From: Mariprofundus sp.
Lineage (GTDB): Bacteria > Pseudomonadota > Zetaproteobacteria > Mariprofundales > Mariprofundaceae
Assembly: GCA_021772775.1 (NCBI GenBank)
Contig: JAJFLH010000006.1
Location: forward strand, 124,001-188,000
Length of the DNA: 64,000 bases
Direction: 5' to 3'
In this document: positions 1 to 64,000 of the stretch, piece after piece
How positions within the stretch are numbered: the stretch's first letter is position 1
Layout: each line of letters begins with the position of its first letter
Made by a program: the position numbers and the translations under genes
The notes under the pieces: model-generated
Seen by the model: the letters and a program-made list of their open reading frames with translations, nothing else
Database searches by the model: none
Told to the model about the DNA's origin: nothing

Positions 1-474
1 AAATGGTGTTTTTGAATCTTTGTTAACACCACTTCGTGTGTTCATTCCAGCAACATTCTCAACCAGTACAATTTTTGGTTTAACTTGGCGAACAAACTCA
101 AGGAACTGCCAGGGAAGGTTGTTTCGCGCATCAATTCCGCGCCGTTTTCCTGCTAATGAAAACCCTTGGCAGGGTGGCCCACCAGCGACAAGGTCAATGT
201 CCTGCTGACTCAGGTCCTTCATTACGTCTTTATTGGCTAGAACCTCGTAAAGGCTATTAACTACTAATCCTTTATCTTTTTGCTCTGATAGATCGCTTGC
301 AAGGTGCTTTTTCCATTTCCCATCATCAATTCGCTCAACAATATTATGGTAGTAAGTCTCGGCGGCCATATCAGACTTCTCAACAGCTAAAACGTGCTCA
401 AAGCCAGCCATCTTCAGGCCAAGGGATAGGCCGCCGCACCCGGAAAATAGGTCAATAAACTTGGGTTTTGGCAT
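1..474 (-). CDS. DNA (cytosine-5) methyltransferase, 3' part cut off by window edge
   Basis: The first 158 codons of a C5 cytosine methyltransferase read from ATG at 474 to the window edge. Motif I (DLFSGCGGLS) starts at residue 8 and binds S-adenosylmethionine. Motif IV (GGPPCQGFS), with the catalytic Cys of the PC pair, lies near residue 108, and motif VI (ENVAGM) near residue 140. The target-recognition domain and motifs VIII-X are outside the window, so specificity cannot be judged. About 85 residues separate motifs I and IV, suggesting an insertion typical of restriction-modification or phage enzymes. A partner restriction enzyme, if any, would lie to the left. The gene is probably cargo of the integrated element. 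Confidence 0.93.
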   Translation of the reverse strand, partial: MPKPKFIDLFSGCGGLSLGLKMAGFEHVLAVEKSDMAAETYYHNIVERIDDGKWKKHLASDLSEQKDKGLVVNSLYEVLANKDVMKDLSQQDIDLVAGGPPCQGFSLAGKRRGIDARNNLPWQFLEFVRQVKPKIVLVENVAGMNTRSGVNKDSKTPF

Positions 475-678
475 CTAGAAAGCCCCTCTGAAATACAAAA
501 TCTACGTGATGATACATGTTACACTGACTATTTTCCAGGAATCATATTAGTAATTAACCTCCCTTAGAAGGGGTTCGAACATCGGGTGCATTATTTTTCC
601 ACACAATGCCAAATAGGTTTGTAGTGCATTGGTGAAAAATATATGACTGACTCCTTAAGCAGAGACAGTGAATATCTT

Positions 679-692
679 TGCACTTGAGTGCA
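679..692. repeat. 14-bp near-palindrome, left copy of an inverted pair
   Basis: TGCACTTGAGTGCA has 6-bp inverted arms around a 2-nt centre. The same sequence in inverted orientation lies at 2053-2066, so the pair brackets the three genes at 734-1993. It could be a binding site for an element-encoded regulator; this is inference. The rest of 475-733 shows no convincing gene. Confidence 0.6.
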
Positions 693-713
693 CAGGTGCT
701 GCGCTTGTTTGAT

Positions 714-755
714 TGCTCTGGTGCATACGTCTTTTACTCTGGTGCATACGTCTTT
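714..755. repeat. Tandem 21-bp direct repeat across a stop codon
   Basis: Two adjacent 21-bp units (714-734 and 735-755) differ at one base. The right unit encodes the last codons and the stop of the 216-residue protein (734-1384). The left unit lies just downstream and would repeat the same residues if the stop were read through. It looks like a recent replication-slippage duplication. Confidence 0.8.
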
Positions 756-1384
756 ATCTTCTCAATCAACTGTTTTGCCCGCTGCAGTGACTTCTGCCTT
801 TCTTCATCAGTTCTGTTACTTTGCTTGGAGTCCATCTCGCGCACGTTATCCGCATATATCTGGCCTTTCTTGTCGTAGGAATCGATTAGCTGTTGTAGTG
901 AAGCTGCCTTGTCACTTAATTCCAGAATCACCGCTTCCTGATGAAGCCGTTGAAGAACCAATATTTTTAGCCACTGTTTCATTATCAAGTTTGATGCGAT
1001 TGTAGCCCCCCCGAGCAATTCCATGAACTTAGCCATGGCACGTATTCGTTGCGTGTGCTCATGCATATCGTTGAATACGGTGAGTGAACCCCTTAGCTGT
1101 AGGTCTTCGATAATTTTCAGCTTCTTGCAGGCGATGCCATCGCTGTAGCTAATGTAGAGGTGCTTCTGTCGCTCTTCATCGTCAGGTGGGTACGACTCAT
1201 TCCTAAGTGCCTTTTTTATACCCTCCCATCCAAGCTCTTCAATTCTGGCATGGATGACCTCTGGGTCACCATCAGCAAATTGTTCGATTAATGCGTAGTA
1301 TTTATCCTGCTCCGTCAGTAATTTTTCCTCTTCACTCCTTACAATGGCTAGCATGTCTTCTTTGTTCTTTGAAAAATTATTCAT
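734..1384 (-). CDS. Unknown 216-residue helical protein of the integrated element
   Basis: I do not recognise this family. The protein is charged and predicted mainly helical, with Glu/Lys/Gln-rich segments at residues 1-50 and 150-216 that could form coiled coils. No catalytic motif, Cys cluster, signal peptide or clear membrane segment is visible. It starts 3 nt after the stop of the HTH protein at 1388-1759, so the two are probably co-translated. A HTH protein followed by a helical protein in a phage-like element could be packaging or regulatory genes, but nothing in the sequence proves that. The C-terminus lies within a 21-bp tandem duplication. Confidence 0.75.
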   Translation of the reverse strand: MNNFSKNKEDMLAIVRSEEEKLLTEQDKYYALIEQFADGDPEVIHARIEELGWEGIKKALRNESYPPDDEERQKHLYISYSDGIACKKLKIIEDLQLRGSLTVFNDMHEHTQRIRAMAKFMELLGGATIASNLIMKQWLKILVLQRLHQEAVILELSDKAASLQQLIDSYDKKGQIYADNVREMDSKQSNRTDEERQKSLQRAKQLIEKIKTYAPE

Positions 1385-1387
1385 AAT

Positions 1388-1759
1388 TTATACCTGTAAT
1401 GATTTAATAAGTTGTGAGAATGCAATGCCCACTGTGTCATCTCGGACTTCATTTGCAGGGACATCGACCCGCGTCATTCTCAATAGTTCCAGTGATGCCT
1501 TTAGACGTACGTGGTCTGCCCCTGTGCGGGCAAGCTCGACTAACGTGTTGGCAGCAAGCTCTGAGTTGCTCTCTAGTACTGTATATGCACGCTCACGCTG
1601 TTTGGTCGACATGCCTGTTAGTTCATCCGCGAACTCTGGCTTCTGCTTCCACAAACTTAGAGTTTTACGGGACACACCGACCTCTTTAGCTACCTGCTCA
1701 TCGGTCAGTTCATCCTGATATAGCAGGTAAGCAGCTTTATGCATTTTCGCGGTCAGCAT
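1388..1759 (-). CDS. Phage-type helix-turn-helix protein (phBC6A51-like)
   Basis: This 123-residue protein has a clear HTH near residues 15-37 (DELTDEQVAKEVGVSRKTLSLWKQ), the layout of phBC6A51-type HTH proteins often found beside phage terminase genes. The remainder is helical. The start is supported by GGAGGT 5 nt upstream of the ATG at 1759. The downstream neighbour begins 3 nt after its stop. It may bind DNA as a small-terminase-like protein or as a regulator. No large terminase is seen in the window, so the role is open. Confidence 0.8.
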   Translation of the reverse strand: MLTAKMHKAAYLLYQDELTDEQVAKEVGVSRKTLSLWKQKPEFADELTGMSTKQRERAYTVLESNSELAANTLVELARTGADHVRLKASLELLRMTRVDVPANEVRDDTVGIAFSQLIKSLQV

Positions 1760-1822
1760 AAATACCTCCGGTGGGGTAGTTTTGGGTAAGACTGGGAGCT
1801 CCCAACTTGTCGGTAATGGCGG

Positions 1823-1993
1823 TTACTCATCATCCCACACCACATCATCTGGTTCGATTTCATTGAATAGAATATCCTTTAGGTAATCGACCATCCCTCC
1901 ATCATTGTGGGTATCATCTCGAAAGGTGCAGCCTGTCTGGTCGTAGGTGCCATCTGGGTATGTAGCTCTGATGGTGATTTTTACGTTGTTCAT
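1823..1993 (-). CDS. Small acidic protein, 56 residues, unknown
   Basis: This short ORF runs from ATG at 1993 to TAA at 1823. AGGAG lies a few bases upstream of the start. The product begins MNNVKITIRATYPDG and ends in an Asp/Glu-rich tail (EPDDVVWDDE), giving a strongly acidic protein. It fills the gap between the HTH protein and the inverted 14-bp repeat at 2053-2066, in the same orientation as its neighbours. No family is recognised. Small acidic proteins in mobile elements are sometimes inhibitors or DNA mimics, but there is no direct evidence here. Confidence 0.65.
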   Translation of the reverse strand: MNNVKITIRATYPDGTYDQTGCTFRDDTHNDGGMVDYLKDILFNEIEPDDVVWDDE

Positions 1994-2052
1994 GTTGATC
2001 TCCTATATTGCCGATACGCCCGGCTTTGCGTGATGTCTTAGCATCAATTGCA

Positions 2053-2066
2053 TGCACTCAAGTGCA
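2053..2066. repeat. 14-bp near-palindrome, right copy of an inverted pair
   Basis: TGCACTCAAGTGCA is the exact reverse complement of the copy at 679-692. It lies between the replication-like gene (stop at 2080) and the small acidic gene (start at 1993), where an operator or promoter could be. Confidence 0.6.
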
Positions 2067-2079
2067 CGGACAACTGCTG

Positions 2080-2679
2080 TTAGTTAAATTTCTCATCGAG
2101 TAAATACAACTCCTGTAGAGTCATAGGTTTTGACTCTTCTTCTGCATTTGCACCTTCTGGAAAGAAGGGTGCTTGAATAACCTTTTGTTTATCCTTCTGA
2201 GTCTCTTTTGTATTAGTCGGTCCTTTCTGTGCCATACTGTCTGTCTGGCTATGACCTTTATGATGGGCGCTTTCATCCAGTCCTGATGTACAAACCGGTC
2301 CAGCAAGTTTTGCCCTACCACGTGCCCCCACAAGCAAAGCCTCTTCATCGAGTAGAAAGACATTAATTTTTGCGCGCAATAGGGCTAGGTTGACTCGGAA
2401 GTGGTTCTTTCGGGGGATTCCTTTGTGGCACTCTTCGATTAGGCCAAGCTCCCTTAGCTTCTTTCGAGCTGTTTCTTGAGGCCGTCGTTTCATTCCCGTT
2501 TCATGAAACAGCTGACCTTCGGTTTTGTATATCCAGCCATCGGGGTTATGTTCCTTGCCAGACCAATACAATAGTCGAGTCAATAAAATTGATGCAGGAA
2601 TACTGTTCAGCATAATTGCCAATACGATATTGTAAGTGGCATTCGTTTGGAGGCGGCTATCAACTTCTCGCAACTTCAT
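2080..2679 (-). CDS. Winged-helix/HTH protein, possible replication or partition protein of the element
   Basis: This 199-residue protein has an N-terminal domain (about 20-115) that resembles winged-helix domains of plasmid and phage replication proteins. It includes a hydrophobic helix (IMLNSIPASILLTRLLYWSG), a DGWIYKTEGQLFHETGM segment and KKLRELGLIEECHKG, typical of proteins that read a small set of target sites. The C-terminal third is polar, low in complexity and probably disordered. It follows the AlpA-like gene on the same strand, where P4-like satellites often keep replication genes. The assignment to replication is inference, and no primase or helicase motif is present. Confidence 0.7.
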   Translation of the reverse strand: MKLREVDSRLQTNATYNIVLAIMLNSIPASILLTRLLYWSGKEHNPDGWIYKTEGQLFHETGMKRRPQETARKKLRELGLIEECHKGIPRKNHFRVNLALLRAKINVFLLDEEALLVGARGRAKLAGPVCTSGLDESAHHKGHSQTDSMAQKGPTNTKETQKDKQKVIQAPFFPEGANAEEESKPMTLQELYLLDEKFN

Positions 2680-2710
2680 GTTTCACCACTATTGCAATGA
2701 ATAAGTGAAT

Positions 2711-2914
2711 TCATGGTTGTGCCATCTCATCAAGTAGCTGCTTTATCTCGCTGATACGATAGGCCGAGGTTCTGGGGCCCAAGGAAATGGCGGCGGGATA
2801 CCGCCCCTCTTGTTGACCTCTATACCATGCAGACTTACTGATAGGTATCACCTGCAAGACTTGGTTTAGTCGCATGTAGCCATCTAATTGTAGTTTTGAA
2901 TAGTTGTCGGACAT
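2711..2914 (-). CDS. AlpA-family excisionase/regulator
   Basis: This 67-residue MerR-like DNA-binding protein of the AlpA family has the pattern LNQVLQVIPISKSAWYRGQQEGRYPAAISLG (residues 17-47), a winged HTH entered through Ser-Lys-Ser and followed by Pro-Ala. The start is supported by AGGAGG just upstream of the ATG at 2914. AlpA proteins in P4-like elements activate or repress the integrase and often act as excisionases. The position between integrase-side genes and the replication-like gene fits that role. Confidence 0.88.
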   Translation of the reverse strand: MSDNYSKLQLDGYMRLNQVLQVIPISKSAWYRGQQEGRYPAAISLGPRTSAYRISEIKQLLDEMAQP

Positions 2915-3024
2915 TGTTGCGCCTCCTGAGTGGTATGGCGCTATTGAATCATTGTTTTAGCTCATGGGAATTGGTGTCACGGTACCACCCTGAGGGTAAC
3001 ATGGTGTTGCCCCTGAAATTATTG

Positions 3025-3603
3025 TTATATTTTACTTTTGTCCTTTGCCCAGTCTGGGCGAACAATGCTAGCCATGTGATTTGCCATGGTAGGCGAAACT
3101 CCCGATGCCTTTACAATGTCACCAGCAATATGCTTGTTTAATGGTATCTTATCACTCTTGGGGGTTATGGTAACCCACAGTTCAGCGGCGTCATGTAAGG
3201 CATTTAGACGCTTTACAACGCTTTTATCGAGCCCATGAGGGATTTCTGGGTGAGGGAGGGGGATAGGGGCTTTTGTGGCGACAAATAAAAAAGAGGGGTT
3301 TTCTTCGATCTGTTCGGCAATATATATCAAGGAATTACGAGATATATAGCCTTTTTCATCTAACCCATGCAGTTTAATCAGCTTCCTTATTTTCACATAT
3401 TCGTCTTTATATTGAACTACGTCCTCCCCATCTAACATTTGCAACTCATCAGGAAGCCTTGCCTCTTTGCTATCAAAGAAACTTTCAAAATAGATTGCTG
3501 TTGGACTATCGGCATCAAAGAATGTTTGCCAATAGCATGCTGCCTCATGAGGAGTAAATCGCTCCTTTTGGCTAGCTATTTTTGCTAAAGCTATATGATT
3601 CAT
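3025..3603 (-). CDS. Unknown 192-residue protein coupled to the integrase gene
   Basis: This predicted soluble protein has no signal peptide and no motif I recognise. Its ATG (3603) overlaps the integrase stop by 4 nt (ATGA), with GGGAG about 9 nt upstream, so it is probably translated together with the integrase. The N-terminal half contains aromatic and acidic segments (HEAACYWQTFFDADSPT), seen in some uncharacterised proteins that follow P4-type integrases. The last third carries a possible HTH (LNKHIAGDIVKASGVSPTM). A role in excision or regulation is possible but unproven. Confidence 0.75.
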   Translation of the reverse strand: MNHIALAKIASQKERFTPHEAACYWQTFFDADSPTAIYFESFFDSKEARLPDELQMLDGEDVVQYKDEYVKIRKLIKLHGLDEKGYISRNSLIYIAEQIEENPSFLFVATKAPIPLPHPEIPHGLDKSVVKRLNALHDAAELWVTITPKSDKIPLNKHIAGDIVKASGVSPTMANHMASIVRPDWAKDKSKI

Positions 3604-4826
3604 GCGATTGCTCCCTGCTTGAATGGAATTACTTTTGCACCATCTCTCAATCCATCCAGATAGTCTGCCCAGTGTTGCATCATTGTTATTCGTTCAGGTA
3701 GATGGCGGGCATGGTTGTACGCTCCCTTGATGGCATTGCCTTCTTTGTGAGCAAGCTGGCGCTCAATAACGTCAGAATCCCATCCCTGTTCATGCAGCAT
3801 GGTGCTGGCCATTGCTCTGAAGCCGTGGGCGCAGATTTCGGATTTGCCATAGCCAATGCGGCGGAGTGAAGCGTTTATCGTGTTTTCACTCATCGGCCTG
3901 TGTGTGTTTCTGATGGATGGGAATACATAGCGCCCTGATCCGGTGAGCGGCTGCAGTTCCTTCAGAACTTTCACTACTTGCGTTGCTAGAGGCACAATAT
4001 GAATAACGCGCATCTTCATTTTCTCAGCTGGTATGCGCCATTCAGCGGTATTCAGGTCAATCTCTGTCCACTCTGCATGCCGCAGTTCACCGGGGCGGAC
4101 GAAGATATAGGGCGTGACCTGTAAGGCACATTGAACAATAAATGTGCCTTCGAACCCCTGGATAGCCCTTAATAATTCACCAGCTTTTTTAGGTTCAGTA
4201 ATAGTGGCTCTGTGGGTGGTCACGATGGGAGATAGTGCTCCCTGTAAGTCTCTGGATGGATCACTCTTGATTCGGCCGGTAGCAACAGCATATCTGAATA
4301 CTTGGCTGCATAGCATCTTGAGTCTGTGTGCCATTTCGATTGTGCCGCGATTCTCGGCGCGCTGGATAACTGATAATACATCAGGGGGTTCAATGTCAGC
4401 AATACGCATTGAGCCTAGCCATGGTAATACATGTCGCTCAAGCCTACTTTGGGTGCTTTTCAAGTAGGGAGGGCTCCACTTGACGTTGTTCTTTTCGATC
4501 AACTCCCTTGCCACGCCTTCAAAGGTTGCAGCCTGAGCATCAGCAAAAGCTTTACGCTTCTCTTTCTTCTTATGTTGGGAGGGGTCGATATTGCTTTCTA
4601 ATAACTTTTTTGCCTTCTCACGTTTGTTGCGGGCCTCTTTTAAAGTGACAGAGGGATAAACACCTATTGATAAGGTTTTTTGTTTATCTGCGAAGCGATA
4701 GTTCATGCGCCAGTATTTTCCGGATTTAAGCACCTGTAAAAAAAGGCCGCCGCCATCTGAAAGTTTTAACTGCTTTTTCCCCTCTGGAATGGTTGCAGCT
4801 TTCGCTTTTGCGTCTGAAAGAGCCAT
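3600..4826 (-). CDS. P4-type tyrosine integrase (DUF4102 arm-binding domain)
   Basis: A 408-residue site-specific recombinase. The N-terminal DUF4102 arm-binding domain covers about residues 1-90, a SAM-like core-binding domain about 100-190, and the catalytic domain about 205-385. Catalytic residues are visible: Arg in VRPGELRHAEW, His and Arg in AHGFRAMAS, His in LAHKEGN and the nucleophile Tyr in GAYNHARHL. The ATG at 4826 is preferred over the one at 4832 because GGAGGT directly abuts the latter and lies 6 nt from the former, and MALSDAKAK is the usual family N-terminus. The neighbouring tRNA-Leu is the likely attachment site. Inverted TTGGTATAT repeats upstream may be arm sites or an operator. 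Confidence 0.95.
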   Translation of the reverse strand: MALSDAKAKAATIPEGKKQLKLSDGGGLFLQVLKSGKYWRMNYRFADKQKTLSIGVYPSVTLKEARNKREKAKKLLESNIDPSQHKKKEKRKAFADAQAATFEGVARELIEKNNVKWSPPYLKSTQSRLERHVLPWLGSMRIADIEPPDVLSVIQRAENRGTIEMAHRLKMLCSQVFRYAVATGRIKSDPSRDLQGALSPIVTTHRATITEPKKAGELLRAIQGFEGTFIVQCALQVTPYIFVRPGELRHAEWTEIDLNTAEWRIPAEKMKMRVIHIVPLATQVVKVLKELQPLTGSGRYVFPSIRNTHRPMSENTINASLRRIGYGKSEICAHGFRAMASTMLHEQGWDSDVIERQLAHKEGNAIKGAYNHARHLPERITMMQHWADYLDGLRDGAKVIPFKQGAIA

Positions 4827-4842
4827 GTCCATACCTCCGCAT

Positions 4843-4919
4843 TTGTTGGTATATTTTCGGAGATGAATCCTTGATTTAAAAATATACCAACAGATATACC
4901 ATTAATTTGTTGGTATATC
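4843..4919. repeat. Cluster of inverted TTGGTATAT repeats upstream of the integrase
   Basis: Four copies of TGGTATAT lie in alternating orientation. TTGTTGGTATATTTT (4843-4857) pairs with AAAATATACCAACA (4879-4892), and GATATACCA (4893-4901) pairs with TGGTATATC (4911-4919). They lie between the integrase start and the tRNA end. This is where P4-type integrases have arm-type binding sites and an autoregulated promoter. Function is inferred from position. Confidence 0.7.
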
Positions 4920-4956
4920 CTAGAGTATTATAGAACATAAGGAAACAAACATGCAA

Positions 4957-4992
4957 TAAAAAAGCCTGCAAGCATAACGCTTACAGGCCTTT
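4957..4992 (-). terminator. Rho-independent terminator downstream of tRNA-Leu
   Basis: Read on the minus strand, a stem of about 12 bp (arms 4979-4991 and 4962-4973, one mismatch and one bulge) with a 5-nt loop is followed by a run of T. It lies just past the tRNA 3' end and would stop tRNA transcription before the integrase. Confidence 0.75.
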
Positions 4993-5016
4993 ATGGGTCC
5001 TTATTGGACTCTCTGA

Positions 5017-5103
5017 TGGTACCGAAGACTGGACTCGAACCAGCACGCGCGTGAGCGCACCACCCCCTCAAGGTGGCGTGTCTACCAATTTCACCACTTC
5101 GGC
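5017..5103 (-). tRNA. tRNA-Leu (anticodon GAG)
   Basis: An 87-nt tRNA on the minus strand. The acceptor stem GCCGAAG pairs with CTTCGGT, and the D-arm contains GGTAGACAC. The anticodon stem CCACC/GGTGG holds the loop TTGAGGG with anticodon GAG. A long variable arm is typical of class II leucine tRNAs, the T-arm has GGTTCGAGTCC, and the 3' CCA is encoded. It decodes CUC/CUU. Its 3' end faces the integrase and is the inferred integration site. Confidence 0.96.
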
Positions 5104-5141
5104 ATGTTATCAGGGTGGTAGATTACCCTGATAAGGAATTT

Positions 5142-5507
5142 TTATTCGGCGCTTGGAAGGCCGTCTGAGGCGGGAATATCACTCTTTAGTGAGGCTGGGT
5201 CAAATCCTACTGGAGCCTCTGCAGGTTGTTCAATAGGTGCTTGGCCAGCAATAGATTGATCTACGATTGAGCCCGTCTGCTGCTGAGAGAAGAAAGCCAA
5301 TGTTAAGCTGGTCAGCATGAACGTCGCAGCCAAGCCACCTGTGAGTTTACCCAGGAATGAACCGGAACCACGGCTGCCGAACAGTGTTTGTGCGCCACCG
5401 CCGCCAAATGAAGCGCCCATATCGGCACCTTGCCCACGTTGAACCAGTACTACCCCGATCAGGGTCAGCGCAACCAGTACGTGCACGATAATTAATATGC
5501 TAGTCAT
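5142..5507 (-). CDS. secG: Protein translocase subunit SecG
   Basis: A 121-residue inner-membrane protein with the SecG pattern. TM1 spans about residues 3-22 and is followed by VLVQRGQGADMGASFGGGGAQTLFGSRG, the conserved cytoplasmic loop, and TM2 (about 55-75). SecG forms SecYEG and helps the SecA motor. The acidic, Pro-rich C-terminal tail is longer than in E. coli. It lies directly downstream of tpiA (15-nt gap), the common tpiA-secG-tRNA-Leu order, and probably shares its promoter. Confidence 0.95.
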   Translation of the reverse strand: MTSILIIVHVLVALTLIGVVLVQRGQGADMGASFGGGGAQTLFGSRGSGSFLGKLTGGLAATFMLTSLTLAFFSQQQTGSIVDQSIAGQAPIEQPAEAPVGFDPASLKSDIPASDGLPSAE

Positions 5508-5522
5508 CTCTTAAAAGTCTCC

Positions 5523-6272
5523 TTAGCTCACTGCTTTTACAGTGGCGTTGACAATGGCCATGAAGGAATCGGCTTTCAGGCTTGCGCCACCAACCAATGC
5601 ACCTTCTACGCCAGGGCAGCTCATTAGCTCTTCTGCATTGCCCGGGTTAACACTACCACCGTATAAAACACGGCAATCATGTCCAAGACGCTGTAGTTCC
5701 TGATGTACAAAAGCATGGGTCTCGGTGACTTGTTCAGCTGATGCAGTTTTGCCTGTGCCGATAGCCCATACAGGTTCATAGGCAACAGTTAGCGCTGCGC
5801 CTTTTGGTGCGCCTTTCAGGATTGAGAGCTGTTCAGCCAGGACGACGTTGGTTACGCCGCTTTCACGTTGTTCAAGTGTTTCACCGATGCAAAGGATTGG
5901 CTCCAGGCCATGTAGCCATGATGCATTCATTTTAGAGCGAATCTTGGCGTTGCTTTCGCCGATAATGCTGCGACGTTCGGAGTGGCCGAGAATAACATAG
6001 TGGCAACCAGCATCACGTAACATCATCGGGCAGATTGAGCCGGTGAATGCACCTTTATCTTCATTATATACATTCTGAGCACCGAGCATTAAGCCCATGG
6101 AGGCCAGACGATCTGACATAGAGTGTAGTAATGTGAATGGTGGCATCAGACCAATTTCAACATGATCCGGGGAAGGGTTCGATCCAAAGGCGTCCATGAA
6201 GTCTTTGGATTCTTGAAGTGCTCCATTCATCTTCCAGTTTCCTGCAATCAGATGACGTTTTTCATTGCTCAT
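5523..6272 (-). CDS. tpiA: Triosephosphate isomerase
   Basis: This enzyme interconverts dihydroxyacetone phosphate and glyceraldehyde 3-phosphate in glycolysis and gluconeogenesis. The 249-residue product has the complete TIM-barrel signature: NWKMN with the substrate-binding Lys near residue 13, GHSERR with the electrophilic His, YEPVWAIGTGKTA with the catalytic Glu, and the phosphate-binding LYGGSV near the C-terminus. The ATG at 6272 is chosen over one 10 codons upstream because GGGAG lies 8 nt before it and family members start just before IAGNWKMN. It is the first gene of a tpiA-secG unit. Confidence 0.97.
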   Translation of the reverse strand: MSNEKRHLIAGNWKMNGALQESKDFMDAFGSNPSPDHVEIGLMPPFTLLHSMSDRLASMGLMLGAQNVYNEDKGAFTGSICPMMLRDAGCHYVILGHSERRSIIGESNAKIRSKMNASWLHGLEPILCIGETLEQRESGVTNVVLAEQLSILKGAPKGAALTVAYEPVWAIGTGKTASAEQVTETHAFVHQELQRLGHDCRVLYGGSVNPGNAEELMSCPGVEGALVGGASLKADSFMAIVNATVKAVS

Positions 6273-6321
6273 ATTTAATCTCCCGGACTTTATCCTGTTC
6301 AACGCTCAAAAAGGGTCGCGG

Positions 6322-6349
6322 ATTCTAGGAATAATACCTTGCAAGGCAA
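6322..6349 (-). promoter_or_regulatory. Candidate sigma-70 promoter of tpiA-secG
   Basis: On the minus strand, TTGCCT (-35, 6344-6349) and TAGAAT (-10, 6322-6327) are separated by 16 nt, about 50 nt upstream of the tpiA start. The pair resembles the suf promoter at 6618-6645 of the same layout (46618-46645: TTGCTC-16-TAGAAT). Predicted from sequence only. Confidence 0.5.
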
Positions 6350-6472
6350 GGGTCAATTGAAGAAAACAGCGAAATGCTATTTTTTGCACGCATCTTTATG
6401 AAATTCATGTAGTGTTCGGGCATCCTAAGATAAAGTCGGTTATGCATCTATCTAATATAGTCATAGTGTGGT

Positions 6473-6535
6473 CGCTCTTTATGTAAAAGCCATAAAGAGG
6501 GCTGAAAAAGAACTCCTTTTTCATATTTTTTAGGC
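6473..6535 (+). other. Two consecutive hairpins between tpiA and rpmE
   Basis: In the 346-nt gap (6273-6618) between divergent tpiA and rpmE, CTCTTTATG and CATAAAGAG form a 9-bp stem with a 7-nt loop (6475-6499). GAAAAAG and CTTTTTC then form a 7-bp stem followed by a T-rich tract (6507-6535). On the plus strand this resembles a leader with a terminator-like hairpin. On the current promoter prediction, however, both hairpins lie upstream of rpmE transcription, so their role is unclear. Nothing else is seen in the gap except the two promoters. Confidence 0.4.
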
Positions 6536-6563
6536 TGGTATAAAAAAAAGTGCTATTTAGCGC

Positions 6564-6592
6564 TTGCTTAATCATTACGGCGGCGCTAGAAA
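6564..6592 (+). promoter_or_regulatory. Candidate promoter of rpmE
   Basis: TTGCTT (6564-6569) and TAGAAA (6587-6592) are separated by 17 nt, 26 nt upstream of the rpmE ATG. The form resembles the tpiA and suf promoters. Predicted from sequence only. Confidence 0.42.
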
Positions 6593-6618
6593 TCGCGCCC
6601 CTTTAAAAGCACGGAGAA

Positions 6619-6837
6619 ATGACGTTGAAAGCTGACATCCATCCAGAATATCTCGCATCCAAGGTAACTTGTTCATGCGGAAACACATTTGAGACTCGCT
6701 CAACTACAGGTGACATTCGTGTCGAAATCTGTTCAGCCTGCCATCCTTTTTACACTGGCAAGCAGAAGATTGTCGATACTGAAGGCCGCGTTGAGCGCTT
6801 CTATAAGAAATACGGCAAACCTGCGAAAGCAGCGTAA
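6619..6837 (+). CDS. rpmE: 50S ribosomal protein L31 (zinc-binding form)
   Basis: A 72-residue ribosomal protein. TCSCGN near residue 18 and [13 protein letters not shown] near residue 38 supply the Cys ligands of the zinc-containing (C+) form, which bridges the large subunit to the small one. GGAG precedes the ATG closely. It stands 15 nt before rplU in the same orientation. L31 next to L21/L27 is a less usual order than rplU-rpmA alone, but spacing suggests co-transcription. The zinc form implies that zinc limitation would call for a C- paralogue elsewhere. Confidence 0.96.
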
Positions 6838-6852
6838 GCACGGAGATTTATT

Positions 6853-7161
6853 ATGTACGCTGTAATTAAAACAGGTGGCAAACAGTATAGAGTGCAAGAA
6901 GGCGATGTCCTTCGCATTGAAAAGCTGAATGCTGAAAATGGCAAAGAAGTAACATTTGACGATGTCTTGATGATTGGCGAAGGCGAATCAATCAAAACAG
7001 GTGGCGAAGCTGCCAGTGCATCAGTTACTGGTGTTATTACTGAAAGTGGGCGCGGCCAGAAAATTGTGGTATTTAAAAAGCGTCGTCGTAAAAACTATCG
7101 TTTGACTCAGGGTCATCGTCAGAGTTTCACCTCTGTGCGTATCGATAGTATTAAGGAGTAG
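6853..7161 (+). CDS. rplU: 50S ribosomal protein L21
   Basis: A 102-residue protein starting MYAVIKTGGKQYRVQEGD, the invariant L21 N-terminus. The family's C-terminal KKRRRKNYR and GHRQ basic segments bind 23S rRNA. It has a good ribosome-binding site (GGAG 8 nt upstream). rpmA follows after 3 nt, in the near-universal rplU-rpmA-obgE order. Confidence 0.98.
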   Translation: MYAVIKTGGKQYRVQEGDVLRIEKLNAENGKEVTFDDVLMIGEGESIKTGGEAASASVTGVITESGRGQKIVVFKKRRRKNYRLTQGHRQSFTSVRIDSIKE

Positions 7162-7164
7162 ACC

Positions 7165-7413
7165 ATGGCACATAAGAAAGCAGGTGGTTCCAGTCGTAAC
7201 GGCCGCGATTCCAATTCCAAGCGTTTAGGCGTGAAAAAGTTTGGTGGTGAAGTAGTCATTGCCGGTAATATCATTGTGCGTCAGCGCGGTACTAAAATCC
7301 GCCCAGGCAACAATATTGGTTGTGGGCGTGACCACACCCTATTTGCTCTGACTGACGGAAGAGTTGAATTTTATAAAAGCGCTGGTCGTACAACTGTTCG
7401 TATTACCGAATAA
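7165..7413 (+). CDS. rpmA: 50S ribosomal protein L27
   Basis: An 82-residue protein starting [22 protein letters not shown], the conserved L27 N-terminus that reaches toward the peptidyl-transferase centre. No N-terminal cleavage extension of the Firmicute type is present. AAGGAG lies upstream. A strong terminator follows at 7439-7473. Confidence 0.98.
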
Positions 7414-7438
7414 TGTTGTCAGAGCTTTAAGCTTGTTT

Positions 7439-7473
7439 AAGAGGGGTGCGCTTGTCGCACCCCTCTTTTTTTT
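7439..7473 (+). terminator. Strong Rho-independent terminator after rpmA
   Basis: A perfect 12-bp GC-rich stem (arms 7439-7450 and 7456-7467) with the loop cttgt is followed by eight T. It ends the rpmE-rplU-rpmA unit, so obgE downstream needs its own promoter. Confidence 0.95.
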
Positions 7474-7485
7474 GGAAAAATATTT

Positions 7486-7595
7486 GCCACGAAGGCACTA
7501 ATGTATATCGGAATATGAGCCATGAGTTTCCCTCTATCCATTCAGCAAAGAGATGTGGGGGTTGGTGTTTTGTGATTCTGTGCCCTTGTTGTTAA
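7486..7595. repeat. Degenerate member of the intergenic palindrome family
   Basis: The left end GCCACGAAGGCAC and the right end around 7571-7595 (TTTGTGATTCTGTGCCCTTGTT) are imperfect inverted copies. The style (CACGAAGGCAC...GTGCC) is close to the 144-bp elements at 40939-41082 and 44489-44632. This copy is decayed and the boundaries are approximate. Confidence 0.4.
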
Positions 7596-7618
7596 GTCGA
7601 ATTATGGTGTAATACAGC

Positions 7619-8653
7619 ATGCGTTTTATTGATGAAGTGAAAATTGAAGTTCGGGCGGGTAATGGCGGCAGTGGCTGCACCTCGTTCAGACGTGAAAAAT
7701 ATATTCCCAAGGGTGGTCCTGACGGTGGCGATGGTGGTCGAGGTGGCCATGTTAAATTTATTGCATCGGGCACCAAAAATACTTTGCAGGAGCTTTACCT
7801 TCGTAAGCGTTTGATTGCCAAGAATGGACAATCAGGCATGGGTTCTGACTGTCATGGTAAAAATGGTGAAGATATCATCATGGAAGTGCCTATAGGTACC
7901 ATGGTGCGTGATGAGGATGGTAATCTACTGGCCGACCTTTCCGAAGAGGGGGCGTTTTATTTGCTGGCACGCGGTGGTGAAGGTGGAATGGGTAACGCCC
8001 GTTTTGCGACCAGTACCAACCGTGCACCACGTTACTCACAATCCGGCATTGAGGGTGAACAGGGGATACGCCAGCTTGAGTTGAAGCTCATGGCCGATGT
8101 TGGCCTGCTTGGTTTGCCAAATGCAGGGAAGTCAACACTGTTGGCTCGTATCTCCAACGCGCGTCCCAAAATCGCTGATTATCCGTTCACGACGATTAAG
8201 CCTAAACTTGGGCAAGTGTTTATGGATGATGGTGATGGTTTTGTAGTCGCTGATATTCCGGGTCTAATCGAAGGTGCTCATGAAGGCCGTGGTTTGGGTA
8301 TTCGTTTTTTGCGCCATATTGAGCGCACAGCGGTGTTGCTCCATCTGGTCGATGCATGTTGCACCGATGGCAAAAGTGTTGCCGATCAAATTAACGAAAT
8401 CGAAGCGGAGTTAAAAGGTTATGGCGACACCCTGTGGAATAAACCACGTCTGCTGGTTTTAAATAAATCCGACGCATTGTTGGATGATGAAAGGGAAGAG
8501 GCGCTGGCTGTGGCGCGTGAAAAAGATCTGCCTGTTTTCATTGTTTCTGCCGTCAGTGGTGAAGGAGTGAAGATGTTATTGCATAAAGTTTACGACCGGG
8601 TCTTGCAGATGCGGAAGCAGGCCACACAAGCGCCTGTTGAAGGCATCTCATGA
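7619..8653 (+). CDS. obgE: Obg-family GTPase
   Basis: A 344-residue GTPase that acts in late 50S assembly and stress signalling. The Gly-rich Obg fold covers residues 1-158 (GGNGGSGCTSFRREKYIPKGGPDGGDGG). The G domain follows, with G1 GLPNAGKST, G3 DIPGLIEGAHEGRGLG, G4 NKSD and G5 SAVSGEG. The short C-terminal tail after residue 330 is reduced compared with E. coli. It ends in an ATGA overlap with proB. No clear ribosome-binding site precedes the ATG. Confidence 0.97.
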   Translation: MRFIDEVKIEVRAGNGGSGCTSFRREKYIPKGGPDGGDGGRGGHVKFIASGTKNTLQELYLRKRLIAKNGQSGMGSDCHGKNGEDIIMEVPIGTMVRDEDGNLLADLSEEGAFYLLARGGEGGMGNARFATSTNRAPRYSQSGIEGEQGIRQLELKLMADVGLLGLPNAGKSTLLARISNARPKIADYPFTTIKPKLGQVFMDDGDGFVVADIPGLIEGAHEGRGLGIRFLRHIERTAVLLHLVDACCTDGKSVADQINEIEAELKGYGDTLWNKPRLLVLNKSDALLDDEREEALAVAREKDLPVFIVSAVSGEGVKMLLHKVYDRVLQMRKQATQAPVEGIS

Positions 8654-9795
8654 TTCAGTCTCGATCCGATCTTAGTCGATGTCGCCGTGTGGTGGTGAAG
8701 ATAGGTAGTTCATTGTTGGCCGATGCCAAGAGTGGTGTCCGTCAGGATGTGATTGATCATCTGGTTGATGAAGTTGCAGTCTTGATGCGTTTGGGTCTGC
8801 AAGTGGTGATTGTAACTTCAGGCTCAGTGGCGCTTGGGCGTGTGCAGCTAGAGTGGCTGGAGCGTCAACTTTCGGTGCATGAAAAGCAGGCGGCAGCAGC
8901 CATTGGGCAGCCCAAGCTGATGGATGCTTATGGTCAAGCTTTTGAACGACACGGTGTCAGTGTGGCTCAAATGCTATTGACCAAAGATGACCTTAGAAAT
9001 CGTCGTCGATATCTTAATGCCAGTAATACCAGTGAAACACTTTTTTCTGTTGGTGTTGTGCCGATTGTAAATGAAAATGATACGGTGGTCGTGGCTGAAA
9101 TTAAATTTGGTGATAATGACAGCTTAGGTGCTTTGGTTGGGCTGGTTGTTAAGGCTGACCTGGTGGTGATGATAACCGATGTCGCAGGCCTGTACGATAG
9201 TAACCCCAGTAAAAATAGCGATGCTAAACGTATTGGAATTATAGCTGAATTAACAGATGAGCATGCTGAAATGGCTGGTGATGCAGGCTCTTCTTTTGGG
9301 ACAGGTGGAATGGCCAGTAAGCTTTCTGCTGCTCGTGTGGCAACTAGTGGTGGTGTGGCCGCGGCTATTATCAGCGGCAAAGAAACGGGAGGCTTGAGCC
9401 GACTGTTGGCTGGAGAGGATGAAGGTACGCTGTTTTTGTGTGGTGAAGACAGGCACAGCAATCGCAAGCACTGGATTGCAGAAGTGGTGCAAGCTACAGG
9501 TCAGGTTTATATTGATGCTGGAGCTTCTGAGGCGCTATTGAATCAGAGTGGAAGTCTCTTACCAATCGGTATTGTGGCGGTAGAGGGTGTGTTCGATAAG
9601 GGTGACTGTGTTGAGCTTATTGATGCTAATGGTGTCATCGCTAAGGGTTTATGTAACTACACGGCTGAAGAGATGCGCCTGATTATGGGGCATGCCAGTG
9701 ATGAGATTGAATCGATTCTGGGATTCCATGATTTCACATCGGTGATTCATCGGGATAATCTGGTTATTACGATAGATAACAAAGCAAGGGAGTAG
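8650..9795 (+). CDS. proB: Glutamate 5-kinase
   Basis: First step of proline synthesis: phosphorylates glutamate with ATP. The 381-residue product has the amino-acid-kinase domain (about 12-260; VVVKIGSSLL, NENDTVVVAEIKFGDND, GTGGMASKLSAARVA) and a C-terminal PUA domain (about 280-370). The ATG overlaps the obgE stop by 4 nt and proA starts 3 nt after its stop, so obgE-proB-proA is one translationally coupled unit. Product feedback by proline acts on the kinase domain in this family. Confidence 0.97.
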   Translation: MIQSRSDLSRCRRVVVKIGSSLLADAKSGVRQDVIDHLVDEVAVLMRLGLQVVIVTSGSVALGRVQLEWLERQLSVHEKQAAAAIGQPKLMDAYGQAFERHGVSVAQMLLTKDDLRNRRRYLNASNTSETLFSVGVVPIVNENDTVVVAEIKFGDNDSLGALVGLVVKADLVVMITDVAGLYDSNPSKNSDAKRIGIIAELTDEHAEMAGDAGSSFGTGGMASKLSAARVATSGGVAAAIISGKETGGLSRLLAGEDEGTLFLCGEDRHSNRKHWIAEVVQATGQVYIDAGASEALLNQSGSLLPIGIVAVEGVFDKGDCVELIDANGVIAKGLCNYTAEEMRLIMGHASDEIESILGFHDFTSVIHRDNLVITIDNKARE

Positions 9796-9798
9796 GGT

Positions 9799-11061
9799 AT
9801 GGCTGATGCAATAACAATTATGCAGGCGCTGGGAAAACATGCAAAAGAGGCGGCTAAGGCCATGCGGGTGGCAGATACATGCGCTAAAAACAGTGCCTTA
9901 ACGCTTGCCGCGGCAATTATTCGTCGTGATATGCAGCATATTCTGGCTGCCAATGCCAGAGATATGGATGCGGCAGAAGAGAATGATCTGGATGCTGCGC
10001 TAAAAGACCGACTACTGCTCAATGGTGAGCGGGTTGATGCGATGGCTGAAGGGTTAGAGCAAATTGCGGCATTGCCGGACCCGGTTGGGGCGATTGATAA
10101 TTTGCGATACCGTCCATCAGGTATTCAGGTTGGCCATATGCGTGTGCCACTTGGTGTGATCGGGATTATTTATGAGTCGCGCCCCAATGTGACTGCTGAC
10201 GCTGCGGGTTTGTGTTTGAAGTCTGGTAATGCGGCTATTTTGCGCGGTGGTTCGGAAGCCATTCATTCCAATCGTGCGATTGCGGCATGTCTCAGACGTG
10301 CGCTGGTCGATTCGGGTTTGCCTCAAAATGCAGTGCAGTTGGTGGATTCCACTGACCGCGCTCTGGTTGGTGCGTTACTGAAAAGTGAAGAGTATGTCGA
10401 TGTGATCATACCACGCGGTGGTAAATCATTGATTGAACGTGTGACGGCTGATTCACGCGTTCCAGTGATCAAACATCTCGATGGTATTTGTCATGTCTAT
10501 ATTGATGCCGCAGCAGATCCTGAGATGGCGTTAAGTATTGCGGTCAATGCGAAAACACATCGTTATGGTGTTTGTAATGCTATGGAGACACTGTTGATTC
10601 ATCAGCAGTCAGCAGCAGTGGTTCCAGTTATTATGCAGGCTCTGTTGGAGAGGGGCGTGGAAGTGCGAGGCTGTGACAAAACATGCCAATTAAGCGATGG
10701 TCTTGATGTGGTTTTAGCTACTGAAGAAGACTGGGCGACGGAATATCTATCGGCAGTGTTGTCGGTGCGTATCGTGGATGACTTCGATCAGGCCGTTGAG
10801 CATATTGCACAGTTTAGTTCGGGTCATACCGAAAGTATTGTGACGGCGGATTATGACGCGGGTCAGCGTTTCTTGCGTGAAGTAGATTCAGCATCGGTGA
10901 TGTGGAATACGAGTACACGTTTTGCAGATGGCTTTGAGTATGGTTTAGGGGCTGAAATAGGTATCTCGACCGACCGTTTGCACGTGCGTGGCCCCGTCGG
11001 CTTGGAAGGTTTGACCAATCAGAAGTGGATCGTCTTGGGTAGTGGCCAAGTTCGACAGTAA
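9799..11061 (+). CDS. proA: Gamma-glutamyl phosphate reductase
   Basis: Second step of proline synthesis: NADPH-dependent reduction of glutamyl-5-phosphate to the semialdehyde. The 420-residue aldehyde-dehydrogenase-fold protein has [22 protein letters not shown] and the active-site Cys in [14 protein letters not shown] (near residue 259). The C-terminal [23 protein letters not shown] is the family signature. It follows proB closely. It is the last gene of the coupled unit before the unusual MotA/MotB-like pair. Confidence 0.97.
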
Positions 11062-11218
11062 ATCGTTGTCGTTATTTGCTTCGTCGGTGTAATGTATTAT
11101 CTTCTCCGGCGAATGATGTAGGTGTGGAATGCTTTTAATGTTTTTTGAGAGGAAACAATATTAAAGCTATTCAAAAGCAAAATAGTATGCTATCTATGTA
11201 GGTGTATGGGGGATTAAT

Positions 11219-12205
11219 ATGCAGGAATTAGAGCACGGAAGGACTATTCTGAAACGAATGGGGATTATAGGTGTGGCTGCAGTGGCGCTGGCAGTCCTTT
11301 TTTCGGATACCTTAGGGATGATCTATTTCTCTAACCAGCAAACGATGGTTGGTTATATTCTGAATGGCTTTATTTTTATACTGTTTCTCTTCGGAATGGG
11401 ACGGGTATTCAGTATTTTGAATGGTTACCGTAAAGAGGAGGATGCGTTGAGTCAGTTTCAGCGCAACAAAGACCTTGGGCCAAATCATTTCCTAGAAGGT
11501 GTTGATCCAACTTCGATCATTGCCATTAGAATAGAGCTTTTGAATAGCATGCGTGTCAAACGTACCGCGATTCAACATCAAGCCATAGCCTCTACCTTGA
11601 TGGCGGAAGAGAGTACGCGTACGGGTACCGTTCGCTTTTTGCACAATATTCTGATTTTGTGTGGTGTATTGGGTACCATTGTTTCCTTATCCATCGCACT
11701 GTTAGGTGCTGGTGATATGTTAAGCGATACCTCAACGACAGGCGGGATGGGCTTAGTCATTCATGGTATGTCTACAGCACTTTCCACTACAATGAGCGCG
11801 ATTCTTTGTTACTTGGTTTTGGCATACTTCCTCTCCGCTATTCAGAATCTTCAGACACGCTTTTTAGGTCGTGTTGAAGAGTTGACGTCGACCTATCTTT
11901 TGCCTCTTTATCAAGTCAGTGAAGAGTCTATTTCACAGCAGGCGGTAGATATGGTGAGTCAGGCTCATCAGTTGCTACAAACGATCAATGAGAAAATAAG
12001 TCTGCTAAACTTTACCGATATGCAGGAGGGCTTGCAGCAAGAACGCATGCATGCGAATCAATTGCATCAAGCGGCAGTTGAGCAGGCACAAATGCAGCAT
12101 GAACAGATGGCAGCACAAGCGCAGCAGCAGCATGAAGAGTCCAGGCAGCAACTGGCCGAGCTCTCTTCTATTCTGAAAGATGGATTCAGATTGCCAGGAG
12201 CATAA
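11219..12205 (+). CDS. MotA/TolQ/ExbB-like ion-channel protein with a Gln-rich helical tail
   Basis: A 328-residue membrane protein with four predicted segments: about 15-33, 43-62, 143-167 and 183-210. TM3 carries LCGVLGTIVSLSIALLGAGDM and TM4 region STALSTTMSAILCYLVLAYF, matching the paired motifs of MotA/TolQ/ExbB channel subunits. A cytoplasmic loop lies between TM2 and TM3. After residue 230 a long helical, Gln/His-rich tail (QAQMQHEQMAAQAQQQHEE) would lie in the cytoplasm, recalling ZorA on a smaller scale. A MotB-like partner follows 3 nt later. It is neither flagellar nor TolQ by context. The complex is probably an ion-driven stator with unknown output. Confidence 0.8.
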   Translation: MQELEHGRTILKRMGIIGVAAVALAVLFSDTLGMIYFSNQQTMVGYILNGFIFILFLFGMGRVFSILNGYRKEEDALSQFQRNKDLGPNHFLEGVDPTSIIAIRIELLNSMRVKRTAIQHQAIASTLMAEESTRTGTVRFLHNILILCGVLGTIVSLSIALLGAGDMLSDTSTTGGMGLVIHGMSTALSTTMSAILCYLVLAYFLSAIQNLQTRFLGRVEELTSTYLLPLYQVSEESISQQAVDMVSQAHQLLQTINEKISLLNFTDMQEGLQQERMHANQLHQAAVEQAQMQHEQMAAQAQQQHEESRQQLAELSSILKDGFRLPGA

Positions 12206-12208
12206 ACC

Positions 12209-12946
12209 ATGCAGCAAAGTGGATTTATTGACTTGAGAATTGATAGTGCTGATACAGACGGCGCGAACTTTTGGCCGGGTTTTACCGATGTGATGACTGT
12301 GATTGTTCTCATCTTCATCATGACAATGCTAAGCCTGTTGGCGAAAAATATGGGTCTGTTGGATGAATTGACATCGGCAATAGAGCTGGAGCGTGTAGCG
12401 CAAGCTGAAGTGAAAACGATGACTGAGATTAATGAAGACCTTAACTATCATTTGATCGGTTTAGAGGAAGAGTTGGTTCAGATGCAGTTAAGTTTGGCCA
12501 GTGCTACTGAAAAACATCGTCAAACTTTGATTCGCCTGGGTAATAGTGAACAGGCAAATGCGATATTAAATACCGCACTGGCAGATAGTCAGAGTGAACT
12601 TGCTTCAGTTCTGGGTGAGAAAGATGCCTGGAAATTAGAGCAGTCTAAATTAAACTTAAAGAAAGCCATGCTGGAAAATAGCCGATCCAGGTTTAGAAGG
12701 AAAAGTAAAAAGTTGGGTGATGAACTTGCTGACATCAGGGCTGAGTTTGATGAGCGGGAGCGTAAAATTCAGCAGGATATGGTGGAGCTGGAGCAACTGC
12801 GGGCCAGCAATGTTTACTGTTTCCAAATGGGTCAAGAGGAAGCTAGGAAAGAGAGAGAAGCCCGAGAAGAGAGGGAGCGTAAGGCCGCTGCTTCTTCACA
12901 AACCCCTAGTCAGGTTGAATCAGCCTTATCATCGTTTTTTGAATAA
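12209..12946 (+). CDS. MotB-like single-span coiled-coil protein without an OmpA domain
   Basis: A 245-residue protein. FWPGFTDVMTVIVLIFIMTMLSL (residues 21-43) is a MotB/ZorB-type start with one membrane span and an Asp (D27) where the ion-carrying residue sits. Family members then have an OmpA-like peptidoglycan-binding domain. Here residues about 50-225 are instead a long heptad-rich coiled coil (VAQAEVKTMTEINEDLNYHLIGLEEEL onward) ending in a Glu/Arg-rich stretch. The start has no strong Shine-Dalgarno sequence but lies 3 nt after the MotA-like stop. MotB topology would put the coil in the periplasm, though the charge pattern does not settle this. Confidence 0.75.
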   Translation: MQQSGFIDLRIDSADTDGANFWPGFTDVMTVIVLIFIMTMLSLLAKNMGLLDELTSAIELERVAQAEVKTMTEINEDLNYHLIGLEEELVQMQLSLASATEKHRQTLIRLGNSEQANAILNTALADSQSELASVLGEKDAWKLEQSKLNLKKAMLENSRSRFRRKSKKLGDELADIRAEFDERERKIQQDMVELEQLRASNVYCFQMGQEEARKEREAREERERKAAASSQTPSQVESALSSFFE

Positions 12947-13091
12947 CGTATTGGTTGCCGGCATGATTCATAGGCTGGTGTGATGATTAATGTGGGCTAG
13001 AACTCTTTTGTTGTTTACTTATTTTCGTTGATTGAGTTTCAAAATATTCATTCTGCTGTGATAAGAGCGCGTTGATCAGGTGATAGATACC

Positions 13092-13742
13092 GTGAGTTCA
13101 GTCAAACCAATAAATAAAATAGGTCTGTTCGGGGGCTCATTTGATCCGCCGCATCTTGGTCATGTGGCATTGGTGCATGCTGGTTTGGCGATGGGGCTGG
13201 ATGAAGTGTGGGTTATTCCTGCTTTTCCGGTGCATCGTGTTCTATCCGGCAAAGCCGATGCTGGAACTCGCCTCTTATGGCTTCAGCAGCTCTTTGAGTC
13301 CGAGCCCAGAGTCAGGGTTCTTGACTGGGAGGTATCTCAATCCAAGCCAACACCTGCGGTACATACCCTGCGCAAATTTAAGGCAACATACCCTGGAATC
13401 GTACCTTGGTTGATGCTGGGGCAGGATGCCTGGCAGGGCTTGGAGTCGTGGTTTGAATACCCATCTCATCAGAAGTTGTGTAATGTCGCCGTGTTTGCAC
13501 GACAGAGTGATGAATTTGATGAAACCTCAAACAGATCAACTTCACATACAGGCTGGCAAACGGTGGCAATGGATCGTTGGACAGAATGTGTGACGCCAGG
13601 TCACTACTGTGATGTTGCAGTGCTGTTGCCAGATGTTTCGGCCACGCTGATTCGTAAAAATGCAGCCATGGGTCTGTCTTTAACTGAGTTAGTGCCTAAA
13701 GTGCTGCAGTCCGATATTGCCAGACAATATCGAAAAAAATGA
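13092..13742 (+). CDS. nadD: Nicotinate-nucleotide adenylyltransferase
   Basis: Transfers AMP from ATP to nicotinate mononucleotide to make deamido-NAD. GLFGGSFDPPHLGHVAL near the N-terminus is the nucleotidyltransferase HxGH signature, and SATLIRKNAAMG near the end corresponds to the ISSTxIR motif. The GTG at 13092 is chosen because AGGTGA (13078-13083) lies 8 nt upstream; an in-frame GTG at 13080 lies inside that site. Length is 216 residues. It starts a nadD-rsfS-rlmH-envC-ctpA run. Confidence 0.95.
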   Translation: MSSVKPINKIGLFGGSFDPPHLGHVALVHAGLAMGLDEVWVIPAFPVHRVLSGKADAGTRLLWLQQLFESEPRVRVLDWEVSQSKPTPAVHTLRKFKATYPGIVPWLMLGQDAWQGLESWFEYPSHQKLCNVAVFARQSDEFDETSNRSTSHTGWQTVAMDRWTECVTPGHYCDVAVLLPDVSATLIRKNAAMGLSLTELVPKVLQSDIARQYRKK

Positions 13743-13772
13743 TGTTCGATGATAACAGAAGGAATGACAGAT

Positions 13773-14141
13773 ATGGCAACAGAATTGGTAAAGAAGAATG
13801 AAGCACTTGAAACGATTACCGAGCAATTGGTTGAAGCGCTGGAAGATATCAAAGCACAAGATGTACTGGTGATTGATGTGCGTGGTCGCTGCGATTTTGC
13901 CGATCGTTTTATTTTGGCAAGTGGCCGAAGCAACAGGCAGCTTAAATCCATGGCGAAATCGGTTAGTGAAGTGGCGCATAAACATGAGATGCCTGCAAAA
14001 ATAGAAGGCCTGGAAGCAGCCGAGTGGCTGCTGGTTGATTTGGGTGATGTGATTGTTCATCTGTTTCTTCAGGAGGCTCGTGAGAGCTTTCAGCTCGAAC
14101 GTTTGTGGTCGGCTCCTAGTGGAGAAGCTAAAGCGTCGTGA
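13773..14141 (+). CDS. rsfS: Ribosomal silencing factor RsfS
   Basis: This protein binds L14 of the 50S subunit and blocks subunit joining when nutrients run low. The core family pattern is complete: LVEALEDIKAQDVLVIDVRG, ADRFILASGRSNRQLKSMA and GLEAAEWLLVDLGDVIVHLF. In-frame ATGs occur at 13749, 13764 and 13773. The last is preferred because AAGGA lies about 9 nt before it and the middle one abuts that site. The stop overlaps the rlmH start. Confidence 0.95.
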   Translation: MATELVKKNEALETITEQLVEALEDIKAQDVLVIDVRGRCDFADRFILASGRSNRQLKSMAKSVSEVAHKHEMPAKIEGLEAAEWLLVDLGDVIVHLFLQEARESFQLERLWSAPSGEAKAS

Positions 14142-14587
14142 AGCTGCGTTTGTTGGTTGTGGGTCGTGGCTCGAAAGAGCTGGCTGATTTCGAGCGGCGT
14201 TTTATCGAACGGCTTAAGCCGTTTGCTACATGTCAGGTGATTGAGTTGCCTGAAGGACGTGGTAAACAGGTCTCCCAGCGAAAGCAGGAAGAGGCCAAAC
14301 ATATCCTGCAACAGGCGCGCAAAGGTTTTGTGATATTTGATGAGCGTGGAGCTTTACATCCAAGTACAAAGTGGGCGGACTATCTGGGACGCTTAAGTGG
14401 TGATGCGCAGCAGGACTTTGTGATTGGCGGGGCTGATGGTCTTGCTGATAGTGTGCGTGTAGAGGCTGCGGCATGTTGGAGTTTGTCCAAGTTAACCTTG
14501 CCGCATCAATTGGTACGCGCCGTTGTTCTTGAACAGTTGTATCGTGCATTCACAATTATTCAGGGGCATCCCTACCACAGGGTATGA
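14138..14587 (+). CDS. rlmH: 23S rRNA pseudouridine-1915 N3-methyltransferase
   Basis: A 149-residue SPOUT methyltransferase that modifies helix 69 of 23S rRNA. KLRLLVVGRG at the N-terminus, VIFDERGALHPSTKWADYLG, DFVIGGADGL and the C-terminal LTLPHQLVRAVVLEQLYRAFTIIQGHPYHR are family hallmarks, the last being the knotted cofactor site. It starts with GTG overlapping the rsfS stop. The downstream gene overlaps its end. Confidence 0.97.
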   Translation: MKLRLLVVGRGSKELADFERRFIERLKPFATCQVIELPEGRGKQVSQRKQEEAKHILQQARKGFVIFDERGALHPSTKWADYLGRLSGDAQQDFVIGGADGLADSVRVEAAACWSLSKLTLPHQLVRAVVLEQLYRAFTIIQGHPYHRV

Positions 14588-14591
14588 ATTA

Positions 14592-15743
14592 GTGTTGCGT
14601 CTACTCCTTATTCCTTTCTTTGCTGCGGTGTGGGTGCTGCTGCCGTTCTCACAAACGTGGGCGGCATCTGATGCAGAGCGAAAAATTGAGAAAATTCAAC
14701 ATGAGCGGCAACGTCTGGCACAGGTGAAAAAGCGGCTGGAGAGGCAGCTTGGCAGCGTAGGGCGGGAGTTGAAGAAGCTTGATTCGGGCTTGATCTCGGC
14801 GCGTAAAGCTAGTCGGGAAGCACATAAAAATGTGTTGCTAACGGATAAAAAACTCGTTGTTCTCAAGCGTAAAGCCAATAAGTTGGAGATCCAAATCAGA
14901 GCTTTGAAGCAGGCTATGTTTGATCAGGCTGCGGCGGCATGGCAACGCAGTTCACATGCTTCACCGTGGATGGGGGTTTTGACTGGTGTGCCTGTCAGTG
15001 ATATTCCACATCGACGTTATTTGTTGCAGGAAGTGATGCGTTCTGAGGAAAATGACCGACGTATTTATAAAGAATCAATAGATGAAATGGCCAGAGTTAC
15101 AGCCGAATTGAAAGTTCAGCGTCAGGAGCTGGAGAGATTTCGGGCAGAAAAACGTAAAACAGCAGAAATACTTAGCATTAAGGTCAAAGCCAAACGAAAA
15201 GTGATTAAACGGGTGCGGAAAGAGGTTAAGAGCAAGAACAGAAAAGACCTGCGCCTGGCACGTGAAGAGCGGGCCTTGATGCATTTGTTGGATGATATGA
15301 GTCAAGATCTGTTGGCCATCGATCAGCAGCAGGCGGAGCAGCTTAATGTGCGCAAACGTAAAGGGCGCTTGAGCTGGCCGGTGGATGGCCGCATTATGGC
15401 AAGTTTCCGTTCTCGGCCTAAGAAGGCTATGGCGCGCTTGCAAGGTGTTCAGATGAGGCCGAAGAGCGGCGTTAAAGAAGTGCGGACGATGGCTGCTGGT
15501 CAGGTTCGTTATGCTGACTGGTTCGGCGGTTATGGCTTGATGACAATTGTCGACTATGGTGAAGGTTTGCTGGGTGTCTATGCCCATAATGATGCGCTCT
15601 ATAAGCAGTTGGGCGATTGGGTAGATGAAGGTGAAATTATTGCTGATGCAGGCAGTACCGGCTGGGTGAATGATGTGACGCTTTATTTTGAAGTTAGAGA
15701 TCGTGGCAAGGCGGTGAATCCGAAACGCTGGTGTCGTCGTTAA
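14592..15743 (+). CDS. envC: EnvC-like murein hydrolase activator (degenerate LytM)
   Basis: This periplasmic activator of division amidases has a signal peptide (LRLLLIPFFAAVWVLLPFSQTWA). A long coiled coil spans about residues 35-240. A C-terminal LytM/M23 domain follows (about 260-380; AAGQVRYADWFGGYGLMTIVDYGEG, YAHNDALYKQLGDWVDEGE, LYFEVRDRGKAVNPKRW). The zinc-ligand pattern is incomplete, as in non-catalytic EnvC. The start is uncertain. GTG at 14592 places the signal peptide at the N-terminus, and upstream codons overlap rlmH in another frame. It precedes ctpA and yibQ as in gammaproteobacteria. Confidence 0.87.
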   Translation: MLRLLLIPFFAAVWVLLPFSQTWAASDAERKIEKIQHERQRLAQVKKRLERQLGSVGRELKKLDSGLISARKASREAHKNVLLTDKKLVVLKRKANKLEIQIRALKQAMFDQAAAAWQRSSHASPWMGVLTGVPVSDIPHRRYLLQEVMRSEENDRRIYKESIDEMARVTAELKVQRQELERFRAEKRKTAEILSIKVKAKRKVIKRVRKEVKSKNRKDLRLAREERALMHLLDDMSQDLLAIDQQQAEQLNVRKRKGRLSWPVDGRIMASFRSRPKKAMARLQGVQMRPKSGVKEVRTMAAGQVRYADWFGGYGLMTIVDYGEGLLGVYAHNDALYKQLGDWVDEGEIIADAGSTGWVNDVTLYFEVRDRGKAVNPKRWCRR

Positions 15744-15794
15744 TCCACTGGCAGCTTGCAGCAAATAGATTGTTTAGATGGGGTAAGGATTAAT

Positions 15795-17132
15795 ATGAAG
15801 AAAATGCCTTTGAAGTTACGTCACCTGTTATTGGGCTCATCCGCAGCGCTTGCGTTAGCGATTGGAGCCATGGCTTGGAATCCGAGTACCGGCTTTGAGC
15901 AGGCTGATGCGGCAACCGATTATGAACAACTACAGAAGTTCTCCCGTGTTATGGAGATGGTGCGTCGTGCTTATGTTGAAGATGTAACAGATGATAAGCT
16001 CATTGATGGTGCGCTCGGCGGTATGCTCACCAGTCTGGACCCACATTCCACTTATCTGGATAAAGAGATGTACAAACAGATGACTGTCGACACCAAAGGT
16101 GAGTTCGGTGGACTTGGCATTGAAATATCAGCTGCTGAAGGTGGCATCCGTATTGTTTCGCCGATTGAGGGCACACCAGCTGATCGGGCAGGTGTGAAAG
16201 CTGGTGATCTGATTATCAAAATTAATGATGCACTGGCGCGTGATATGAGTTTGCCGGAAGCTGTGAAGTTGATGCGTGGTAAGCCGGGCACAGGCATTGT
16301 TTTGACGATCTTCCGTAAAAGCGCAGATGCTCCATTAGAGATAAAAATCATTCGCGATATCATCAAAGTGAAGTCGGTTAAAAGTGATTTGTTAGCGCCA
16401 GGTTATGCTTATTTGCGTATCACACAATTTCAGGAACGTACCGGCAGTTTGTTGAAAGCACAGATCAAAGCCTTGAGTAAACGATCCGGCGGTAAGTTGA
16501 CCGGTGCTGTGCTTGATTTGCGTAATAATCCGGGCGGCCTGCTCAATCAGGCAGTGGAAGTCTCTGATCTGTTTCTTGAAAAGGGTAACATTGTCACGAC
16601 CAAATCACGTGCAGGTAATAACCTCTCATTTGATGCCCGCAGTGGTGATGCCTTGCAAGGTTTGCCGTTGATTGTATTGATCAATAATGGTTCGGCTTCT
16701 GCGTCCGAAATTGTCAGTGGTGCGCTGCAGGATCATCACCGTGCAGTACTGGTTGGAACCAAAAGCTTTGGTAAAGGTTCTGTGCAGTCGGTGGTGCCAT
16801 TGGGTGATGGCACAGCCATCAAAGTAACTACAGCATTGTATTATACGCCGAGTGGACGCTCTATTCAGGCGACCGGAATCGATCCTGATATTGAAGTTGA
16901 GCAGCGAATTATTAAATCTGAAAAATCCGACAGAGAGGGGTTCTCTGTGTCTGAACGTGATTTGAAGGGACATCTTTCTAATGGCAATTCGAAAAAGGCT
17001 GTGAACAAGAGCAGTGCGAAACCGGCTACTGATAATCAGCCAAGTGATAAGATGAAAGCGCGTCTGAAGCTGGATACTCAGTTGCAGCGTGCACTTGACC
17101 TGTTGAAAGGCTTACATGCCCTCCAGGGCTGA
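15795..17132 (+). CDS. Carboxyl-terminal processing protease, S41 family
   Basis: A 445-residue periplasmic serine protease with a signal segment (LLLGSSAALALAIGAMA). A PDZ domain spans about residues 85-170 (GGLGIEISAAEGGIRIVSPIEGTPADRAGV). In the S41 domain, NNGSASASEIVSGALQ carries the catalytic Ser and GTKSFGKGSVQ the Lys. AAGGA lies 7 nt before the ATG at 15795, so the upstream ATG at 15756 is not used. The C-terminus after residue 365 is polar and probably flexible. Its place after envC suggests a cell-envelope quality-control or division role. Confidence 0.95.
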   Translation: MKKMPLKLRHLLLGSSAALALAIGAMAWNPSTGFEQADAATDYEQLQKFSRVMEMVRRAYVEDVTDDKLIDGALGGMLTSLDPHSTYLDKEMYKQMTVDTKGEFGGLGIEISAAEGGIRIVSPIEGTPADRAGVKAGDLIIKINDALARDMSLPEAVKLMRGKPGTGIVLTIFRKSADAPLEIKIIRDIIKVKSVKSDLLAPGYAYLRITQFQERTGSLLKAQIKALSKRSGGKLTGAVLDLRNNPGGLLNQAVEVSDLFLEKGNIVTTKSRAGNNLSFDARSGDALQGLPLIVLINNGSASASEIVSGALQDHHRAVLVGTKSFGKGSVQSVVPLGDGTAIKVTTALYYTPSGRSIQATGIDPDIEVEQRIIKSEKSDREGFSVSERDLKGHLSNGNSKKAVNKSSAKPATDNQPSDKMKARLKLDTQLQRALDLLKGLHALQG

Positions 17133-17180
17133 AGGGACGTTATTCATCTATATTTTTATTAAAACGCGTCGAATATTCTG

Positions 17181-18278
17181 ATGTCTGAAAAAGAGAAACT
17201 GCCATTTTGGCTTGGTGTTGTACTTGGCATGATACTGGGAATGTCGGCTGTACTTATCGTTGTTGTGCCGCAATTGGATCGGGATCAGCCAGATCATGAG
17301 CAGATTGTTTTGCCCACTGTTGATGTAGAGCAGCCGCTACTTGAACAAGCTAAAGTGGCTGAGCCTTTAGATGTATCAAATTCGACACCCCAGCAGGAGC
17401 AAGAGCAACAGCCGGATCAGATACAGTTGGATTACGTCGGGGGGGATGAAAAAACAGAGAGCATGGCTGAACCGGTGGTTGAAGCGAAATCCACTAAGGA
17501 TGATTTGGCTTTGTCAGCCAAGACAGATGAGCCGCTGAAAGTCGTGAAAGCTCAGGCCAAAGCTGAGACTGCTGTAAAGAAGAGCTATGGTATTTCATTG
17601 GTGCTTGATGATGTGGGCTATGACCTGAGAGCGGTCAAACGTATACTCGCTCTGTCTGTTCCTGTGGCGATATCGGTGCTGCCTGAGTCGCCATTTGCAC
17701 GTGAGGCGGCGACCCTTAGCAATCAGGCTGGTCAAGTTGTGATGCTGCATTTGCCGATGCAACCGGGCGACCCTTCATTACAGATGACTGATGACTTTCT
17801 GCATGAAAACATGAAGAAAAAAGACATTCGTGACACCTTTTTACGTGACCTTGCAAAAGTACCTTTTGTCGAAGGCGTGAATAATCATATGGGCTCCAAG
17901 TTGACGCAGCTGGATAAACCTATGGACTGGGTGATGCAGGTCTGCCGGGAAAAAGAACTGTTCTTTGTTGATTCAAGAACGAGTGCAAACAGTGTGGCGG
18001 CGAAATCGGCTAAAGCAATGGGTGTAGCCTGGGCGTCACGGAGTATTTTCCTAGACCATGAGATGACCTTGGATGCTATGAAGCATGCCTGGCAACGCGC
18101 CCGAAACTGCGCTAAAAAGAAACTCAGTTGTGTTGTTATTGCTCATCCCAGAGCTAAAACTGTTGCCTTCCTTGAGAACTATCTGAGCAAGGAGGATGCA
18201 AAATATATGGTTTCAATTAAACATCTATTGCAGGGGGAAGTCCTGAATAGCTCCATTTCGGCAGCTGCATTACCTTGA
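17181..18278 (+). CDS. Divergent polysaccharide deacetylase (YibQ-like)
   Basis: A 365-residue protein with an N-terminal membrane anchor (about 8-30) and a Gln/Glu-rich linker (about 40-130). The divergent polysaccharide deacetylase domain begins near residue 135. YGISLVLDDVGYDLRAVKRIL and VVMLHLPMQPGDPS, then NNHMGSKLTQ and FVDSRTS, are the conserved blocks. The usual NodB zinc-binding set is only partly present, so activity is uncertain. It directly follows envC and the protease, the envC-yibQ order known from gammaproteobacteria. The stop overlaps the next start. Confidence 0.9.
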   Translation: MSEKEKLPFWLGVVLGMILGMSAVLIVVVPQLDRDQPDHEQIVLPTVDVEQPLLEQAKVAEPLDVSNSTPQQEQEQQPDQIQLDYVGGDEKTESMAEPVVEAKSTKDDLALSAKTDEPLKVVKAQAKAETAVKKSYGISLVLDDVGYDLRAVKRILALSVPVAISVLPESPFAREAATLSNQAGQVVMLHLPMQPGDPSLQMTDDFLHENMKKKDIRDTFLRDLAKVPFVEGVNNHMGSKLTQLDKPMDWVMQVCREKELFFVDSRTSANSVAAKSAKAMGVAWASRSIFLDHEMTLDAMKHAWQRARNCAKKKLSCVVIAHPRAKTVAFLENYLSKEDAKYMVSIKHLLQGEVLNSSISAAALP

Positions 18279-18883
18279 TTGCACTAAGGAAGTATCTATT
18301 CGCCGGTGTGGTTACGCTGGTGCCATTGCTAGTTGTTGTTGTGCTCATCAATTGGTTGATTGAAATCTCGGATAAAGCAGTGGCATTGTTGCCGGTTCAG
18401 TTTCGTCCAGACGCTTTGATAGGCATGGATATACCCGGTTTAGGTATTATTTTAGCACTGCTGTTCATTATTCTTGTCGGTGCCTTAACAACGCACTTTA
18501 TTGGCCGCCATCTTATGCGCGTCGTCGACAGGGTGATGGGGCGTATTCCTCTTGTCCGTAACGTTTACAATGCAACGCGGCAGTTTCTCGAGTCGATATT
18601 TGGTGATGGTTCGAAAGCTTTTAAGGAAGTGGTGATGGTACCTTTTCCCCATCAGGATTGTATGGTGATGGGGTTTGTTACAGGCGAGAGTCCGCTGGTT
18701 GTGGGAGAGAGTGAAGCGACAAGTGTATCTGTTTTTGTTCCTTCGACCCCATTGCCAACCACCGGCTGGTTACTCTTTGTCAAAGAGTCCGAGCTCAAAC
18801 ATCTGGATATCACTGTTGAAGAGGGCATGAAGTTGTTGCTCTCCGGTGGCGCAGTAACAGCTGCAGGCGATGTGAAGAAATAG
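18275..18883 (+). CDS. DUF502 inner-membrane protein
   Basis: A 202-residue protein of unknown function with two predicted spans: about 6-28 (LFAGVVTLVPLLVVVVLINWLI) and about 52-75. The hallmark RIPLVRNVYNATRQFLESIFG follows. The TTG start overlaps the previous stop by 4 nt (TTGA). Families of this type are common in proteobacteria and plants, but their role is not settled. It probably belongs to the nadD-to-yibQ unit. Confidence 0.88.
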   Translation: MIALRKYLFAGVVTLVPLLVVVVLINWLIEISDKAVALLPVQFRPDALIGMDIPGLGIILALLFIILVGALTTHFIGRHLMRVVDRVMGRIPLVRNVYNATRQFLESIFGDGSKAFKEVVMVPFPHQDCMVMGFVTGESPLVVGESEATSVSVFVPSTPLPTTGWLLFVKESELKHLDITVEEGMKLLLSGGAVTAAGDVKK

Positions 18884-18995
18884 CTACATGTATGCGAGTA
18901 AATCGATAACAGTCACAGAGTGTTTATACTGCATCGATTGAAAGGAAGAATATTTCTAGTCTTGTTCCTGTCGTCAATCTCGCTACGATGCCCGG

Positions 18996-20141
18996 ATGTT
19001 AAAAAAAGTCCTATGTTTATTGCTGCTTTTCACTTCTGCACAAGCGTATGCCAGTTCCGGCGATAGATCTTCTCTCGCCTCAATACAGGCTTTACTCTCG
19101 CAGGGAGATAGCAGGGCTGGTTTGGAGCAGTTACGCCAGTTTCTTAAGGATCAGCCAGACAGCTATCAAGCCTGGTTTCTACTCGGTGTAAATCAGGCCG
19201 AACAGCGCCAGTTTGATGACGCCATTGTGTCGTTTCATCAGGTGATTCGGTTGAAACCTAAGCTGGCTGAACCGCATAATAATTTGGCTGTTATTTACAA
19301 TGAAACGGGAAAATTTCAGGCCGCAGTGAATGAGCTGGAAGCATCACTGGCACTGAAGCCGGGTTATGTGACGGCACAGGAAAATATTGGTGACCTGTAT
19401 GTGAAGCTGGCAGCGGATGCATATCGAAAAGTGCTCGCTCAAAAAGATAACCCTGCACTGCAGCGACGCTATCTGGGTTTGTTGAATCTTCGTGCCGAAA
19501 AATCATCAGCTCAAAAAACAACTGAAATGATGAGCAGATCAGAGCGACCTGTGGCACTCAAAACAGCTGCTTCATCAGCAAGCCGCGCTCAAAGTTCAGC
19601 TCCGATTGCTGTGCCAGCTTCGACTAGCATGAGTCGTTCACAAATAGCGAAGTTGAAGGTGGTTGAAGCACCGGTTCAAAAGCCAACAGCGGCTACTGCA
19701 TTAAAGGCGGCTATGCCGCAGCAAGCCATGAGCGTATCAGCTGCTGAACAAGCTAGTCAGAGTCATGTTGTTGCACTGGATAAGATGGATGTAAACCCAT
19801 TGAAACAAGAGGTTTTGAAAGCGGTTGAAGCGTGGCTGGTGGCCTGGAGTAACAAGGATATGGCGGGCTATTTTGCCGCCTATAGCAACGACTTTGAGTA
19901 TGGTGAAAAGTATGTGTCGTTTGCGAAGTGGAAAGATTATAAAACCTGGGCTATGCGTCAGCGCGCATTTATAAAAGTAAATATTGAAGATGTTCATATG
20001 ACGATGTTGGCGAACGACGTGGTTAAACTCACCTTTATTCAGCATTTCCGTTCAGATACGTTTAATAACGATAGTGTCAAAGAGATGCTGTTTAGAAAGA
20101 CAGCGGGCGGATGGAAAATTATTTATGAAGCATCTATATAG
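18996..20141 (+). CDS. Periplasmic TPR protein with a Cds6-like C-terminal domain
   Basis: A 381-residue exported protein with a signal peptide (MLKKVLCLLLLFTSAQAYA). TPR repeats fill about residues 30-150 (SYQAWFLLGVNQAEQRQFDDAIVSFHQVIRLKP and repeats). A Ser/Ala/Pro linker covers about 165-265. An NTF2-like domain of the Cds6 type occupies about 270-381 (WLVAWSNKDMAGYFAAYSNDFEYGEKYVSFAKWK). The downstream L,D-transpeptidase carries a related C-terminal domain, and the two genes overlap. The pair probably acts together on peptidoglycan. TPR segments could bring in partner enzymes. Confidence 0.88.
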   Translation: MLKKVLCLLLLFTSAQAYASSGDRSSLASIQALLSQGDSRAGLEQLRQFLKDQPDSYQAWFLLGVNQAEQRQFDDAIVSFHQVIRLKPKLAEPHNNLAVIYNETGKFQAAVNELEASLALKPGYVTAQENIGDLYVKLAADAYRKVLAQKDNPALQRRYLGLLNLRAEKSSAQKTTEMMSRSERPVALKTAASSASRAQSSAPIAVPASTSMSRSQIAKLKVVEAPVQKPTAATALKAAMPQQAMSVSAAEQASQSHVVALDKMDVNPLKQEVLKAVEAWLVAWSNKDMAGYFAAYSNDFEYGEKYVSFAKWKDYKTWAMRQRAFIKVNIEDVHMTMLANDVVKLTFIQHFRSDTFNNDSVKEMLFRKTAGGWKIIYEASI

Positions 20142-21414
20142 TTGCTTCTATATATGTTTGTTTGCACTACTAACATTAGGAAGTGCGACAGCTGTTTCGG
20201 CCACTGAAAATCAGTTTGAGTGGGTCGTCGATGAACTTAAGGCCGCGACCAATATCACTGTAAAACGTTTGTCGCGTCAGGAACGTATCATTCTTCTCGC
20301 CACGATCTCTTTGAAATCGAATAAGCCTGATAGCGCTTTAAGGCTATTGCTGAGAGCAAGGGAATCAAAAGATCCCCTGATAGCTTTGCTGGAAGCTGAG
20401 GCGTATCGACAGCAGGCCCTAGAGGCGATGCGTGAGTCCGGCGTTAATAATATGGGTAAACAGCAACGCATGTTGCAATCGGCTGACTTGAATGGTGGTT
20501 TGGGTGAGGCAGAAGCGCGTCTTAATGCATTTATATCCAATCTGCAGCGTGTCAAAGGGGAGCCTGTAAATGTGCTTCTGGCGGGTAAGAGCATGGCCAA
20601 CGTGTTTATGTTTGATAAAGCGCGCAATCGGCTGTTTGTCTTTCGCCCTACCCAATCCGGTGCTCTTCAAAAAGTGACGGATGAATATGTTGTGACGGGA
20701 ACGACTGAAGGGGATAAGAGGCGCCGGGGCGATGGCAAAACACCGCATGGTGTCTATCGCTTTGTGGAAAAGCTGCAGGGGAAGAAGCTTCACTCTCGTT
20801 ATGGGCCGGTTGCATTTCCTATTGATTATCCCAATGAGCTGGATGCACTGCATAAAAAAAATGGCAGTGGTATCTGGTTGCATGGTTATCCTTTGAATGT
20901 GGATCGCAGGCCACCGCAGGATACACGTGGTTGTTTTTCATTGGACAATGAGCGACTGAGTAGCATAGCGCGTCATGTACGTTTGCATCGCAGCTGGGTC
21001 ATTGTAGGCAATAACTTTGTTTTTGGCAGAGATGATCTCAAGCAGCAAATACTTGCATCGGTACAGCGTGATATTGAAGCCTGGCGGCAGGATTGGGTCT
21101 CCTTGGACAGCAAGGCTTATTTGTCGCATTACCATCAAAAGTTTCGCTCAGGAAAACGGGGCCTGACAGCTTGGAAACGTCACAAAACCAAACTCAATGA
21201 GAGAAAAAGCTTTGTTGAAGTTGAGTTTACGGATATGACGCTTATCCATGACCCCAATCGCTGGCCTGAAGGAGAGGTTGTCGTAGCGGAGTTCATTCAG
21301 AGCTATCGCTCAAATAACTATCAGGATCATGGTAGGAAACGTCTTTATTTGGTACGCTCAGACGCCAGTCATGCGTGGCAAATTTTGATTGAAGAGGCAA
21401 TTCTCAATGAGTAA
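20125..21414 (+). CDS. L,D-transpeptidase, YkuD type with a Cds6-like C-terminal domain
   Basis: A 429-residue periplasmic enzyme with a signal peptide (about 1-26), a helical N-terminal region and a YkuD catalytic domain. Motif GIWLHGYP followed by DTRGCFSLDNERL gives the His and the nucleophile Cys. These enzymes use L,D-chemistry to cross-link, anchor or trim peptidoglycan. After about residue 305 the sequence DWVSLDSKAYLSHYHQKFRSGKRGLTAWKRHK resembles the domain in the preceding TPR protein. The start is placed at the second ATG (20125) because the signal peptide follows it directly. It overlaps the previous gene by 17 nt. Confidence 0.9.
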   Translation: MKHLYSCFYICLFALLTLGSATAVSATENQFEWVVDELKAATNITVKRLSRQERIILLATISLKSNKPDSALRLLLRARESKDPLIALLEAEAYRQQALEAMRESGVNNMGKQQRMLQSADLNGGLGEAEARLNAFISNLQRVKGEPVNVLLAGKSMANVFMFDKARNRLFVFRPTQSGALQKVTDEYVVTGTTEGDKRRRGDGKTPHGVYRFVEKLQGKKLHSRYGPVAFPIDYPNELDALHKKNGSGIWLHGYPLNVDRRPPQDTRGCFSLDNERLSSIARHVRLHRSWVIVGNNFVFGRDDLKQQILASVQRDIEAWRQDWVSLDSKAYLSHYHQKFRSGKRGLTAWKRHKTKLNERKSFVEVEFTDMTLIHDPNRWPEGEVVVAEFIQSYRSNNYQDHGRKRLYLVRSDASHAWQILIEEAILNE

Positions 21415-22558
21415 TGAATCCGATACCGCTCAAAAAGGCGTTAGCAAAATAGGCGACCTGTCATCACGTCGATTTCAGCAGATGGCTGATGAAAACCGTG
21501 AGCTGAAAGCATATGTGGCAGATGTCATGCATCGGCTTAGACATAATGAACGTCTGTTTTCACGCATGTTTGAACTTGAATCGGAAGTGCTGAAGTCGAC
21601 CGATCCTGAAGATTTATGTTTTACGCTGTTGCGGGGCTTGCGTACTGGTTTTGATCTGGATTTTGTCCGCTTCTGGTTTGACCGCTCAAGCTTTATTGGT
21701 GGTCATCAACTCGAAGGTCTGTCCGAGCGTGATCTGGTTTGGATTGAAGAGGGTGAGATCAAGCAGATGGGGCTGGATCGCAAAAGAACATGGTTAGTTC
21801 AACTCTCGAGTCAGAATAGTTTCGATTGGCTGACGGAAAAAGATAGTCATTTGGGTTCCATTGCGCTGCTTACGTTGGGGGATTTGGATCGGCCTTTTGG
21901 TGTGCTGGGGGTGGGTTCTCTGGATCGTGATCGCTTTGCTCCGGATCAAGCCAGTGATTTCCTTCAACATCTGTCGCAGGTTATTGGTTTAACCTTGGAG
22001 CATGCTGTGGCACGTGAGCATTTGGCCAGGCTTTCGGTCACGGACCCTTTGACGGGTAGCCATAATCGCCGCTTCTTACAGCCCTATAGTCATCAGCCAT
22101 TATCACAGTGGTTTGGAAAAGGTACTCAGGTGGTCTGCCTCTATGCCGATGTTGATAAGTTCAAAACATTGAATGATTCGCTGGGTCATGAGGCGGGTGA
22201 TGAAGTACTCGGCATGGTTAGTCGCATCTTGCGACAGGATGTGCGTGCCAATGATCCACTGATTCGTATGGGTGGTGATGAATTTGTTTTGTTGATGGCT
22301 GGCTGCTCCGAGAGCAAAGCCCATGAGATTGCCCAGGCTGTTGTAGATGCTGTGGCCAGTCAGAATGTTGATGATACTAAGGCGGTTACGGTTAGTATCG
22401 GTGTGGCCTGTTCATCATTGAATCAGGATATTGCGGTTAAAACATTGATTTCGCAAGCGGATCAGGCCATGTATGTGGCCAAAGCATTAGGTGGCAACCG
22501 CTTTGAAGTTAGCGAGTTAAATCGAGTTGTGGCGAATGATGATGAGGGTGACATTTAA
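21407..22558 (+). CDS. DUF484/GAF-like sensor fused to a diguanylate cyclase
   Basis: A 383-residue protein. The N-terminal part (about 15-205) has a short coiled coil and a DUF484/GAF-like domain (FELESEVLKSTDPEDLCFTLLRGLRTGFDLDFVRFWF). A GGDEF domain (about 215-375) has an intact RMGGDEFVLLMAG active site and an RAND inhibitory-site motif five residues upstream, so it should make cyclic-di-GMP with product control. It starts inside the end of the L,D-transpeptidase gene, and xerC follows 10 nt later. In E. coli a stand-alone DUF484 gene lies beside xerC; here it appears fused to the cyclase. Confidence 0.9.
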   Translation: MSNESDTAQKGVSKIGDLSSRRFQQMADENRELKAYVADVMHRLRHNERLFSRMFELESEVLKSTDPEDLCFTLLRGLRTGFDLDFVRFWFDRSSFIGGHQLEGLSERDLVWIEEGEIKQMGLDRKRTWLVQLSSQNSFDWLTEKDSHLGSIALLTLGDLDRPFGVLGVGSLDRDRFAPDQASDFLQHLSQVIGLTLEHAVAREHLARLSVTDPLTGSHNRRFLQPYSHQPLSQWFGKGTQVVCLYADVDKFKTLNDSLGHEAGDEVLGMVSRILRQDVRANDPLIRMGGDEFVLLMAGCSESKAHEIAQAVVDAVASQNVDDTKAVTVSIGVACSSLNQDIAVKTLISQADQAMYVAKALGGNRFEVSELNRVVANDDEGDI

Positions 22559-22568
22559 GGGGGCAGTG

Positions 22569-23483
22569 ATGGATGCGGGAAAGCAGACTCTTCAGGAAGC
22601 GGTGCAATCTTTTTTGCATGAGCTGGCTGATGTAAGGCTGGCATCCGAACATACAGTATCGGCCTACCGGCGTGATCTGTCTCAATTTATAGTGCACTGC
22701 GGTGCCGATGCATGCGTGCATCATATCACCCGGACAGAAGTGCAGGATTGGCTGGTCGCTGGTCATGCATCGGGTCTAGCAGCTTCAACTTTGGCCAGAC
22801 GACTATCTGCTGTTTGTAGTTTTTTTGATACTGCTGTGCAGTCGGGGGGCTGTAAGAGCAATGTCGCTGCCGGAGTTCGTGCTCCCAAACAGGCTAAACG
22901 ATTGCCTCGTACACTGCCTCCTGAGCAGACAACGGCTCTGATGCAACAGACCGATAGGGTATCTGACCATCGCGATTTGGCACTGTTGGCGGTGATGTAT
23001 GGCTGTGGTCTGCGTGTATCTGAGGCGGTGGCATTAAATGTGAGTGATATCGATCTGGATGCGTGTGAATTGCGTGTGCTTGGTAAGGGGCGCAAAGAGC
23101 GTATTGTACCTTTGCCAGCGGGGGCAGTGCAGTATCTGCAGGTATATTTGGAGGATCGTGATGAAACGCTACTGCCAAAATCGGATGCACAGGCTCAGGC
23201 CATTTTTTTAAATAAACACCATACCCGTCTCTCTGTGCGCAGTGTCCAACGTATGCTTAAAGAGCGAGCGCTGCAAACAGGGGCGGATATGGCAGTTACA
23301 CCGCATCGCTTGCGCCACTCCTTTGCGACTCATCTGCTGGCTGGAGGGGTTGATTTGCGTGCGATTCAGGAGTTACTCGGCCATGCATCACTGGCCACGA
23401 CCGAGCGCTACACGCATCTCGATATAGCTAAACTTACGTCAGTCTATGATCAGGCACACCCTCGGGCCAGGAAAGTGAAATAG
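22569..23483 (+). CDS. xerC: Tyrosine recombinase XerC
   Basis: Resolves chromosome dimers at dif together with XerD. The 304-residue protein has the SAM-like N-domain (about 5-90) and catalytic domain. Catalytic residues: Arg in GCGLRVSEAV, Lys in LGKGRKERIVP, His-x-x-Arg in PHRLRHSFATH, His in LLGHASLATTERYTHL with the nucleophile Tyr. It is preceded by GGGGG 9 nt before the ATG at 22569. Longer upstream reads overlap the DUF484 gene. A second family member (26009-26905) is assigned xerD; the XerC assignment rests on DUF484 linkage. Confidence 0.9.
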   Translation: MDAGKQTLQEAVQSFLHELADVRLASEHTVSAYRRDLSQFIVHCGADACVHHITRTEVQDWLVAGHASGLAASTLARRLSAVCSFFDTAVQSGGCKSNVAAGVRAPKQAKRLPRTLPPEQTTALMQQTDRVSDHRDLALLAVMYGCGLRVSEAVALNVSDIDLDACELRVLGKGRKERIVPLPAGAVQYLQVYLEDRDETLLPKSDAQAQAIFLNKHHTRLSVRSVQRMLKERALQTGADMAVTPHRLRHSFATHLLAGGVDLRAIQELLGHASLATTERYTHLDIAKLTSVYDQAHPRARKVK

Positions 23484-23693
23484 AGAACTCTTGATGTTCG
23501 ATGCTTGAAATGTTCTCTTTACCGGGTGATTTGATGATACTTTGATTGACATGCCAAGGCATAGAATCAATCATCGACTCAGGATGTTGTGAGCTTTCGC
23601 CATGATATGAATGATGTACTGATTATCACAATGCGTTATGAATAACGAGATACAAAACGGATAGGTAAAATAAGAAGCGAGGTAGAACTAATC

Positions 23694-24158
23694 ATGTCAA
23701 ATCCAGCAGCTGAAGCGGAAGGCCCGGTTTTCAGCATACAGAAGTTATATGTCAAAGATATTTCATTTGAAAGCCCAAATGCACCCGAGGTCTTTGCCAT
23801 TCCGGACGTTCAACCCCACGTGGAGTTAAACGTTACGATGGAAAACCAGCAGGTTAATGAAGAACACTGGGAAGTATCTGTAAAAGTGTCGGCCACGATG
23901 CATGACAAAAAAAATGATAAATTACTCTTCGAGGTCGAAGTTGAGCAAGCAGCTCTATTTTTTATGCAAAATATACCTGAAGATCATTTGCCTGCGATTC
24001 TTGGTGTTGAGTGCCCTACAATTATTTTTCCTTATGTCCGCCAGCTTGTCAGTCAATTGACTGTGGATGGTGGTTTTATGCCACTGTTACTGGAACCTGT
24101 TAATTTTGGAGCAGCTTTTGAAGCCAGTCGTGCTGAGCAGCAGCAGACAATTAATTAA
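23694..24158 (+). CDS. secB: Protein-export chaperone SecB
   Basis: A 154-residue tetrameric chaperone that holds precursors unfolded and hands them to SecA. The family core is complete: SIQKLYVKDISFESPNAP, VEVSVKVSA-type strands, EVEQAALFFMQNIPEDHLPAILGVECPTIIFPYVRQLVSQLTVDGGFMPLLLEPVNF. The C-terminus is acidic-polar. GAGG lies upstream of the ATG. It stands alone with a 210-nt gap before it and a hairpin after it. Confidence 0.97.
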   Translation: MSNPAAEAEGPVFSIQKLYVKDISFESPNAPEVFAIPDVQPHVELNVTMENQQVNEEHWEVSVKVSATMHDKKNDKLLFEVEVEQAALFFMQNIPEDHLPAILGVECPTIIFPYVRQLVSQLTVDGGFMPLLLEPVNFGAAFEASRAEQQQTIN

Positions 24159-24166
24159 ATAGAGAT

Positions 24167-24208
24167 AAGGCTTATGTGGCTTACGTTTGTGTGAGCCACA
24201 TAAGCTTT
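24167..24208 (+). terminator. Likely terminator hairpin after secB
   Basis: AAGGCTTATGTGGCT (24167-24181) pairs with AGCCACATAAGCTTT (24194-24208) with one bulged base, 12-nt loop. It starts 8 nt after the secB stop. The T run is short, so termination may be weak. Confidence 0.65.
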
Positions 24209-24265
24209 ATGCCAGCCTCATCTGAGATGTAACTATTCACTCACTACTAGTTATGAGGCAATGTC

Positions 24266-24314
24266 ATTTCATTTGTAATCCTCGAATGTTTGTATCGAGG
24301 ATTACAAATGAAAT
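24266..24314. repeat. Perfect 20-bp inverted repeat between secB and rlmN
   Basis: Arms ATTTCATTTGTAATCCTCGA (24266-24285) and its exact reverse complement (24295-24314) enclose a 9-nt loop. There is no T run on either side, so it is not a standard terminator. It lies between convergent secB and rlmN. A remnant of a small mobile element or a structured RNA is possible. Confidence 0.8.
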
Positions 24315-24405
24315 CAGCTACTCCTATAATGGATTTCCAATACAAGCCGTTGGCAATGACGTTTTATTAAGTTCTGGAAGGTGCTTTTGTGAGCCTGCTG
24401 AACAG

Positions 24406-25449
24406 TTAGCGTTTCTTTTTAATTTCAGTAATCAGTTGACCACAAGCAGCTGAAATATCTCGCCCCTTCGATTTTCGTATAATGGCAATCAATTTTGCTT
24501 CGACCAGTACGGCCTGGAATGCACTTACCGTCGCATCATCTGGGCGCTTAAATGATGCCCCCTGATATGGGTTGAAAGGCAGTAGATTAATGGTGCAATG
24601 CATGCCTTCGAGCAATGCAGATAAACGGTGGGCATCCTCGAGGCTGTCATTGATGCCTGCCAGCATGACATATTCAATTAATACACGTTTACTTCCACGC
24701 TGTTGAATATACTCACGAACGGCCTGTATTAATGCGGCAATGGGGTATTTGCGATTGATTGGAATAATCCGGTCACGTACCTCATCGGTGGTGGCATTGA
24801 GTGAAATAGCCAGATTACAGGGGAACTTGTCTTCCAGCATGCGGTAAATTGCAGGTACCATGCCTGAAGTGGATAGGGTGACGCGGTTGGGCGAAAAAGC
24901 CATGCCTTTGGGATCTGTAATAATGTTTAAAAACTGTGCGACCGCCTGGTAATTGTGTAGCGGTTCACCCATTCCCATCAAGACGATATTACTCACCTTT
25001 TGACCACTAATGCGTTGGCCGGCCATCACTTCAGCCACCATTTCAGCTGCACTGAGATTGCGGGTTAAGCCAGCGGTTGCGGTGAGGCAGAATGTACAAC
25101 CAACGGCGCAGCCTACCTGAGTTGAAATACACTGCGTTAAACGCTTGGCTCCCTCAATAAGCACTGTCTCCACAGCTTTGCCATCAGGCATCTGCAATAC
25201 CAGTTTGCGGGTACCATCTGCAGCCAGCTGTTCAGCACTGCATGTCGGTTCAAACATACTGATGTGTTTAGCCAGATAGCTATGCAGTGTCTTGGGGATA
25301 GTGCTGATACTACTAAGGTCGGAATTGTAGCGTCGAAATACAGAGGCTACGATATGATCAGCATGTACCGGTTTGACACCTGCATCATAGCAGAGTTCAA
25401 CCAGATCACTGTGCGTCATGCCAATTAGCGGCGTTTTTGTAGAGTTCAT
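24406..25449 (-). CDS. rlmN: Dual-specificity 23S rRNA/tRNA adenine C2-methyltransferase
   Basis: A 347-residue radical SAM enzyme that methylates A2503 in 23S rRNA and A37 in some tRNAs. The cluster motif is CAVGCTFC after TQVGC, with LVIEGAKRL-type and MGMGEPLHNY segments typical of RlmN. The N-terminal region has the HhH-like domain, and SAACGQL near the end carries the methyl-carrying Cys. It is separated from the ferredoxin gene by a terminator, so it has its own promoter. Confidence 0.96.
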   Translation of the reverse strand: MNSTKTPLIGMTHSDLVELCYDAGVKPVHADHIVASVFRRYNSDLSSISTIPKTLHSYLAKHISMFEPTCSAEQLAADGTRKLVLQMPDGKAVETVLIEGAKRLTQCISTQVGCAVGCTFCLTATAGLTRNLSAAEMVAEVMAGQRISGQKVSNIVLMGMGEPLHNYQAVAQFLNIITDPKGMAFSPNRVTLSTSGMVPAIYRMLEDKFPCNLAISLNATTDEVRDRIIPINRKYPIAALIQAVREYIQQRGSKRVLIEYVMLAGINDSLEDAHRLSALLEGMHCTINLLPFNPYQGASFKRPDDATVSAFQAVLVEAKLIAIIRKSKGRDISAACGQLITEIKKKR

Positions 25450-25462
25450 GGTCGAGGTAAAT

Positions 25463-25500
25463 TAAAAAAGCGCATGTGCAGATACCCACACATGCGCTTT
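25463..25500 (-). terminator. Rho-independent terminator after the ferredoxin gene
   Basis: On the minus strand, AAAGCGCATGTGTG and CACATGCGCTTT pair over 12 bp and are followed by TTTTTT. It lies between the ferredoxin stop and the rlmN start. Confidence 0.88.
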
Positions 25501-25525
25501 CAAGATAAATCCTGTTGGTTGCTTA

Positions 25526-25870
25526 TTACAGGCCGTATTTGGCTTTGTTTGCCGCGACTTCTTCTGCTGATGGCGGCGTGTGATCGTGTACTTCAGCCAA
25601 ATCAAAGGCTTCACGTTTGCTATCGCAAGCTTCATTTAATTCGATGTCGGATTCGAATACTTCAGGCACGTCCTCTTCAGGATAAATAGCTTCCCAGGGG
25701 CATTCCGGCTCACATACCGCACAATCAATGCACTCTTCAGGTGAGATATAGAGCATATTGGGTGTCTCATCCGAGATCTCTTTGGGCTGATAGAAACAGT
25801 CTACCGGACATACAGCAACACAAGCGCTATCGACACAATCTTTACATAACTGGGTAACAACAAAAGCCAT
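25526..25870 (-). CDS. fdxA: 7Fe-type ferredoxin (3Fe-4S/4Fe-4S)
   Basis: A 114-residue soluble ferredoxin. The N-terminal cluster region is [19 protein letters not shown] and the second is [12 protein letters not shown], giving the CxxxxxxxC-CP plus CxxCxxCxxxCP layout of FdxA proteins that hold one 3Fe-4S and one 4Fe-4S cluster. The acidic C-terminus ([21 protein letters not shown]) is also typical. It is divergent from xerD and ends at a strong terminator, so it is a single-gene unit. Electron partners are not evident here. Confidence 0.94.
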
Positions 25871-25959
25871 GAGTTATTCCTCACTTCATTAATGAATTAA
25901 AATCGGCCTGCAAGCTAGCAAGGCCCTAGCGTGATTGCCACTACGGTTGTAGGCGCGCT

Positions 25960-25989
25960 GTGACAATGGGACTAGGGTATTACTATAAT
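25960..25989 (+). promoter_or_regulatory. Candidate promoter of xerD
   Basis: GTGACA (25960-25965) and a consensus TATAAT (25984-25989) are separated by 18 nt. The start codon of xerD is 20 nt downstream. Predicted from sequence only. Confidence 0.5.
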
Positions 25990-26008
25990 TTCTATAGTAT
26001 TTCCGATA

Positions 26009-26905
26009 ATGACTCACGAACAATCCAATGAAGAGATGATTACTGGCCTGTTGCAGCGCATGGCGATGTTGCGTGGCTGGTCTCACAATACGACTGAATC
26101 ATATCGGACAGATCTGCTGCATGCTGATCTGTTTATGCACAGTCAGAAAACCGATTTGATGCAGGCGGATCAGGCTGCTGTATTGAAATATCTGGCATCA
26201 TTACGACAGGATGGTTTGAAGGAGAGTACCATTCAGCGCCGTCGCAGTGCGCTTTCGACCTGGTACAGTTATCTGCAGGATCAGGATCTGCGTGAAGATC
26301 ATCCTGCTCGTCATCTGCCGAAGCTGCAAAAAAGCAGGCCGCTTCCCAAGCTTCTTAGTGAACGCGATGTCGAAGCGCTGCTTGATGCTCCAGATACTGC
26401 GACGCCGACCGGTGTGCGTGACCGTTGCATGTTGGAAATACTCTATGCCACCGGGCTGCGCGTGACTGAGTTGGTGAGTTTAAGCCTGGCGAATATCGAT
26501 ATGGCGGCTGGGCTGGTGCGCGTGATTGGTAAAGGTGATAAAGAGCGATTGGTGCCCTTTGGTGAAGAGGCGGAACAGTGGTTGCAGCAGTGGTTATTGC
26601 TTCGCCCAACGAAGCATGCGACATCTTTTCTATTTGCCGGTCGCAGTGGAAAAGCTATGACACGCCAAAATTTCTGGTTACGTATCAAGCAGTATGCAGA
26701 GGCTGCTGAGGTCTATCCTTTACCTTCACCACATACTTTACGGCATGCATTTGCGACACATTTGCTCAATCACGGAGCTGATTTACGAGCTGTGCAAATG
26801 TTGCTTGGGCATGCGAATATCACTACGACTGAGATTTATACGCATGTTGCGCGTGCACGTTTGCATGATCTGGTCAATCAAGCGCACCCCCTAGGCAGCA
26901 GATAA
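26009..26905 (+). CDS. xerD: Tyrosine recombinase XerD
   Basis: A 298-residue partner of XerC in dimer resolution, controlled by FtsK in this family. Residues 10-100 form the N-domain and the catalytic part follows. Visible catalytic residues: Arg in ATGLRVTELV, Lys in IGKGDKERLVP, His-x-x-Arg in PHTLRHAFATH, His and Tyr in LLGHANITTTEIYTHV. It is a standard length. It stands alone, divergent from the ferredoxin gene. XerD rather than XerC is assigned from overall similarity and from xerC being linked to DUF484. Confidence 0.9.
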   Translation: MTHEQSNEEMITGLLQRMAMLRGWSHNTTESYRTDLLHADLFMHSQKTDLMQADQAAVLKYLASLRQDGLKESTIQRRRSALSTWYSYLQDQDLREDHPARHLPKLQKSRPLPKLLSERDVEALLDAPDTATPTGVRDRCMLEILYATGLRVTELVSLSLANIDMAAGLVRVIGKGDKERLVPFGEEAEQWLQQWLLLRPTKHATSFLFAGRSGKAMTRQNFWLRIKQYAEAAEVYPLPSPHTLRHAFATHLLNHGADLRAVQMLLGHANITTTEIYTHVARARLHDLVNQAHPLGSR

Positions 26906-27034
26906 ACATACAGATCAGATAATCACAGAAGCATTTTGGATACACATTTGTTAGTTTGCGCCGGAACTCAGCTAGCAATGAATACATTTTCCGCTTGAAT
27001 CTCCTTATCTTGCGGATATTTGGAGTAAAAAACC

Positions 27035-28207
27035 ATGGTAGATCAGAAAGATGCACATAAAATATCTTGTTATTCAGAAGGCTTGGCAGGGATTCCCGTC
27101 GCCGAGTCCGCCGTCTCCTCGGTTGATGGTCAGCGCGGTTATCTGGAATATCGCGGCATTGATATTGAGCAGCTGGCTGAAAACTCCTCATTTGAAGAGA
27201 CATCATGGTTATTATTGTACGGTGAGTTGCCTACGGTAGATGAATTGGCCACGTTCAAGGATGAGTTATGCCATCACCGCCGTATCAAGTTTCGTCTGCG
27301 GGATATGATGAAATGTTTTCCCGAATCAGCCCATCCGATGGATTCATTGCAGGCAACGGTTGCTGCACTCGGTATGTTTTATCCCTTCCCTAAATCTTGG
27401 GAGGGTAAATTGGATCCCAAAAACGTACACCAGGTATTTGTGAATATGCTTGCAAAAGTGCCTACACTCGTTGCTGCCCACGCACGTATGCGCCATGGTG
27501 ATGACCCGATTGCTCCGCGTGACGATCTTACTCATGCCGCCAACTTCTATTATATGCTAACTGGTAATGAACCGGATGAACTGGTGACACGAATCATGGA
27601 TGTGGCATTGATTGTACATGCGGAACACACCATGAATGCCAGTACCTTCTCTACTTTGGTGGTCTCCTCCAGCCATGCCGATCCTTATACCTCAATTAGT
27701 GCGGGTATTGGCTCTCTGTCCGGCCCTTTGCATGGTGGTGCCAATGAAGATGTACTGAATATGCTTGATGAGATCAGTTCTGTTGATGAAGTTGAAGGCT
27801 ATTTGAAGGGTAAGCTGGACAGAAAAGAGAAGATTTCCGGGCTTGGTCATCGTGTTTATAAAACCAAAGATCCACGCGCTACTCTATTGCAAAAGCTCTA
27901 TGAACAGTTGACCGAACAGCTGGGTGCCGACCCAACGTATGAAATTGCCAGCCGGATTGAAGAGCTGTCGCATCACACACTGGGTAAAAGAGGGATTTGC
28001 CCCAATGTCGATTTCTATTCGGGTATTGTTTATCGCAAATTGGGTATTCCAACCGATGTTTTCACACCGATCTTTGCCGTTGCGCGGGTAGCGGGCTGGT
28101 TGGCACATTGGAAAGAGCAGCTTGGTGTTGGTCGTATTTATCGACCTGCGCAGATCTATACGGGCAAAAAGGGCCTCTCTTATGTCCCGATGGATGAACG
28201 TAACTAA
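27035..28207 (+). CDS. gltA: Citrate synthase
   Basis: Condenses oxaloacetate and acetyl-CoA at the entry of the citric acid cycle. The 390-residue protein has the catalytic His in GPLHGGANEDV, the second His in SGLGHRVYKTKDPRA and the Asp in IPTDVFTPIFAVARVAGW. GGAG is 9 nt before the ATG. The length and N-terminus (SAVSSVDGQRGYLEYRGIDIEQLA) fit the shorter citrate/2-methylcitrate synthase group rather than the longer NADH-controlled E. coli form. A 2-methylcitrate role is possible, but no prp genes are nearby. Confidence 0.93.
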   Translation: MVDQKDAHKISCYSEGLAGIPVAESAVSSVDGQRGYLEYRGIDIEQLAENSSFEETSWLLLYGELPTVDELATFKDELCHHRRIKFRLRDMMKCFPESAHPMDSLQATVAALGMFYPFPKSWEGKLDPKNVHQVFVNMLAKVPTLVAAHARMRHGDDPIAPRDDLTHAANFYYMLTGNEPDELVTRIMDVALIVHAEHTMNASTFSTLVVSSSHADPYTSISAGIGSLSGPLHGGANEDVLNMLDEISSVDEVEGYLKGKLDRKEKISGLGHRVYKTKDPRATLLQKLYEQLTEQLGADPTYEIASRIEELSHHTLGKRGICPNVDFYSGIVYRKLGIPTDVFTPIFAVARVAGWLAHWKEQLGVGRIYRPAQIYTGKKGLSYVPMDERN

Positions 28208-28219
28208 CTCCCCATTCAT

Positions 28220-29869
28220 ATGAGTCGCTTATACTTAAGACTTTTCACGTTGCTTGCATTGCCGTTTGTCTTGCTGATGGCTTCAGCATTGGCGCAAGCG
28301 GTGGCACCAGCATCAGGAATGGTGGTATCAGGCCATAAGGATGCGACTCAGGCTGGCATTGATATATTAACCGCTGGTGGTAACGCCTTTGATGCGGCTG
28401 CGGCGACAACGCTGGCTTTGGGTGTGGTTGAGCCGGGTTCATCGGGCCTTGGTGGTGGTGGCTTTTTTCTACTCTATATCGCCAAAGAGAAACGTTATGT
28501 GATGATTGATGCGCGCGAAACATCGCCTCAGCTAGCTGGTCATGGAGAGGTTTATCAAAGTCGTTCCAGTATTAATGGGCCACAGTCTGCCGGTGTACCG
28601 GGTATTGCTGCAGGTGTAGATCATTTGGTCAGCCAATATGGCAAGTTGAAACGTGGCCAGATTACACAAGCGGCCATTGCATTGGCCAACAGTGGATTTG
28701 AAGTCTCACCGCGTCTGCAAGGCATGCTCAACTGGCGTGCTAAAGCTTTCAATGAGACAGCCCGCCGTATCTTTCTCAATACCAGTGTCATTAAACAGCC
28801 CGCTCTGGCTGATACCTTGAGGCGTTTTGCTAAGGCTGGGGCGGAAGAGTTTTATCGTGGTGAAACAGCGGGGCGTTTGGTGGCTGATATGAAACGCGAT
28901 GGCGGGCTGATTCGTGAAGCCGATCTGGCTTCTTACCGGGTTATTGAGCGCGAACCCGTTGTCTTCGATTATCAGGATTTTCATTTTGTTTCGGCTGCTC
29001 TTCCCTCATCGGGTGGATTGACTCTGGCGCACTTGTTTGAACAGTTGAAAGATGATGATCTAAAATCATTGAGTGAAGCGGATCGCACACATCTGCTGAT
29101 TGAATCGATGAAACGCGCTTATCGTGACCGTAACCAACATCTGGGTGATGCCGATTTTGTGCAGATACCGTCAGACTATTTGGATGCTTCACGTTTGCAG
29201 GCTTTGCGTAAAAGTATTGATATGCATCAATCGACTTCATCAACACTGTTGAAAGGTTTAGCTGAACCGGCGGGTAATGGCACTGATACCACTCATTTTT
29301 CTATTATTGATGCAGAAGGTAATATGGTTTCAGCCACCCTGTCGATCAATTACGGCTTTGGTTCAGCTTATGTGTCGCCTTCAACAGGAATATTACTTAA
29401 CGATGAGATGGATGATTTTGCCACTCAAGTTGGCAAAGCCAACGCCTATGGTTTGGTGCAGGGCGCATCCAATGCTGTAGTGCCGGGGAAACGCATGCTC
29501 TCTAGCATGACCCCAAGCTTTGTCATTGGCCCGAACCGTACTCTGATTGTCGGTACGCCCGGCGGCTCGCGTATCATTAGCATGGTGTTATTGGCTTCGG
29601 TGGGTTTTATGCTGGATGAGCAGACTCCGGCTGAGTGGGTGGATGCGCCGCGTTTCCACCACCAGTTTTTACCGGATGTGGTACAGCATGAGCAGGGTGC
29701 TTTTTCACCGGAAGTGGCAAAAGCTTTACAGCAGCGCGGTCATCATCTGAAAGCGATGAACCGTCAATATGGCAATATGCATGCCATTATGTGGCAGCGG
29801 GAAACGGGCGAACTCACCGGTATTGCCGATCATCGCGGTGAGGGTGTGGCGGTTTCAGTTACGAGATAG
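28220..29869 (+). CDS. ggt: Periplasmic gamma-glutamyltransferase
   Basis: A 549-residue precursor of an exported enzyme that cleaves and transfers gamma-glutamyl groups, mainly from glutathione. It has a signal peptide (FTLLALPFVLLMASALAQA). The large-subunit part begins with GMVVSGHKDATQAGIDILTAGGNAFDAAAATTLALGVVEPGSSGLGGGGFFLL. The self-cleavage site is in GTDTTHFSIID, whose Thr becomes the new N-terminal nucleophile. LNDEMDDF and GKRMLSSMTPSFV follow. It begins 12 nt after the gltA stop, and a mutarotase gene follows. Confidence 0.94.
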   Translation: MSRLYLRLFTLLALPFVLLMASALAQAVAPASGMVVSGHKDATQAGIDILTAGGNAFDAAAATTLALGVVEPGSSGLGGGGFFLLYIAKEKRYVMIDARETSPQLAGHGEVYQSRSSINGPQSAGVPGIAAGVDHLVSQYGKLKRGQITQAAIALANSGFEVSPRLQGMLNWRAKAFNETARRIFLNTSVIKQPALADTLRRFAKAGAEEFYRGETAGRLVADMKRDGGLIREADLASYRVIEREPVVFDYQDFHFVSAALPSSGGLTLAHLFEQLKDDDLKSLSEADRTHLLIESMKRAYRDRNQHLGDADFVQIPSDYLDASRLQALRKSIDMHQSTSSTLLKGLAEPAGNGTDTTHFSIIDAEGNMVSATLSINYGFGSAYVSPSTGILLNDEMDDFATQVGKANAYGLVQGASNAVVPGKRMLSSMTPSFVIGPNRTLIVGTPGGSRIISMVLLASVGFMLDEQTPAEWVDAPRFHHQFLPDVVQHEQGAFSPEVAKALQQRGHHLKAMNRQYGNMHAIMWQRETGELTGIADHRGEGVAVSVTR

Positions 29870-29898
29870 CATTTTTGGGGAAGGGAAGGGGAGTTGAG

Positions 29899-30816
29899 AT
29901 GAATCAGTTAGATCAGTGGAATCATGCATACGGTATTGATGGTCAGGTGAATTTTACGCTGGGCAAAGGGGATATGCCGATTGTCATGATCGACAATGCA
30001 CTGGCTCAGGCATCAATTGCTTTGCAGGGCGCACATGTTCTGGGCTTTCAGGCCAAAGGCGAAGCGCCGCTGATCTGGATGAGTGAAGATGCAGTCTATG
30101 GTCCAGCAAAGTCTCTGCGGGGTGGTATTCCAATCTGTTGGCCATGGTTTGGTCCGCATGCCACGGATGAGAGTATGCCTGCACATGGTTGTGCACGAAC
30201 GAATGACTGGCAACCGATAGCCTCAAAAGCCAATAGTGATGGCAGCATCTTAGTCAGCTTTGAATTGATCGAGTCTGATTGCACAAAAGACCTCTGCGCA
30301 CACCCTTTGAATGTGAAGTTGCATCTGACCGTAGGTACTCATCTCAATCTGGCGCTTGAAACAACAAACCTTGGAGGTTCTTCATTCACCCTTGGTCAGG
30401 CGTTGCACACCTACTTTAATGTTGGGGATGTGAGAGAGACGTCTATTGAAGGCTTTGATGGTAAGGAATACATCGATAAAGTTAAATCCGCTGGAGATTA
30501 TGGCGTGCATAAGGTTCAGCAGGGCGCGATAGAGATCGCAAGCGAAGTGGATCGTATTTACCTCAATACAGCTAAATGCTGTGAAATCATTGATCCGGTA
30601 TTAGAGCGCAAGATTATCATCTCATCTGAAGGCAGTGCCTCCACGGTGGTCTGGAACCCATGGATTGAGATCGCGACTAAAATGGGTGATCTGGGTGCAG
30701 ATGGTTATTTGAATATGCTTTGTGTTGAAAGCACCAACGCTGCAACTGATGTCATCGAACTTGCAACAGGTGCGACACATCGTTTAGTGGCGGATTACTC
30801 CAGCCAAGCGCTGTAG
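29899..30816 (+). CDS. D-hexose-6-phosphate mutarotase (YeaD family)
   Basis: A 305-residue galactose-mutarotase-fold enzyme that interconverts anomers of hexose 6-phosphates. RGGIPICWPWFGPH and the catalytic-His segment PAHGCARTNDW match the YeaD family, and the acid/base Glu lies in LCVESTNAATD. AAGGGGAG lies 4 nt before the ATG at 29899. The ATG at 29875 lies 8 codons upstream and is unlikely. It is convergent with the lipoprotein gene. Confidence 0.93.
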   Translation: MNQLDQWNHAYGIDGQVNFTLGKGDMPIVMIDNALAQASIALQGAHVLGFQAKGEAPLIWMSEDAVYGPAKSLRGGIPICWPWFGPHATDESMPAHGCARTNDWQPIASKANSDGSILVSFELIESDCTKDLCAHPLNVKLHLTVGTHLNLALETTNLGGSSFTLGQALHTYFNVGDVRETSIEGFDGKEYIDKVKSAGDYGVHKVQQGAIEIASEVDRIYLNTAKCCEIIDPVLERKIIISSEGSASTVVWNPWIEIATKMGDLGADGYLNMLCVESTNAATDVIELATGATHRLVADYSSQAL

Positions 30817-30899
30817 TTCAAAAGCAGTAGTTTTGGCTTTGCTTGTTGATCACGGGGTCGACACTTTTAACGATCTAATTTGGCAATCTGCTAGCGGGA

Positions 30900-31916
30900 C
30901 TATTTGGCTTCGTCGATTTTTTCGGTCAGCTGCAGGATAATTTCAGGGCTTGGGTTATTGTCACGAAGGTTCAGGAACACCTTCTCCTGGTGCAGAGCGA
31001 TGCCGGTAAAACGAGCTGTCTTATGAGTGGCAATACGGATGAGTCGATTGCCATTGTAGGCCCACAGCCGGGACGGTTTGTCTCCGTCCGTAATCCATAG
31101 CCATTGCCGCTGCGCATCCCAGGCCAGATCGCCAGGTTGCGTGAGCTGTTCATCGTCGAGGTAGGTGGAGAGACGGGCTTTGTCCCCCTCATCAACGAGT
31201 TGCAGGATACGATGTCGGCCGGGCTCGACCATTAGAATTCGACCATCGGGCAGCGTGGCAACGCTTTGTAGGGGCATAAAACTTTTCGCATTGAGATGTA
31301 CTGCTTCGGCTTCGGCACTTTCCGGGTTGGCGATGGCCAGCCAGCCAAGCTCCTTGTGCAGTACCTGTAGTTTCCGACTAATCAATGCGTAACGGTAGAT
31401 ATGTCCCTGTGCACCACCACTGGTGAGATAGGCGAAACGGCCGTTGGTTGAGAAGTCGAAGCCGCTATGCTCGAATATTCCGGCAGCCTGCAGTGTTACG
31501 ATGGATGGGTGACTGATCGTAAGTTCGGAGCGGTCAATACGCTGATCATCGGGCAGTTTGTCGGGTTCGGAAATACGCCAAATCATACCCTTTTTGAACT
31601 GTTCTCCGATCCAAAGACTTTTGTCGGGAGCCTGTTTTAGCGTATGTGCGTTGTGTAACCCTCGTAGCAGAATCAGTTGGCGTCCGGTGTTGATATTGAT
31701 GGACGCGAGACTTGGAGCGGTGATGCTGGCCGTAGTTTCATAGCTGATATAGAGCCATTTTCCTTCTTTTGAGGCGGTCAACATCTGCGGTTTGGCGTTA
31801 CGCCATGCAGCCAAAGATTTCGAATTCCAGCCGGGGGCAAGCTCGATACCTATGGCGTTGAGGTCACAGCTGGCGGCAACGAGCAGGCAGAGCAGAAGTA
31901 GAATAAGGCGACGCAT
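30900..31916 (-). CDS. Beta-propeller lipoprotein, unknown function
   Basis: A 338-residue protein with a lipoprotein signal (LILLLLCLLVAASC, lipobox Cys near residue 17). The rest alternates short beta-strands with repeated Trp/Gly/Asp segments (KSLWIGEQFKKGMIWRI, PDGRILMVEPGRHRILQLVDEG, QRQWLWITDGDKPSRLWAYNG), suggesting an NHL/SMP-30-like propeller of about six blades. ATG at 31916 is preferred over the TTG just before it. No enzyme residues are evident. It is probably a periplasm-facing binding or scaffold protein. Confidence 0.8.
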   Translation of the reverse strand: MRRLILLLLCLLVAASCDLNAIGIELAPGWNSKSLAAWRNAKPQMLTASKEGKWLYISYETTASITAPSLASININTGRQLILLRGLHNAHTLKQAPDKSLWIGEQFKKGMIWRISEPDKLPDDQRIDRSELTISHPSIVTLQAAGIFEHSGFDFSTNGRFAYLTSGGAQGHIYRYALISRKLQVLHKELGWLAIANPESAEAEAVHLNAKSFMPLQSVATLPDGRILMVEPGRHRILQLVDEGDKARLSTYLDDEQLTQPGDLAWDAQRQWLWITDGDKPSRLWAYNGNRLIRIATHKTARFTGIALHQEKVFLNLRDNNPSPEIILQLTEKIDEAK

Positions 31917-32315
31917 CAATGAAATGTGACCGAGGCAAGACGCCTGTGCAAGAGTATGTCGGTAAGGTACAGGGCAAGCGCATTAAAAAAAGCGGGTTAT
32001 TGTTTTGCAATGCACTTAAAGTTTCATCAACCCGAAAGGTTTCATCGGGCAAGGTGAATGCCTTGGGCAGAGAGAGCCCACAGCGGGGGAAATCCATAGA
32101 TTGAAATTGTATCCTCGATACAACCATTCGGGGATGACGTGTGGAATAGCTGAAAAGATAGTAAAATTCAGGATGTTTTAATGCGATTACCCTCTGCTGG
32201 AAGGTATTATATTTACTCTGAATATTGTTGATAGACAAGCCGGTTTGCTCACTGCGAATTGCCATAGTCCGATAGACTCCTAGGCTACGCGCACTATTCA
32301 GTTCAGGAGTTTTGT
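31917..32315. other. Gap between the lipoprotein gene and nfo
   Basis: About 400 nt between divergent genes. It should hold both promoters, but I see no convincing -35/-10 pair, terminator or repeat. A minus-strand reading frame crosses it and enters both neighbouring genes. It has no ribosome-binding site or recognisable features. Confidence 0.5.
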
Positions 32316-33161
32316 GTGAAATATATTGGAGCCCATACCAGTGCGGCGGGCGGCGTGGAAAATGCGCCACTTAGAGCCAAAGAGATCGGAGCGTCTGCAT
32401 TTGCATTGTTTACCAAGAATCAGCGCCAGTGGGCAGCGAAACCGTTAACCGATCAGAGCATCGCAGCATTCAAAACGAATCTGGAATTTGCCGGTATCAA
32501 ATCTGAACATGTGTTGCCACATGATAGTTATTTGATCAATTTGGGTCATCCTGAAGAGGAGCCGCTTAACAAATCACGCAATGCATTTCTTGATGAGCTG
32601 CAGCGTTGTGAGCAGTTGGGGCTGAAGCTGCTCAACTTTCATCCCGGTTCGCATCTGAAGAAGATTTCTGAAGAAGATAGCCTGGCTCGTGTTGCCGAAT
32701 CGATTAATTGGGCTCTGAACCAGACATCCGATGTGGTTGCGGTGATTGAGAATACAAGTGGGCAAGGGACTAATCTGGGCTATAAATTCGAACATCTGGC
32801 AGCCATTATTGATCAGGTGGAAGATAAGTCCCGCGTAGGTGTATGCCTCGATACCTGCCACACCTTCACGGCCGGATATGATCTACGCACAACAGCTGAT
32901 TGTGAGAAGAGCTTCGGTGAATTTGATTCTATTGTCGGTTTTAAATATTTGCGTGGTATGCATATCAATGGCTCCAAAGCCAAGTTTGCCTCGCGTGTGG
33001 ATCGCCATCACTCTTTAACGCAGGGTGAGATGGGGCTGGATGTGTTTCGCTATATTATGAACAGTGAACATTTCGATGATATTCCGATGGTGCTGGAAAC
33101 CATTGATGAAACCATCTGGCCGGAAGAGATTCAATTGCTCTATTCCTTGATTGAAGCGTAA
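32316..33161 (+). CDS. nfo: Endonuclease IV
   Basis: A 281-residue AP endonuclease of base-excision repair with a TIM barrel and three zinc ions. Family blocks: [81 protein letters not shown], and [17 protein letters not shown] with the last Glu ligand. It starts with GTG. An FmdB-type gene follows 10 nt after its stop. It is slightly shorter than average, but all ligands appear present. Confidence 0.95.
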
Positions 33162-33171
33162 GGAGATCAGA

Positions 33172-33390
33172 ATGCCAATATATGAATTCAGATGTGAAAC
33201 TTGCGAGCACCAGTTTGAATCACTGGTCAGGAAACATGATGAATCCGTCGCTTGTCCGGCCTGTTCGGGTGATCAGTTGAAGAAACTGATTTCTGCCCAT
33301 GCCGTTGGTAGCACTACGGCTGAGACACCATGTGGTAATGCGCCTTGTTCTCCAGCTCCGATGTGTGGCGGTGGTGGCTGCGGCGGTTAA
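33172..33390 (+). CDS. FmdB-type zinc-ribbon protein
   Basis: A 72-residue protein with a single zinc ribbon: CETCEHQFE near residue 8 and CPACSGDQLKKLISA near residue 29. The Gly/Cys-rich tail GNAPCSPAPMCGGGGCGG is characteristic of many family members. AAGGAG is 6 nt before the ATG at 33172, so the longer upstream reading is not used. These proteins are thought to be small regulatory zinc proteins. It probably shares a transcript with nfo. Confidence 0.88.
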   Translation: MPIYEFRCETCEHQFESLVRKHDESVACPACSGDQLKKLISAHAVGSTTAETPCGNAPCSPAPMCGGGGCGG

Positions 33391-33541
33391 TTTTTGAATT
33401 GAATGATTCGGCTGTGGCTGTGATGCAACGCAGTATGGTTTGATGCTAATGCGCATGCGCCCAAATCACCCTTGTTTTTTATCTCACTGGCGCGCTTAAC
33501 ACCCTTGTGTTTTAGCTTATTCTGATCTACCCATACTGCTT

Positions 33542-34843
33542 ATGTACCGCAATCATTTAGCATCTTTAGACCGCTGGTTTAAGCAAAAGAGACACAAACC
33601 ACTTGTTTAGCGTGGAGCTCGGCAGGTCGGTAAAAGTACCTTGATTCGTCTCTTTGCAGAAGAGCAGCAGCTTGAATTGGCCGAGCTCAACTTTGAGCGG
33701 AATCCAGAGTATGCAGATCTATTCACTTCAAATGATCCAATACAGATTGTTGCTGCTATACGTTTGATGCTCAATAAAGAGATTACCCCGAGCAGCTCGA
33801 TACTGTTTCTTGATGAAATTCAGGCTGCTCCCAAAGTGTTGGCTGGTTTACGTTACTTTTATGAAGAGATGCCTGATCTGCATATTGTGGCTGCAGGTTC
33901 ACTGCTTGATTTTGAATTAGCTTCGCCTTCATTCTCCATGCCTGTTGGGCGTATCAGTTATTTGCATCTGTATCCGATGAGCTTTACCGAATTTTTACGT
34001 GCTATTGGCGAGTCATCTTTGGCTGAATATCTGAATGCTTGGCAGCTTGGTGATGGTTTACCTGTGCCGGAGCACCAGAAATTGATGGGTTTGCTGCGAC
34101 AGAATATGGCGGTAGGTGGAATGCCTGAAGTGGTGAACTCTTATGCCGAAGGGCCAGATTATCGACAGTGTGAGCAGATTAAACAGGATTTGTTGGCTAC
34201 GTTTAGTGATGATTTTTCTAAATATGGTCGCTTTCAGGATCAGGATATCATTCGATTAAGTTATCGCAAAGCACCAGCGTTTATTGGTCGTAAGGTAAAA
34301 TACAGTGCGTTGAATAAAGATATGCCTGCACTTCGCGTGGCAAGGGCATTGGAACAACTCAGTATGGCTAGAGTGATTCATAAAGTGCTTCGTACGACAG
34401 CCAATGGACTGCCACTTTCTGCCGAGGAGAGCAGTAAGTTTTATAAATTACTATTTCTGGATGTTGGTCTGGTATCCACGATGTTAAATGTGAGCTGGCA
34501 GGTGCTGCAGGAAGATTTAATGTTGATCAACCAGGGGATGTTAGCTAAACAATGGGTTGGGCAAGAGAAGCTCGCTCAAGTTCGGCCGAGCTGGATTATG
34601 TCATTGCTGGGCAAAAAGTTGTCCCGGTCGAGGTGAAAGCTGGTAAAAGTGGCTTATTGAAATCGTTGCACCTGTATATGAAGGAGAAGATCTTCAGATC
34701 TAGCCGTGCGATTAAATGTTGATATCCCAAGTTTAATGCCGATTGAATATCAAACAGCGGAAGGTGATGATAAAGTCTATCAATTGTTATCGTTGCCACT
34801 GTATATGGCAGGACAAGTGCGCAGGCTTATTATAAAGGTTTAG
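33542..34843 (+). pseudogene. Broken AAA/DUF4143 ATPase
   Basis: Conceptual translation begins MYRNHLASLDRWFKQK and reads LV, then an in-frame TAG (33608-33610) directly before RGARQVGKST, the Walker A motif. The frame continues with SSILFLDEIQAAPKVLAGLRYFYEE and HIVAAGSLLDFE, typical of this ATPase family. It shifts near 34560-34590 to SSSAELDYVIAGQKVVPVEVKAGKSGLLKSLHLYMKEK (DUF4143 end), and shifts again near 34690 to DLAVRLNVDIPSLMP and YQLLSLPLYMAGQV. At least three lesions make it a clear pseudogene. Intact relatives are often linked to mobile DNA or toxin-like loci. Confidence 0.9.
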
Positions 34844-35038
34844 CACGTTATCGTGCCGGATCTAATTATTATAGTGCTTGCCTATCACATTCAGGTAGCA
34901 GTATTTCGAAGGAGGTGAGCGTGTGCTCCCCCTCTGTTTTTCGACGGCATATGAATTTAAGAATTTTTACAAAGTAGACCGAGACGCTGAACGTACTCTT
35001 TCGCTGACCTGATGCTAAATTCCTATTAGTGTGCGGCC

Positions 35039-36424
35039 ATGAATAATTCCTCTTCAACTCCACAAACTGTAACTATTATTGGCGCTGGCCTGGCTGGCTC
35101 TGAAGCGGCTTGGCAATTGGCCAAGCGCGGCATTCCTGTTCGCCTACATGAGATGCGTCCGGTTAAAATGACACCTGCACATAATACAGGCAAATGCGCT
35201 GAGCTTGTCTGCTCCAATACGTTTAGAGCTGACCATCTGGAAAATGCTGTGGGACTGTTGCACGAAGAGATGCGCCGCATGGATTCGCTGATTATGGATT
35301 GTGGTGATCAGACCCGCATTCCAGCCGGTACTGCGCTGGCGGTGGATCGTGAACAATTTGCCGAGCTTGTGACCAAACGCTTAAACGCTGAACCTTTGAT
35401 TGAGATGATAGAGGGTGAAGTTACTGAGATTCCAACTGAAGGACTGGTGCTAATTGCATCCGGGCCACTGACCTCCGATGCGCTCTATGAGCAGATCAAA
35501 ACACTGACCGGTGAAGACCGTTTGATGTTTTTTGATGCGATTGCACCTGTGCTGGATGCTGAATCGATTGATATGGATATCTGTTACTGGAAAAACCGTT
35601 ACGATAAAAATGTCGAAGAGGGTGAAGCGGGTGATTACCTCAACTGCCCGATGGATGAAGCACAGTACAAGGCATTTATCAAAGAGCTGGTGGCTGCCGA
35701 TAAAGTAGCATTCAAGGATTTTGAAGATATCCCATTCTTTGATGGCTGCATGCCGATTGAAGAGATGGCTGAACGTGGTGAAGACACGCCGCGTTTTGGG
35801 CCAATGAAACCTGTTGGTCTGGATCATCCGGAAACTGGTGAAAAAGCCTATGCTGTGGTGCAGATGCGTCGCGATAATCGGATGGGGTCTCTGTTGAATA
35901 TGGTCGGCTTCCAGACCAAAATGACTTATGGTGAACAGAAACGCGTATTCAGTATGATTCCCGGTTTAGCGAATGTTGAGTTTTTTAGGCTTGGTTCATT
36001 GCATCGCAATACCTTTATCAAATCGCCTGCATTGCTGGATGGTACGCTGCGCCTGAAATCTGATCCACGTATTCTATTTGCCGGTCAGATCACCGGTGTG
36101 GAAGGTTATGTTGAATCCGCTTCCATGGGATTGATGGCTGGTCGTTTCCTGGCTGCGATGGCTGTTGGTGAAGAACCTGAAAGTCCGCCGGAAAACACGG
36201 GGCATGGTGCATTGCTAGCGCATATCTCCAAAACACAGGTTGAAGGTTTTCAGCCGATGAATGTTAATTTTGGTTTGTTACCACCGGGTAAAAAACGTGA
36301 AGGTAGACGCCGCTTCTCACGCGCAGAACGTCGTCGCTCTGTTTCCGATAATGCTTTAGAAGCATTGAATGAATGGTTGGGTATAGCACCAGAACCAGAA
36401 GAAAAACCCGATTCACCGGAATAA
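35039..36424 (+). CDS. trmFO: Methylenetetrahydrofolate-tRNA-(uracil-5-)-methyltransferase TrmFO
   Basis: A 461-residue flavoprotein that makes m5U54 in tRNA using methylenetetrahydrofolate and FAD. TVTIIGAGLAGSEAAWQLAKRGIPVRLHEMRP is the FAD-binding start, CAELVCSNTFRAD carries a conserved Cys, and QITGVEGYVESASMGLMAGRFLAAM and MNVNFGLLPP close the protein. The presence of TrmFO rather than TrmA is informative for classification, because it is uncommon in gammaproteobacteria. It stands alone, with the pseudogene upstream and a long gap downstream. Confidence 0.96.
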   Translation: MNNSSSTPQTVTIIGAGLAGSEAAWQLAKRGIPVRLHEMRPVKMTPAHNTGKCAELVCSNTFRADHLENAVGLLHEEMRRMDSLIMDCGDQTRIPAGTALAVDREQFAELVTKRLNAEPLIEMIEGEVTEIPTEGLVLIASGPLTSDALYEQIKTLTGEDRLMFFDAIAPVLDAESIDMDICYWKNRYDKNVEEGEAGDYLNCPMDEAQYKAFIKELVAADKVAFKDFEDIPFFDGCMPIEEMAERGEDTPRFGPMKPVGLDHPETGEKAYAVVQMRRDNRMGSLLNMVGFQTKMTYGEQKRVFSMIPGLANVEFFRLGSLHRNTFIKSPALLDGTLRLKSDPRILFAGQITGVEGYVESASMGLMAGRFLAAMAVGEEPESPPENTGHGALLAHISKTQVEGFQPMNVNFGLLPPGKKREGRRRFSRAERRRSVSDNALEALNEWLGIAPEPEEKPDSPE

Positions 36425-37061
36425 GGCTCAGTTTATATTCACTTAGAGCCATGCAGCGACTGGTGTAGCTTAATTTATAATGCTGATGGTGTAGGCGAGA
36501 ATTCGTTCATTTCTTTTCAAAAAAAGAAATGAACCAAAGAAATTGCCCCAAAGCAGTCAGCCCTTCGGGTTCCCAACCTCAGTCATTTATCTCCGGTCAC
36601 GGCTCCGCCGCTCTCATCCGTCTATAAATAACCGAGATTGGCAGGCTGCTAGCGGGAGACTAAAATGCTTTGGTTTTGATTTCATTCCCCTTTCAGATCT
36701 GCCTCAGTAATCATATTTTAGCGGAGTAGAGGGCGGAGCCGTGGCCGCTTTAATATGATGGCTGATGGGGGCCGAAGGGCAGGGATGTCGGTCGAGCTAT
36801 CCATAGCTAGTCCAAACGGCTTATGCCTTTTTGTGGGTAAGCAAGCTTGGAGCGAACTTGCCTAGACCATTAACCTTTCAGTACATCACAAACCGTCGCG
36901 GCATGGCGATTGTGTGAATTGCAGATGTGCTTCTTAAAATAAATACTATTTTTCATCAATATTGATGATGCGGAACTATTATAAACTCTAAATTATCGCA
37001 GTAGAGAGTATCGGCTTTCGACCCAAAGCAGCCCTTGGTTGCTGCTCTTGTTGGATCGTGT
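36425..37061. other. Non-coding gap with a structured repeat-like block
   Basis: These 640 nt carry no convincing gene. A 13-bp perfect hairpin with a 4-nt loop lies at 36505-36534. Two nested inverted pairs follow: GCCCTTCGG/CCGAAGGGC (36560-36568 with 36772-36780) and CACGGCTCCGCC/GGCGGAGCCGTG (36598-36609 with 36732-36743). Together they outline a roughly 220-bp palindromic block. The last 250 nt before the TauE/SafE gene show nothing clear. Confidence 0.6.
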
Positions 37062-37868
37062 TTAGTTGTACCCGGACAGTAAAGCAGCGATCAGCAGGCC
37101 TGCTGATAACATCATAAACATCGTTTTGAGTATGATACGCAGGGTTGATTCGGGAATGGTTTCATGCAGATGGGCTGACCAACTGACACTGTAAGGTAAT
37201 ATCATCACAATACCCAGCCAGGCTACGAGTAGAAACGGCCATTGGTCGGAGAGCAGGGCGTACCAGTTGCTTTCAAGGCTCATGTTCATAGCAACTGCGC
37301 CCAGCGCCATGATGAAACCACAGATAGCGGATGTGCCGACGGCTTGGCGTAGGATCAGAGAGCGGCGTAACAGTGGGACGAGCATGGTGCCACCACCGAT
37401 GCCGAGCAGGCCTGAGATATAACCTATCGGGCCGGATAATAGCGGTAGTGCATTGGTAGCTTTGGATGGTGATGCCAATGTGCGACTATAGTCAAAGGCT
37501 ACCCAAGCATTGAGTATAGAGAGTGCGAGAAGAATCCAGAAGCCCGGAATATGCAGTGTACTCCATAGGCCCAGACCAGCACCGATAATCAGACCGGGAA
37601 TTAATATTAAAATAGAAGAGTTATCAATATGACCAAGCTTCCAATGCGAACGTGATGAGATGAAACCGGTCATGACGATGGCGACGAGACTGGCAAATAT
37701 ATAGGTGCTCATCGTTTCGCTATGCCCCGGCATTAGGGCGTAGAAGATGGGTACATAAACCAGACCACCGCCAACACCAGCTAGCCCTGCCATCAGTCCA
37801 CCCAATAGTCCTGCACCTATGCCGACCGCGAGGCCATATAACAATAGGGACAGATCTAATTCAGGCAT
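37062..37868 (-). CDS. TauE/SafE-family membrane exporter
   Basis: A 268-residue protein with about eight predicted spans. GAGLLGGLMAGLAGVGGGLVYVPIFYALMPGHSE and GYISGLLGIGGGTMLVPLLRRSL are the two internally repeated half-signatures of the family. Members export sulfite, sulfoacetate or other organosulfur anions. No substrate-specific neighbour is present. An 80-residue gene is 3 nt upstream on the same strand and is probably co-transcribed. Confidence 0.9.
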   Translation of the reverse strand: MPELDLSLLLYGLAVGIGAGLLGGLMAGLAGVGGGLVYVPIFYALMPGHSETMSTYIFASLVAIVMTGFISSRSHWKLGHIDNSSILILIPGLIIGAGLGLWSTLHIPGFWILLALSILNAWVAFDYSRTLASPSKATNALPLLSGPIGYISGLLGIGGGTMLVPLLRRSLILRQAVGTSAICGFIMALGAVAMNMSLESNWYALLSDQWPFLLVAWLGIVMILPYSVSWSAHLHETIPESTLRIILKTMFMMLSAGLLIAALLSGYN

Positions 37869-37871
37869 GAG

Positions 37872-38114
37872 CTATGACGGTTTTGAGTGTTTGAAGAGTA
37901 AGTAGTTCTGATATTCATCCATATCCATTTTACCCTGAATATAGAGTTGTTGATCAGCCAAGGTGTCTGGATCGGTGATGTTTTCCTGTCGGTTATGTAT
38001 TTCGGCTAGGCTGCTGCGTTGATTGGATTCGGCAGAATCACAAAGTGACGGGCGTTGCATGGCTGCGATACGCCAATCATCAGCATTGCTGTATGGGGTT
38101 TGTTTGTCTGACAT
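37872..38114 (-). CDS. Unknown 80-residue protein (weak VbhA-like C-terminus)
   Basis: A small hydrophilic protein. The C-terminal half (DPDTLADQQLYIQGKMDMDEYQNYLLFKHS) has the helix pattern of antitoxin VbhA-like domains, but the match is weak and no Fic-type toxin lies nearby. It is 3 nt upstream of the TauE/SafE-like gene. Whether it belongs to the suf unit or to that exporter is unclear. Confidence 0.6.
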   Translation of the reverse strand: MSDKQTPYSNADDWRIAAMQRPSLCDSAESNQRSSLAEIHNRQENITDPDTLADQQLYIQGKMDMDEYQNYLLFKHSKPS

Positions 38115-38150
38115 GTTCGCATGCTACAAACAAATGCCATGAATGCAGCG

Positions 38151-38348
38151 TTATTTTTTTTCTTTTGGCTGCTTGGGCAGATATTGCAGGCATTGTAAGC
38201 TGGAGGCTGATTTTACACCCATGCAGGGGATCATTCTTGATTTAAAACCGAAGGCCCTACAGCCATGCGGGGCGTGTTTATCCCATGTGATGAAATAGTA
38301 CTGGCAACTCCGGCAAGGGGGCGCTTGGATCGGTAGCTCTTTAGTCAT
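38151..38348 (-). CDS. Small Cys-rich conserved protein
   Basis: A 65-residue protein. CRSCQYYFITWDKHAPHGCRAFGFKSRMIPC and a later Cys (SSLQCLQY) form a likely metal site. Similar short proteins are widespread in proteobacteria; function unknown. The ATG at 38348 overlaps the Rieske stop by 6 nt, so the two are translated together. The longer frame upstream of 38348 is not needed. Confidence 0.75.
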   Translation of the reverse strand: MTKELPIQAPPCRSCQYYFITWDKHAPHGCRAFGFKSRMIPCMGVKSASSLQCLQYLPKQPKEKK

Positions 38349-38655
38349 CGATATCGATTTGTACCATGCCATTTTCAACGCGGACAGGGAAAGTATCGAT
38401 ATCGTCATAAGCCGGAGGGGTCAGGGAGCGGCCATCACGAATACAGAAGCGGGCACCATGGCGTGGACAGATAATCTGATCACCTTCACAGGCTCCACTG
38501 GCCAATTCACCACCATCGTGTGTACAGACATCTTCAATGGCGAAGTACTCTCCATCAAGATTAAACACGGCGATTTCAGCATAGGGTGTGTTGATGATTT
38601 TACGACTGCCATTTGGCAATTCGCTTTGTGGGGCTAGATCAATCCAGTCAGACAT
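38341..38655 (-). CDS. Rieske 2Fe-2S ferredoxin
   Basis: A 104-residue Rieske-fold electron carrier. The cluster ligands are CTHDGGELASG (Cys, His) and CPRHGARFCIRDG (Cys, His). Single-domain Rieske ferredoxins of this kind are frequent at the end of suf operons. GGAG precedes the ATG. It follows nnrS and is translationally coupled to the small Cys-rich protein. Confidence 0.92.
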   Translation of the reverse strand: MSDWIDLAPQSELPNGSRKIINTPYAEIAVFNLDGEYFAIEDVCTHDGGELASGACEGDQIICPRHGARFCIRDGRSLTPPAYDDIDTFPVRVENGMVQIDIDD

Positions 38656-38672
38656 ATTCTTTCTCCATTGGT

Positions 38673-39872
38673 TCAGCCTAGGTTTCCATCGACTCGTGAG
38701 CGCAGAAGGATAGATGAGTAGCGGATTCCTACAATCGTAAAGGCGACGATCCAGCAGCTTGTGCTGATATGAATCGAACTATCCAGCAGGCCGGGTTCTA
38801 TCATAGGCAGTAGCACGCGTACGAGAGTGGCAAGCAATAGCAGCATAAATGCTGTCGGAATCCATGGCAGGGCCTGAATTGCCCGTCCGGTGTGTCCCAA
38901 TGCAACCCGGCTCATCATGCCAAGTGTAAATATGCCAATTCCACCCAGTGTCCAGGCATGGATGGCATGGATGATGGGAAGATCGAGAACCACACTGCAT
39001 CCGTAAACCAGGAACCCGGCAACCAGCCATGCATAACCGATATGCAATACCCACAACATGGGCTGCTTTAATATTGCACGATCAAACCAGCCAAACAGGC
39101 GGATAGCATGAATCAGGGTAGTGAATAACGCGGCAATACAAATCAGCCATGTATGACCGATCGCAATGGTGATAGCGACCAGCAGAACCGAGGGCAGGGC
39201 AAGTTGCTCAATGCGTTTGTTCTCTTCTGGACGGATACCAATTGCCCCCTTCATGAAAAATGGAACGACTCTCCCGCCAATGAGTGCGACCAGTGCCATG
39301 ATCAAACAGACTGCGATTTGCATGGCCTGAGTGGCGATGTTGTCTACCAAAGCCAGCACTTCAAGATGCACTGCACCATTACAGAGCCCCAGCAACAGTA
39401 ATATGATCGGTATTGGATAGTTGCGTGATTGTTCTGCCTTTAGAATCAGACGACCGAGAACGATGCTCAGCGTTGGCAGAAACAGTATATCCAGCATGGC
39501 AAAGAGAGGTGCAGGTATGAAGGGCATCGCAGAGATAAATCTTGGTAGCAGCCAGAGCAATAGCAGCAGGCCCAGTGAAAGGCCGGTTGGTGTGTTCAAC
39601 CCGGTCCAATTGCGTACCGAAGTGAGCAGGAATCCGGCAATAACGGCTGTTGCATAACCAAATACCATTTCATGCGCATGCCAGAGTGATAGCTCAAAAT
39701 AGTTGTAGTGCCAGATGCCGGTAGTAAAACCAGCCAGTGATATGAGCATCAAGACTACGGCAAACCAGATGCCGAGCAGAAAGAAGGGGCGGAACCCGAG
39801 CGCCAGTGGTGCCCACTGTTGTGGCGGCGGCGTGGGCGTTTCGGTGGGGATCTGGATGGCATTTCCAGACAT
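38673..39872 (-). CDS. nnrS: NnrS family haem-copper membrane protein
   Basis: A 399-residue protein of about 12 membrane spans. PLALGFRPFFLLGIWFAVV at the N-terminus, LSLWHAHEMVFGYATAVIAGFLLTSVRNWTG and GGRVVPFFMKGA are NnrS hallmarks. NnrS proteins bind haem and copper and protect cells against nitric-oxide stress. It starts 4 nt after sufT, so it appears to be part of the suf transcript. That placement is not the usual one and suggests a link between Fe-S assembly and NO defence. Confidence 0.93.
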   Translation of the reverse strand: MSGNAIQIPTETPTPPPQQWAPLALGFRPFFLLGIWFAVVLMLISLAGFTTGIWHYNYFELSLWHAHEMVFGYATAVIAGFLLTSVRNWTGLNTPTGLSLGLLLLLWLLPRFISAMPFIPAPLFAMLDILFLPTLSIVLGRLILKAEQSRNYPIPIILLLLGLCNGAVHLEVLALVDNIATQAMQIAVCLIMALVALIGGRVVPFFMKGAIGIRPEENKRIEQLALPSVLLVAITIAIGHTWLICIAALFTTLIHAIRLFGWFDRAILKQPMLWVLHIGYAWLVAGFLVYGCSVVLDLPIIHAIHAWTLGGIGIFTLGMMSRVALGHTGRAIQALPWIPTAFMLLLLATLVRVLLPMIEPGLLDSSIHISTSCWIVAFTIVGIRYSSILLRSRVDGNLG

Positions 39873-39876
39873 GGTT

Positions 39877-40443
39877 TTAGAACATACCTAACTGTAGACG
39901 TGCCTCATCCGACATCATGGAGCGATCCCAAGCCGGGTCAAACACCAGTTCAACCTGCACATCATCAACGTTTTCTACATCCAGTATTTTGGCACGTACG
40001 TCATCAACGATAAATGGGCCCATACCGCAACCCGGAGCTGTCAGGGTCATGGTGATTTCAACCAAATTACTGCCGTCATCGGTGTCCACCACATGACAAT
40101 CATAAATCAGTCCTAAATCAACAATGTTGACCGGAATCTCAGGGTCATAGCAGGTTTTAAGAGCGGCCTGCAGAGCTTCTTCATCGACAGAACCTTCTGA
40201 GTGTTTCTTCTCTTCTTCAGCCGGTTTGTCGCTAGCGCCATCATCGTTTACAAAACCGAGTGCATCACCATCTTTACCCTCTATGCGGGCCAGGTTACCG
40301 TTCACACTGACGGTGTAAGTGCCACCCAATTCCTGTGTGATCATGACCTTGGCACCGATAGGGATCATCACAGGTGTACCCAATGGGATCAGGATCGCAT
40401 CGACATCGCGGGTTGTGGTGATCATATTAGCTGACATATTCAT
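39877..40443 (-). CDS. sufT: SufT-type Fe-S assembly protein (MIP18/DUF59)
   Basis: A 188-residue protein. An N-terminal extension (about 1-80) is followed by the MIP18 domain (DEEALQAALKTCYDPEIPVNIVDLGLIYD, TMTLTAPGCGMGPFIVDDVRAKI). These proteins help mature or deliver clusters under high demand. It follows sufU and precedes nnrS with a 4-nt gap, in a coherent minus-strand unit. Confidence 0.93.
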   Translation of the reverse strand: MNMSANMITTTRDVDAILIPLGTPVMIPIGAKVMITQELGGTYTVSVNGNLARIEGKDGDALGFVNDDGASDKPAEEEKKHSEGSVDEEALQAALKTCYDPEIPVNIVDLGLIYDCHVVDTDDGSNLVEITMTLTAPGCGMGPFIVDDVRAKILDVENVDDVQVELVFDPAWDRSMMSDEARLQLGMF

Positions 40444-40464
40444 TCTAGTTCCACTCGTTTGTTT

Positions 40465-40920
40465 TTATTCTGTTTTCGCGACTTCGTGGGAATCTTCCAC
40501 GGCTGATTTCAGGGTATGCCAACACAGTACGGCACATTTGATACGGCTGGGGAATTCACGTACACCCGCCAGCACGGCTAATTTACCCAGCTTCTCTTCA
40601 TCGGGCTCTTCATTGATGTCTGAAGTGACCATATGCTGGAAACTTTCAAAGCTATCAGGGAAATCAGATATCGGTTTACCTTTCAATGTCTCTGTCATCA
40701 AGGAGGCTGAAGCAACGGAAATCGCACAGCCCTCACCTTCAAAGGAGATATCTTCGATGATCTCCTCGCTGTTCACATGCACATAGACATGTAGTTTATC
40801 ACCGCAGAGTGGGTTATAGCCATCTGCATCGTGGTTATAATCCTTGAGCACACCGAAATTGCGTGGTGCTTTATTGTGATCGACAATCACTTGTAGATAC
40901 AGATCTCTTAAATCAAACAT
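40465..40920 (-). CDS. sufU: SufU-type scaffold/sulfur acceptor
   Basis: A 151-residue U-type protein. The three Cys positions are in YNPLCGDKL, EGEGCAISVASASLM and KCAVLCWHTL. The insertion between the second and third (TSDINEEPDEEKLGKLAVLAGV) marks SufU rather than IscU. In SUF systems it accepts sulfur from SufS through a zinc site. It is separated from sufS by a 144-bp repeat element, an unusual break within the unit. Confidence 0.94.
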   Translation of the reverse strand: MFDLRDLYLQVIVDHNKAPRNFGVLKDYNHDADGYNPLCGDKLHVYVHVNSEEIIEDISFEGEGCAISVASASLMTETLKGKPISDFPDSFESFQHMVTSDINEEPDEEKLGKLAVLAGVREFPSRIKCAVLCWHTLKSAVEDSHEVAKTE

Positions 40921-40938
40921 ATTAATAACCTTCTATTT

Positions 40939-41082
40939 ACCGCAGAGGATGCAAAGTCCCGCAAAGGAAAACCTGATTTTAATAGTGCAGCGATGGCTAC
41001 TGAAAAATAGTTACTAGTATCTAATAAGGTCCAAGCTTTTAATGCCATTGCTGACTTTGCGCACCTTTGCGTTCTTAGCGGT
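40939..41082. repeat. 144-bp element with palindromic ends, between sufU and sufS
   Basis: The left end ACCGCAGAGGATGCAAAG and the right end (reverse complement ACCGCTAAGAACGCAAAG) are matching inverted ends. The interior is AT-rich. A second element of exactly 144 bp with the same ends lies at 44489-44632. Similar ACCGCAGAG/CTCTGCGGT arms are common between genes in many bacteria (general knowledge). Confidence 0.75.
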
Positions 41083-41089
41083 GAAATAA

Positions 41090-42307
41090 TCATGCGAAAA
41101 TATCCTGAGCCTTTTTTAGGGCGTTGAAGAGTACATCTACTTCTGCTTCGGTGTTATAAATTGAGAATGAAGCACGCGCTGTGGCCGGCACTTTAAAGAA
41201 CTGCATCACTGGCATGGCGCAGTGGTGACCGGCACGGATCGCCACGCCTTCGCGGTCAACAATGGTACCCAAATCATGTGGGTGCACACTATCGAGTACA
41301 AAAGAGAGTACACAGGCTTTCTCGCGCGCTGTACCAATCTGGCGCAGGCCATCAAAACCATTGGCTCGAGCTGTAGCATAAGCCAGTAGTTCTTGTTCAC
41401 GTTTAGCAATGGCTTCAAAACCGATGCCCTGAATATATTCAATGGCTTTACCAAAACCGATAGCACCGGAAATATGCGGTGTGCCAGCTTCGAACTTATA
41501 CGGCAGATCGTTGTATTCGGTTTTTTCAAAAGTGACCATGCGAATCATGTCACCACCACCCTGATATGGAGGCATGGCATCAAGAATCGCCTCTTTACCG
41601 ATCAACACACCGATGCCTGTCGGGCCATACATTTTATGTGCACTGGTGACGTAAAAATCACAATCGAGCGCCTGCACATCAACAGCAAGATGTGCGGCGG
41701 CCTGTGCGCCATCAATCAATACCTTGGCGCCTACGGCATGGGCTTTTTCGATGATATGTTCAATCGGGTTGATCGTGCCCAGTGCATTGGACATGTGCAC
41801 TACAGCGACCAGTTTAGTACGTTCAGAGAGCAGTGCATCAAAATCTTCGATGATCAGCTCTCCCGCATCATTGATGGGGGCTACTTTCAGTGTTGCACCA
41901 ACATGTTTGCAGAGCATCTGCCATGGTACGATATTGGAGTGGTGTTCCATATGTGTGATCACCACTTCATCACCGGCGCGGATATTTGCCCCCCCCCATG
42001 AGGATGCGATCAGATTAATGGCTTCTGTGGTGCCGCGTGTGAAGATAACTTCGCGTTCACTTCTGGCATTGAAAAAACCTGCGATGATTTTTCGTGCGCC
42101 TTCATAATCTGCTGTAGCACGCTCGGAAAGTGCATGCACACCACGATGAACATTGGCATTATCACATTCGTAATAGTGAGTGATGGCATCAATCACAGAC
42201 TGTGGTTTCTGGGTGGTGGCTGCGTTATCCAGATAAACCAGTGGTTTTCCGTACAACTGCTGATTCAGGATAGGGAAATCAGCACGGATTTTGGTAATAT
42301 CCATCAT
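41090..42307 (-). CDS. sufS: Cysteine desulfurase SufS
   Basis: A 405-residue pyridoxal-phosphate enzyme that takes sulfur from cysteine. NAATTQKPQ near the start, TRGTTEAINLIASSWG, the PLP-Lys in YVTSAHKMYGPTGIGVL and the catalytic Cys in RAGHHCAMP define the group II (SufS) type. The ATG overlaps sufD's stop (42304-42307, ATGA). It supplies sulfur to SufU and SufBCD. Confidence 0.96.
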   Translation of the reverse strand: MMDITKIRADFPILNQQLYGKPLVYLDNAATTQKPQSVIDAITHYYECDNANVHRGVHALSERATADYEGARKIIAGFFNARSEREVIFTRGTTEAINLIASSWGGANIRAGDEVVITHMEHHSNIVPWQMLCKHVGATLKVAPINDAGELIIEDFDALLSERTKLVAVVHMSNALGTINPIEHIIEKAHAVGAKVLIDGAQAAAHLAVDVQALDCDFYVTSAHKMYGPTGIGVLIGKEAILDAMPPYQGGGDMIRMVTFEKTEYNDLPYKFEAGTPHISGAIGFGKAIEYIQGIGFEAIAKREQELLAYATARANGFDGLRQIGTAREKACVLSFVLDSVHPHDLGTIVDREGVAIRAGHHCAMPVMQFFKVPATARASFSIYNTEAEVDVLFNALKKAQDIFA

Positions 42308-43599
42308 GTCAGCATGCCTTCCAGGTCACTCAAATTGGGTAGTTTCGCAAAGGCTTCTTTTTCGATAAAACGGCGTACCGCTTTGATCTTCATACCAACC
42401 AGTACTTCATCGGCAAATGCGAATGTTAATAATTGGCGGGCTTCATCTTCCGGCAGGCCACGGGACTTCAGATAAAATAGCTGATTCTTATCCAGCTGGC
42501 CAACGGTGACACCATGAGCACATTTGACGTCATCGTTATAAATTTCCAGTTCAGGTTTGGTATCAATTTCAGCATTTTTGGATAGCAGCAGATTGGCATT
42601 CGATTGTGCTGAATCTGTTTTGATTGCACCTTCGGCGACAACGATTTTACCATTGAATACGGCGTGTGAACGACCATCGAGTACGCTGCGATAATTTTCA
42701 CGACTGCGGCAATGTGGGGCATTGTGATCAATACGGGTATGATGATCGATATGCTGACGTCCTGAACCTACAAACAGGCCATTCAAATCACATGATGCAC
42801 CCGGTTCAGAGAGATTGATGATAATGTCAGCGCGAGACAAGCTGCCGCCGAGTTCTACGGCATGCAGGGTATAACGGCTGTCACGAGCCTGTTTAACTTC
42901 AACACGACCGACATGGAGCTGTTTGTCGCTTTCCAGCTGCAGGCGGTAATGCGTTAATGATGCATTGTCCTGAAGACGCACGTAGGTGGCGATATTGCTT
43001 AACGAGGCTGCACTGCTGTCTGTGCCGACAAAGTGCTCAATCAGAGTTGCTTCAGCATTCGCACCTAACATCAGACCACTGAGCACATGGGCGGTACTGT
43101 TGCCTACATGAACAACGTAGAGTGGTTTATCGAGTTTAATGCCTTCACGAATGCAAGCGCACAAGCCATCACTGGCTAAAGCGCTGTTGGCTGCGAGCAG
43201 ACCATTAAATAGGGGGGCGGATTCATCGAGTTTGAACAGGCAATGCGCATCTTCATGGGCATCACTGTTCAGAAGTTCAGCTAAGGGCAGAAGTTGTACA
43301 CCAGCCGGGATATTTGATTGTTTTGCCTGAAATCGACCAGCAACAAAGACCAGACGATAGGCATCTAAGTCTTCGATGGCGGCGACATCGTTTATGTCCA
43401 CGGTTTGAGGCTCAGATGTTGTCCACCATGATTCACCGAGTGCGGCAGTCAGTCGTGAAATGTCGGTATACTTCCAGTCTTCATCGCGTTTGCCGGGTAA
43501 ACCTGTGCGGGTATAGGTGTCAGCAGCCTGCTGACGCAAGGTTTGCAGAGCAGCATTGCCGGGTAGCGCTGCAATATTATCTAGGGTCAAAGCACTCAT
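42304..43599 (-). CDS. sufD: Fe-S assembly protein SufD
   Basis: A 431-residue beta-helix partner of SufB in the SufBC2D scaffold. The C-terminal half has VFNGKIVVAEGAIKTDSAQSNANLLLSKNAEIDTKPELEIYNDDVKCAHGVTVGQLDKNQLFYLKSRGL, the standard SufD end. The N-terminal third is less conserved. Its Shine-Dalgarno sequence lies in the loop of a perfect hairpin (43598-43621). It overlaps sufS by 4 nt. Confidence 0.95.
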   Translation of the reverse strand: MSALTLDNIAALPGNAALQTLRQQAADTYTRTGLPGKRDEDWKYTDISRLTAALGESWWTTSEPQTVDINDVAAIEDLDAYRLVFVAGRFQAKQSNIPAGVQLLPLAELLNSDAHEDAHCLFKLDESAPLFNGLLAANSALASDGLCACIREGIKLDKPLYVVHVGNSTAHVLSGLMLGANAEATLIEHFVGTDSSAASLSNIATYVRLQDNASLTHYRLQLESDKQLHVGRVEVKQARDSRYTLHAVELGGSLSRADIIINLSEPGASCDLNGLFVGSGRQHIDHHTRIDHNAPHCRSRENYRSVLDGRSHAVFNGKIVVAEGAIKTDSAQSNANLLLSKNAEIDTKPELEIYNDDVKCAHGVTVGQLDKNQLFYLKSRGLPEDEARQLLTFAFADEVLVGMKIKAVRRFIEKEAFAKLPNLSDLEGMLT

Positions 43600-43621
43600 G
43601 ATGCACCTCCATGTGCATCAT
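43598..43621 (-). promoter_or_regulatory. Hairpin enclosing the sufD ribosome-binding site
   Basis: ATGATGCAC and GTGCATCAT form perfect 9-bp arms around the loop ctccat, which on the mRNA reads ATGGAG and contains the GGAG ribosome-binding bases. The first two bases of the sufD ATG sit in the stem. Pairing could limit sufD translation. A second GC-rich hairpin lies at 43670-43688 in the sufC-sufD gap. Confidence 0.55.
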
Positions 43622-43705
43622 CCAAAGAGCGGTATATTATCCTCGTAAATTTGAAAGGCCCATTATCGCGCAGCGGGAGCACCGCTGCTTGCTTTTGTAA
43701 ATTTA

Positions 43706-44473
43706 TCATGCGGCTTTTATCCGATCAGCTTCTTCTTCCTTAACCCAATCGTAACCGCGAGATTCCAATTCCAGAGCCAGACTCTTATCTCCTGATTTAA
43801 GGATTTTACCATCGGCCAGTACGTGTACAAAATCAGGTTCAATATAATCAAGTAGACGTTGATAGTGGGTGACCATAACAATGGAACGCTCTTCACGGCG
43901 CAGTTTATTTACACCATTAGCGACAATGCGCAGGGCATCAATATCCAGGCCAGAATCGGTCTCATCAAGTAGTGCCAGAGATGGCTCTAAAACAGCCATC
44001 TGAAAAATTTCATTACGCTTTTTCTCTCCACCGGAGAAGCCTTCATTCACACCACGTGACAGAAAGGACTGATCAAGCTCGACCATTTTGGCTTTCTCTT
44101 TGACCAACTGCATGAAATCAATCGCATCGAGTTCTTGCTCACCCTGATGTTTGCGTTTGGCGTTTACACCAGCTTTGAGCATATAGGTGTTGTTCACACC
44201 GGCAATCTCTACCGGATATTGAAAGGCTAAGAATACACCTTCCCAAGCGCGCTCTTCAGGCTCCATCGCCAAAAGGTCTTTGCCCTTATAGCTGATCGAA
44301 CCGGCAGTCACTTCATAGCCGTCACGGCCGGCAATGATATTGGAGAGGGTGGATTTGCCCGAGCCATTAGGACCCATGATGGCATGCACTTCACCAGCGC
44401 CAATCTCAAGATTGATGCCTTTAAGGATTTTTTTGCCATCTACTGAGGCGTGTAAATTTTTAACTTTCAACAT
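43706..44473 (-). CDS. sufC: Fe-S assembly ATPase SufC
   Basis: A 255-residue ABC ATPase with Walker [10 protein letters not shown], the signature [12 protein letters not shown] and Walker [12 protein letters not shown]. It binds SufB and SufD and drives cluster assembly. ATG at 44473 is preferred; the reading from 44479 begins with TTG. A 144-bp repeat element separates it from sufB. Confidence 0.97.
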
Positions 44474-44488
44474 TATCAAAACCTTTTT

Positions 44489-44632
44489 ACCGCAGAGTAC
44501 GCAAAGGTACGCAGAGTAAATCTTGTTAAGAATTTATCTGCGCCTCTGTGACTCCGAGGAATATATTTTGTCATATCGTTCTTACTAATATGTATATTGT
44601 CTTACTTTGCGCAACTCCGCGTACTTTGCGGT
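44489..44632. repeat. 144-bp element with palindromic ends, between sufB and sufC
   Basis: Left end ACCGCAGAGTACGCAAAG and right end (reverse complement ACCGCAAAGTACGCGGAG) are inverted copies. A middle inverted pair (GGTACGCAGAG/CTCTGTG) adds structure. It has the same length and end pattern as the copy at 40939-41082. It lies between sufB and sufC on the plus-strand orientation. Confidence 0.78.
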
Positions 44633-44647
44633 GAATGCTTTTATCTT

Positions 44648-46114
44648 TTAACCTACAGCGCCTTCGAGCGAGACTTCCATGAGTCGGTTCGCTTCAACTG
44701 CGAATTCCATAGGTAGTTCATTGAATACATCTTTACAGAAACCGTTAACGATCATATTGACCGCATCTTCTTCTGAAATGCCGCGTTGGCGACAGTAAAA
44801 CAGTTGATCTTCACCAATTTTTGAGGTGGTGGCTTCATGTTCCATAGTCGCCGTTGGATTTTTCACTTCCACATAAGGGAAGGTATGGGCCCCACACGTA
44901 TCGCCAATCAGTAACGAATCACACTGGGTGAAGTTACGTGCCCCATCAGCATTTTTACCGATACGTACCAGACCGCGATATGCCTGCTGACCGTGACCGG
45001 CTGCAATGCCTTTGGAAACAATCGTACTCTTGGTGTTTTTGCCGATGTGAATCATTTTGGTGCCAGTATCGGCTTCCTGACGCATCTTGGTCAGGGCAAC
45101 AGAATAAAACTCACCCACGGAATCATCACCACGTAAAACACAGCTTGGATATTTCCAGGTGATCGCACTGCCTGTCTCTACCTGAGTCCAAGAGACTTTA
45201 GAGCGTTGGCCCCGACAGTCCGCACGTTTGGTGACGAAGTTATAGATGCCGCCAACACCATTCTCATCGCCTGGATACCAGTTCTGTACCGTGGCATATT
45301 TGATCTGCGCATCATCAAGTAGTACCAGCTCTACGACAGCGGCATGCAGTTGGTTTTCATCACGTTGAGGCGCAGTACAGCCTTCGAGATACGAGACATA
45401 AGCACCTTCATCAGCAATGATCAGGGTGCGTTCGAACTGTCCTGTATTCAGGGCATTGATGCGGAAATAGGTGGATAGCTCCATCGGGCAGCGTACACCT
45501 TTTGGAATATAAACGAATGATCCATCAGTAAAGACGGCGGAATTCAGTGCAGCATAAAAATTGTCACCAGTAGGCACAACGGTGCCAAGGTACTGCTGTA
45601 CCAGTTCGGGATAATCACGCACAGCTTCTGATATTGGGCAGAAAATAACACCTGCATCTTTTAACTTGCCTTTGAAGGTGGTGGCAACCGATACTGAATC
45701 AAATACCGCATCAACAGCAACACCGGCCAGAAATTCCTGCTCACGCAGTGGAATGCCCAGCTTATCGTAGGTCTCCAGCAGTTTTGGATCAATTTCATCC
45801 AAGCTTTTTGGGCCATCTTCTTGTGACTTGGGCGCTGAGTAGTATGAGATCGCCTGATAGTCGATCTGCTTATAATCTACATGAGCCCAGTGCGGCTCGG
45901 TCATGGTCTGCCAGTGGCGGAATGCCTCTAAACGCCAATTCAACAACCATTCAGGTTCATCTTTTTTGGCAGAGATGTGACGAATGACATCTTCGTTGAG
46001 GCCGGGTGGTAGAGTATCGGTTTCAATGTCCGTCACAAAACCAGCGTCGTACTCATTGTTGGTGAACTCTTCTGGTTTGCGCTCTGTTTTTTTATCGAAG
46101 CTAAGATCACTCAT
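44648..46114 (-). CDS. sufB: Fe-S assembly protein SufB
   Basis: A 488-residue core subunit of the SufBC2D scaffold. [24 protein letters not shown]-type start, [58 protein letters not shown], and the C-terminal [26 protein letters not shown] are family blocks. The conserved Cys in YFCRQRG-type position is present. It overlaps the regulator's stop by 4 nt (46111-46114). Confidence 0.97.
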
Positions 46115-46596
46115 GAGAGTGCCTTTGATAATTGCATTGTGTTATCTCCACGAATCGCGATGCCGCGCTGTAAACGAAATATTGGTACAAAGTCTGATTC
46201 AGTCATGTCAGCCAGCGATATGTCTTCGAGAACCTGGCGTACGGCTTGATTGATGCGTTTCCAATTGTTGCTGGTTGAACAGACGGAGTGTTGATCACAT
46301 GCACCACCGCCATCGAGATTGCATTCAGTCAGCGCGATCGAACCTTCGAAAACATTGATCACATCGCGTACATTGATTTGATTGGCAGGGCGGGTCAGTT
46401 CATACCCACCTTTAGCACCACGAATGGAATCAAGCATACCTTCATGCAATAACATTTGTAGAATTTTACTGACTGTTGGCAGAGGGATATGCGTGACCTC
46501 TGCCAGTTCAGCAGCAGAAAAGCGTGTTTTTCCTGATGCCGCCATGTGGGTCATCAGCAGAATTCCATAATCCGTTAATTTGGTTAATCTCAGCAT
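46111..46596 (-). CDS. Rrf2-family Fe-S regulator of the suf locus
   Basis: A 161-residue Rrf2 transcription regulator. The winged HTH covers about residues 1-75 ([46 protein letters not shown]). The likely cluster ligands are C-x8-C-x6-C in [17 protein letters not shown] (near residues 92-108). This type is the SUF-associated regulator. The promoter just upstream has a perfect palindrome in its spacer. AGAGGT precedes the ATG. It is the first gene of the suf unit. Confidence 0.93.
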
Positions 46597-46617
46597 GCCA
46601 TACCTCTATATGCGACA

Positions 46618-46645
46618 ATTCTACTCCGGATTGAATCCGGAGCAA
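46618..46645 (-). promoter_or_regulatory. suf promoter with palindromic operator in the spacer
   Basis: TTGCTC (-35, 46640-46645) and TAGAAT (-10, 46618-46623) on the minus strand flank a 16-nt spacer. The palindrome CTCCGGATTgAATCCGGAG (46624-46642) spans the spacer and part of the -35 box. The layout suits repression by the Rrf2 protein it precedes. Predicted, not tested. Confidence 0.6.
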
Positions 46646-46695
46646 TATTGTATGAATTATGGGTATTGTGATCTGTTCTGTTTCAGGGCTGAAAA

Positions 46696-48099
46696 TCAGC
46701 GAAAACTTTGGGGGTCGATCTCATATTTGCGCAGTAATTTACGCACAGTATTGCGATTTAACCCCATCATATCAGCGACTCTGAGCTGATTACCATTACA
46801 GCGTTCCAAGGCCAGAATAAGCAAGGGCGGCTCTACTTGTTCGAGCAAATTGGCATGCAGATCAGTGGCCTTGCCATAACCGAGTTGATGCAGATATTGG
46901 CGTGTGGTGCGCGTGACGACTTGCGCCAGCGTCTCTTCTTCATGTTGAGAGTTGTTCGTGTTACCCAGGGCCAAAGCGACATCTGAGAGGGTGATGCTAG
47001 CGCCAGGCGTTAATACGGCTAAGCGATGCATGACATTTCTCAATTCACGTACATTGCCCGGCCAGTCGTGGCGAGATAGAAGCTCAATGGCATCATCCAA
47101 TAGGATCGGTGCAGTCATGCTTAAATCCTGGGCCGCTTTGTCGAGCAGGTGATGAGCCAGCTCAGGAATATCATCGCGACGCTCTCTCAAGGCTGGAATT
47201 TGAACAGGGATTACGTTCAGGCGGTAATAGAGATCTTCGCGGAATTTTCCTTTGTCAATGCTCTGCATAAGATTCTGATGTGTGGCGGCCAATAGGCGTA
47301 CATTGAGTTTTTTATACTGACTGCCTCCGACGCGCTGTACGCGGCCCTCTTCCAGTACACGCAAAAGCTTGGCTTGTAGAGCGGCAGGCATATCACCAAT
47401 TTCATCGAGAAAGAGTGTGCCTCCATCGGCTTGTTCAAAGCGCCCTTCACGGGCTTTATCAGCACCTGTAAACGCCCCTTTCTCATGGCCGAAGAGTTCT
47501 GATTCGAGCAATTCGGCTGGAATGGCGGCGGTATTGATGGCGACGAAAGCTTTATCTGCTCGGTGGCTAAGATCATGCAGGGTGCGCGCCACCATCTCTT
47601 TACCGGTACCTGATTCACCCGTAATGAGCACCGTCAGGTCGGACTCTGCTACTCGCCCTAGCGTGCGGAACATCTGTTGCATGGCCTGGCTTCGGCCAAT
47701 AATCAGACCATCTTTGATGACCGGTTTTGATTGATCTTGTTGTATCTTTTTCTCCGGGCGCACCCGTTGAATCAATTGCCGTACTTCATCGAGATCGAAT
47801 GGTTTTGGTAGATATTCCATTGCACCAATGCGATAGGCCTCAGCCGCATGACCAAAGGTGGTTTCAGCCGTCAGCATGACAACGGGCATGGAGCAGTGGC
47901 CCTCAGCCAGAAAATCCATGCCGTTGCCATCGGGAAGATAGACGTCGAGAAAAGTGATGCCTATATCAGTCTGGGCTGCCAGAATGGCTTTCGCTTCAGT
48001 CAGGCAGTCGGCCTGCAATACTTCTAATCCCTCTTCTTGCAGAACGCGATCGAGAATCCAGCGAATACCTTCATCATCATCAATTACTAGTGCTTTCAT
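46696..48099 (-). CDS. NtrC-like sigma-54 response regulator
   Basis: A 467-residue regulator with a receiver domain (1-115; IDDDEG, phospho-acceptor Asp near 52-54 in LDVYLPDGNG, Lys in LPKPF). The AAA+ domain (about 140-370) has GESGTGKEM, the GAFTGA loop that contacts sigma-54 and GGTLFLDEIGDMP. A Fis-type HTH closes it (about 420-460; NGNQLRVADMMGLNRNTVRKLLRKY). Its ATG overlaps the kinase stop. dusB-ntrB-ntrC order supports a nitrogen-control role. Confidence 0.92.
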   Translation of the reverse strand: MKALVIDDDEGIRWILDRVLQEEGLEVLQADCLTEAKAILAAQTDIGITFLDVYLPDGNGMDFLAEGHCSMPVVMLTAETTFGHAAEAYRIGAMEYLPKPFDLDEVRQLIQRVRPEKKIQQDQSKPVIKDGLIIGRSQAMQQMFRTLGRVAESDLTVLITGESGTGKEMVARTLHDLSHRADKAFVAINTAAIPAELLESELFGHEKGAFTGADKAREGRFEQADGGTLFLDEIGDMPAALQAKLLRVLEEGRVQRVGGSQYKKLNVRLLAATHQNLMQSIDKGKFREDLYYRLNVIPVQIPALRERRDDIPELAHHLLDKAAQDLSMTAPILLDDAIELLSRHDWPGNVRELRNVMHRLAVLTPGASITLSDVALALGNTNNSQHEEETLAQVVTRTTRQYLHQLGYGKATDLHANLLEQVEPPLLILALERCNGNQLRVADMMGLNRNTVRKLLRKYEIDPQSFR

Positions 48100-49160
48100 G
48101 TGTTCTCTTCTCCATCGCTATCCAGCTTGATCGGCAGCTGCAATGTCATCGTTGTGCGTCCCTTGCCACTATCTACATTGACGCGTCCACCATGCTCAAG
48201 CATGACCCGCTCAACCAGCGCTAGCCCCAAGCCACTGCCGCGCTGTTTGCCCGTGACATAAGGTTCAAACAGCCGATCCCGTAGTTCCAGCGGGATCATT
48301 GCTCCATCATTGGTGATGCTAATTTCAATGACTTGTCCATCATGCCCAGGCAGATGCACAAGAGGGGCCATGCGTGTTTGCCACTCAATCCTACTCTCTG
48401 CTGCTTCCACGGCATTTTGCCAGAGATTCTCCAGCGCCTGTGTAAGGCGGGCGGCATGCACCATTGTTTCAGGCAGACTAGGATCAAATACCCGACTGAT
48501 ATGGAAGCCGTCCTGATGACTAATGACGCCCTGAATCAGGCTGTGAACATTGGTCATCGTCATTTGAACGGATGCGTGAGGCCCAACCTGCAGAAATGAA
48601 TCAATGCGATCCCGAATGCGATCAACCCCGGTCAATATTTGGGCTACGGCTTCTTTATTTGATGTGGCAAGTTGTTGTTCGGATAACCACTGCGTAGCCC
48701 CGCGCAGGGCTGCGAGAGGGTTTTTTACTTCATGCGCCATCTCAAGTGCGATGCGGGCAACAGCTTCTGCCATTTCGTGGCGTTTTGAATGTTGCTCTAC
48801 TTCACTGCGGCGTGCTTCCGGTACAAATATAACGGTTATGCCCTCATCATTCATGCCTGCATGCAGCGATATGGGCATGCAGGATGAGCGGATGCAGACC
48901 TGATTGTCAGATACATTGCCATACGGTGTAAGGCGTTCGAACAGTTTATTGATTTCCACTTTCGGGGCAAATAGATCACTGATGTGTAGCCCAATCAAAC
49001 GTTTTTCGGATGTGCCCAGAGCTTCCTGTGCATAGATGTTGGCTTGCGATAGTTCAGCCTCTCTATTTAACAGAATAGTTGCTAAGGGAAGTGCCGAGAG
49101 GGCAATGAGATCAGTCTGCAACGACAGTCTCTGAGCTGTGCTGCATCTCTCCTGTATCAT
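48096..49160 (-). CDS. NtrB-like sensor histidine kinase
   Basis: A cytoplasmic kinase of about 354 residues, with no membrane span. A PAS-like domain spans about residues 15-115. The phospho-acceptor His lies in ALEMAHEVKNPLAALRGATQWL. The ATPase part has ENLWQNAVEAA, DRLFEPYVTGKQRGSGLGLALVERV and HGGRVNVDSGKGRTTM. The start is uncertain: ATG 49160 lies within dusB, and later starts (TTG near the dusB stop) are possible. It pairs with the NtrC-like gene downstream. Confidence 0.88.
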   Translation of the reverse strand: MIQERCSTAQRLSLQTDLIALSALPLATILLNREAELSQANIYAQEALGTSEKRLIGLHISDLFAPKVEINKLFERLTPYGNVSDNQVCIRSSCMPISLHAGMNDEGITVIFVPEARRSEVEQHSKRHEMAEAVARIALEMAHEVKNPLAALRGATQWLSEQQLATSNKEAVAQILTGVDRIRDRIDSFLQVGPHASVQMTMTNVHSLIQGVISHQDGFHISRVFDPSLPETMVHAARLTQALENLWQNAVEAAESRIEWQTRMAPLVHLPGHDGQVIEISITNDGAMIPLELRDRLFEPYVTGKQRGSGLGLALVERVMLEHGGRVNVDSGKGRTTMTLQLPIKLDSDGEENT

Positions 49161-50163
49161 GCTCGGATAGGCCAAGGAAATAAGTTTCGGCAAAATCTAG
49201 CATCTGTTGCCAATCGGGCATGACCTGAAAGTGAGAGCGGAAATCGGCTGAGCCACGCAGCCCTTTGCTGTACCAGATGACATGTTTACGGGCTAATTTG
49301 GAGGCACTGCGAACACCATGATGGTCAGCCAAATGGCGCATGTGTTCAATCACAATAGCCCAACGCTGTTCAGGTGTTGGGGGAGCTGGTTGCGCTAAGC
49401 CCATGAGCGCTGCATATACTTCACCAAGTACCCATGGATTACCCTGAACTGCACGACCAACCATGACACCATCACAATTTGATATGCGGATCATCTCTTT
49501 GGCCGATTCGCCATCGACGACATCACCATTGCCAATCACCGGAATCGAAACAGCATCTTTGGCGATACCAATATCTTCCCAGTTGGCGTGACCTTGAAAC
49601 ATTTGCGCTCGTGTGCGTCCGTGTACAGTCAGCATCTGAATGCCACACTGCTCGGCGATTCGAGCAATATTGGCAACATTTTTTGATGGCTCATCCCAGC
49701 CAGTACGTATCTTTAAGGTGACCGGTACTTCTACAGCGCTTACAACCGCTTCAATGACGCGGGCAACCAGTTTTTCATCTTTGAGCATGGCGGATCCGGC
49801 TGTCTGCTTGCAGATCTTTTTGACCGGGCAGCCCATATTGATATCGACAAAATCAGCCCCATGATCAACAGCCCAACGTGCGGCATCTGCTACATAGCCT
49901 GAATCAGAGCCGGCAATTTGGATGGAGGCCGGATGTTCACCATCATCGAGTTCGGCCATGCGTTCAGTGCGTTCACGCCCCACTTTTATTGACTTGTCGA
50001 TAGCGCGGGAAGCAATCATTTCAGTGACAACCAGACCTACACCAAAGGGCTTGCAGACTTTTCGGAATGGTAAATCAGTAATGCCAGCCATGGGAGCCAG
50101 CACCAGAGGTACATCAATAGTGTGATTGCCGAGCTTAAAGCCGGGGAGAAGTCGTTGATTCAT
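49111..50163 (-). CDS. dusB: tRNA-dihydrouridine synthase (DusB/NifR3)
   Basis: A 350-residue flavoenzyme that reduces uridines in the tRNA D-loop. LAPMAGITDLPFRKVCKPFG, DINMGCPVKKICKQTAGSAMLKD (with the catalytic Cys), VTLKIRTGWD and TVHGRTRAQMFQGHANWEDI are family blocks. It starts an unusually long overlap with ntrB (about 50 nt). NifR3-ntrB-ntrC linkage is a known alphaproteobacterial arrangement. Confidence 0.95.
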   Translation of the reverse strand: MNQRLLPGFKLGNHTIDVPLVLAPMAGITDLPFRKVCKPFGVGLVVTEMIASRAIDKSIKVGRERTERMAELDDGEHPASIQIAGSDSGYVADAARWAVDHGADFVDINMGCPVKKICKQTAGSAMLKDEKLVARVIEAVVSAVEVPVTLKIRTGWDEPSKNVANIARIAEQCGIQMLTVHGRTRAQMFQGHANWEDIGIAKDAVSIPVIGNGDVVDGESAKEMIRISNCDGVMVGRAVQGNPWVLGEVYAALMGLAQPAPPTPEQRWAIVIEHMRHLADHHGVRSASKLARKHVIWYSKGLRGSADFRSHFQVMPDWQQMLDFAETYFLGLSEHDTGEMQHSSETVVAD

Positions 50164-50257
50164 GGTGTCTCTATTGCCTCGTTGCCTAAAAAATGTGCAA
50201 CCATAGCTTTTTCTTCAATCCTTGCACCTATTCTTTGCAATCGTCAGCCTAACGGCC

Positions 50258-50893
50258 ATGCAAACCTCTGACACAACTGATAACGTTCTCAAAGCTATAC
50301 ACTGGCCGAATACAAACTTTGCCCAGTCGGTAGCCGACCCCAAAGAGTTCCCCGAGATTGATTTGCCGCAGATCGCTGTGGCGGGCCATTCCAATGTTGG
50401 GAAGTCGTCATTGATGAATGCACTGTTTGGGCGCAACGGTTTGGTCAAAACGTCCAAAAATCCGGGGTGCACCCGTCTGCTCAACCTTTTTGATGTTGAT
50501 GACCAACTGCTTGTCGTCGATTTGCCTGGGTATGGTTATGCCCGCGCGCCTAAAAAAGAGCAGAAACGCTGGATCAATATGATCGAGTCATATCTTGTAA
50601 ATGCTGATCTGAAGCTGGTGTTGATGTTGTTGGATATTAGGCATGGCCCGAAAGATTCCGACCTGCAACTCATCGAGTGGCTTAATGAGGGTGGTATTCG
50701 TTGGGTTCCTGTTGCAACGAAGGCGGACAAACTCTCCGGAAACAAACGCGGTCAGCGTTTAAAAGAGATGACTGAAGCGATGGGCGGACTGCTTAGCCCT
50801 ATCCCTACATCCAGCTTCAAAGGCATGGGTATCGATAAACTACGTGCTGTGATTCAGCATGAAACCTTTGAGCGGAATCAACCAATCTCGTAA
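50258..50893 (+). CDS. engB: EngB/YsxC-type GTP-binding protein
   Basis: A 211-residue GTPase for 50S assembly. G1 AGHSNVGKSSLMNAL, G3 DLPGYGYA, G4 TKADKL and G5 near SSFKGMG are present. ATG at 50258 fits family length; upstream codons lack support. It is divergent from dusB and converges on the Dabb gene, overlapping it by 16 nt at the 3' end. Confidence 0.93.
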   Translation: MQTSDTTDNVLKAIHWPNTNFAQSVADPKEFPEIDLPQIAVAGHSNVGKSSLMNALFGRNGLVKTSKNPGCTRLLNLFDVDDQLLVVDLPGYGYARAPKKEQKRWINMIESYLVNADLKLVLMLLDIRHGPKDSDLQLIEWLNEGGIRWVPVATKADKLSGNKRGQRLKEMTEAMGGLLSPIPTSSFKGMGIDKLRAVIQHETFERNQPIS

Positions 50894-51162
50894 TCGACCA
50901 CTGTACGAGCAATCGCGGCAGCTTTGACAAGAGGAACTACGGCCAGATGTTCAGGGTGAACCTGATAGGCATCCAGTGCCGCGCGGCTTTCCAATTCAGT
51001 ACAGAGTACAACATCAGCGGATTGCTCCGAAGCTAAAAAATCAATGCCAACTTCGATATTCAATAGCCCTGGTATCTTTCCTTTCAAAGCTTCGAGGCGC
51101 TGTTTAATCTCTACAGCATCTGCTTTGTCTCTGAGTTTCCACATTACGATATGTTTGATCAT
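50878..51162 (-). CDS. Dabb-family (stress-responsive A/B barrel) protein
   Basis: A 94-residue protein starting MIKHIVMWKLRDKADAVEIKQRLEALKGKIPGLLNIEVGIDF with ADVVLCTELESRAALDAYQVHPEHLAV. This is the dimeric alpha-beta barrel fold, catalytic or ligand-binding in some members. GGGAG lies upstream of the ATG. Its function here is not known. It converges on engB. Confidence 0.88.
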   Translation of the reverse strand: MIKHIVMWKLRDKADAVEIKQRLEALKGKIPGLLNIEVGIDFLASEQSADVVLCTELESRAALDAYQVHPEHLAVVPLVKAAAIARTVVDYEIG

Positions 51163-51231
51163 GTTTACTCCCTGTTCATTACCGAATGATAGACGAGATC
51201 AGTGAATGATGCCTGCTGCATGTTTGTAAGC

Positions 51232-54200
51232 CTACTCCTTAGCATCGAGTAGCGTACGTACGGATTGTGAGAGTTTTTCAACTGTAAACGGTTTGTTCAG
51301 GTATAGACTTTCCGGCAGTACATTTTTTGTGTCGAAATCTGCTTCTTTATCGTAACCGGAGGCAAAAATGACTGGAATATATTGATTGATCTGTCTGATG
51401 TGTTTGGCCATCTCAGCGCCGCCCATGACGGGCATGACAAGGTCGCTAATGATCAAATCAATGTTCTTTTGAAGCTCTCTATAGATATCTAGTGCTAACT
51501 GTCCGTTTTCGGCTTCGATAACGTTATAAGCCAGTGACTTGAGCACTTCCGATGTTGTTTCTCTGATATTCGGGTCATCATCGACTACTAATATAGTTTC
51601 ACCATGACCCTGTAAAACAGCGCTTTCTTGATCGATGAGCTCAGACGATCTACTCGCGGCTTGAGGTAGATAAATATGAAATGCGGTGCCGGATTCAGCG
51701 CTGCTCTTCAGATCAATATACCCCGCGTGGGTTTTGATTGCTCCATATACCATGGCGAGGCCAAGGCCGGTTCCTTCACCGATATTTTTGGTGGTGAAAA
51801 AGGGCTCAAATATCTTGTCTCGAATACTGTCAGGGATACCGCAGCCGTTATCCTGAATGCAGATGTGGGCAAAAGAGTCTGTCTCAGCTTCTGGGTGCAG
51901 GAGCAGAAATTCTTCTGTTGCGGTAAATGGAACCAGAGAACAGTTGATGGATGGTTGGGGGGTGTTAATGACTGCGCCACGCGCATTGTTCAGTAGATTC
52001 ATGAGAATCTGCTGTAGCTGGGTTGAGTCGCCAATGACGACAAGGGATTCATCACAAACATTACAACGGCGTTCGATGTTTTCAGGAATAGAGCGACTGG
52101 CAAGCTTAAAGGCCTCTTGCAAGAAGCTGTTGAGCGCTAAGGGCTGCATGAGCACTCTGTCTTTACGCGCGAAGGTAAGTAGTTGTTGAATCATATTGGA
52201 GGCATGGGTGCCCAGTTGCTCCATATTATCGAGTTTACTGATCGCACGGGGATTATCGCTGATAAGCTTCCTGGTCAAGTATAGGTTACCCTGCATAGCA
52301 GCCAGCATATTATTGAAATCATGAGCAATACCACCGACCAGCGTGCCGATGGATTCCATTTTTTGAGCTTGTTGGAATTGCGCTTCCATCTGGTGGAGTT
52401 GACTTAAATCTTCAAGCACACTGATGAAGTGACTTATTTCACCATCTTCATTGCGAATAGGGGATGTGGTCAACATGGCCGGAAAGTGGGTGCCATCCTT
52501 TCGAACTTCGGTGATTTTCCCTTGCCATGACTCGCCCTTGTCCAGTGCTTGCCAGAGCTGCTCTACAATGGCTTGATTTTCATTGCTACTAAGCAGTTGT
52601 GATTTTTTACCAATAACATCGTGCTGTTCAAAGCCGGTGACCTCTGTAAAAGCTGGATTGAGGTACTCGACTACCCACTCTCTGTTCATAATGGTGATAA
52701 CTTCTCTTGATTGCTCAATAGCTTGAGAGAGCTTTTTAAGCTGAGATATATTCTGTTCGCGCTGCATGGCAATGCCTGTAAGTTTGGCGGCATTGGAAAT
52801 ATCGATGATCTCTTCAGGGCTGGGACTGCGGACATGATCGTAATACATGCCAAAAGTGCCGAGCACTTCTCCTTCAGAGTTGAAAATCGGCTCAGACCAA
52901 CAGGCGCGAAGATTCATTGGCATGGTGAGCCCTAGATAAGGTGCCCAGCGAGGGTCGTGTTCCATATCTTCTGAAATAGTACGTTCTTTGTTGAAGGCGG
53001 CGCTGCCGCACGAGCCAACCATGGGGCCGATTTCCAGTCCATCAATGGCATTGTTGTATTTCTCTGGAAGGTTCGGGGCCGCACCTTTACACAGGCGGCC
53101 ATCAACGACTCTTAAGATGGAGGCTTTCATGCCGGGATAGCGGCTTTCATAGCTCTGTACAATGGCGGTGAATATTTGATTTAAGCTTTTGTCACTGGCG
53201 ACCATTTTCAGGATGTCGGAGGTAGTGCTTTTTAATTTTTCAGCCTGTTTACGTTCGGATATGTTGAAAATGCAACCATCTATCCAGGTGGGGCTGTTTA
53301 TTTCATGGCTGACTTTACCCGATTCAAGCACCCAGCATTCACTGCCATCAGATTTAATAATACGGTATTCAAGAGCATAGGCTGTTTTACGTTCAAGGTT
53401 TTGCTGGATAGTGGTGATCACCTGCTCCCTATCGTCTTCATGTGTGATGCTTCGATAAGTCAGGGAGTTATTGATAAAATCGGATGCTGGATAGCCAGAG
53501 ATATTTTCAATTTCGGCACTGATATAGTTCATGTTAGAACCGCGCTCTGGATTGTAGCGGAAAACAGCACCGGGAATATTACCCACCAGAGTTCGGAAAC
53601 GTGACTCACTCTCATGCAAGGCTTTGGTGCGATTGCCTACCATGCGCCGCAGCAGAGTTGCCTGGAAACCAAAAAATAGCAGCAGGATGAACAGTCCTAT
53701 AATAATTAACTGCCACTGGTAAGTGATGATGAAGTCCCTGAAATTGGCTTCAGGTACATAAAGGAACTGATCGGCTGAATATGTGTCCGGTATGGAGCCG
53801 AGCTCGGCATATGTGCGGGCAATCACTTGCCAGCGATGGTGGCTCATATAACCGGGATTGACGACATCCTTTAATACCATATCGGCAGTCTTTTTGGCTT
53901 CAAAGTAGAGTTGGCTGCTGCTGAGGTTCTGTGAGTTATATTTGCTTTGGATTATTTCAATGGTTTCATCGACATGATCCAGAGCGTATTGCCAGCCTTT
54001 AAGGCTGGCTTTGATAAATGTCTGTGCGCGCTCAGGGTGTTTGAGGGTTTCTGTCTCTGAGGTGATGAGGATGTCACCATAAAAGTCGATATCATATTCG
54101 CGTGGATTCAGGATGCGATGTGCAATGCCCCGTTCGATCAGTTGATGCGGTTGATCTGTGAGGTAGACGCTGAATGCATCAGTGTTTCCATTAATGAGGT

Positions 54201-54729
54201 CGTGAAGGTTGAAGCTATTAGCTTGTCGGGTAAAATCAGCTTCATTCAGGCCAGCTTTTTGAATGCTTGCTGATATCACGGCATCCATATTATCAGTCTG
54301 CATCATGATACGCTTGCCGCGCAGATCAGAAAAATCACGAATGCCCGAACTATCGAGCACTGCAAGCGCCAGTGGTGAGTGTTGAAAGATGGCGGCGAGT
54401 GCTTTGATGCGCTTGCCATTTGCATGGGAGAGCAGAGCGCCGGTGTCAGCTACGCCATATCGGCCTTCAGCTTGAAGGGCGAAATCAACAGAAGTTTTTC
54501 CGGGTCCACCTTCAATGAGAGTGACGCTGAGGTCGGCTTCTTCGTAAAAACCTTTTTCTTGCGCCATATAAAAACCGGCAAATTGAAATGCATGTTTCCA
54601 TTTAAGCTGTAGGCTGATGTTTTCAGCGGCCTGAAGAGTGCTAGGAATGAACAGTAAGAATAGGCCAAATATTAGTGTTATGGCGTATGTGAGTGTTTCC
54701 CGCGGCATATATGATTTATGAGGAATCAT
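51232..54729 (-). CDS. Hybrid sensor kinase with an NMT1/THI5-like periplasmic sensor
   Basis: A 1165-residue hybrid kinase. TM1 is at about 13-33. An NMT1/THI5-type substrate-binding domain covers about 36-315 (LQLKWKHAFQFAGFYMAQEKGFYEEADLSVTLIEGG). TM2 is at about 337-360, PAS at about 373-495, GAF at about 515-655 and a second PAS at about 675-790. HisKA follows with the acceptor in GGIAHDFNNMLAAM (near 801). HATPase has NLLNNARGAV and FFTTKNIGEGTGLGLAM. The receiver starts near 1043 (LVVDDDPN, DLVMPVMGG). The sensor family binds pyrimidine-like or related small molecules, so ligand is open. No response-regulator partner is adjacent. Confidence 0.93.
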   Translation of the reverse strand: MIPHKSYMPRETLTYAITLIFGLFLLFIPSTLQAAENISLQLKWKHAFQFAGFYMAQEKGFYEEADLSVTLIEGGPGKTSVDFALQAEGRYGVADTGALLSHANGKRIKALAAIFQHSPLALAVLDSSGIRDFSDLRGKRIMMQTDNMDAVISASIQKAGLNEADFTRQANSFNLHDLINGNTDAFSVYLTDQPHQLIERGIAHRILNPREYDIDFYGDILITSETETLKHPERAQTFIKASLKGWQYALDHVDETIEIIQSKYNSQNLSSSQLYFEAKKTADMVLKDVVNPGYMSHHRWQVIARTYAELGSIPDTYSADQFLYVPEANFRDFIITYQWQLIIIGLFILLLFFGFQATLLRRMVGNRTKALHESESRFRTLVGNIPGAVFRYNPERGSNMNYISAEIENISGYPASDFINNSLTYRSITHEDDREQVITTIQQNLERKTAYALEYRIIKSDGSECWVLESGKVSHEINSPTWIDGCIFNISERKQAEKLKSTTSDILKMVASDKSLNQIFTAIVQSYESRYPGMKASILRVVDGRLCKGAAPNLPEKYNNAIDGLEIGPMVGSCGSAAFNKERTISEDMEHDPRWAPYLGLTMPMNLRACWSEPIFNSEGEVLGTFGMYYDHVRSPSPEEIIDISNAAKLTGIAMQREQNISQLKKLSQAIEQSREVITIMNREWVVEYLNPAFTEVTGFEQHDVIGKKSQLLSSNENQAIVEQLWQALDKGESWQGKITEVRKDGTHFPAMLTTSPIRNEDGEISHFISVLEDLSQLHQMEAQFQQAQKMESIGTLVGGIAHDFNNMLAAMQGNLYLTRKLISDNPRAISKLDNMEQLGTHASNMIQQLLTFARKDRVLMQPLALNSFLQEAFKLASRSIPENIERRCNVCDESLVVIGDSTQLQQILMNLLNNARGAVINTPQPSINCSLVPFTATEEFLLLHPEAETDSFAHICIQDNGCGIPDSIRDKIFEPFFTTKNIGEGTGLGLAMVYGAIKTHAGYIDLKSSAESGTAFHIYLPQAASRSSELIDQESAVLQGHGETILVVDDDPNIRETTSEVLKSLAYNVIEAENGQLALDIYRELQKNIDLIISDLVMPVMGGAEMAKHIRQINQYIPVIFASGYDKEADFDTKNVLPESLYLNKPFTVEKLSQSVRTLLDAKE

Positions 54730-55018
54730 GCGAAGCGATGTGTATGTGGGCTAGAGTGAAGTTTATATGGCGCAAGCACAGTCAAACTTAGTTGTCTGCG
54801 TTGCTTGGTAGATATATTCCCAATCCATTGGGCATACACTAGTGCATCTTTAATAGTATGTTCTCACTGTAACACTCCAGTCCTTGAATGTTTGGTGCAA
54901 CCCAGTTTGTTATGATTAGAGAGGCGAGCATACAGATCGGCATGATGATTGAAAGCTAGAGATGACCATTTCATTCATGCGGAAATTAATGCGTTATTTT
55001 AATTCTATGTAAAAATCG
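54730..55018. other. Gap upstream of iscR
   Basis: Between the divergent hybrid kinase and the iscR promoter. It should contain the kinase promoter, but no clear pair is seen. No repeats or genes were found. Confidence 0.4.
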
Positions 55019-55050
55019 ATACTTGACTAAAATGGTCGGATTAATAATAT
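55019..55050 (+). promoter_or_regulatory. iscR promoter overlapped by an IscR type 1-like site
   Basis: TTGACT (55023-55028) and TAATAT (55045-55050) are separated by 16 nt. The stretch 55019-55043, beginning ATACTTGACTA and ending ATGGTCGGATT, follows the E. coli IscR type 1 pattern (ATA-YYGACT-RWWWY-AGTCRR-TAT) well. Overlap with the promoter suggests autorepression by holo-IscR. The site call rests on recalled consensus. Confidence 0.65.
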
Positions 55051-55092
55051 CCGAGTCTTTTACAAGGGTATTATATGCCCATGGAGGCAAAT

Positions 55093-55590
55093 ATGCGGTT
55101 AACAAGTAAAGGACGTTATGCGGTTTCGGCCATGGTTGATTTACATAATCAGCGGGAAAAAGGGCCTGTGACACTGTCAGCTATTTCAGAGCGACAGTTT
55201 ATTTCACTCTCTTATCTCGAGCAGTTGTTTCGCCGTTTGCGTGAAAGTGGTCTGGTTGCCTCCGTACGAGGTCCTGGTGGCGGATATCTATTAGCCAAAG
55301 AGGCCGCTGATATTTCGGTGGCTGAAATTATTCGTGCGGTGAATGAGCCCGTGCGTACCACCATGTGTGAAAATGGTATCCGTGGCTGCCATCGTGGGCA
55401 GCGCTGCGACACGCATCAGTTGTGGGAATCACTGGGTTTGCACATTTATCGTTTTATGGATGCGGTTAGTCTTGAACAGGTGTGTGCTAAAAACGTTGTG
55501 CTTGATCATGTTGAATTGGGTGATGTGGCTGAATATATGCCAGTGCAGACATTGCCGGAAGGAACGATAAAAATTGAAGCGGTATCTTGA
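55093..55590 (+). CDS. iscR: Rrf2 regulator IscR
   Basis: A 165-residue regulator starting MRLTSKGRYAVSAMVDLH, the typical IscR start. The winged HTH is at about 1-75 (LSYLEQLFRRLRESGLVASVRGPGGGYLL). The cluster ligands are in MCENGIRGCHRGQRCDTHQLW (three Cys and a His). GGAGG is 6 nt before the ATG at 55093. iscS starts within its 3' end. Confidence 0.95.
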   Translation: MRLTSKGRYAVSAMVDLHNQREKGPVTLSAISERQFISLSYLEQLFRRLRESGLVASVRGPGGGYLLAKEAADISVAEIIRAVNEPVRTTMCENGIRGCHRGQRCDTHQLWESLGLHIYRFMDAVSLEQVCAKNVVLDHVELGDVAEYMPVQTLPEGTIKIEAVS

Positions 55591-56704
55591 TTGCAATGCG
55601 ACCTGTCCTCCTGTGCAAAAGGCACTCGATGCCTCGGCTCAGGCTGCACGAGACGCGATAGGTAACCCATCGAGCTTGCATTGGGCAGGTCGGGCAGCAC
55701 GACGTGTTGTCGATGATGCGAGAGATGCATTGGCTGCATTTGTAGGCTGTGAATCGGGTAGTGTGGTATTTACATCCGGTGGCACAGAAGCCAATAATAT
55801 TGCTATTCACAGCGTGCTTTCATCGCACGCATCCGGGCACCTTGTTTGTACTGCAATTGAACATCCTGCAGTGCTTAAACCTTTGCAGCGTTTAGCCGAT
55901 GCAGGCTTTGAACTGAGCTGTGTGCGCCCTGGTGACGATGGTGTTGTGAGTGCTGAGGCGATGATTGATGCGATTCGGGATAATACACGTCTGGTTTGCA
56001 TGATGCTGGTTAATAATGAGAGCGGTGCGATTCAGCCAGTTCGTCAGGTGGCTGAATATTGTCGTGAACGTGGCATTGCTGTGCTGGTGGATGCAGTACA
56101 GGGACTTGGAAAGTCGGAGCTTGATTTTCAGGCTATGGATGTCGATTTTATGAGTTTGTCAGCTCATAAGATTGGTGGCCCGAAAGGTGTCGGCGCTCTG
56201 TTGGTGAAACGTGGTGTGAAATTGCAGGAGTTGGCTCCCGGCGGTGGACAGGAACGTAACCGCCGTTCGGGTACAGAGAATGTGCCGGGAATTGCCGGTT
56301 TTTCAGCCGCTTTAGGGCAAGTGGATTTTACTGCTTTCACCCCCATTCGTGATGCATTTGAACAGCAATTAAAAGAGCAGATTCCAGAAGTGCGTATTAT
56401 CTCTGATCAGGCTCCACGTTCTGCCAATACCAGTCTGTTTATTTTGCCGGGCATGGATGGTGAAACGCTATTGATGCAATTGGATCTGGCTGGTTTCGCT
56501 GTGGCGTCAGGTTCGGCCTGTTCATCGGGTAAACGTGAAGCATCGCATGTGCTGCTGGCGATGGGTTTAAATGATGCGATGGCGCGCAGCTCTGTGCGCG
56601 TAAGTTTTGGGCCGGGTAATACGATGGATGACGCTGATGCACTGGTAAAAGCATTGGTGACAGCGCGTCAGCGCCTAAGAGGTATGGCCGGATTGGCGGC
56701 TTGA
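55574..56704 (+). CDS. Cysteine desulfurase (IscS/NifS type)
   Basis: A 376-residue PLP enzyme. LDCNATCPP near the start, FTSGGTEANNIAIHS, the PLP-Lys in MSLSAHKIGGPKGVGALLV, and the catalytic Cys in VASGSACSSGKREASHVL with the short loop of group I. It starts with TTG inside the iscR end. It is slightly shorter than E. coli IscS (404). Group I and linkage to iscR and an A-type protein suggest an ISC role. Confidence 0.93.
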   Translation: MKRYLDCNATCPPVQKALDASAQAARDAIGNPSSLHWAGRAARRVVDDARDALAAFVGCESGSVVFTSGGTEANNIAIHSVLSSHASGHLVCTAIEHPAVLKPLQRLADAGFELSCVRPGDDGVVSAEAMIDAIRDNTRLVCMMLVNNESGAIQPVRQVAEYCRERGIAVLVDAVQGLGKSELDFQAMDVDFMSLSAHKIGGPKGVGALLVKRGVKLQELAPGGGQERNRRSGTENVPGIAGFSAALGQVDFTAFTPIRDAFEQQLKEQIPEVRIISDQAPRSANTSLFILPGMDGETLLMQLDLAGFAVASGSACSSGKREASHVLLAMGLNDAMARSSVRVSFGPGNTMDDADALVKALVTARQRLRGMAGLAA

Positions 56705-56751
56705 TCAATTTGCATAATAGATTTGTATGGTAACGGGGGGCAGGAATAGAG

Positions 56752-57075
56752 ATGGATATTGAATTGACGGAAGCCGCGATTGCACGAGTGCAAAAATTGG
56801 TAGACGATGCAGGTAAGGCTGGTCTTTTTCTCGCAGTGCGTCCGGCTGGCTGTTCGGGCCTGGAGTATGTGATGGATTTAGCCGATGGGGCCAAAGAGAG
56901 TGATTTGGTGAAATCCTATGATGGTTTTGATCTCTATGTGGATGCGGAGTCGTATGCTTCTGCATTAACGGGGCTGAAGTTGGACTTTCAACAGGATGCG
57001 CTTTCATCTGCCTTTGTCTATAATAATCCCAATCAAAAAGGTGAGTGTGGCTGCGGTATATCGTTTTCAGTGTAA
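56752..57075 (+). CDS. A-type Fe-S carrier (IscA/HesB family)
   Basis: A 107-residue protein. The Cys ligands are in RPAGCSGLEYVMDLAD and, near the C-terminus, GECGCGISF. It follows the desulfurase by 47 nt with a good ribosome-binding region. A-type proteins carry clusters from scaffolds to target proteins. No iscU, hscA/B or fdx gene follows. Confidence 0.93.
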   Translation: MDIELTEAAIARVQKLVDDAGKAGLFLAVRPAGCSGLEYVMDLADGAKESDLVKSYDGFDLYVDAESYASALTGLKLDFQQDALSSAFVYNNPNQKGECGCGISFSV

Positions 57076-57107
57076 ATAGAATGTGCGAATAGCATTACAT
57101 GTATGAA

Positions 57108-57180
57108 CCACAGAGGCAGAGGAAAGGTCCACGTTTTATGTGCTATAGGCCTTTTTCTGTGTCTTTGACTCTTCGTGCTA
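57108..57180. repeat. Short relative of the palindrome-ended repeats
   Basis: ACCACAGAGGCAGAG at the left and TCTGTGTCTTTGACTCTTCGTGCT at the right are imperfect inverted ends in the style of the elements at 40939 and 44489. It lies between the A-type gene and the ACT-domain gene. It is about 73 bp. Confidence 0.5.
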
Positions 57181-57261
57181 AATGATCTGATTACTCAAGA
57201 GTTCTGTTCATTTTTTTGTTTTGTTTGTCTAGGCTGAGCCTATTCGTTTAAAGGAGTTTTT

Positions 57262-57795
57262 ATGTCGAGTGTATTGTTATCTATTTCCGGTCATGACCGT
57301 GCCGGTATCGTTCGTGATGTCGCCGAAGCTCTATTGGATCTTAATGCCAATATTGAGGATTCATCGATGACTGCTCTGCGTGGCCGTTTCACCATGATGC
57401 TGATTGTACGCATGTCAGAAGATAGAAGTATGGGTGAACTGAAAGCTGCTTTAGCAGAACTTGAACAGCGCACACGATTAACTGTTCAGTCACAAACCAT
57501 TAGTGATGAAGAAGCCAGTGTTTCAGCTTTGGAGCCAGATCATATCATTACAGTGCATGGTGCAGATAAGGCTGGAATTGTGTATGCGGTAACAGATGCA
57601 TTGGCTTCTCTCGGTGTATCGGTGGTTGATGTGTCAACGCAAGCGCGAGATTCAAATCAAGGCAGTGTTTATATGATGGTTCTGGAAGTAGCTGCTGGTA
57701 AGCAGGGCGATGCGATGAAAGCGGCACTGGGCACCGTAGGTGAACGTATTGCTGTTGAAATTGATCTGCATATCTTGGATGACGCGGTACTTTAA
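57262..57795 (+). CDS. Double ACT-domain protein, GcvR-like
   Basis: A 177-residue protein with two ACT domains (about 3-75: SISGHDRAGIVRDVAEALLDLNANIEDSSMT; about 93-170: ITVHGADKAGIVYAVTDALASLGVSVVDVSTQ). The layout matches GcvR-type regulators. AAAGGAG precedes the ATG. GcvR acts by binding GcvA in E. coli. No gcv gene is nearby, so the target is open. Confidence 0.85.
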   Translation: MSSVLLSISGHDRAGIVRDVAEALLDLNANIEDSSMTALRGRFTMMLIVRMSEDRSMGELKAALAELEQRTRLTVQSQTISDEEASVSALEPDHIITVHGADKAGIVYAVTDALASLGVSVVDVSTQARDSNQGSVYMMVLEVAAGKQGDAMKAALGTVGERIAVEIDLHILDDAVL

Positions 57796-57824
57796 GTTTG
57801 TTCGTTAATTCTTAGGTTTCTCTT

Positions 57825-58322
57825 TTGTCTGTGCAAATCATACTAACCAATCCGGATGCTCGGTTACGTCAGGTTTCGTCTCCCGTAGAGCTGTTTAATC
57901 AACAGTTGGAGGCTCAATTCGAAACATTGCAGCAGACCATGCGGGCAGGCCCCGGCGGGGTAGGTATTGCAGCGCCTCAGGTCGGTGATAACCGACGTAT
58001 GATTGTAGTGGACTGTAGTGAAAGCCTTAGGCCATGCAAAAATCATGGTCTTTTATATATGGCAAACCCAGCGATTGAATCGGCCAAGGGTGAACGATTA
58101 GGGCGTGAAGGTTGTCTCTCTGTACCAGATTGGGTGGGGATGGTGTCACGGGCTGCAGAAATCAGAGTGAGCTATGATGATGTGTATGGCAAACGTCAGC
58201 AGATCGAGGCAGTTGGTTTCGAGGCGCGAGTCATCCTGCATGAGATTGATCATCTTGATGGTGTCCTGTTTATTGATCGGGTGGTCTCCAGTAGAAGTTT
58301 AGTCAGGCGTATGCATGCCTGA
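57825..58322 (+). CDS. def: Peptide deformylase
   Basis: Removes the N-formyl group from nascent proteins. The 165-residue enzyme has the three motifs: GVGIAAPQVG, EGCLSVP (metal-ligand Cys) and HEIDHLDGVLF (metal-ligand His pair and catalytic Glu). TTG at 57825 is preferred because AGG lies 8 nt upstream; GTG at 57831 is possible. It overlaps mutM by 8 nt. Confidence 0.95.
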   Translation: MSVQIILTNPDARLRQVSSPVELFNQQLEAQFETLQQTMRAGPGGVGIAAPQVGDNRRMIVVDCSESLRPCKNHGLLYMANPAIESAKGERLGREGCLSVPDWVGMVSRAAEIRVSYDDVYGKRQQIEAVGFEARVILHEIDHLDGVLFIDRVVSSRSLVRRMHA

Positions 58323-59145
58323 ATTACCTGAAGTTGAAACGGTTCGCAGTGGGCTTGAACCGCTATTGAGTGGGCGGCAGATCAGATCGGTGATCTGTCA
58401 TCGCAGTTCATTGCGTTATCCTCTGCCTGATTTGTCGCTACTAACAGATTTAACTGTGAAGGGTGTTCGCCGTCGATCCAAATATCTGCTATTTGACTTT
58501 GATGGCTTCAACTCGCTGTTAGCACAAACACTGGTTTGGCATTTGGGTATGACGGGGCAGTTTCATGTGTTGCCGCAGCAGGCCAAGATTGGGGCACATG
58601 AGCATGTCTGTTTCAATCTGAATGATGGACAAAGTTTGCGTTATCGTGATGCACGTCGATTTGGTTATGCGGGTCTGTCACAGACTGAGGAACTTGAGGA
58701 ACATGCATGGTTTACAGTGCTTGGGCCTGAGCCCTTAACGGATGATTTCAATCTGGCTCATTTGGCCGAAGCCTGTGCCGGCCGTAAAGCGCCTATTAAA
58801 AACGTGATCATGGATGCATCTATCGTGGTTGGTGTGGGTAATATTTATGCCTCTGAGTCACTGTTTCGAGCTGGAATTCATCCGACCAGAGCTGCCGGTA
58901 AAATTTCGGCGAGGCGTTTGGCTCTGTTGGTGAATGTAATTAGGCAAGTGTTGTCGGAGGCCATTGCGGCAGGAGGCTCTACGATCAGTGATTTTGTACA
59001 TGCCGATGGTAAACCCGGCTATTTTGCGCATAGCTTCCAAGTTTATGGGCGTCAGGGTGAAGGCTGTTTGCATTGCAGTAAAGCGATCAAGCGAATCATA
59101 CAAGCAGGACGCAGTAGCTTTTACTGCTCTGGCTGTCAGCACTGA
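58315..59145 (+). CDS. mutM: Formamidopyrimidine-DNA glycosylase
   Basis: Removes oxidised purines such as 8-oxoguanine in base-excision repair. The 276-residue protein starts MPELPEVETVRSGLEPLL, whose Pro2 is the nucleophile and Glu the catalytic residue. It has the H2TH region (GVGNIYASESLFRAGIHPTRAAGKIS) and the zinc finger with Cys in CLHCSKAIKRIIQAGRSSFYCSGC. It overlaps def. Confidence 0.97.
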   Translation: MPELPEVETVRSGLEPLLSGRQIRSVICHRSSLRYPLPDLSLLTDLTVKGVRRRSKYLLFDFDGFNSLLAQTLVWHLGMTGQFHVLPQQAKIGAHEHVCFNLNDGQSLRYRDARRFGYAGLSQTEELEEHAWFTVLGPEPLTDDFNLAHLAEACAGRKAPIKNVIMDASIVVGVGNIYASESLFRAGIHPTRAAGKISARRLALLVNVIRQVLSEAIAAGGSTISDFVHADGKPGYFAHSFQVYGRQGEGCLHCSKAIKRIIQAGRSSFYCSGCQH

Positions 59146-59228
59146 AGGCAGACAAAGCAGCCGGTATGATGCTTGGCTAGACAACAGAGTGCCTTGCAGA
59201 TTGAGGGAAGCCGTTTCATACTGATCCA

Positions 59229-59951
59229 ATGCGATATCTCCTGTCTCTTTTTCTATCTTGTTTGATGCCCGCTATTGCTGCAGCCGAAATTGAGTCACCA
59301 GCTGGCACTCGCATTAATCTCAATGCGACGATTGAAACTCAGCTGCCTAATGATGAGGTAGTGATCAGTTTTAGGGTCGAGAAAGAGGGATCGAATGCAC
59401 GCATGATTCGGCAATATGTGAATAAGGTCTCTGCCGCTATTCAGAAACGATTGCAACAGGAGCAGGCTGTGAAGCTGACAACGACAGGTCGCAATATGCA
59501 GCCTGTGTGGAAGCATGTGGCGAATAAAACTCGTGTGCGTACGGGCTGGAGGATGGTGCAAACAGGGAAAGTGGTTAGTAAAAAACTTGATGCGGTTCCT
59601 GCATGGTTGGATGCCATTGAAGCAGAGGGGGCTCATCTATCGGGCTTGCAGTTTCGGCTTAGTGCAGCTGCCTCGAAGCAGGCACAAGATAGGCTACGAT
59701 TTCAAGCCATCGTTTTATTCCGGCATAAAGCCGCCACTATCGCCAAGGGTTTGAGTGCGAAGAGCTTTAAAATCATTCGTTTGAGTACCAGTAAACATCT
59801 GCCTCAGCCGGTCAGATATAGCTCTGAAATGGCTATGATGGCTAAATCTGCGGATATGGGGGCGACCTCTCTCTCTTCTGGTGAGGGTAAGGTGAGTGTG
59901 ACCGTGACCGGTGAAATTGAGACCCCCTTTGTTGATTTCCCAAGCCGGTGA
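59229..59951 (+). CDS. SIMPL-domain periplasmic protein
   Basis: A 240-residue protein with a signal peptide (LLSLFLSCLMPAIAAA). The SIMPL domain follows (about 28-235; TIETQLPNDEVVISFRVEKEGSNARMIRQYVNKVSAAIQKRL). Members are linked to stress tolerance in some bacteria, but molecular function is not settled. It follows mutM by 83 nt and precedes ilvB. Confidence 0.88.
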   Translation: MRYLLSLFLSCLMPAIAAAEIESPAGTRINLNATIETQLPNDEVVISFRVEKEGSNARMIRQYVNKVSAAIQKRLQQEQAVKLTTTGRNMQPVWKHVANKTRVRTGWRMVQTGKVVSKKLDAVPAWLDAIEAEGAHLSGLQFRLSAAASKQAQDRLRFQAIVLFRHKAATIAKGLSAKSFKIIRLSTSKHLPQPVRYSSEMAMMAKSADMGATSLSSGEGKVSVTVTGEIETPFVDFPSR

Positions 59952-60069
59952 GATAGAGCAATAACCCTTATTTTCACAGTGTTTTATACTCTGTTTTCTT
60001 GACCCTATGAGGGTAGAGGTGCAGTTTTCCCAGCCTTTTTAAAATACTTGGGAGTGCAATAAAACGACC

Positions 60070-61776
60070 ATGAAATTAACCGGTGCAGAAATATTAGTAG
60101 AATGTTTAAAACGTGAAGGTGTGGACACCATCTTTGGTTATCCCGGTGGTGCTGTGCTGCCGATTTACGATGCGATTTTTAAACAGGATCATTTTAAACA
60201 CTATCTCGTTCGCCATGAACAGGGTGCTTTGCATGCAGCCAATGGTTATGCGCGCACATCCAAAAAGTGTGGCGTAGCCTTGGTTACATCTGGCCCAGGT
60301 GCTACAAATGCGGTGACCGGTTTAGCCGACTCTCTGTCTGATTCAATCCCTACCGTCTGTTTCTCTGGTCAGGTGCCAACCAGCTTGATTGGTGGCGACG
60401 CATTTCAGGAAGCCGATGTTGTTGGGCTAACGCGTTCGGCGACCAAACATAATTTCCTCGTAAAAAAGGTAGAAGATCTGGCGCTGGTGATTAGGCAAGC
60501 GTTTCATATCGCTACGACTGGCCGGCCGGGCCCAGTGCTTGTCGATCTTCCTAAGGATGTTAGCAATGATATTTGTGAGTTTGTATGGCCCGAAGAGGTC
60601 AATATCCGTTCCTATCAACCGGTTGTAACTGGCCATCCCGGTCAGATTAAAAAGGCAATCAGACTGATGGCCAAAGCCAAACGTCCGATGCTCTACACTG
60701 GTGGTGGTGTGATTAACTCGGTTGGTGGTGCCGCACTGCTCAAAGAGCTATCACACACTATCAATGCTCCTGTTACCAATACCTTGATGGGGCTTGGTGG
60801 TATGCCTTTTGATGATGATCACTTTGTCGGCATGCTCGGCATGCACGGCACCTATGAAGCCAATATGGCCGTATCGCATTGCGATCTGCTGGTAGCAATA
60901 GGCTCTCGTTTTGATGACCGCGTAACCGGTCGCCTTGAAGCCTTCGCACCCGATGCGACTATTATTCATATTGATGTGGATCCATCCTCGATCTCTAAAA
61001 ATATCCATGCACATCTACCTATTGTTGGTGATGTTGCGCATGTGCTACAACAGATCCTGGATGAAATGGCCCGCAAATCGTTCGAACAGAATCAGGACGC
61101 ACTGGCCCTGTGGTGGGAACAGATTAATGAGTGGCGTGCTAAAGACTCACTCGGCTTTGATCAGGATCCGGCGGCAGATGCGGTTATTAAACCACAGACA
61201 GTGATCCGAAAGGTACACGAGCTGACTGAAGGTAATGCCATTGTTGCCACTGATGTGGGCCAACATCAGATGTGGTCGGCCCAACATTATGGTTTTAAAG
61301 AACCCAATCGCTGGCTCACTTCCGGTGGCCTTGGCACCATGGGGTATGGGCTTCCAGCCGCGATTGGTGCGCAGGTAGCGAAACCGAAGGATAAGGTGGT
61401 TTTGTTCACTGGTGATTCATCGATTCAGATGTGCAGTCAGGAGTTCTCCATGGCCTTTCAATATAATCTGCCGGTCATCGTTATTATTCTGAATAACGGT
61501 TATATGGGTATGGTTCGTCAATGGCAGGAGATGTTTTATGAATCACGTTATTCGAACTCCTATTTTGACTCTCTGCCTAATTTTGTAAAACTGGCCGAAG
61601 CCTATGGTGGTCTTGGATTGCGGGTTGACCGACTTGAAGAGTTGGATGCTGCTTTGAGCCAGGCATTGAATACCACAGATCGTTTTGTCATTGTCGACGT
61701 GGCTATTGCAAAAGAAGAGAATGTATTCCCAATGGTGCCTGCCGGTGCAGCACTCAATGAGATGGTGTTATCATGA
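60070..61776 (+). CDS. ilvB: Acetolactate synthase large subunit
   Basis: First shared step of branched-chain amino-acid synthesis. The 568-residue ThDP enzyme has [13 protein letters not shown] and the catalytic Glu in [15 protein letters not shown]. The FAD region ([23 protein letters not shown]) and the ThDP motif [33 protein letters not shown] are complete. The stop overlaps the ilvN start by 4 nt (ATGA). The 118-nt leader has no leader peptide or attenuator I can support. Confidence 0.97.
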
Positions 61777-62270
61777 GACATACCATTACAATTTTAATGG
61801 AAAATGAATTTGGCGTATTGACCCGCATAGCAGGGCTGTTCTCTGCACGTGGTTATAATATCGAAACTCTGAATGTGGCACCGTTACCGGATCACAGCAT
61901 CAGTCGCATGACACTGGTGACTCGCGGTGATGAACGCATCATTGAACAGATTAAAAAACAGCTCAATAAGCTGATTCCGGTCATCAAGGTTGAAGATATT
62001 TCACATGCGGTGCATTTGGAACGCGGCATGTTGATTGCTAAAGTAAATGCTGGAGTAGATCAGCGCGATGCGCTGCTTGCACTGATTGAAAAATATGATG
62101 CCAGCATTATTGATGATCATCCTGACAGTCATGATATTTTGGAGTTCACAGGCCAGGTAGAAGTGCTCGATGGTGTTCTGGTTGAATTAGAACCATTTGG
62201 TGTTATTGAAACAAGCCGCACAGGGCCAGTAGGCATGCGTCGTGCATCCGATGGTTTTACTGTCGATTAA
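61773..62270 (+). CDS. ilvN: Acetolactate synthase small (regulatory) subunit
   Basis: A 165-residue regulatory subunit. The ACT domain (about 1-75) begins [49 protein letters not shown], the site for valine feedback. The C-terminal domain (about 80-160) is the standard ilvH/ilvN length. It overlaps ilvB and converges on the receiver gene. Confidence 0.96.
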
Positions 62271-62322
62271 AGTCGCCTTTTAGCCCCTGTTATGCATAAA
62301 CCGGCGTGATGATTGATGCGGG

Positions 62323-62667
62323 TTAAGTACTATGAACGACCCTGATAAGTTTGAGAAGGTGTTCGGGGGCAAAGGGTTTCTGAAGAAAATGTAGTTTGCC
62401 AATCAGGTGCTGTATGGCACGCTCTGAAATCACAATTGTTTTAACTTCCGGGGCGAGCTGGTTGACTTGCTGATGCAGCTCATAACCATTCAACATTGCC
62501 ATATGATAATCGGTAATGAGCAGAGTGGGTTGCAGCTGGTGGTTTCTCATATGATCTAAGGCTTCTATTGGGCAGGGGAATGTATGTACCCTGTAACCTT
62601 CATTGGCGAGTGCGAATGAGATGAAATCAGATAGATCCAAATTATCATCGACAATATAAATGAGCAC
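62323..62667 (-). CDS. Stand-alone receiver-domain protein
   Basis: A 114-residue response regulator with only a receiver domain: Asp pair near residues 7-8 (YIVDDN), the phosphorylation Asp in LLITDYHMAMLNG and the Lys in FLQKPF. It has no output domain. GTG at 62667 is supported by GGGAGG 8 nt upstream. No kinase gene lies adjacent. Confidence 0.9.
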   Translation of the reverse strand: MLIYIVDDNLDLSDFISFALANEGYRVHTFPCPIEALDHMRNHQLQPTLLITDYHMAMLNGYELHQQVNQLAPEVKTIVISERAIQHLIGKLHFLQKPFAPEHLLKLIRVVHST

Positions 62668-62715
62668 TTATACCTCCCATGAGCTCTATTTATATAGAGC
62701 AAGGTTTGTGAAATG

Positions 62716-63876
62716 TCAATTTGTATTGGCTTTGAGAATTGAAGCGACGGTGATGAATGAGCCTAAAACAAGGAAAGATCCTTGCGGATTACGCTCTATC
62801 TCTTGCTGCAACTGCATCGCAGGAGTTTGTCCATCATGGTTTTGCGAAGCGTCATCATTGCTGATTAATCGTATGCAGTGATGCTTGAGTTGGGTCAGCG
62901 TATCACTGAGTGATCTATCTTCACGGGTAAACAGGACGATAGCATCGAATGGATCTGCAATGAATTGCAGTGATGGAAGCAGCGCTTCGATGGCGTGTTT
63001 ATTGTGAGCCGCATCGAGCCAGATATTGGCCTCACCGATCTGAATATGCTGTAGTCGTCCGGGGATTTGGCACTGCATGATGGCTTGATGTGCGGCATCC
63101 AGATCAATATGGAGATCGTAGTCAGCTTCTTGGCCCGACAGATGCTGCAATGCTGACCAGGCCAGCGATGCATTGCCCTGTTGATGCAAGCCCACTGCCG
63201 CTAGGCTTTGCCACGCTTTATTGTGATCAGAAAAACAGATGTCGGGGTTGAATTGAGATAATACTCTTGCGACGTCATGATGTTGCGCTGCACTGATGTT
63301 ATGGTGACACCCCTGCATGGCATATGCCTTTTCATGTGCAATTTCTGCCACTGTATCGCCCAACCAGTTCTGGTGATCAATGCCTATGGGGGTAATCAAT
63401 GCCATGTCAGCAGCAACGGCAGTTGTGGCATCCAGACGGGCCCCAACACCTGCTTCAAGAATTTCCACATCGACATGTTCTCGGCCAAACTGATCCAGTG
63501 CCAGCGCGGTGGCTGTTTCAAAGTATGATGCACCAACATCAAGTGCGATGGGCATGAGCAACTCAAGGCTTTGCCACAGCTGGTCTGTCGCTACAGGTGT
63601 GCTATTGATACGAATGCGTTCATTAAATTCAAGAATATGAGGGGAAGTATATAACCCCACCTTCAGACCACAGGCCTGAAGGGCTGCAGCCAGCATAAAC
63701 GAGGTCGAACCTTTGCCATTGGTGCCAACCACGCGCACGCGTAAACGAGGCCTATGTGGCGTAATATGAGACAGCAGTTGCAGCAGACGCTCATGGCCGG
63801 GCTTGTAGTCCCTATCAGCCGAGGGTTGGCCTAATGCTTCCAGCCATTGCTCAATATGCTGTGGTTTGTTGTTCAC
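62716..63876 (-). CDS. folC: Dihydrofolate/folylpolyglutamate synthase
   Basis: Adds glutamate to folates. The 386-residue Mur-ligase-fold protein has RVVGTNGKGSTSFMLAAAL (P-loop), GLYTSPHILEFNERIRIN, ILEAGVGARLDATTA and WLDAAHNKHAI near the Mg and substrate sites. It starts with GTG at 63876. accD lies immediately upstream in the same orientation, the common accD-folC order. Confidence 0.95.
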   Translation of the reverse strand: MNNKPQHIEQWLEALGQPSADRDYKPGHERLLQLLSHITPHRPRLRVRVVGTNGKGSTSFMLAAALQACGLKVGLYTSPHILEFNERIRINSTPVATDQLWQSLELLMPIALDVGASYFETATALALDQFGREHVDVEILEAGVGARLDATTAVAADMALITPIGIDHQNWLGDTVAEIAHEKAYAMQGCHHNISAAQHHDVARVLSQFNPDICFSDHNKAWQSLAAVGLHQQGNASLAWSALQHLSGQEADYDLHIDLDAAHQAIMQCQIPGRLQHIQIGEANIWLDAAHNKHAIEALLPSLQFIADPFDAIVLFTREDRSLSDTLTQLKHHCIRLISNDDASQNHDGQTPAMQLQQEIERNPQGSFLVLGSFITVASILKANTN

Positions 63877-63900
63877 CCTGTTTTGAGAATGATGAATGAA

Positions 63901-64000
63901 TCAGGCGCTTTGGCGATAAGGGCGATCAGTCAAATGCGTTAATAAGATGCCCATATGATCACGGAACTCCCGGCGATCAACAATACTATCAATTAAACCC
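63901..64000 (-). CDS. accD: Acetyl-CoA carboxylase carboxyltransferase beta subunit, C-terminal end
   Basis: The last 32 codons are seen, ending at TGA 63901-63903. GLIDSIVDRREFRDHMGILLTHL matches the AccD C-terminal region, where the family reads G-x-D-x-V-x-x-R-x-x-x-R. The rest lies to the right of the window. The folC start is 24 nt downstream of this stop. Confidence 0.8.
   Translation of the reverse strand, partial: GLIDSIVDRREFRDHMGILLTHLTDRPYRQSA

Follow-up and report, generated by a model that had tools for sequence, protein, structure and literature searches.

The 64,000-nucleotide stretch of Mariprofundus sp. DNA analysed here, referred to as the window, carries two genes resembling the A and B subunits of an ion-driven stator, and raises the question of what such a motor could do with a B protein that stops short of any distal domain. 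A preliminary description had regarded the pair as a new type of stator, inserted between two housekeeping genes, in which a coiled coil takes the place of the usual OmpA domain. Taken as a whole, the evidence is best explained by a 5:2 ion-driven motor. Its A gene would have been transferred to this site along with a copy of B, and that copy, now without its cap, would act as a second axle; we put the probability of this reading at roughly 0.7. The features on which it is based are collected in Table 1.

Table 1. Features of the A–B insertion and its flanking genes, in positions of the window.
Feature	Position	Strand	Residues	Basis or remark
proA	9799..11061	+		left flank of the insertion
A, MotA/TolQ/ExbB/ZorA-like membrane protein	11219..12205	+	328 aa	four spans, C-terminal helical tail
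A core, TM3-TM4 ion-path block, ..GTIVSLSIALLGAGDML...GGMGLVIHGMSTALSTTM	11669..11794	+	151-192	alignment of 40 A
A C-terminal motif GFRLP	12182..12196	+	322-326	GFR invariant in 40/40 aligned relatives
Short B, MotB/ZorB-like one-span protein	12209..12946	+	245 aa	without the family C-terminal domain
Short B, start of span with putative ion-binding Asp27, FWPGFTDVMTVIVLIF	12269..12316	+	21-36	family alignment
Short B, long helical segment	12356..12823	+	~50-205	alignment with the full-length B model
nadD	13080..13742	+		right flank of the insertion

Both open reading frames lie where the preliminary description had placed them, and its reading of A as a protein with four membrane spans and a cytoplasmic helical tail is consistent with the AlphaFold2 model (mean pLDDT 87), in which long cytoplasmic helices are a prominent feature. 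In a Foldseek comparison of this model with the PDB, the top matches were ExbB, ZorA (from the ZorAB structure 8vvn), the flagellar stators PomA/MotA and TolQ; the probability was ~1.0 despite E values of 0.004-0.05 and TM scores of 0.3-0.4 (by query), figures that are usual when distant monomers are compared. Among 40 aligned A sequences the TM3-TM4 block, which includes the HGMSTA block, is the best-conserved region of the family, with G152, T153, T186, T190 and T191 invariant. The predicted four-span fold and the conserved TM3-TM4 ion path are those of the broad ExbBD/TolQR/MotA superfamily, in which A would be placed, and the GFRLP tail is a candidate cytoplasmic partner-binding element.

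Sequence profiles give no clear assignment to a TolQR/ExbBD or flagellar group, in line with the preliminary description: window A reaches 9.4 bits against MotA_ExbB (PF01618), under the Pfam gathering cut-off of 22.9 bits, and 26 of the 40 A family members match that profile at E<0.01 (best E 8e-6). Window A has no match in a ZorA profile search; across the family, ZorA models match up to 20 A members, at best 7e-7 and partially. A search of PDB sequences with the A profile returned coiled-coil noise only.

A scan of bacterial and archaeal genomes with A yielded 83 loci, of which 80 were kept. Their hosts are Mariprofundus, other Zetaproteobacteria and Gammaproteobacteria (Sedimenticola, Chromatiales, Thiotrichales and others), and include the cultured organisms M. 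ferrooxydans PV-1, M. erugo and Sedimenticola hydrogenitrophicus. At nearly all of these loci a B-like gene lies directly downstream of A, so that a two-gene unit is the usual layout; with 80 loci of relatives in which A and B are almost always adjacent, the window pair is more than a chance juxtaposition, and its stator-like character, as first proposed, holds. Strong A matches occur in 27 of 78 Zetaproteobacteria genomes, all 27 of which also contain B, and one further genome has B only, as a fragment at a contig edge; among these 78 genomes A is thus never found without B, even where the two are unlinked. The neighbours of representative A–B loci, named by eye, are housekeeping genes (cystathionine synthase, tgt/queA, thiC, tolC, glycerate kinase, dnaB and others) with no common theme that would offer a functional clue. 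No description of this family was found in the literature searched.

The normal, full-length B of the family is ~290-360 residues long, with a highly conserved domain, RPAR...YVRIIFPDDSGLSY.EAW...YDYYYQ, at its end. In an alignment of 46 such proteins the start, FWPSFTDIM with Asp27, is conserved, the helical middle varies, and the C-terminal domain, with the blocks RPAR, YVxIxxP, SGLSY, EAW and YDYYYQ, is nearly invariant. In the AlphaFold2 model of the full-length B encoded elsewhere in the window genome, residues 28-239 form a helix, which is followed by a beta-beta-beta-alpha-beta-alpha domain predicted with high confidence. Neither Pfam nor the solved structures offered a convincing match to this end domain; the similarity to RNase-H-like folds (probability ~0.6, low TM) is weak and was treated as no match. 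An OmpA domain (PF00691) is absent from window B and from the 46 full-length relatives, as the preliminary description had stated for the former, and ExbD/TolR (PF02472) is not among the matches listed for the 46 at E<=0.01. A search with the family B profile recovers ZorB (8vvn_B) at 6e-6, the match covering the N-terminal part, and conversely ZorB models match most B members over the N-terminal part and adjoining helix, at best ~1e-9 and partially. In three gammaproteobacterial members (L031, L047 and L056), 518-560 residues long as called, the helical middle is much longer and the end domain is the same.

The short B of the window ends upstream of the conserved RPAR...YDYYYQ domain. The only other protein of this kind is found in Mariprofundus OFTM13 (G009), is 248 residues long and 68% identical, and lacks the same domain; the sample of short B proteins therefore comprises two genomes, one of them a 70%-complete MAG. 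Both proteins share the terminal ..SFFE, and the reading frame is intact in both species despite a protein difference of 32%. At the other end, the MotB/ZorB-type start recognised in the preliminary description is borne out by weak N-terminal matches to ZorB (E 1e-4 for the window protein) and to PRK09039/PRK09040 profiles (E 1e-5 to 1e-3). Of 19 N-terminal positions conserved in at least 85% of the B family, 15 are unchanged in both short B proteins, among them Asp27, whose surrounding block is common to the whole family; judged by alignment, D27 is the acidic residue in the B span that 5:2 ion-driven motors carry. Alignment with the full-length B model suggests a single long helix for the remainder of the short B; the helical segment would extend ~23 nm if straight, compared with ~27 nm for that of full-length B. 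For the window protein alone, the hydrophobicity peak at a period of 3.50 residues is not above that of shuffled sequences, 108 of 500 of which reach it. The proposal that a coiled coil stands in for an OmpA domain therefore holds as regards the missing OmpA domain and the long helix; what has been lost, in this lineage specifically, is a different and unnamed domain.

The A stop codon and the short B start are separated by 3 nt and are in the same frame, an arrangement that suggests the two are co-translated. Scans for promoters and terminators around the pair returned no more than scans of shuffled sequence.

By its predicted anatomy the pair is of the ExbBD/TolQR/ZorAB class, with the defining marks of no single named family. 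Like ExbBD and TolQR (PF01618 with PF02472), it has a four-span A with a TM3-TM4 ion path, and ExbB is the best fold match; it differs in that window A falls under the Pfam cut-off, the B helix runs ~190 residues beyond the span, the end domain of full-length B is of another kind, and no TonB or TolA gene is near. The A–B logic and the Asp in the B span are shared with the flagellar MotAB/PomAB stators, from which the pair is set apart by its lack of an OmpA-type domain and by the housekeeping neighbours, none of them flagellar, at all loci inspected. The window genome contains separate ExbBD- and TolQR-type pairs, together with two MotAB-type pairs with OmpA-like B proteins (read by eye). Zorya ZorAB (PDB 8vvn, 8qyd) resembles the pair in the A fold and C-terminal helical tail, in the Asp-containing B N-terminus and in the weak profile matches, whereas ZorB ends in a peptidoglycan-binding domain absent from window B. 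The nearest parallel in composition is Myxococcus AglR, an A-type protein that works with two B-type proteins, AglQ and AglS (PMC9389320); there both B proteins have TolR-like peptidoglycan-binding domains, whereas here one of the two B proteins has lost its end domain, and no gliding genes are near the pair. The family would also belong to the generic ion transporters (GIT), a broad non-flagellar class with varied extra domains (PMC12505986), in a study whose main text names neither Zetaproteobacteria nor Mariprofundus. Judged by homology and predicted structure, the A–B family makes up a conserved group of ion-driven rotary motors, as yet unnamed, whose axle is very long. The window pair is cap-less, as the view of it as a new, coiled-coil-ended variant had it; its short B is, however, a derived, truncated paralogue within a conserved family whose normal B ends in a domain.

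In 15 Mariprofundus genomes that lack the pair at this site, proA adjoins nadD directly with a spacing of about -17 to 283 bp; this identifies the window pair as an insertion, as had been suspected. In the window genome (G000), a full-length B without an adjacent A is located at G000:C22:42712-43710. The same split of A from B is present in three other genomes: OFTM13 has A and the short B at the proA site, on a contig that ends just past the short B and before any junction with nadD, and a lone full-length B on G009:C310; in Mariprofundus EBB-1 (G011) and AMOR20_M1282 (G006), the proA–nadD interval holds only A, and a full-length B is found elsewhere. The lone full-length B of all four genomes is flanked by a gene block, including a DUF1841 gene, that in another genome (G014) lies beside a normal pair of A and full-length B; this shared block marks the position of the lone B as the ancestral site, from which A has moved. 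In two further Mariprofundus genomes, G013 (L176) and G022 (L177), the proA–nadD interval is occupied by other, unrelated inserts (~0.7 and ~1.2 kb), and it thus seems prone to insertion.

The trees agree with vertical inheritance of the A–B loci within Mariprofundus. The four relocated A proteins form one clade (SH-aLRT 100), sister to the A of G014 (99), and the full-length B proteins of the four split genomes also form a clade (98). The two short B proteins group together, with a long branch (1.77 changes per site) leading to them, and fall within Mariprofundus, with the B of G014 and the four full-length B proteins, at moderate support (SH-aLRT 86). Non-synonymous change in these genes is clearly held back: when the window species is compared with OFTM13, A and the short B both have a dN/dS of 0.09 (0.03 over the first 60 residues of the short B) and full-length B one of 0.16, values that are approximate because synonymous sites (dS) are near saturation. 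At ~0.09, the short B is a maintained, diverged duplicate under purifying selection and not a pseudogene.

Synteny and trees together show that the ancestor of the four Mariprofundus species acquired an A–B copy between proA and nadD, after which A disappeared from the ancestral site and full-length B stayed there. In the window species and OFTM13 the B copy at the new site has since shed its distal domain and diverged under selection, and in EBB-1 and AMOR20 it has been deleted. By homology and predicted fold, A and B are probably the subunits of an uncharacterised 5:2 membrane motor related to ExbBD/TolQR/ZorAB, in which five A would surround two B and ions passing between the TM3/TM4 threonines of A and Asp27 of B would drive rotation. 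The long B helix, periplasmic if the topology of MotB/ExbD applies, would carry this motion through the periplasm, and the distal domain of full-length B presumably grips a load or an anchor. In each of the four species A most likely still functions with full-length B, despite their separation in the genome, the best evidence being that A is never found without B; that the genome has a single A of the family and that none of the four species has lost full-length B likewise suggest that A serves full-length B too. The short B would then most likely be a second axle that tunes or diverts the motor, either in mixed dimers with full-length B or in an alternative motor disengaged from the usual load. 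Somewhat short of even odds, in our estimate, is the broader proposal that one pentameric ring is shared by two unlinked axle genes, with and without a load-binding domain, whose exchange or mixing alters output, the cap-less axle arising by duplication, domain loss and fast divergence.

Two other accounts of the short B itself have to be weighed against its role as a second axle. In one, A5 and a short B dimer make up a separate, self-sufficient motor that engages its own load through the coiled coil, as the preliminary description envisaged, and full-length B remains for the older function only. The adjacency and probable co-translation of the two genes, and the long branches of both after relocation, fit this arrangement; we nevertheless consider it unlikely, since the genome has only one A of the family, full-length B is retained in four species, and in two of these A occurs without any short B. 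In the other, the short B is a relic of the duplication on its way to being lost, and function rests with A and the remote full-length B alone, as might be expected from the outright loss of the B copy at the same site in two sister species and from the near-invariance elsewhere of the domain that is missing here. A remnant is quite improbable in view of the intact reading frames, dN/dS of ~0.09 and shared terminus of two proteins that differ this much, and of the constraint, which is strongest at the ion-path end. A pseudogene or an assembly error is likewise disfavoured by the intact frames and the dN/dS, and also by the 133-bp gap between the short B and nadD, which contains no trace of the end domain in any forward frame.

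The remaining alternatives concern the pair's function at large. Zorya systems combine a ZorB bearing a peptidoglycan-binding domain with ZorC/D, ZorE or ZorF/G effector genes (PMC11890865), and weak ZorA and ZorB profile matches in many family members could be read as the sign of a related defence module. No ZorC/D/E/F/G-like gene accompanies the pair in the window or at representative loci, which are surrounded by housekeeping genes and, within Mariprofundus, show vertical inheritance, and no OmpA-type peptidoglycan-binding domain is present, which makes such a module very improbable; the proA and nadD flanks also bear out the earlier remark that flagellar, Tol, Exb and Zorya neighbours are absent. 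A link to the twisted stalk is attractive because stalk-forming Mariprofundus cells rotate, and the pair is indeed present in the known stalk formers PV-1, M. erugo and EBB-1 and absent from two complete genomes, tentatively those of the dread formers CP-5 and CP-8. The stalk gene sfz2 was recognised in the PV-1 genome by its MshEN and glycosyltransferase make-up and its position next to a BcsB-like gene. Its presence and that of the pair do not track: sfz2 (78-79% identity) occurs without the pair in G015, G016, G019 and G020, the pair occurs without sfz2 in G013 and G022, and many Gammaproteobacteria have the pair. The link is thus unsupported, and a role of the motor in stalk formation extremely improbable. 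Two of these genomes, G019 and G020, contain two sfz2-like stalk genes each, ~78-79% and ~66% identical to that of PV-1.

The locus amounts to a natural experiment, in which an axle has been deprived of its end domain and its ion-path end has been kept by selection, and the role of the distal domain in such motors becomes directly testable. One A with two types of B has so far been best known from Myxococcus AglRQS.

Outside the window, the same genome contains three more MotA/ExbB-like genes, at G000:C20:148545 (L130), G000:C25:100956 (L131) and G000:C3:23544 (L132). In each case the next protein is hydrophobic over a stretch at its N-terminus, has a part that resembles a coiled coil and contains a von Willebrand A-like domain, recognised by Pfam as VWA_2 in L130 only and by eye, from the motif DATGSMHG, in L131 and L132. 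The family A profile matches the A proteins of L131 and L132 at ~1e-8.
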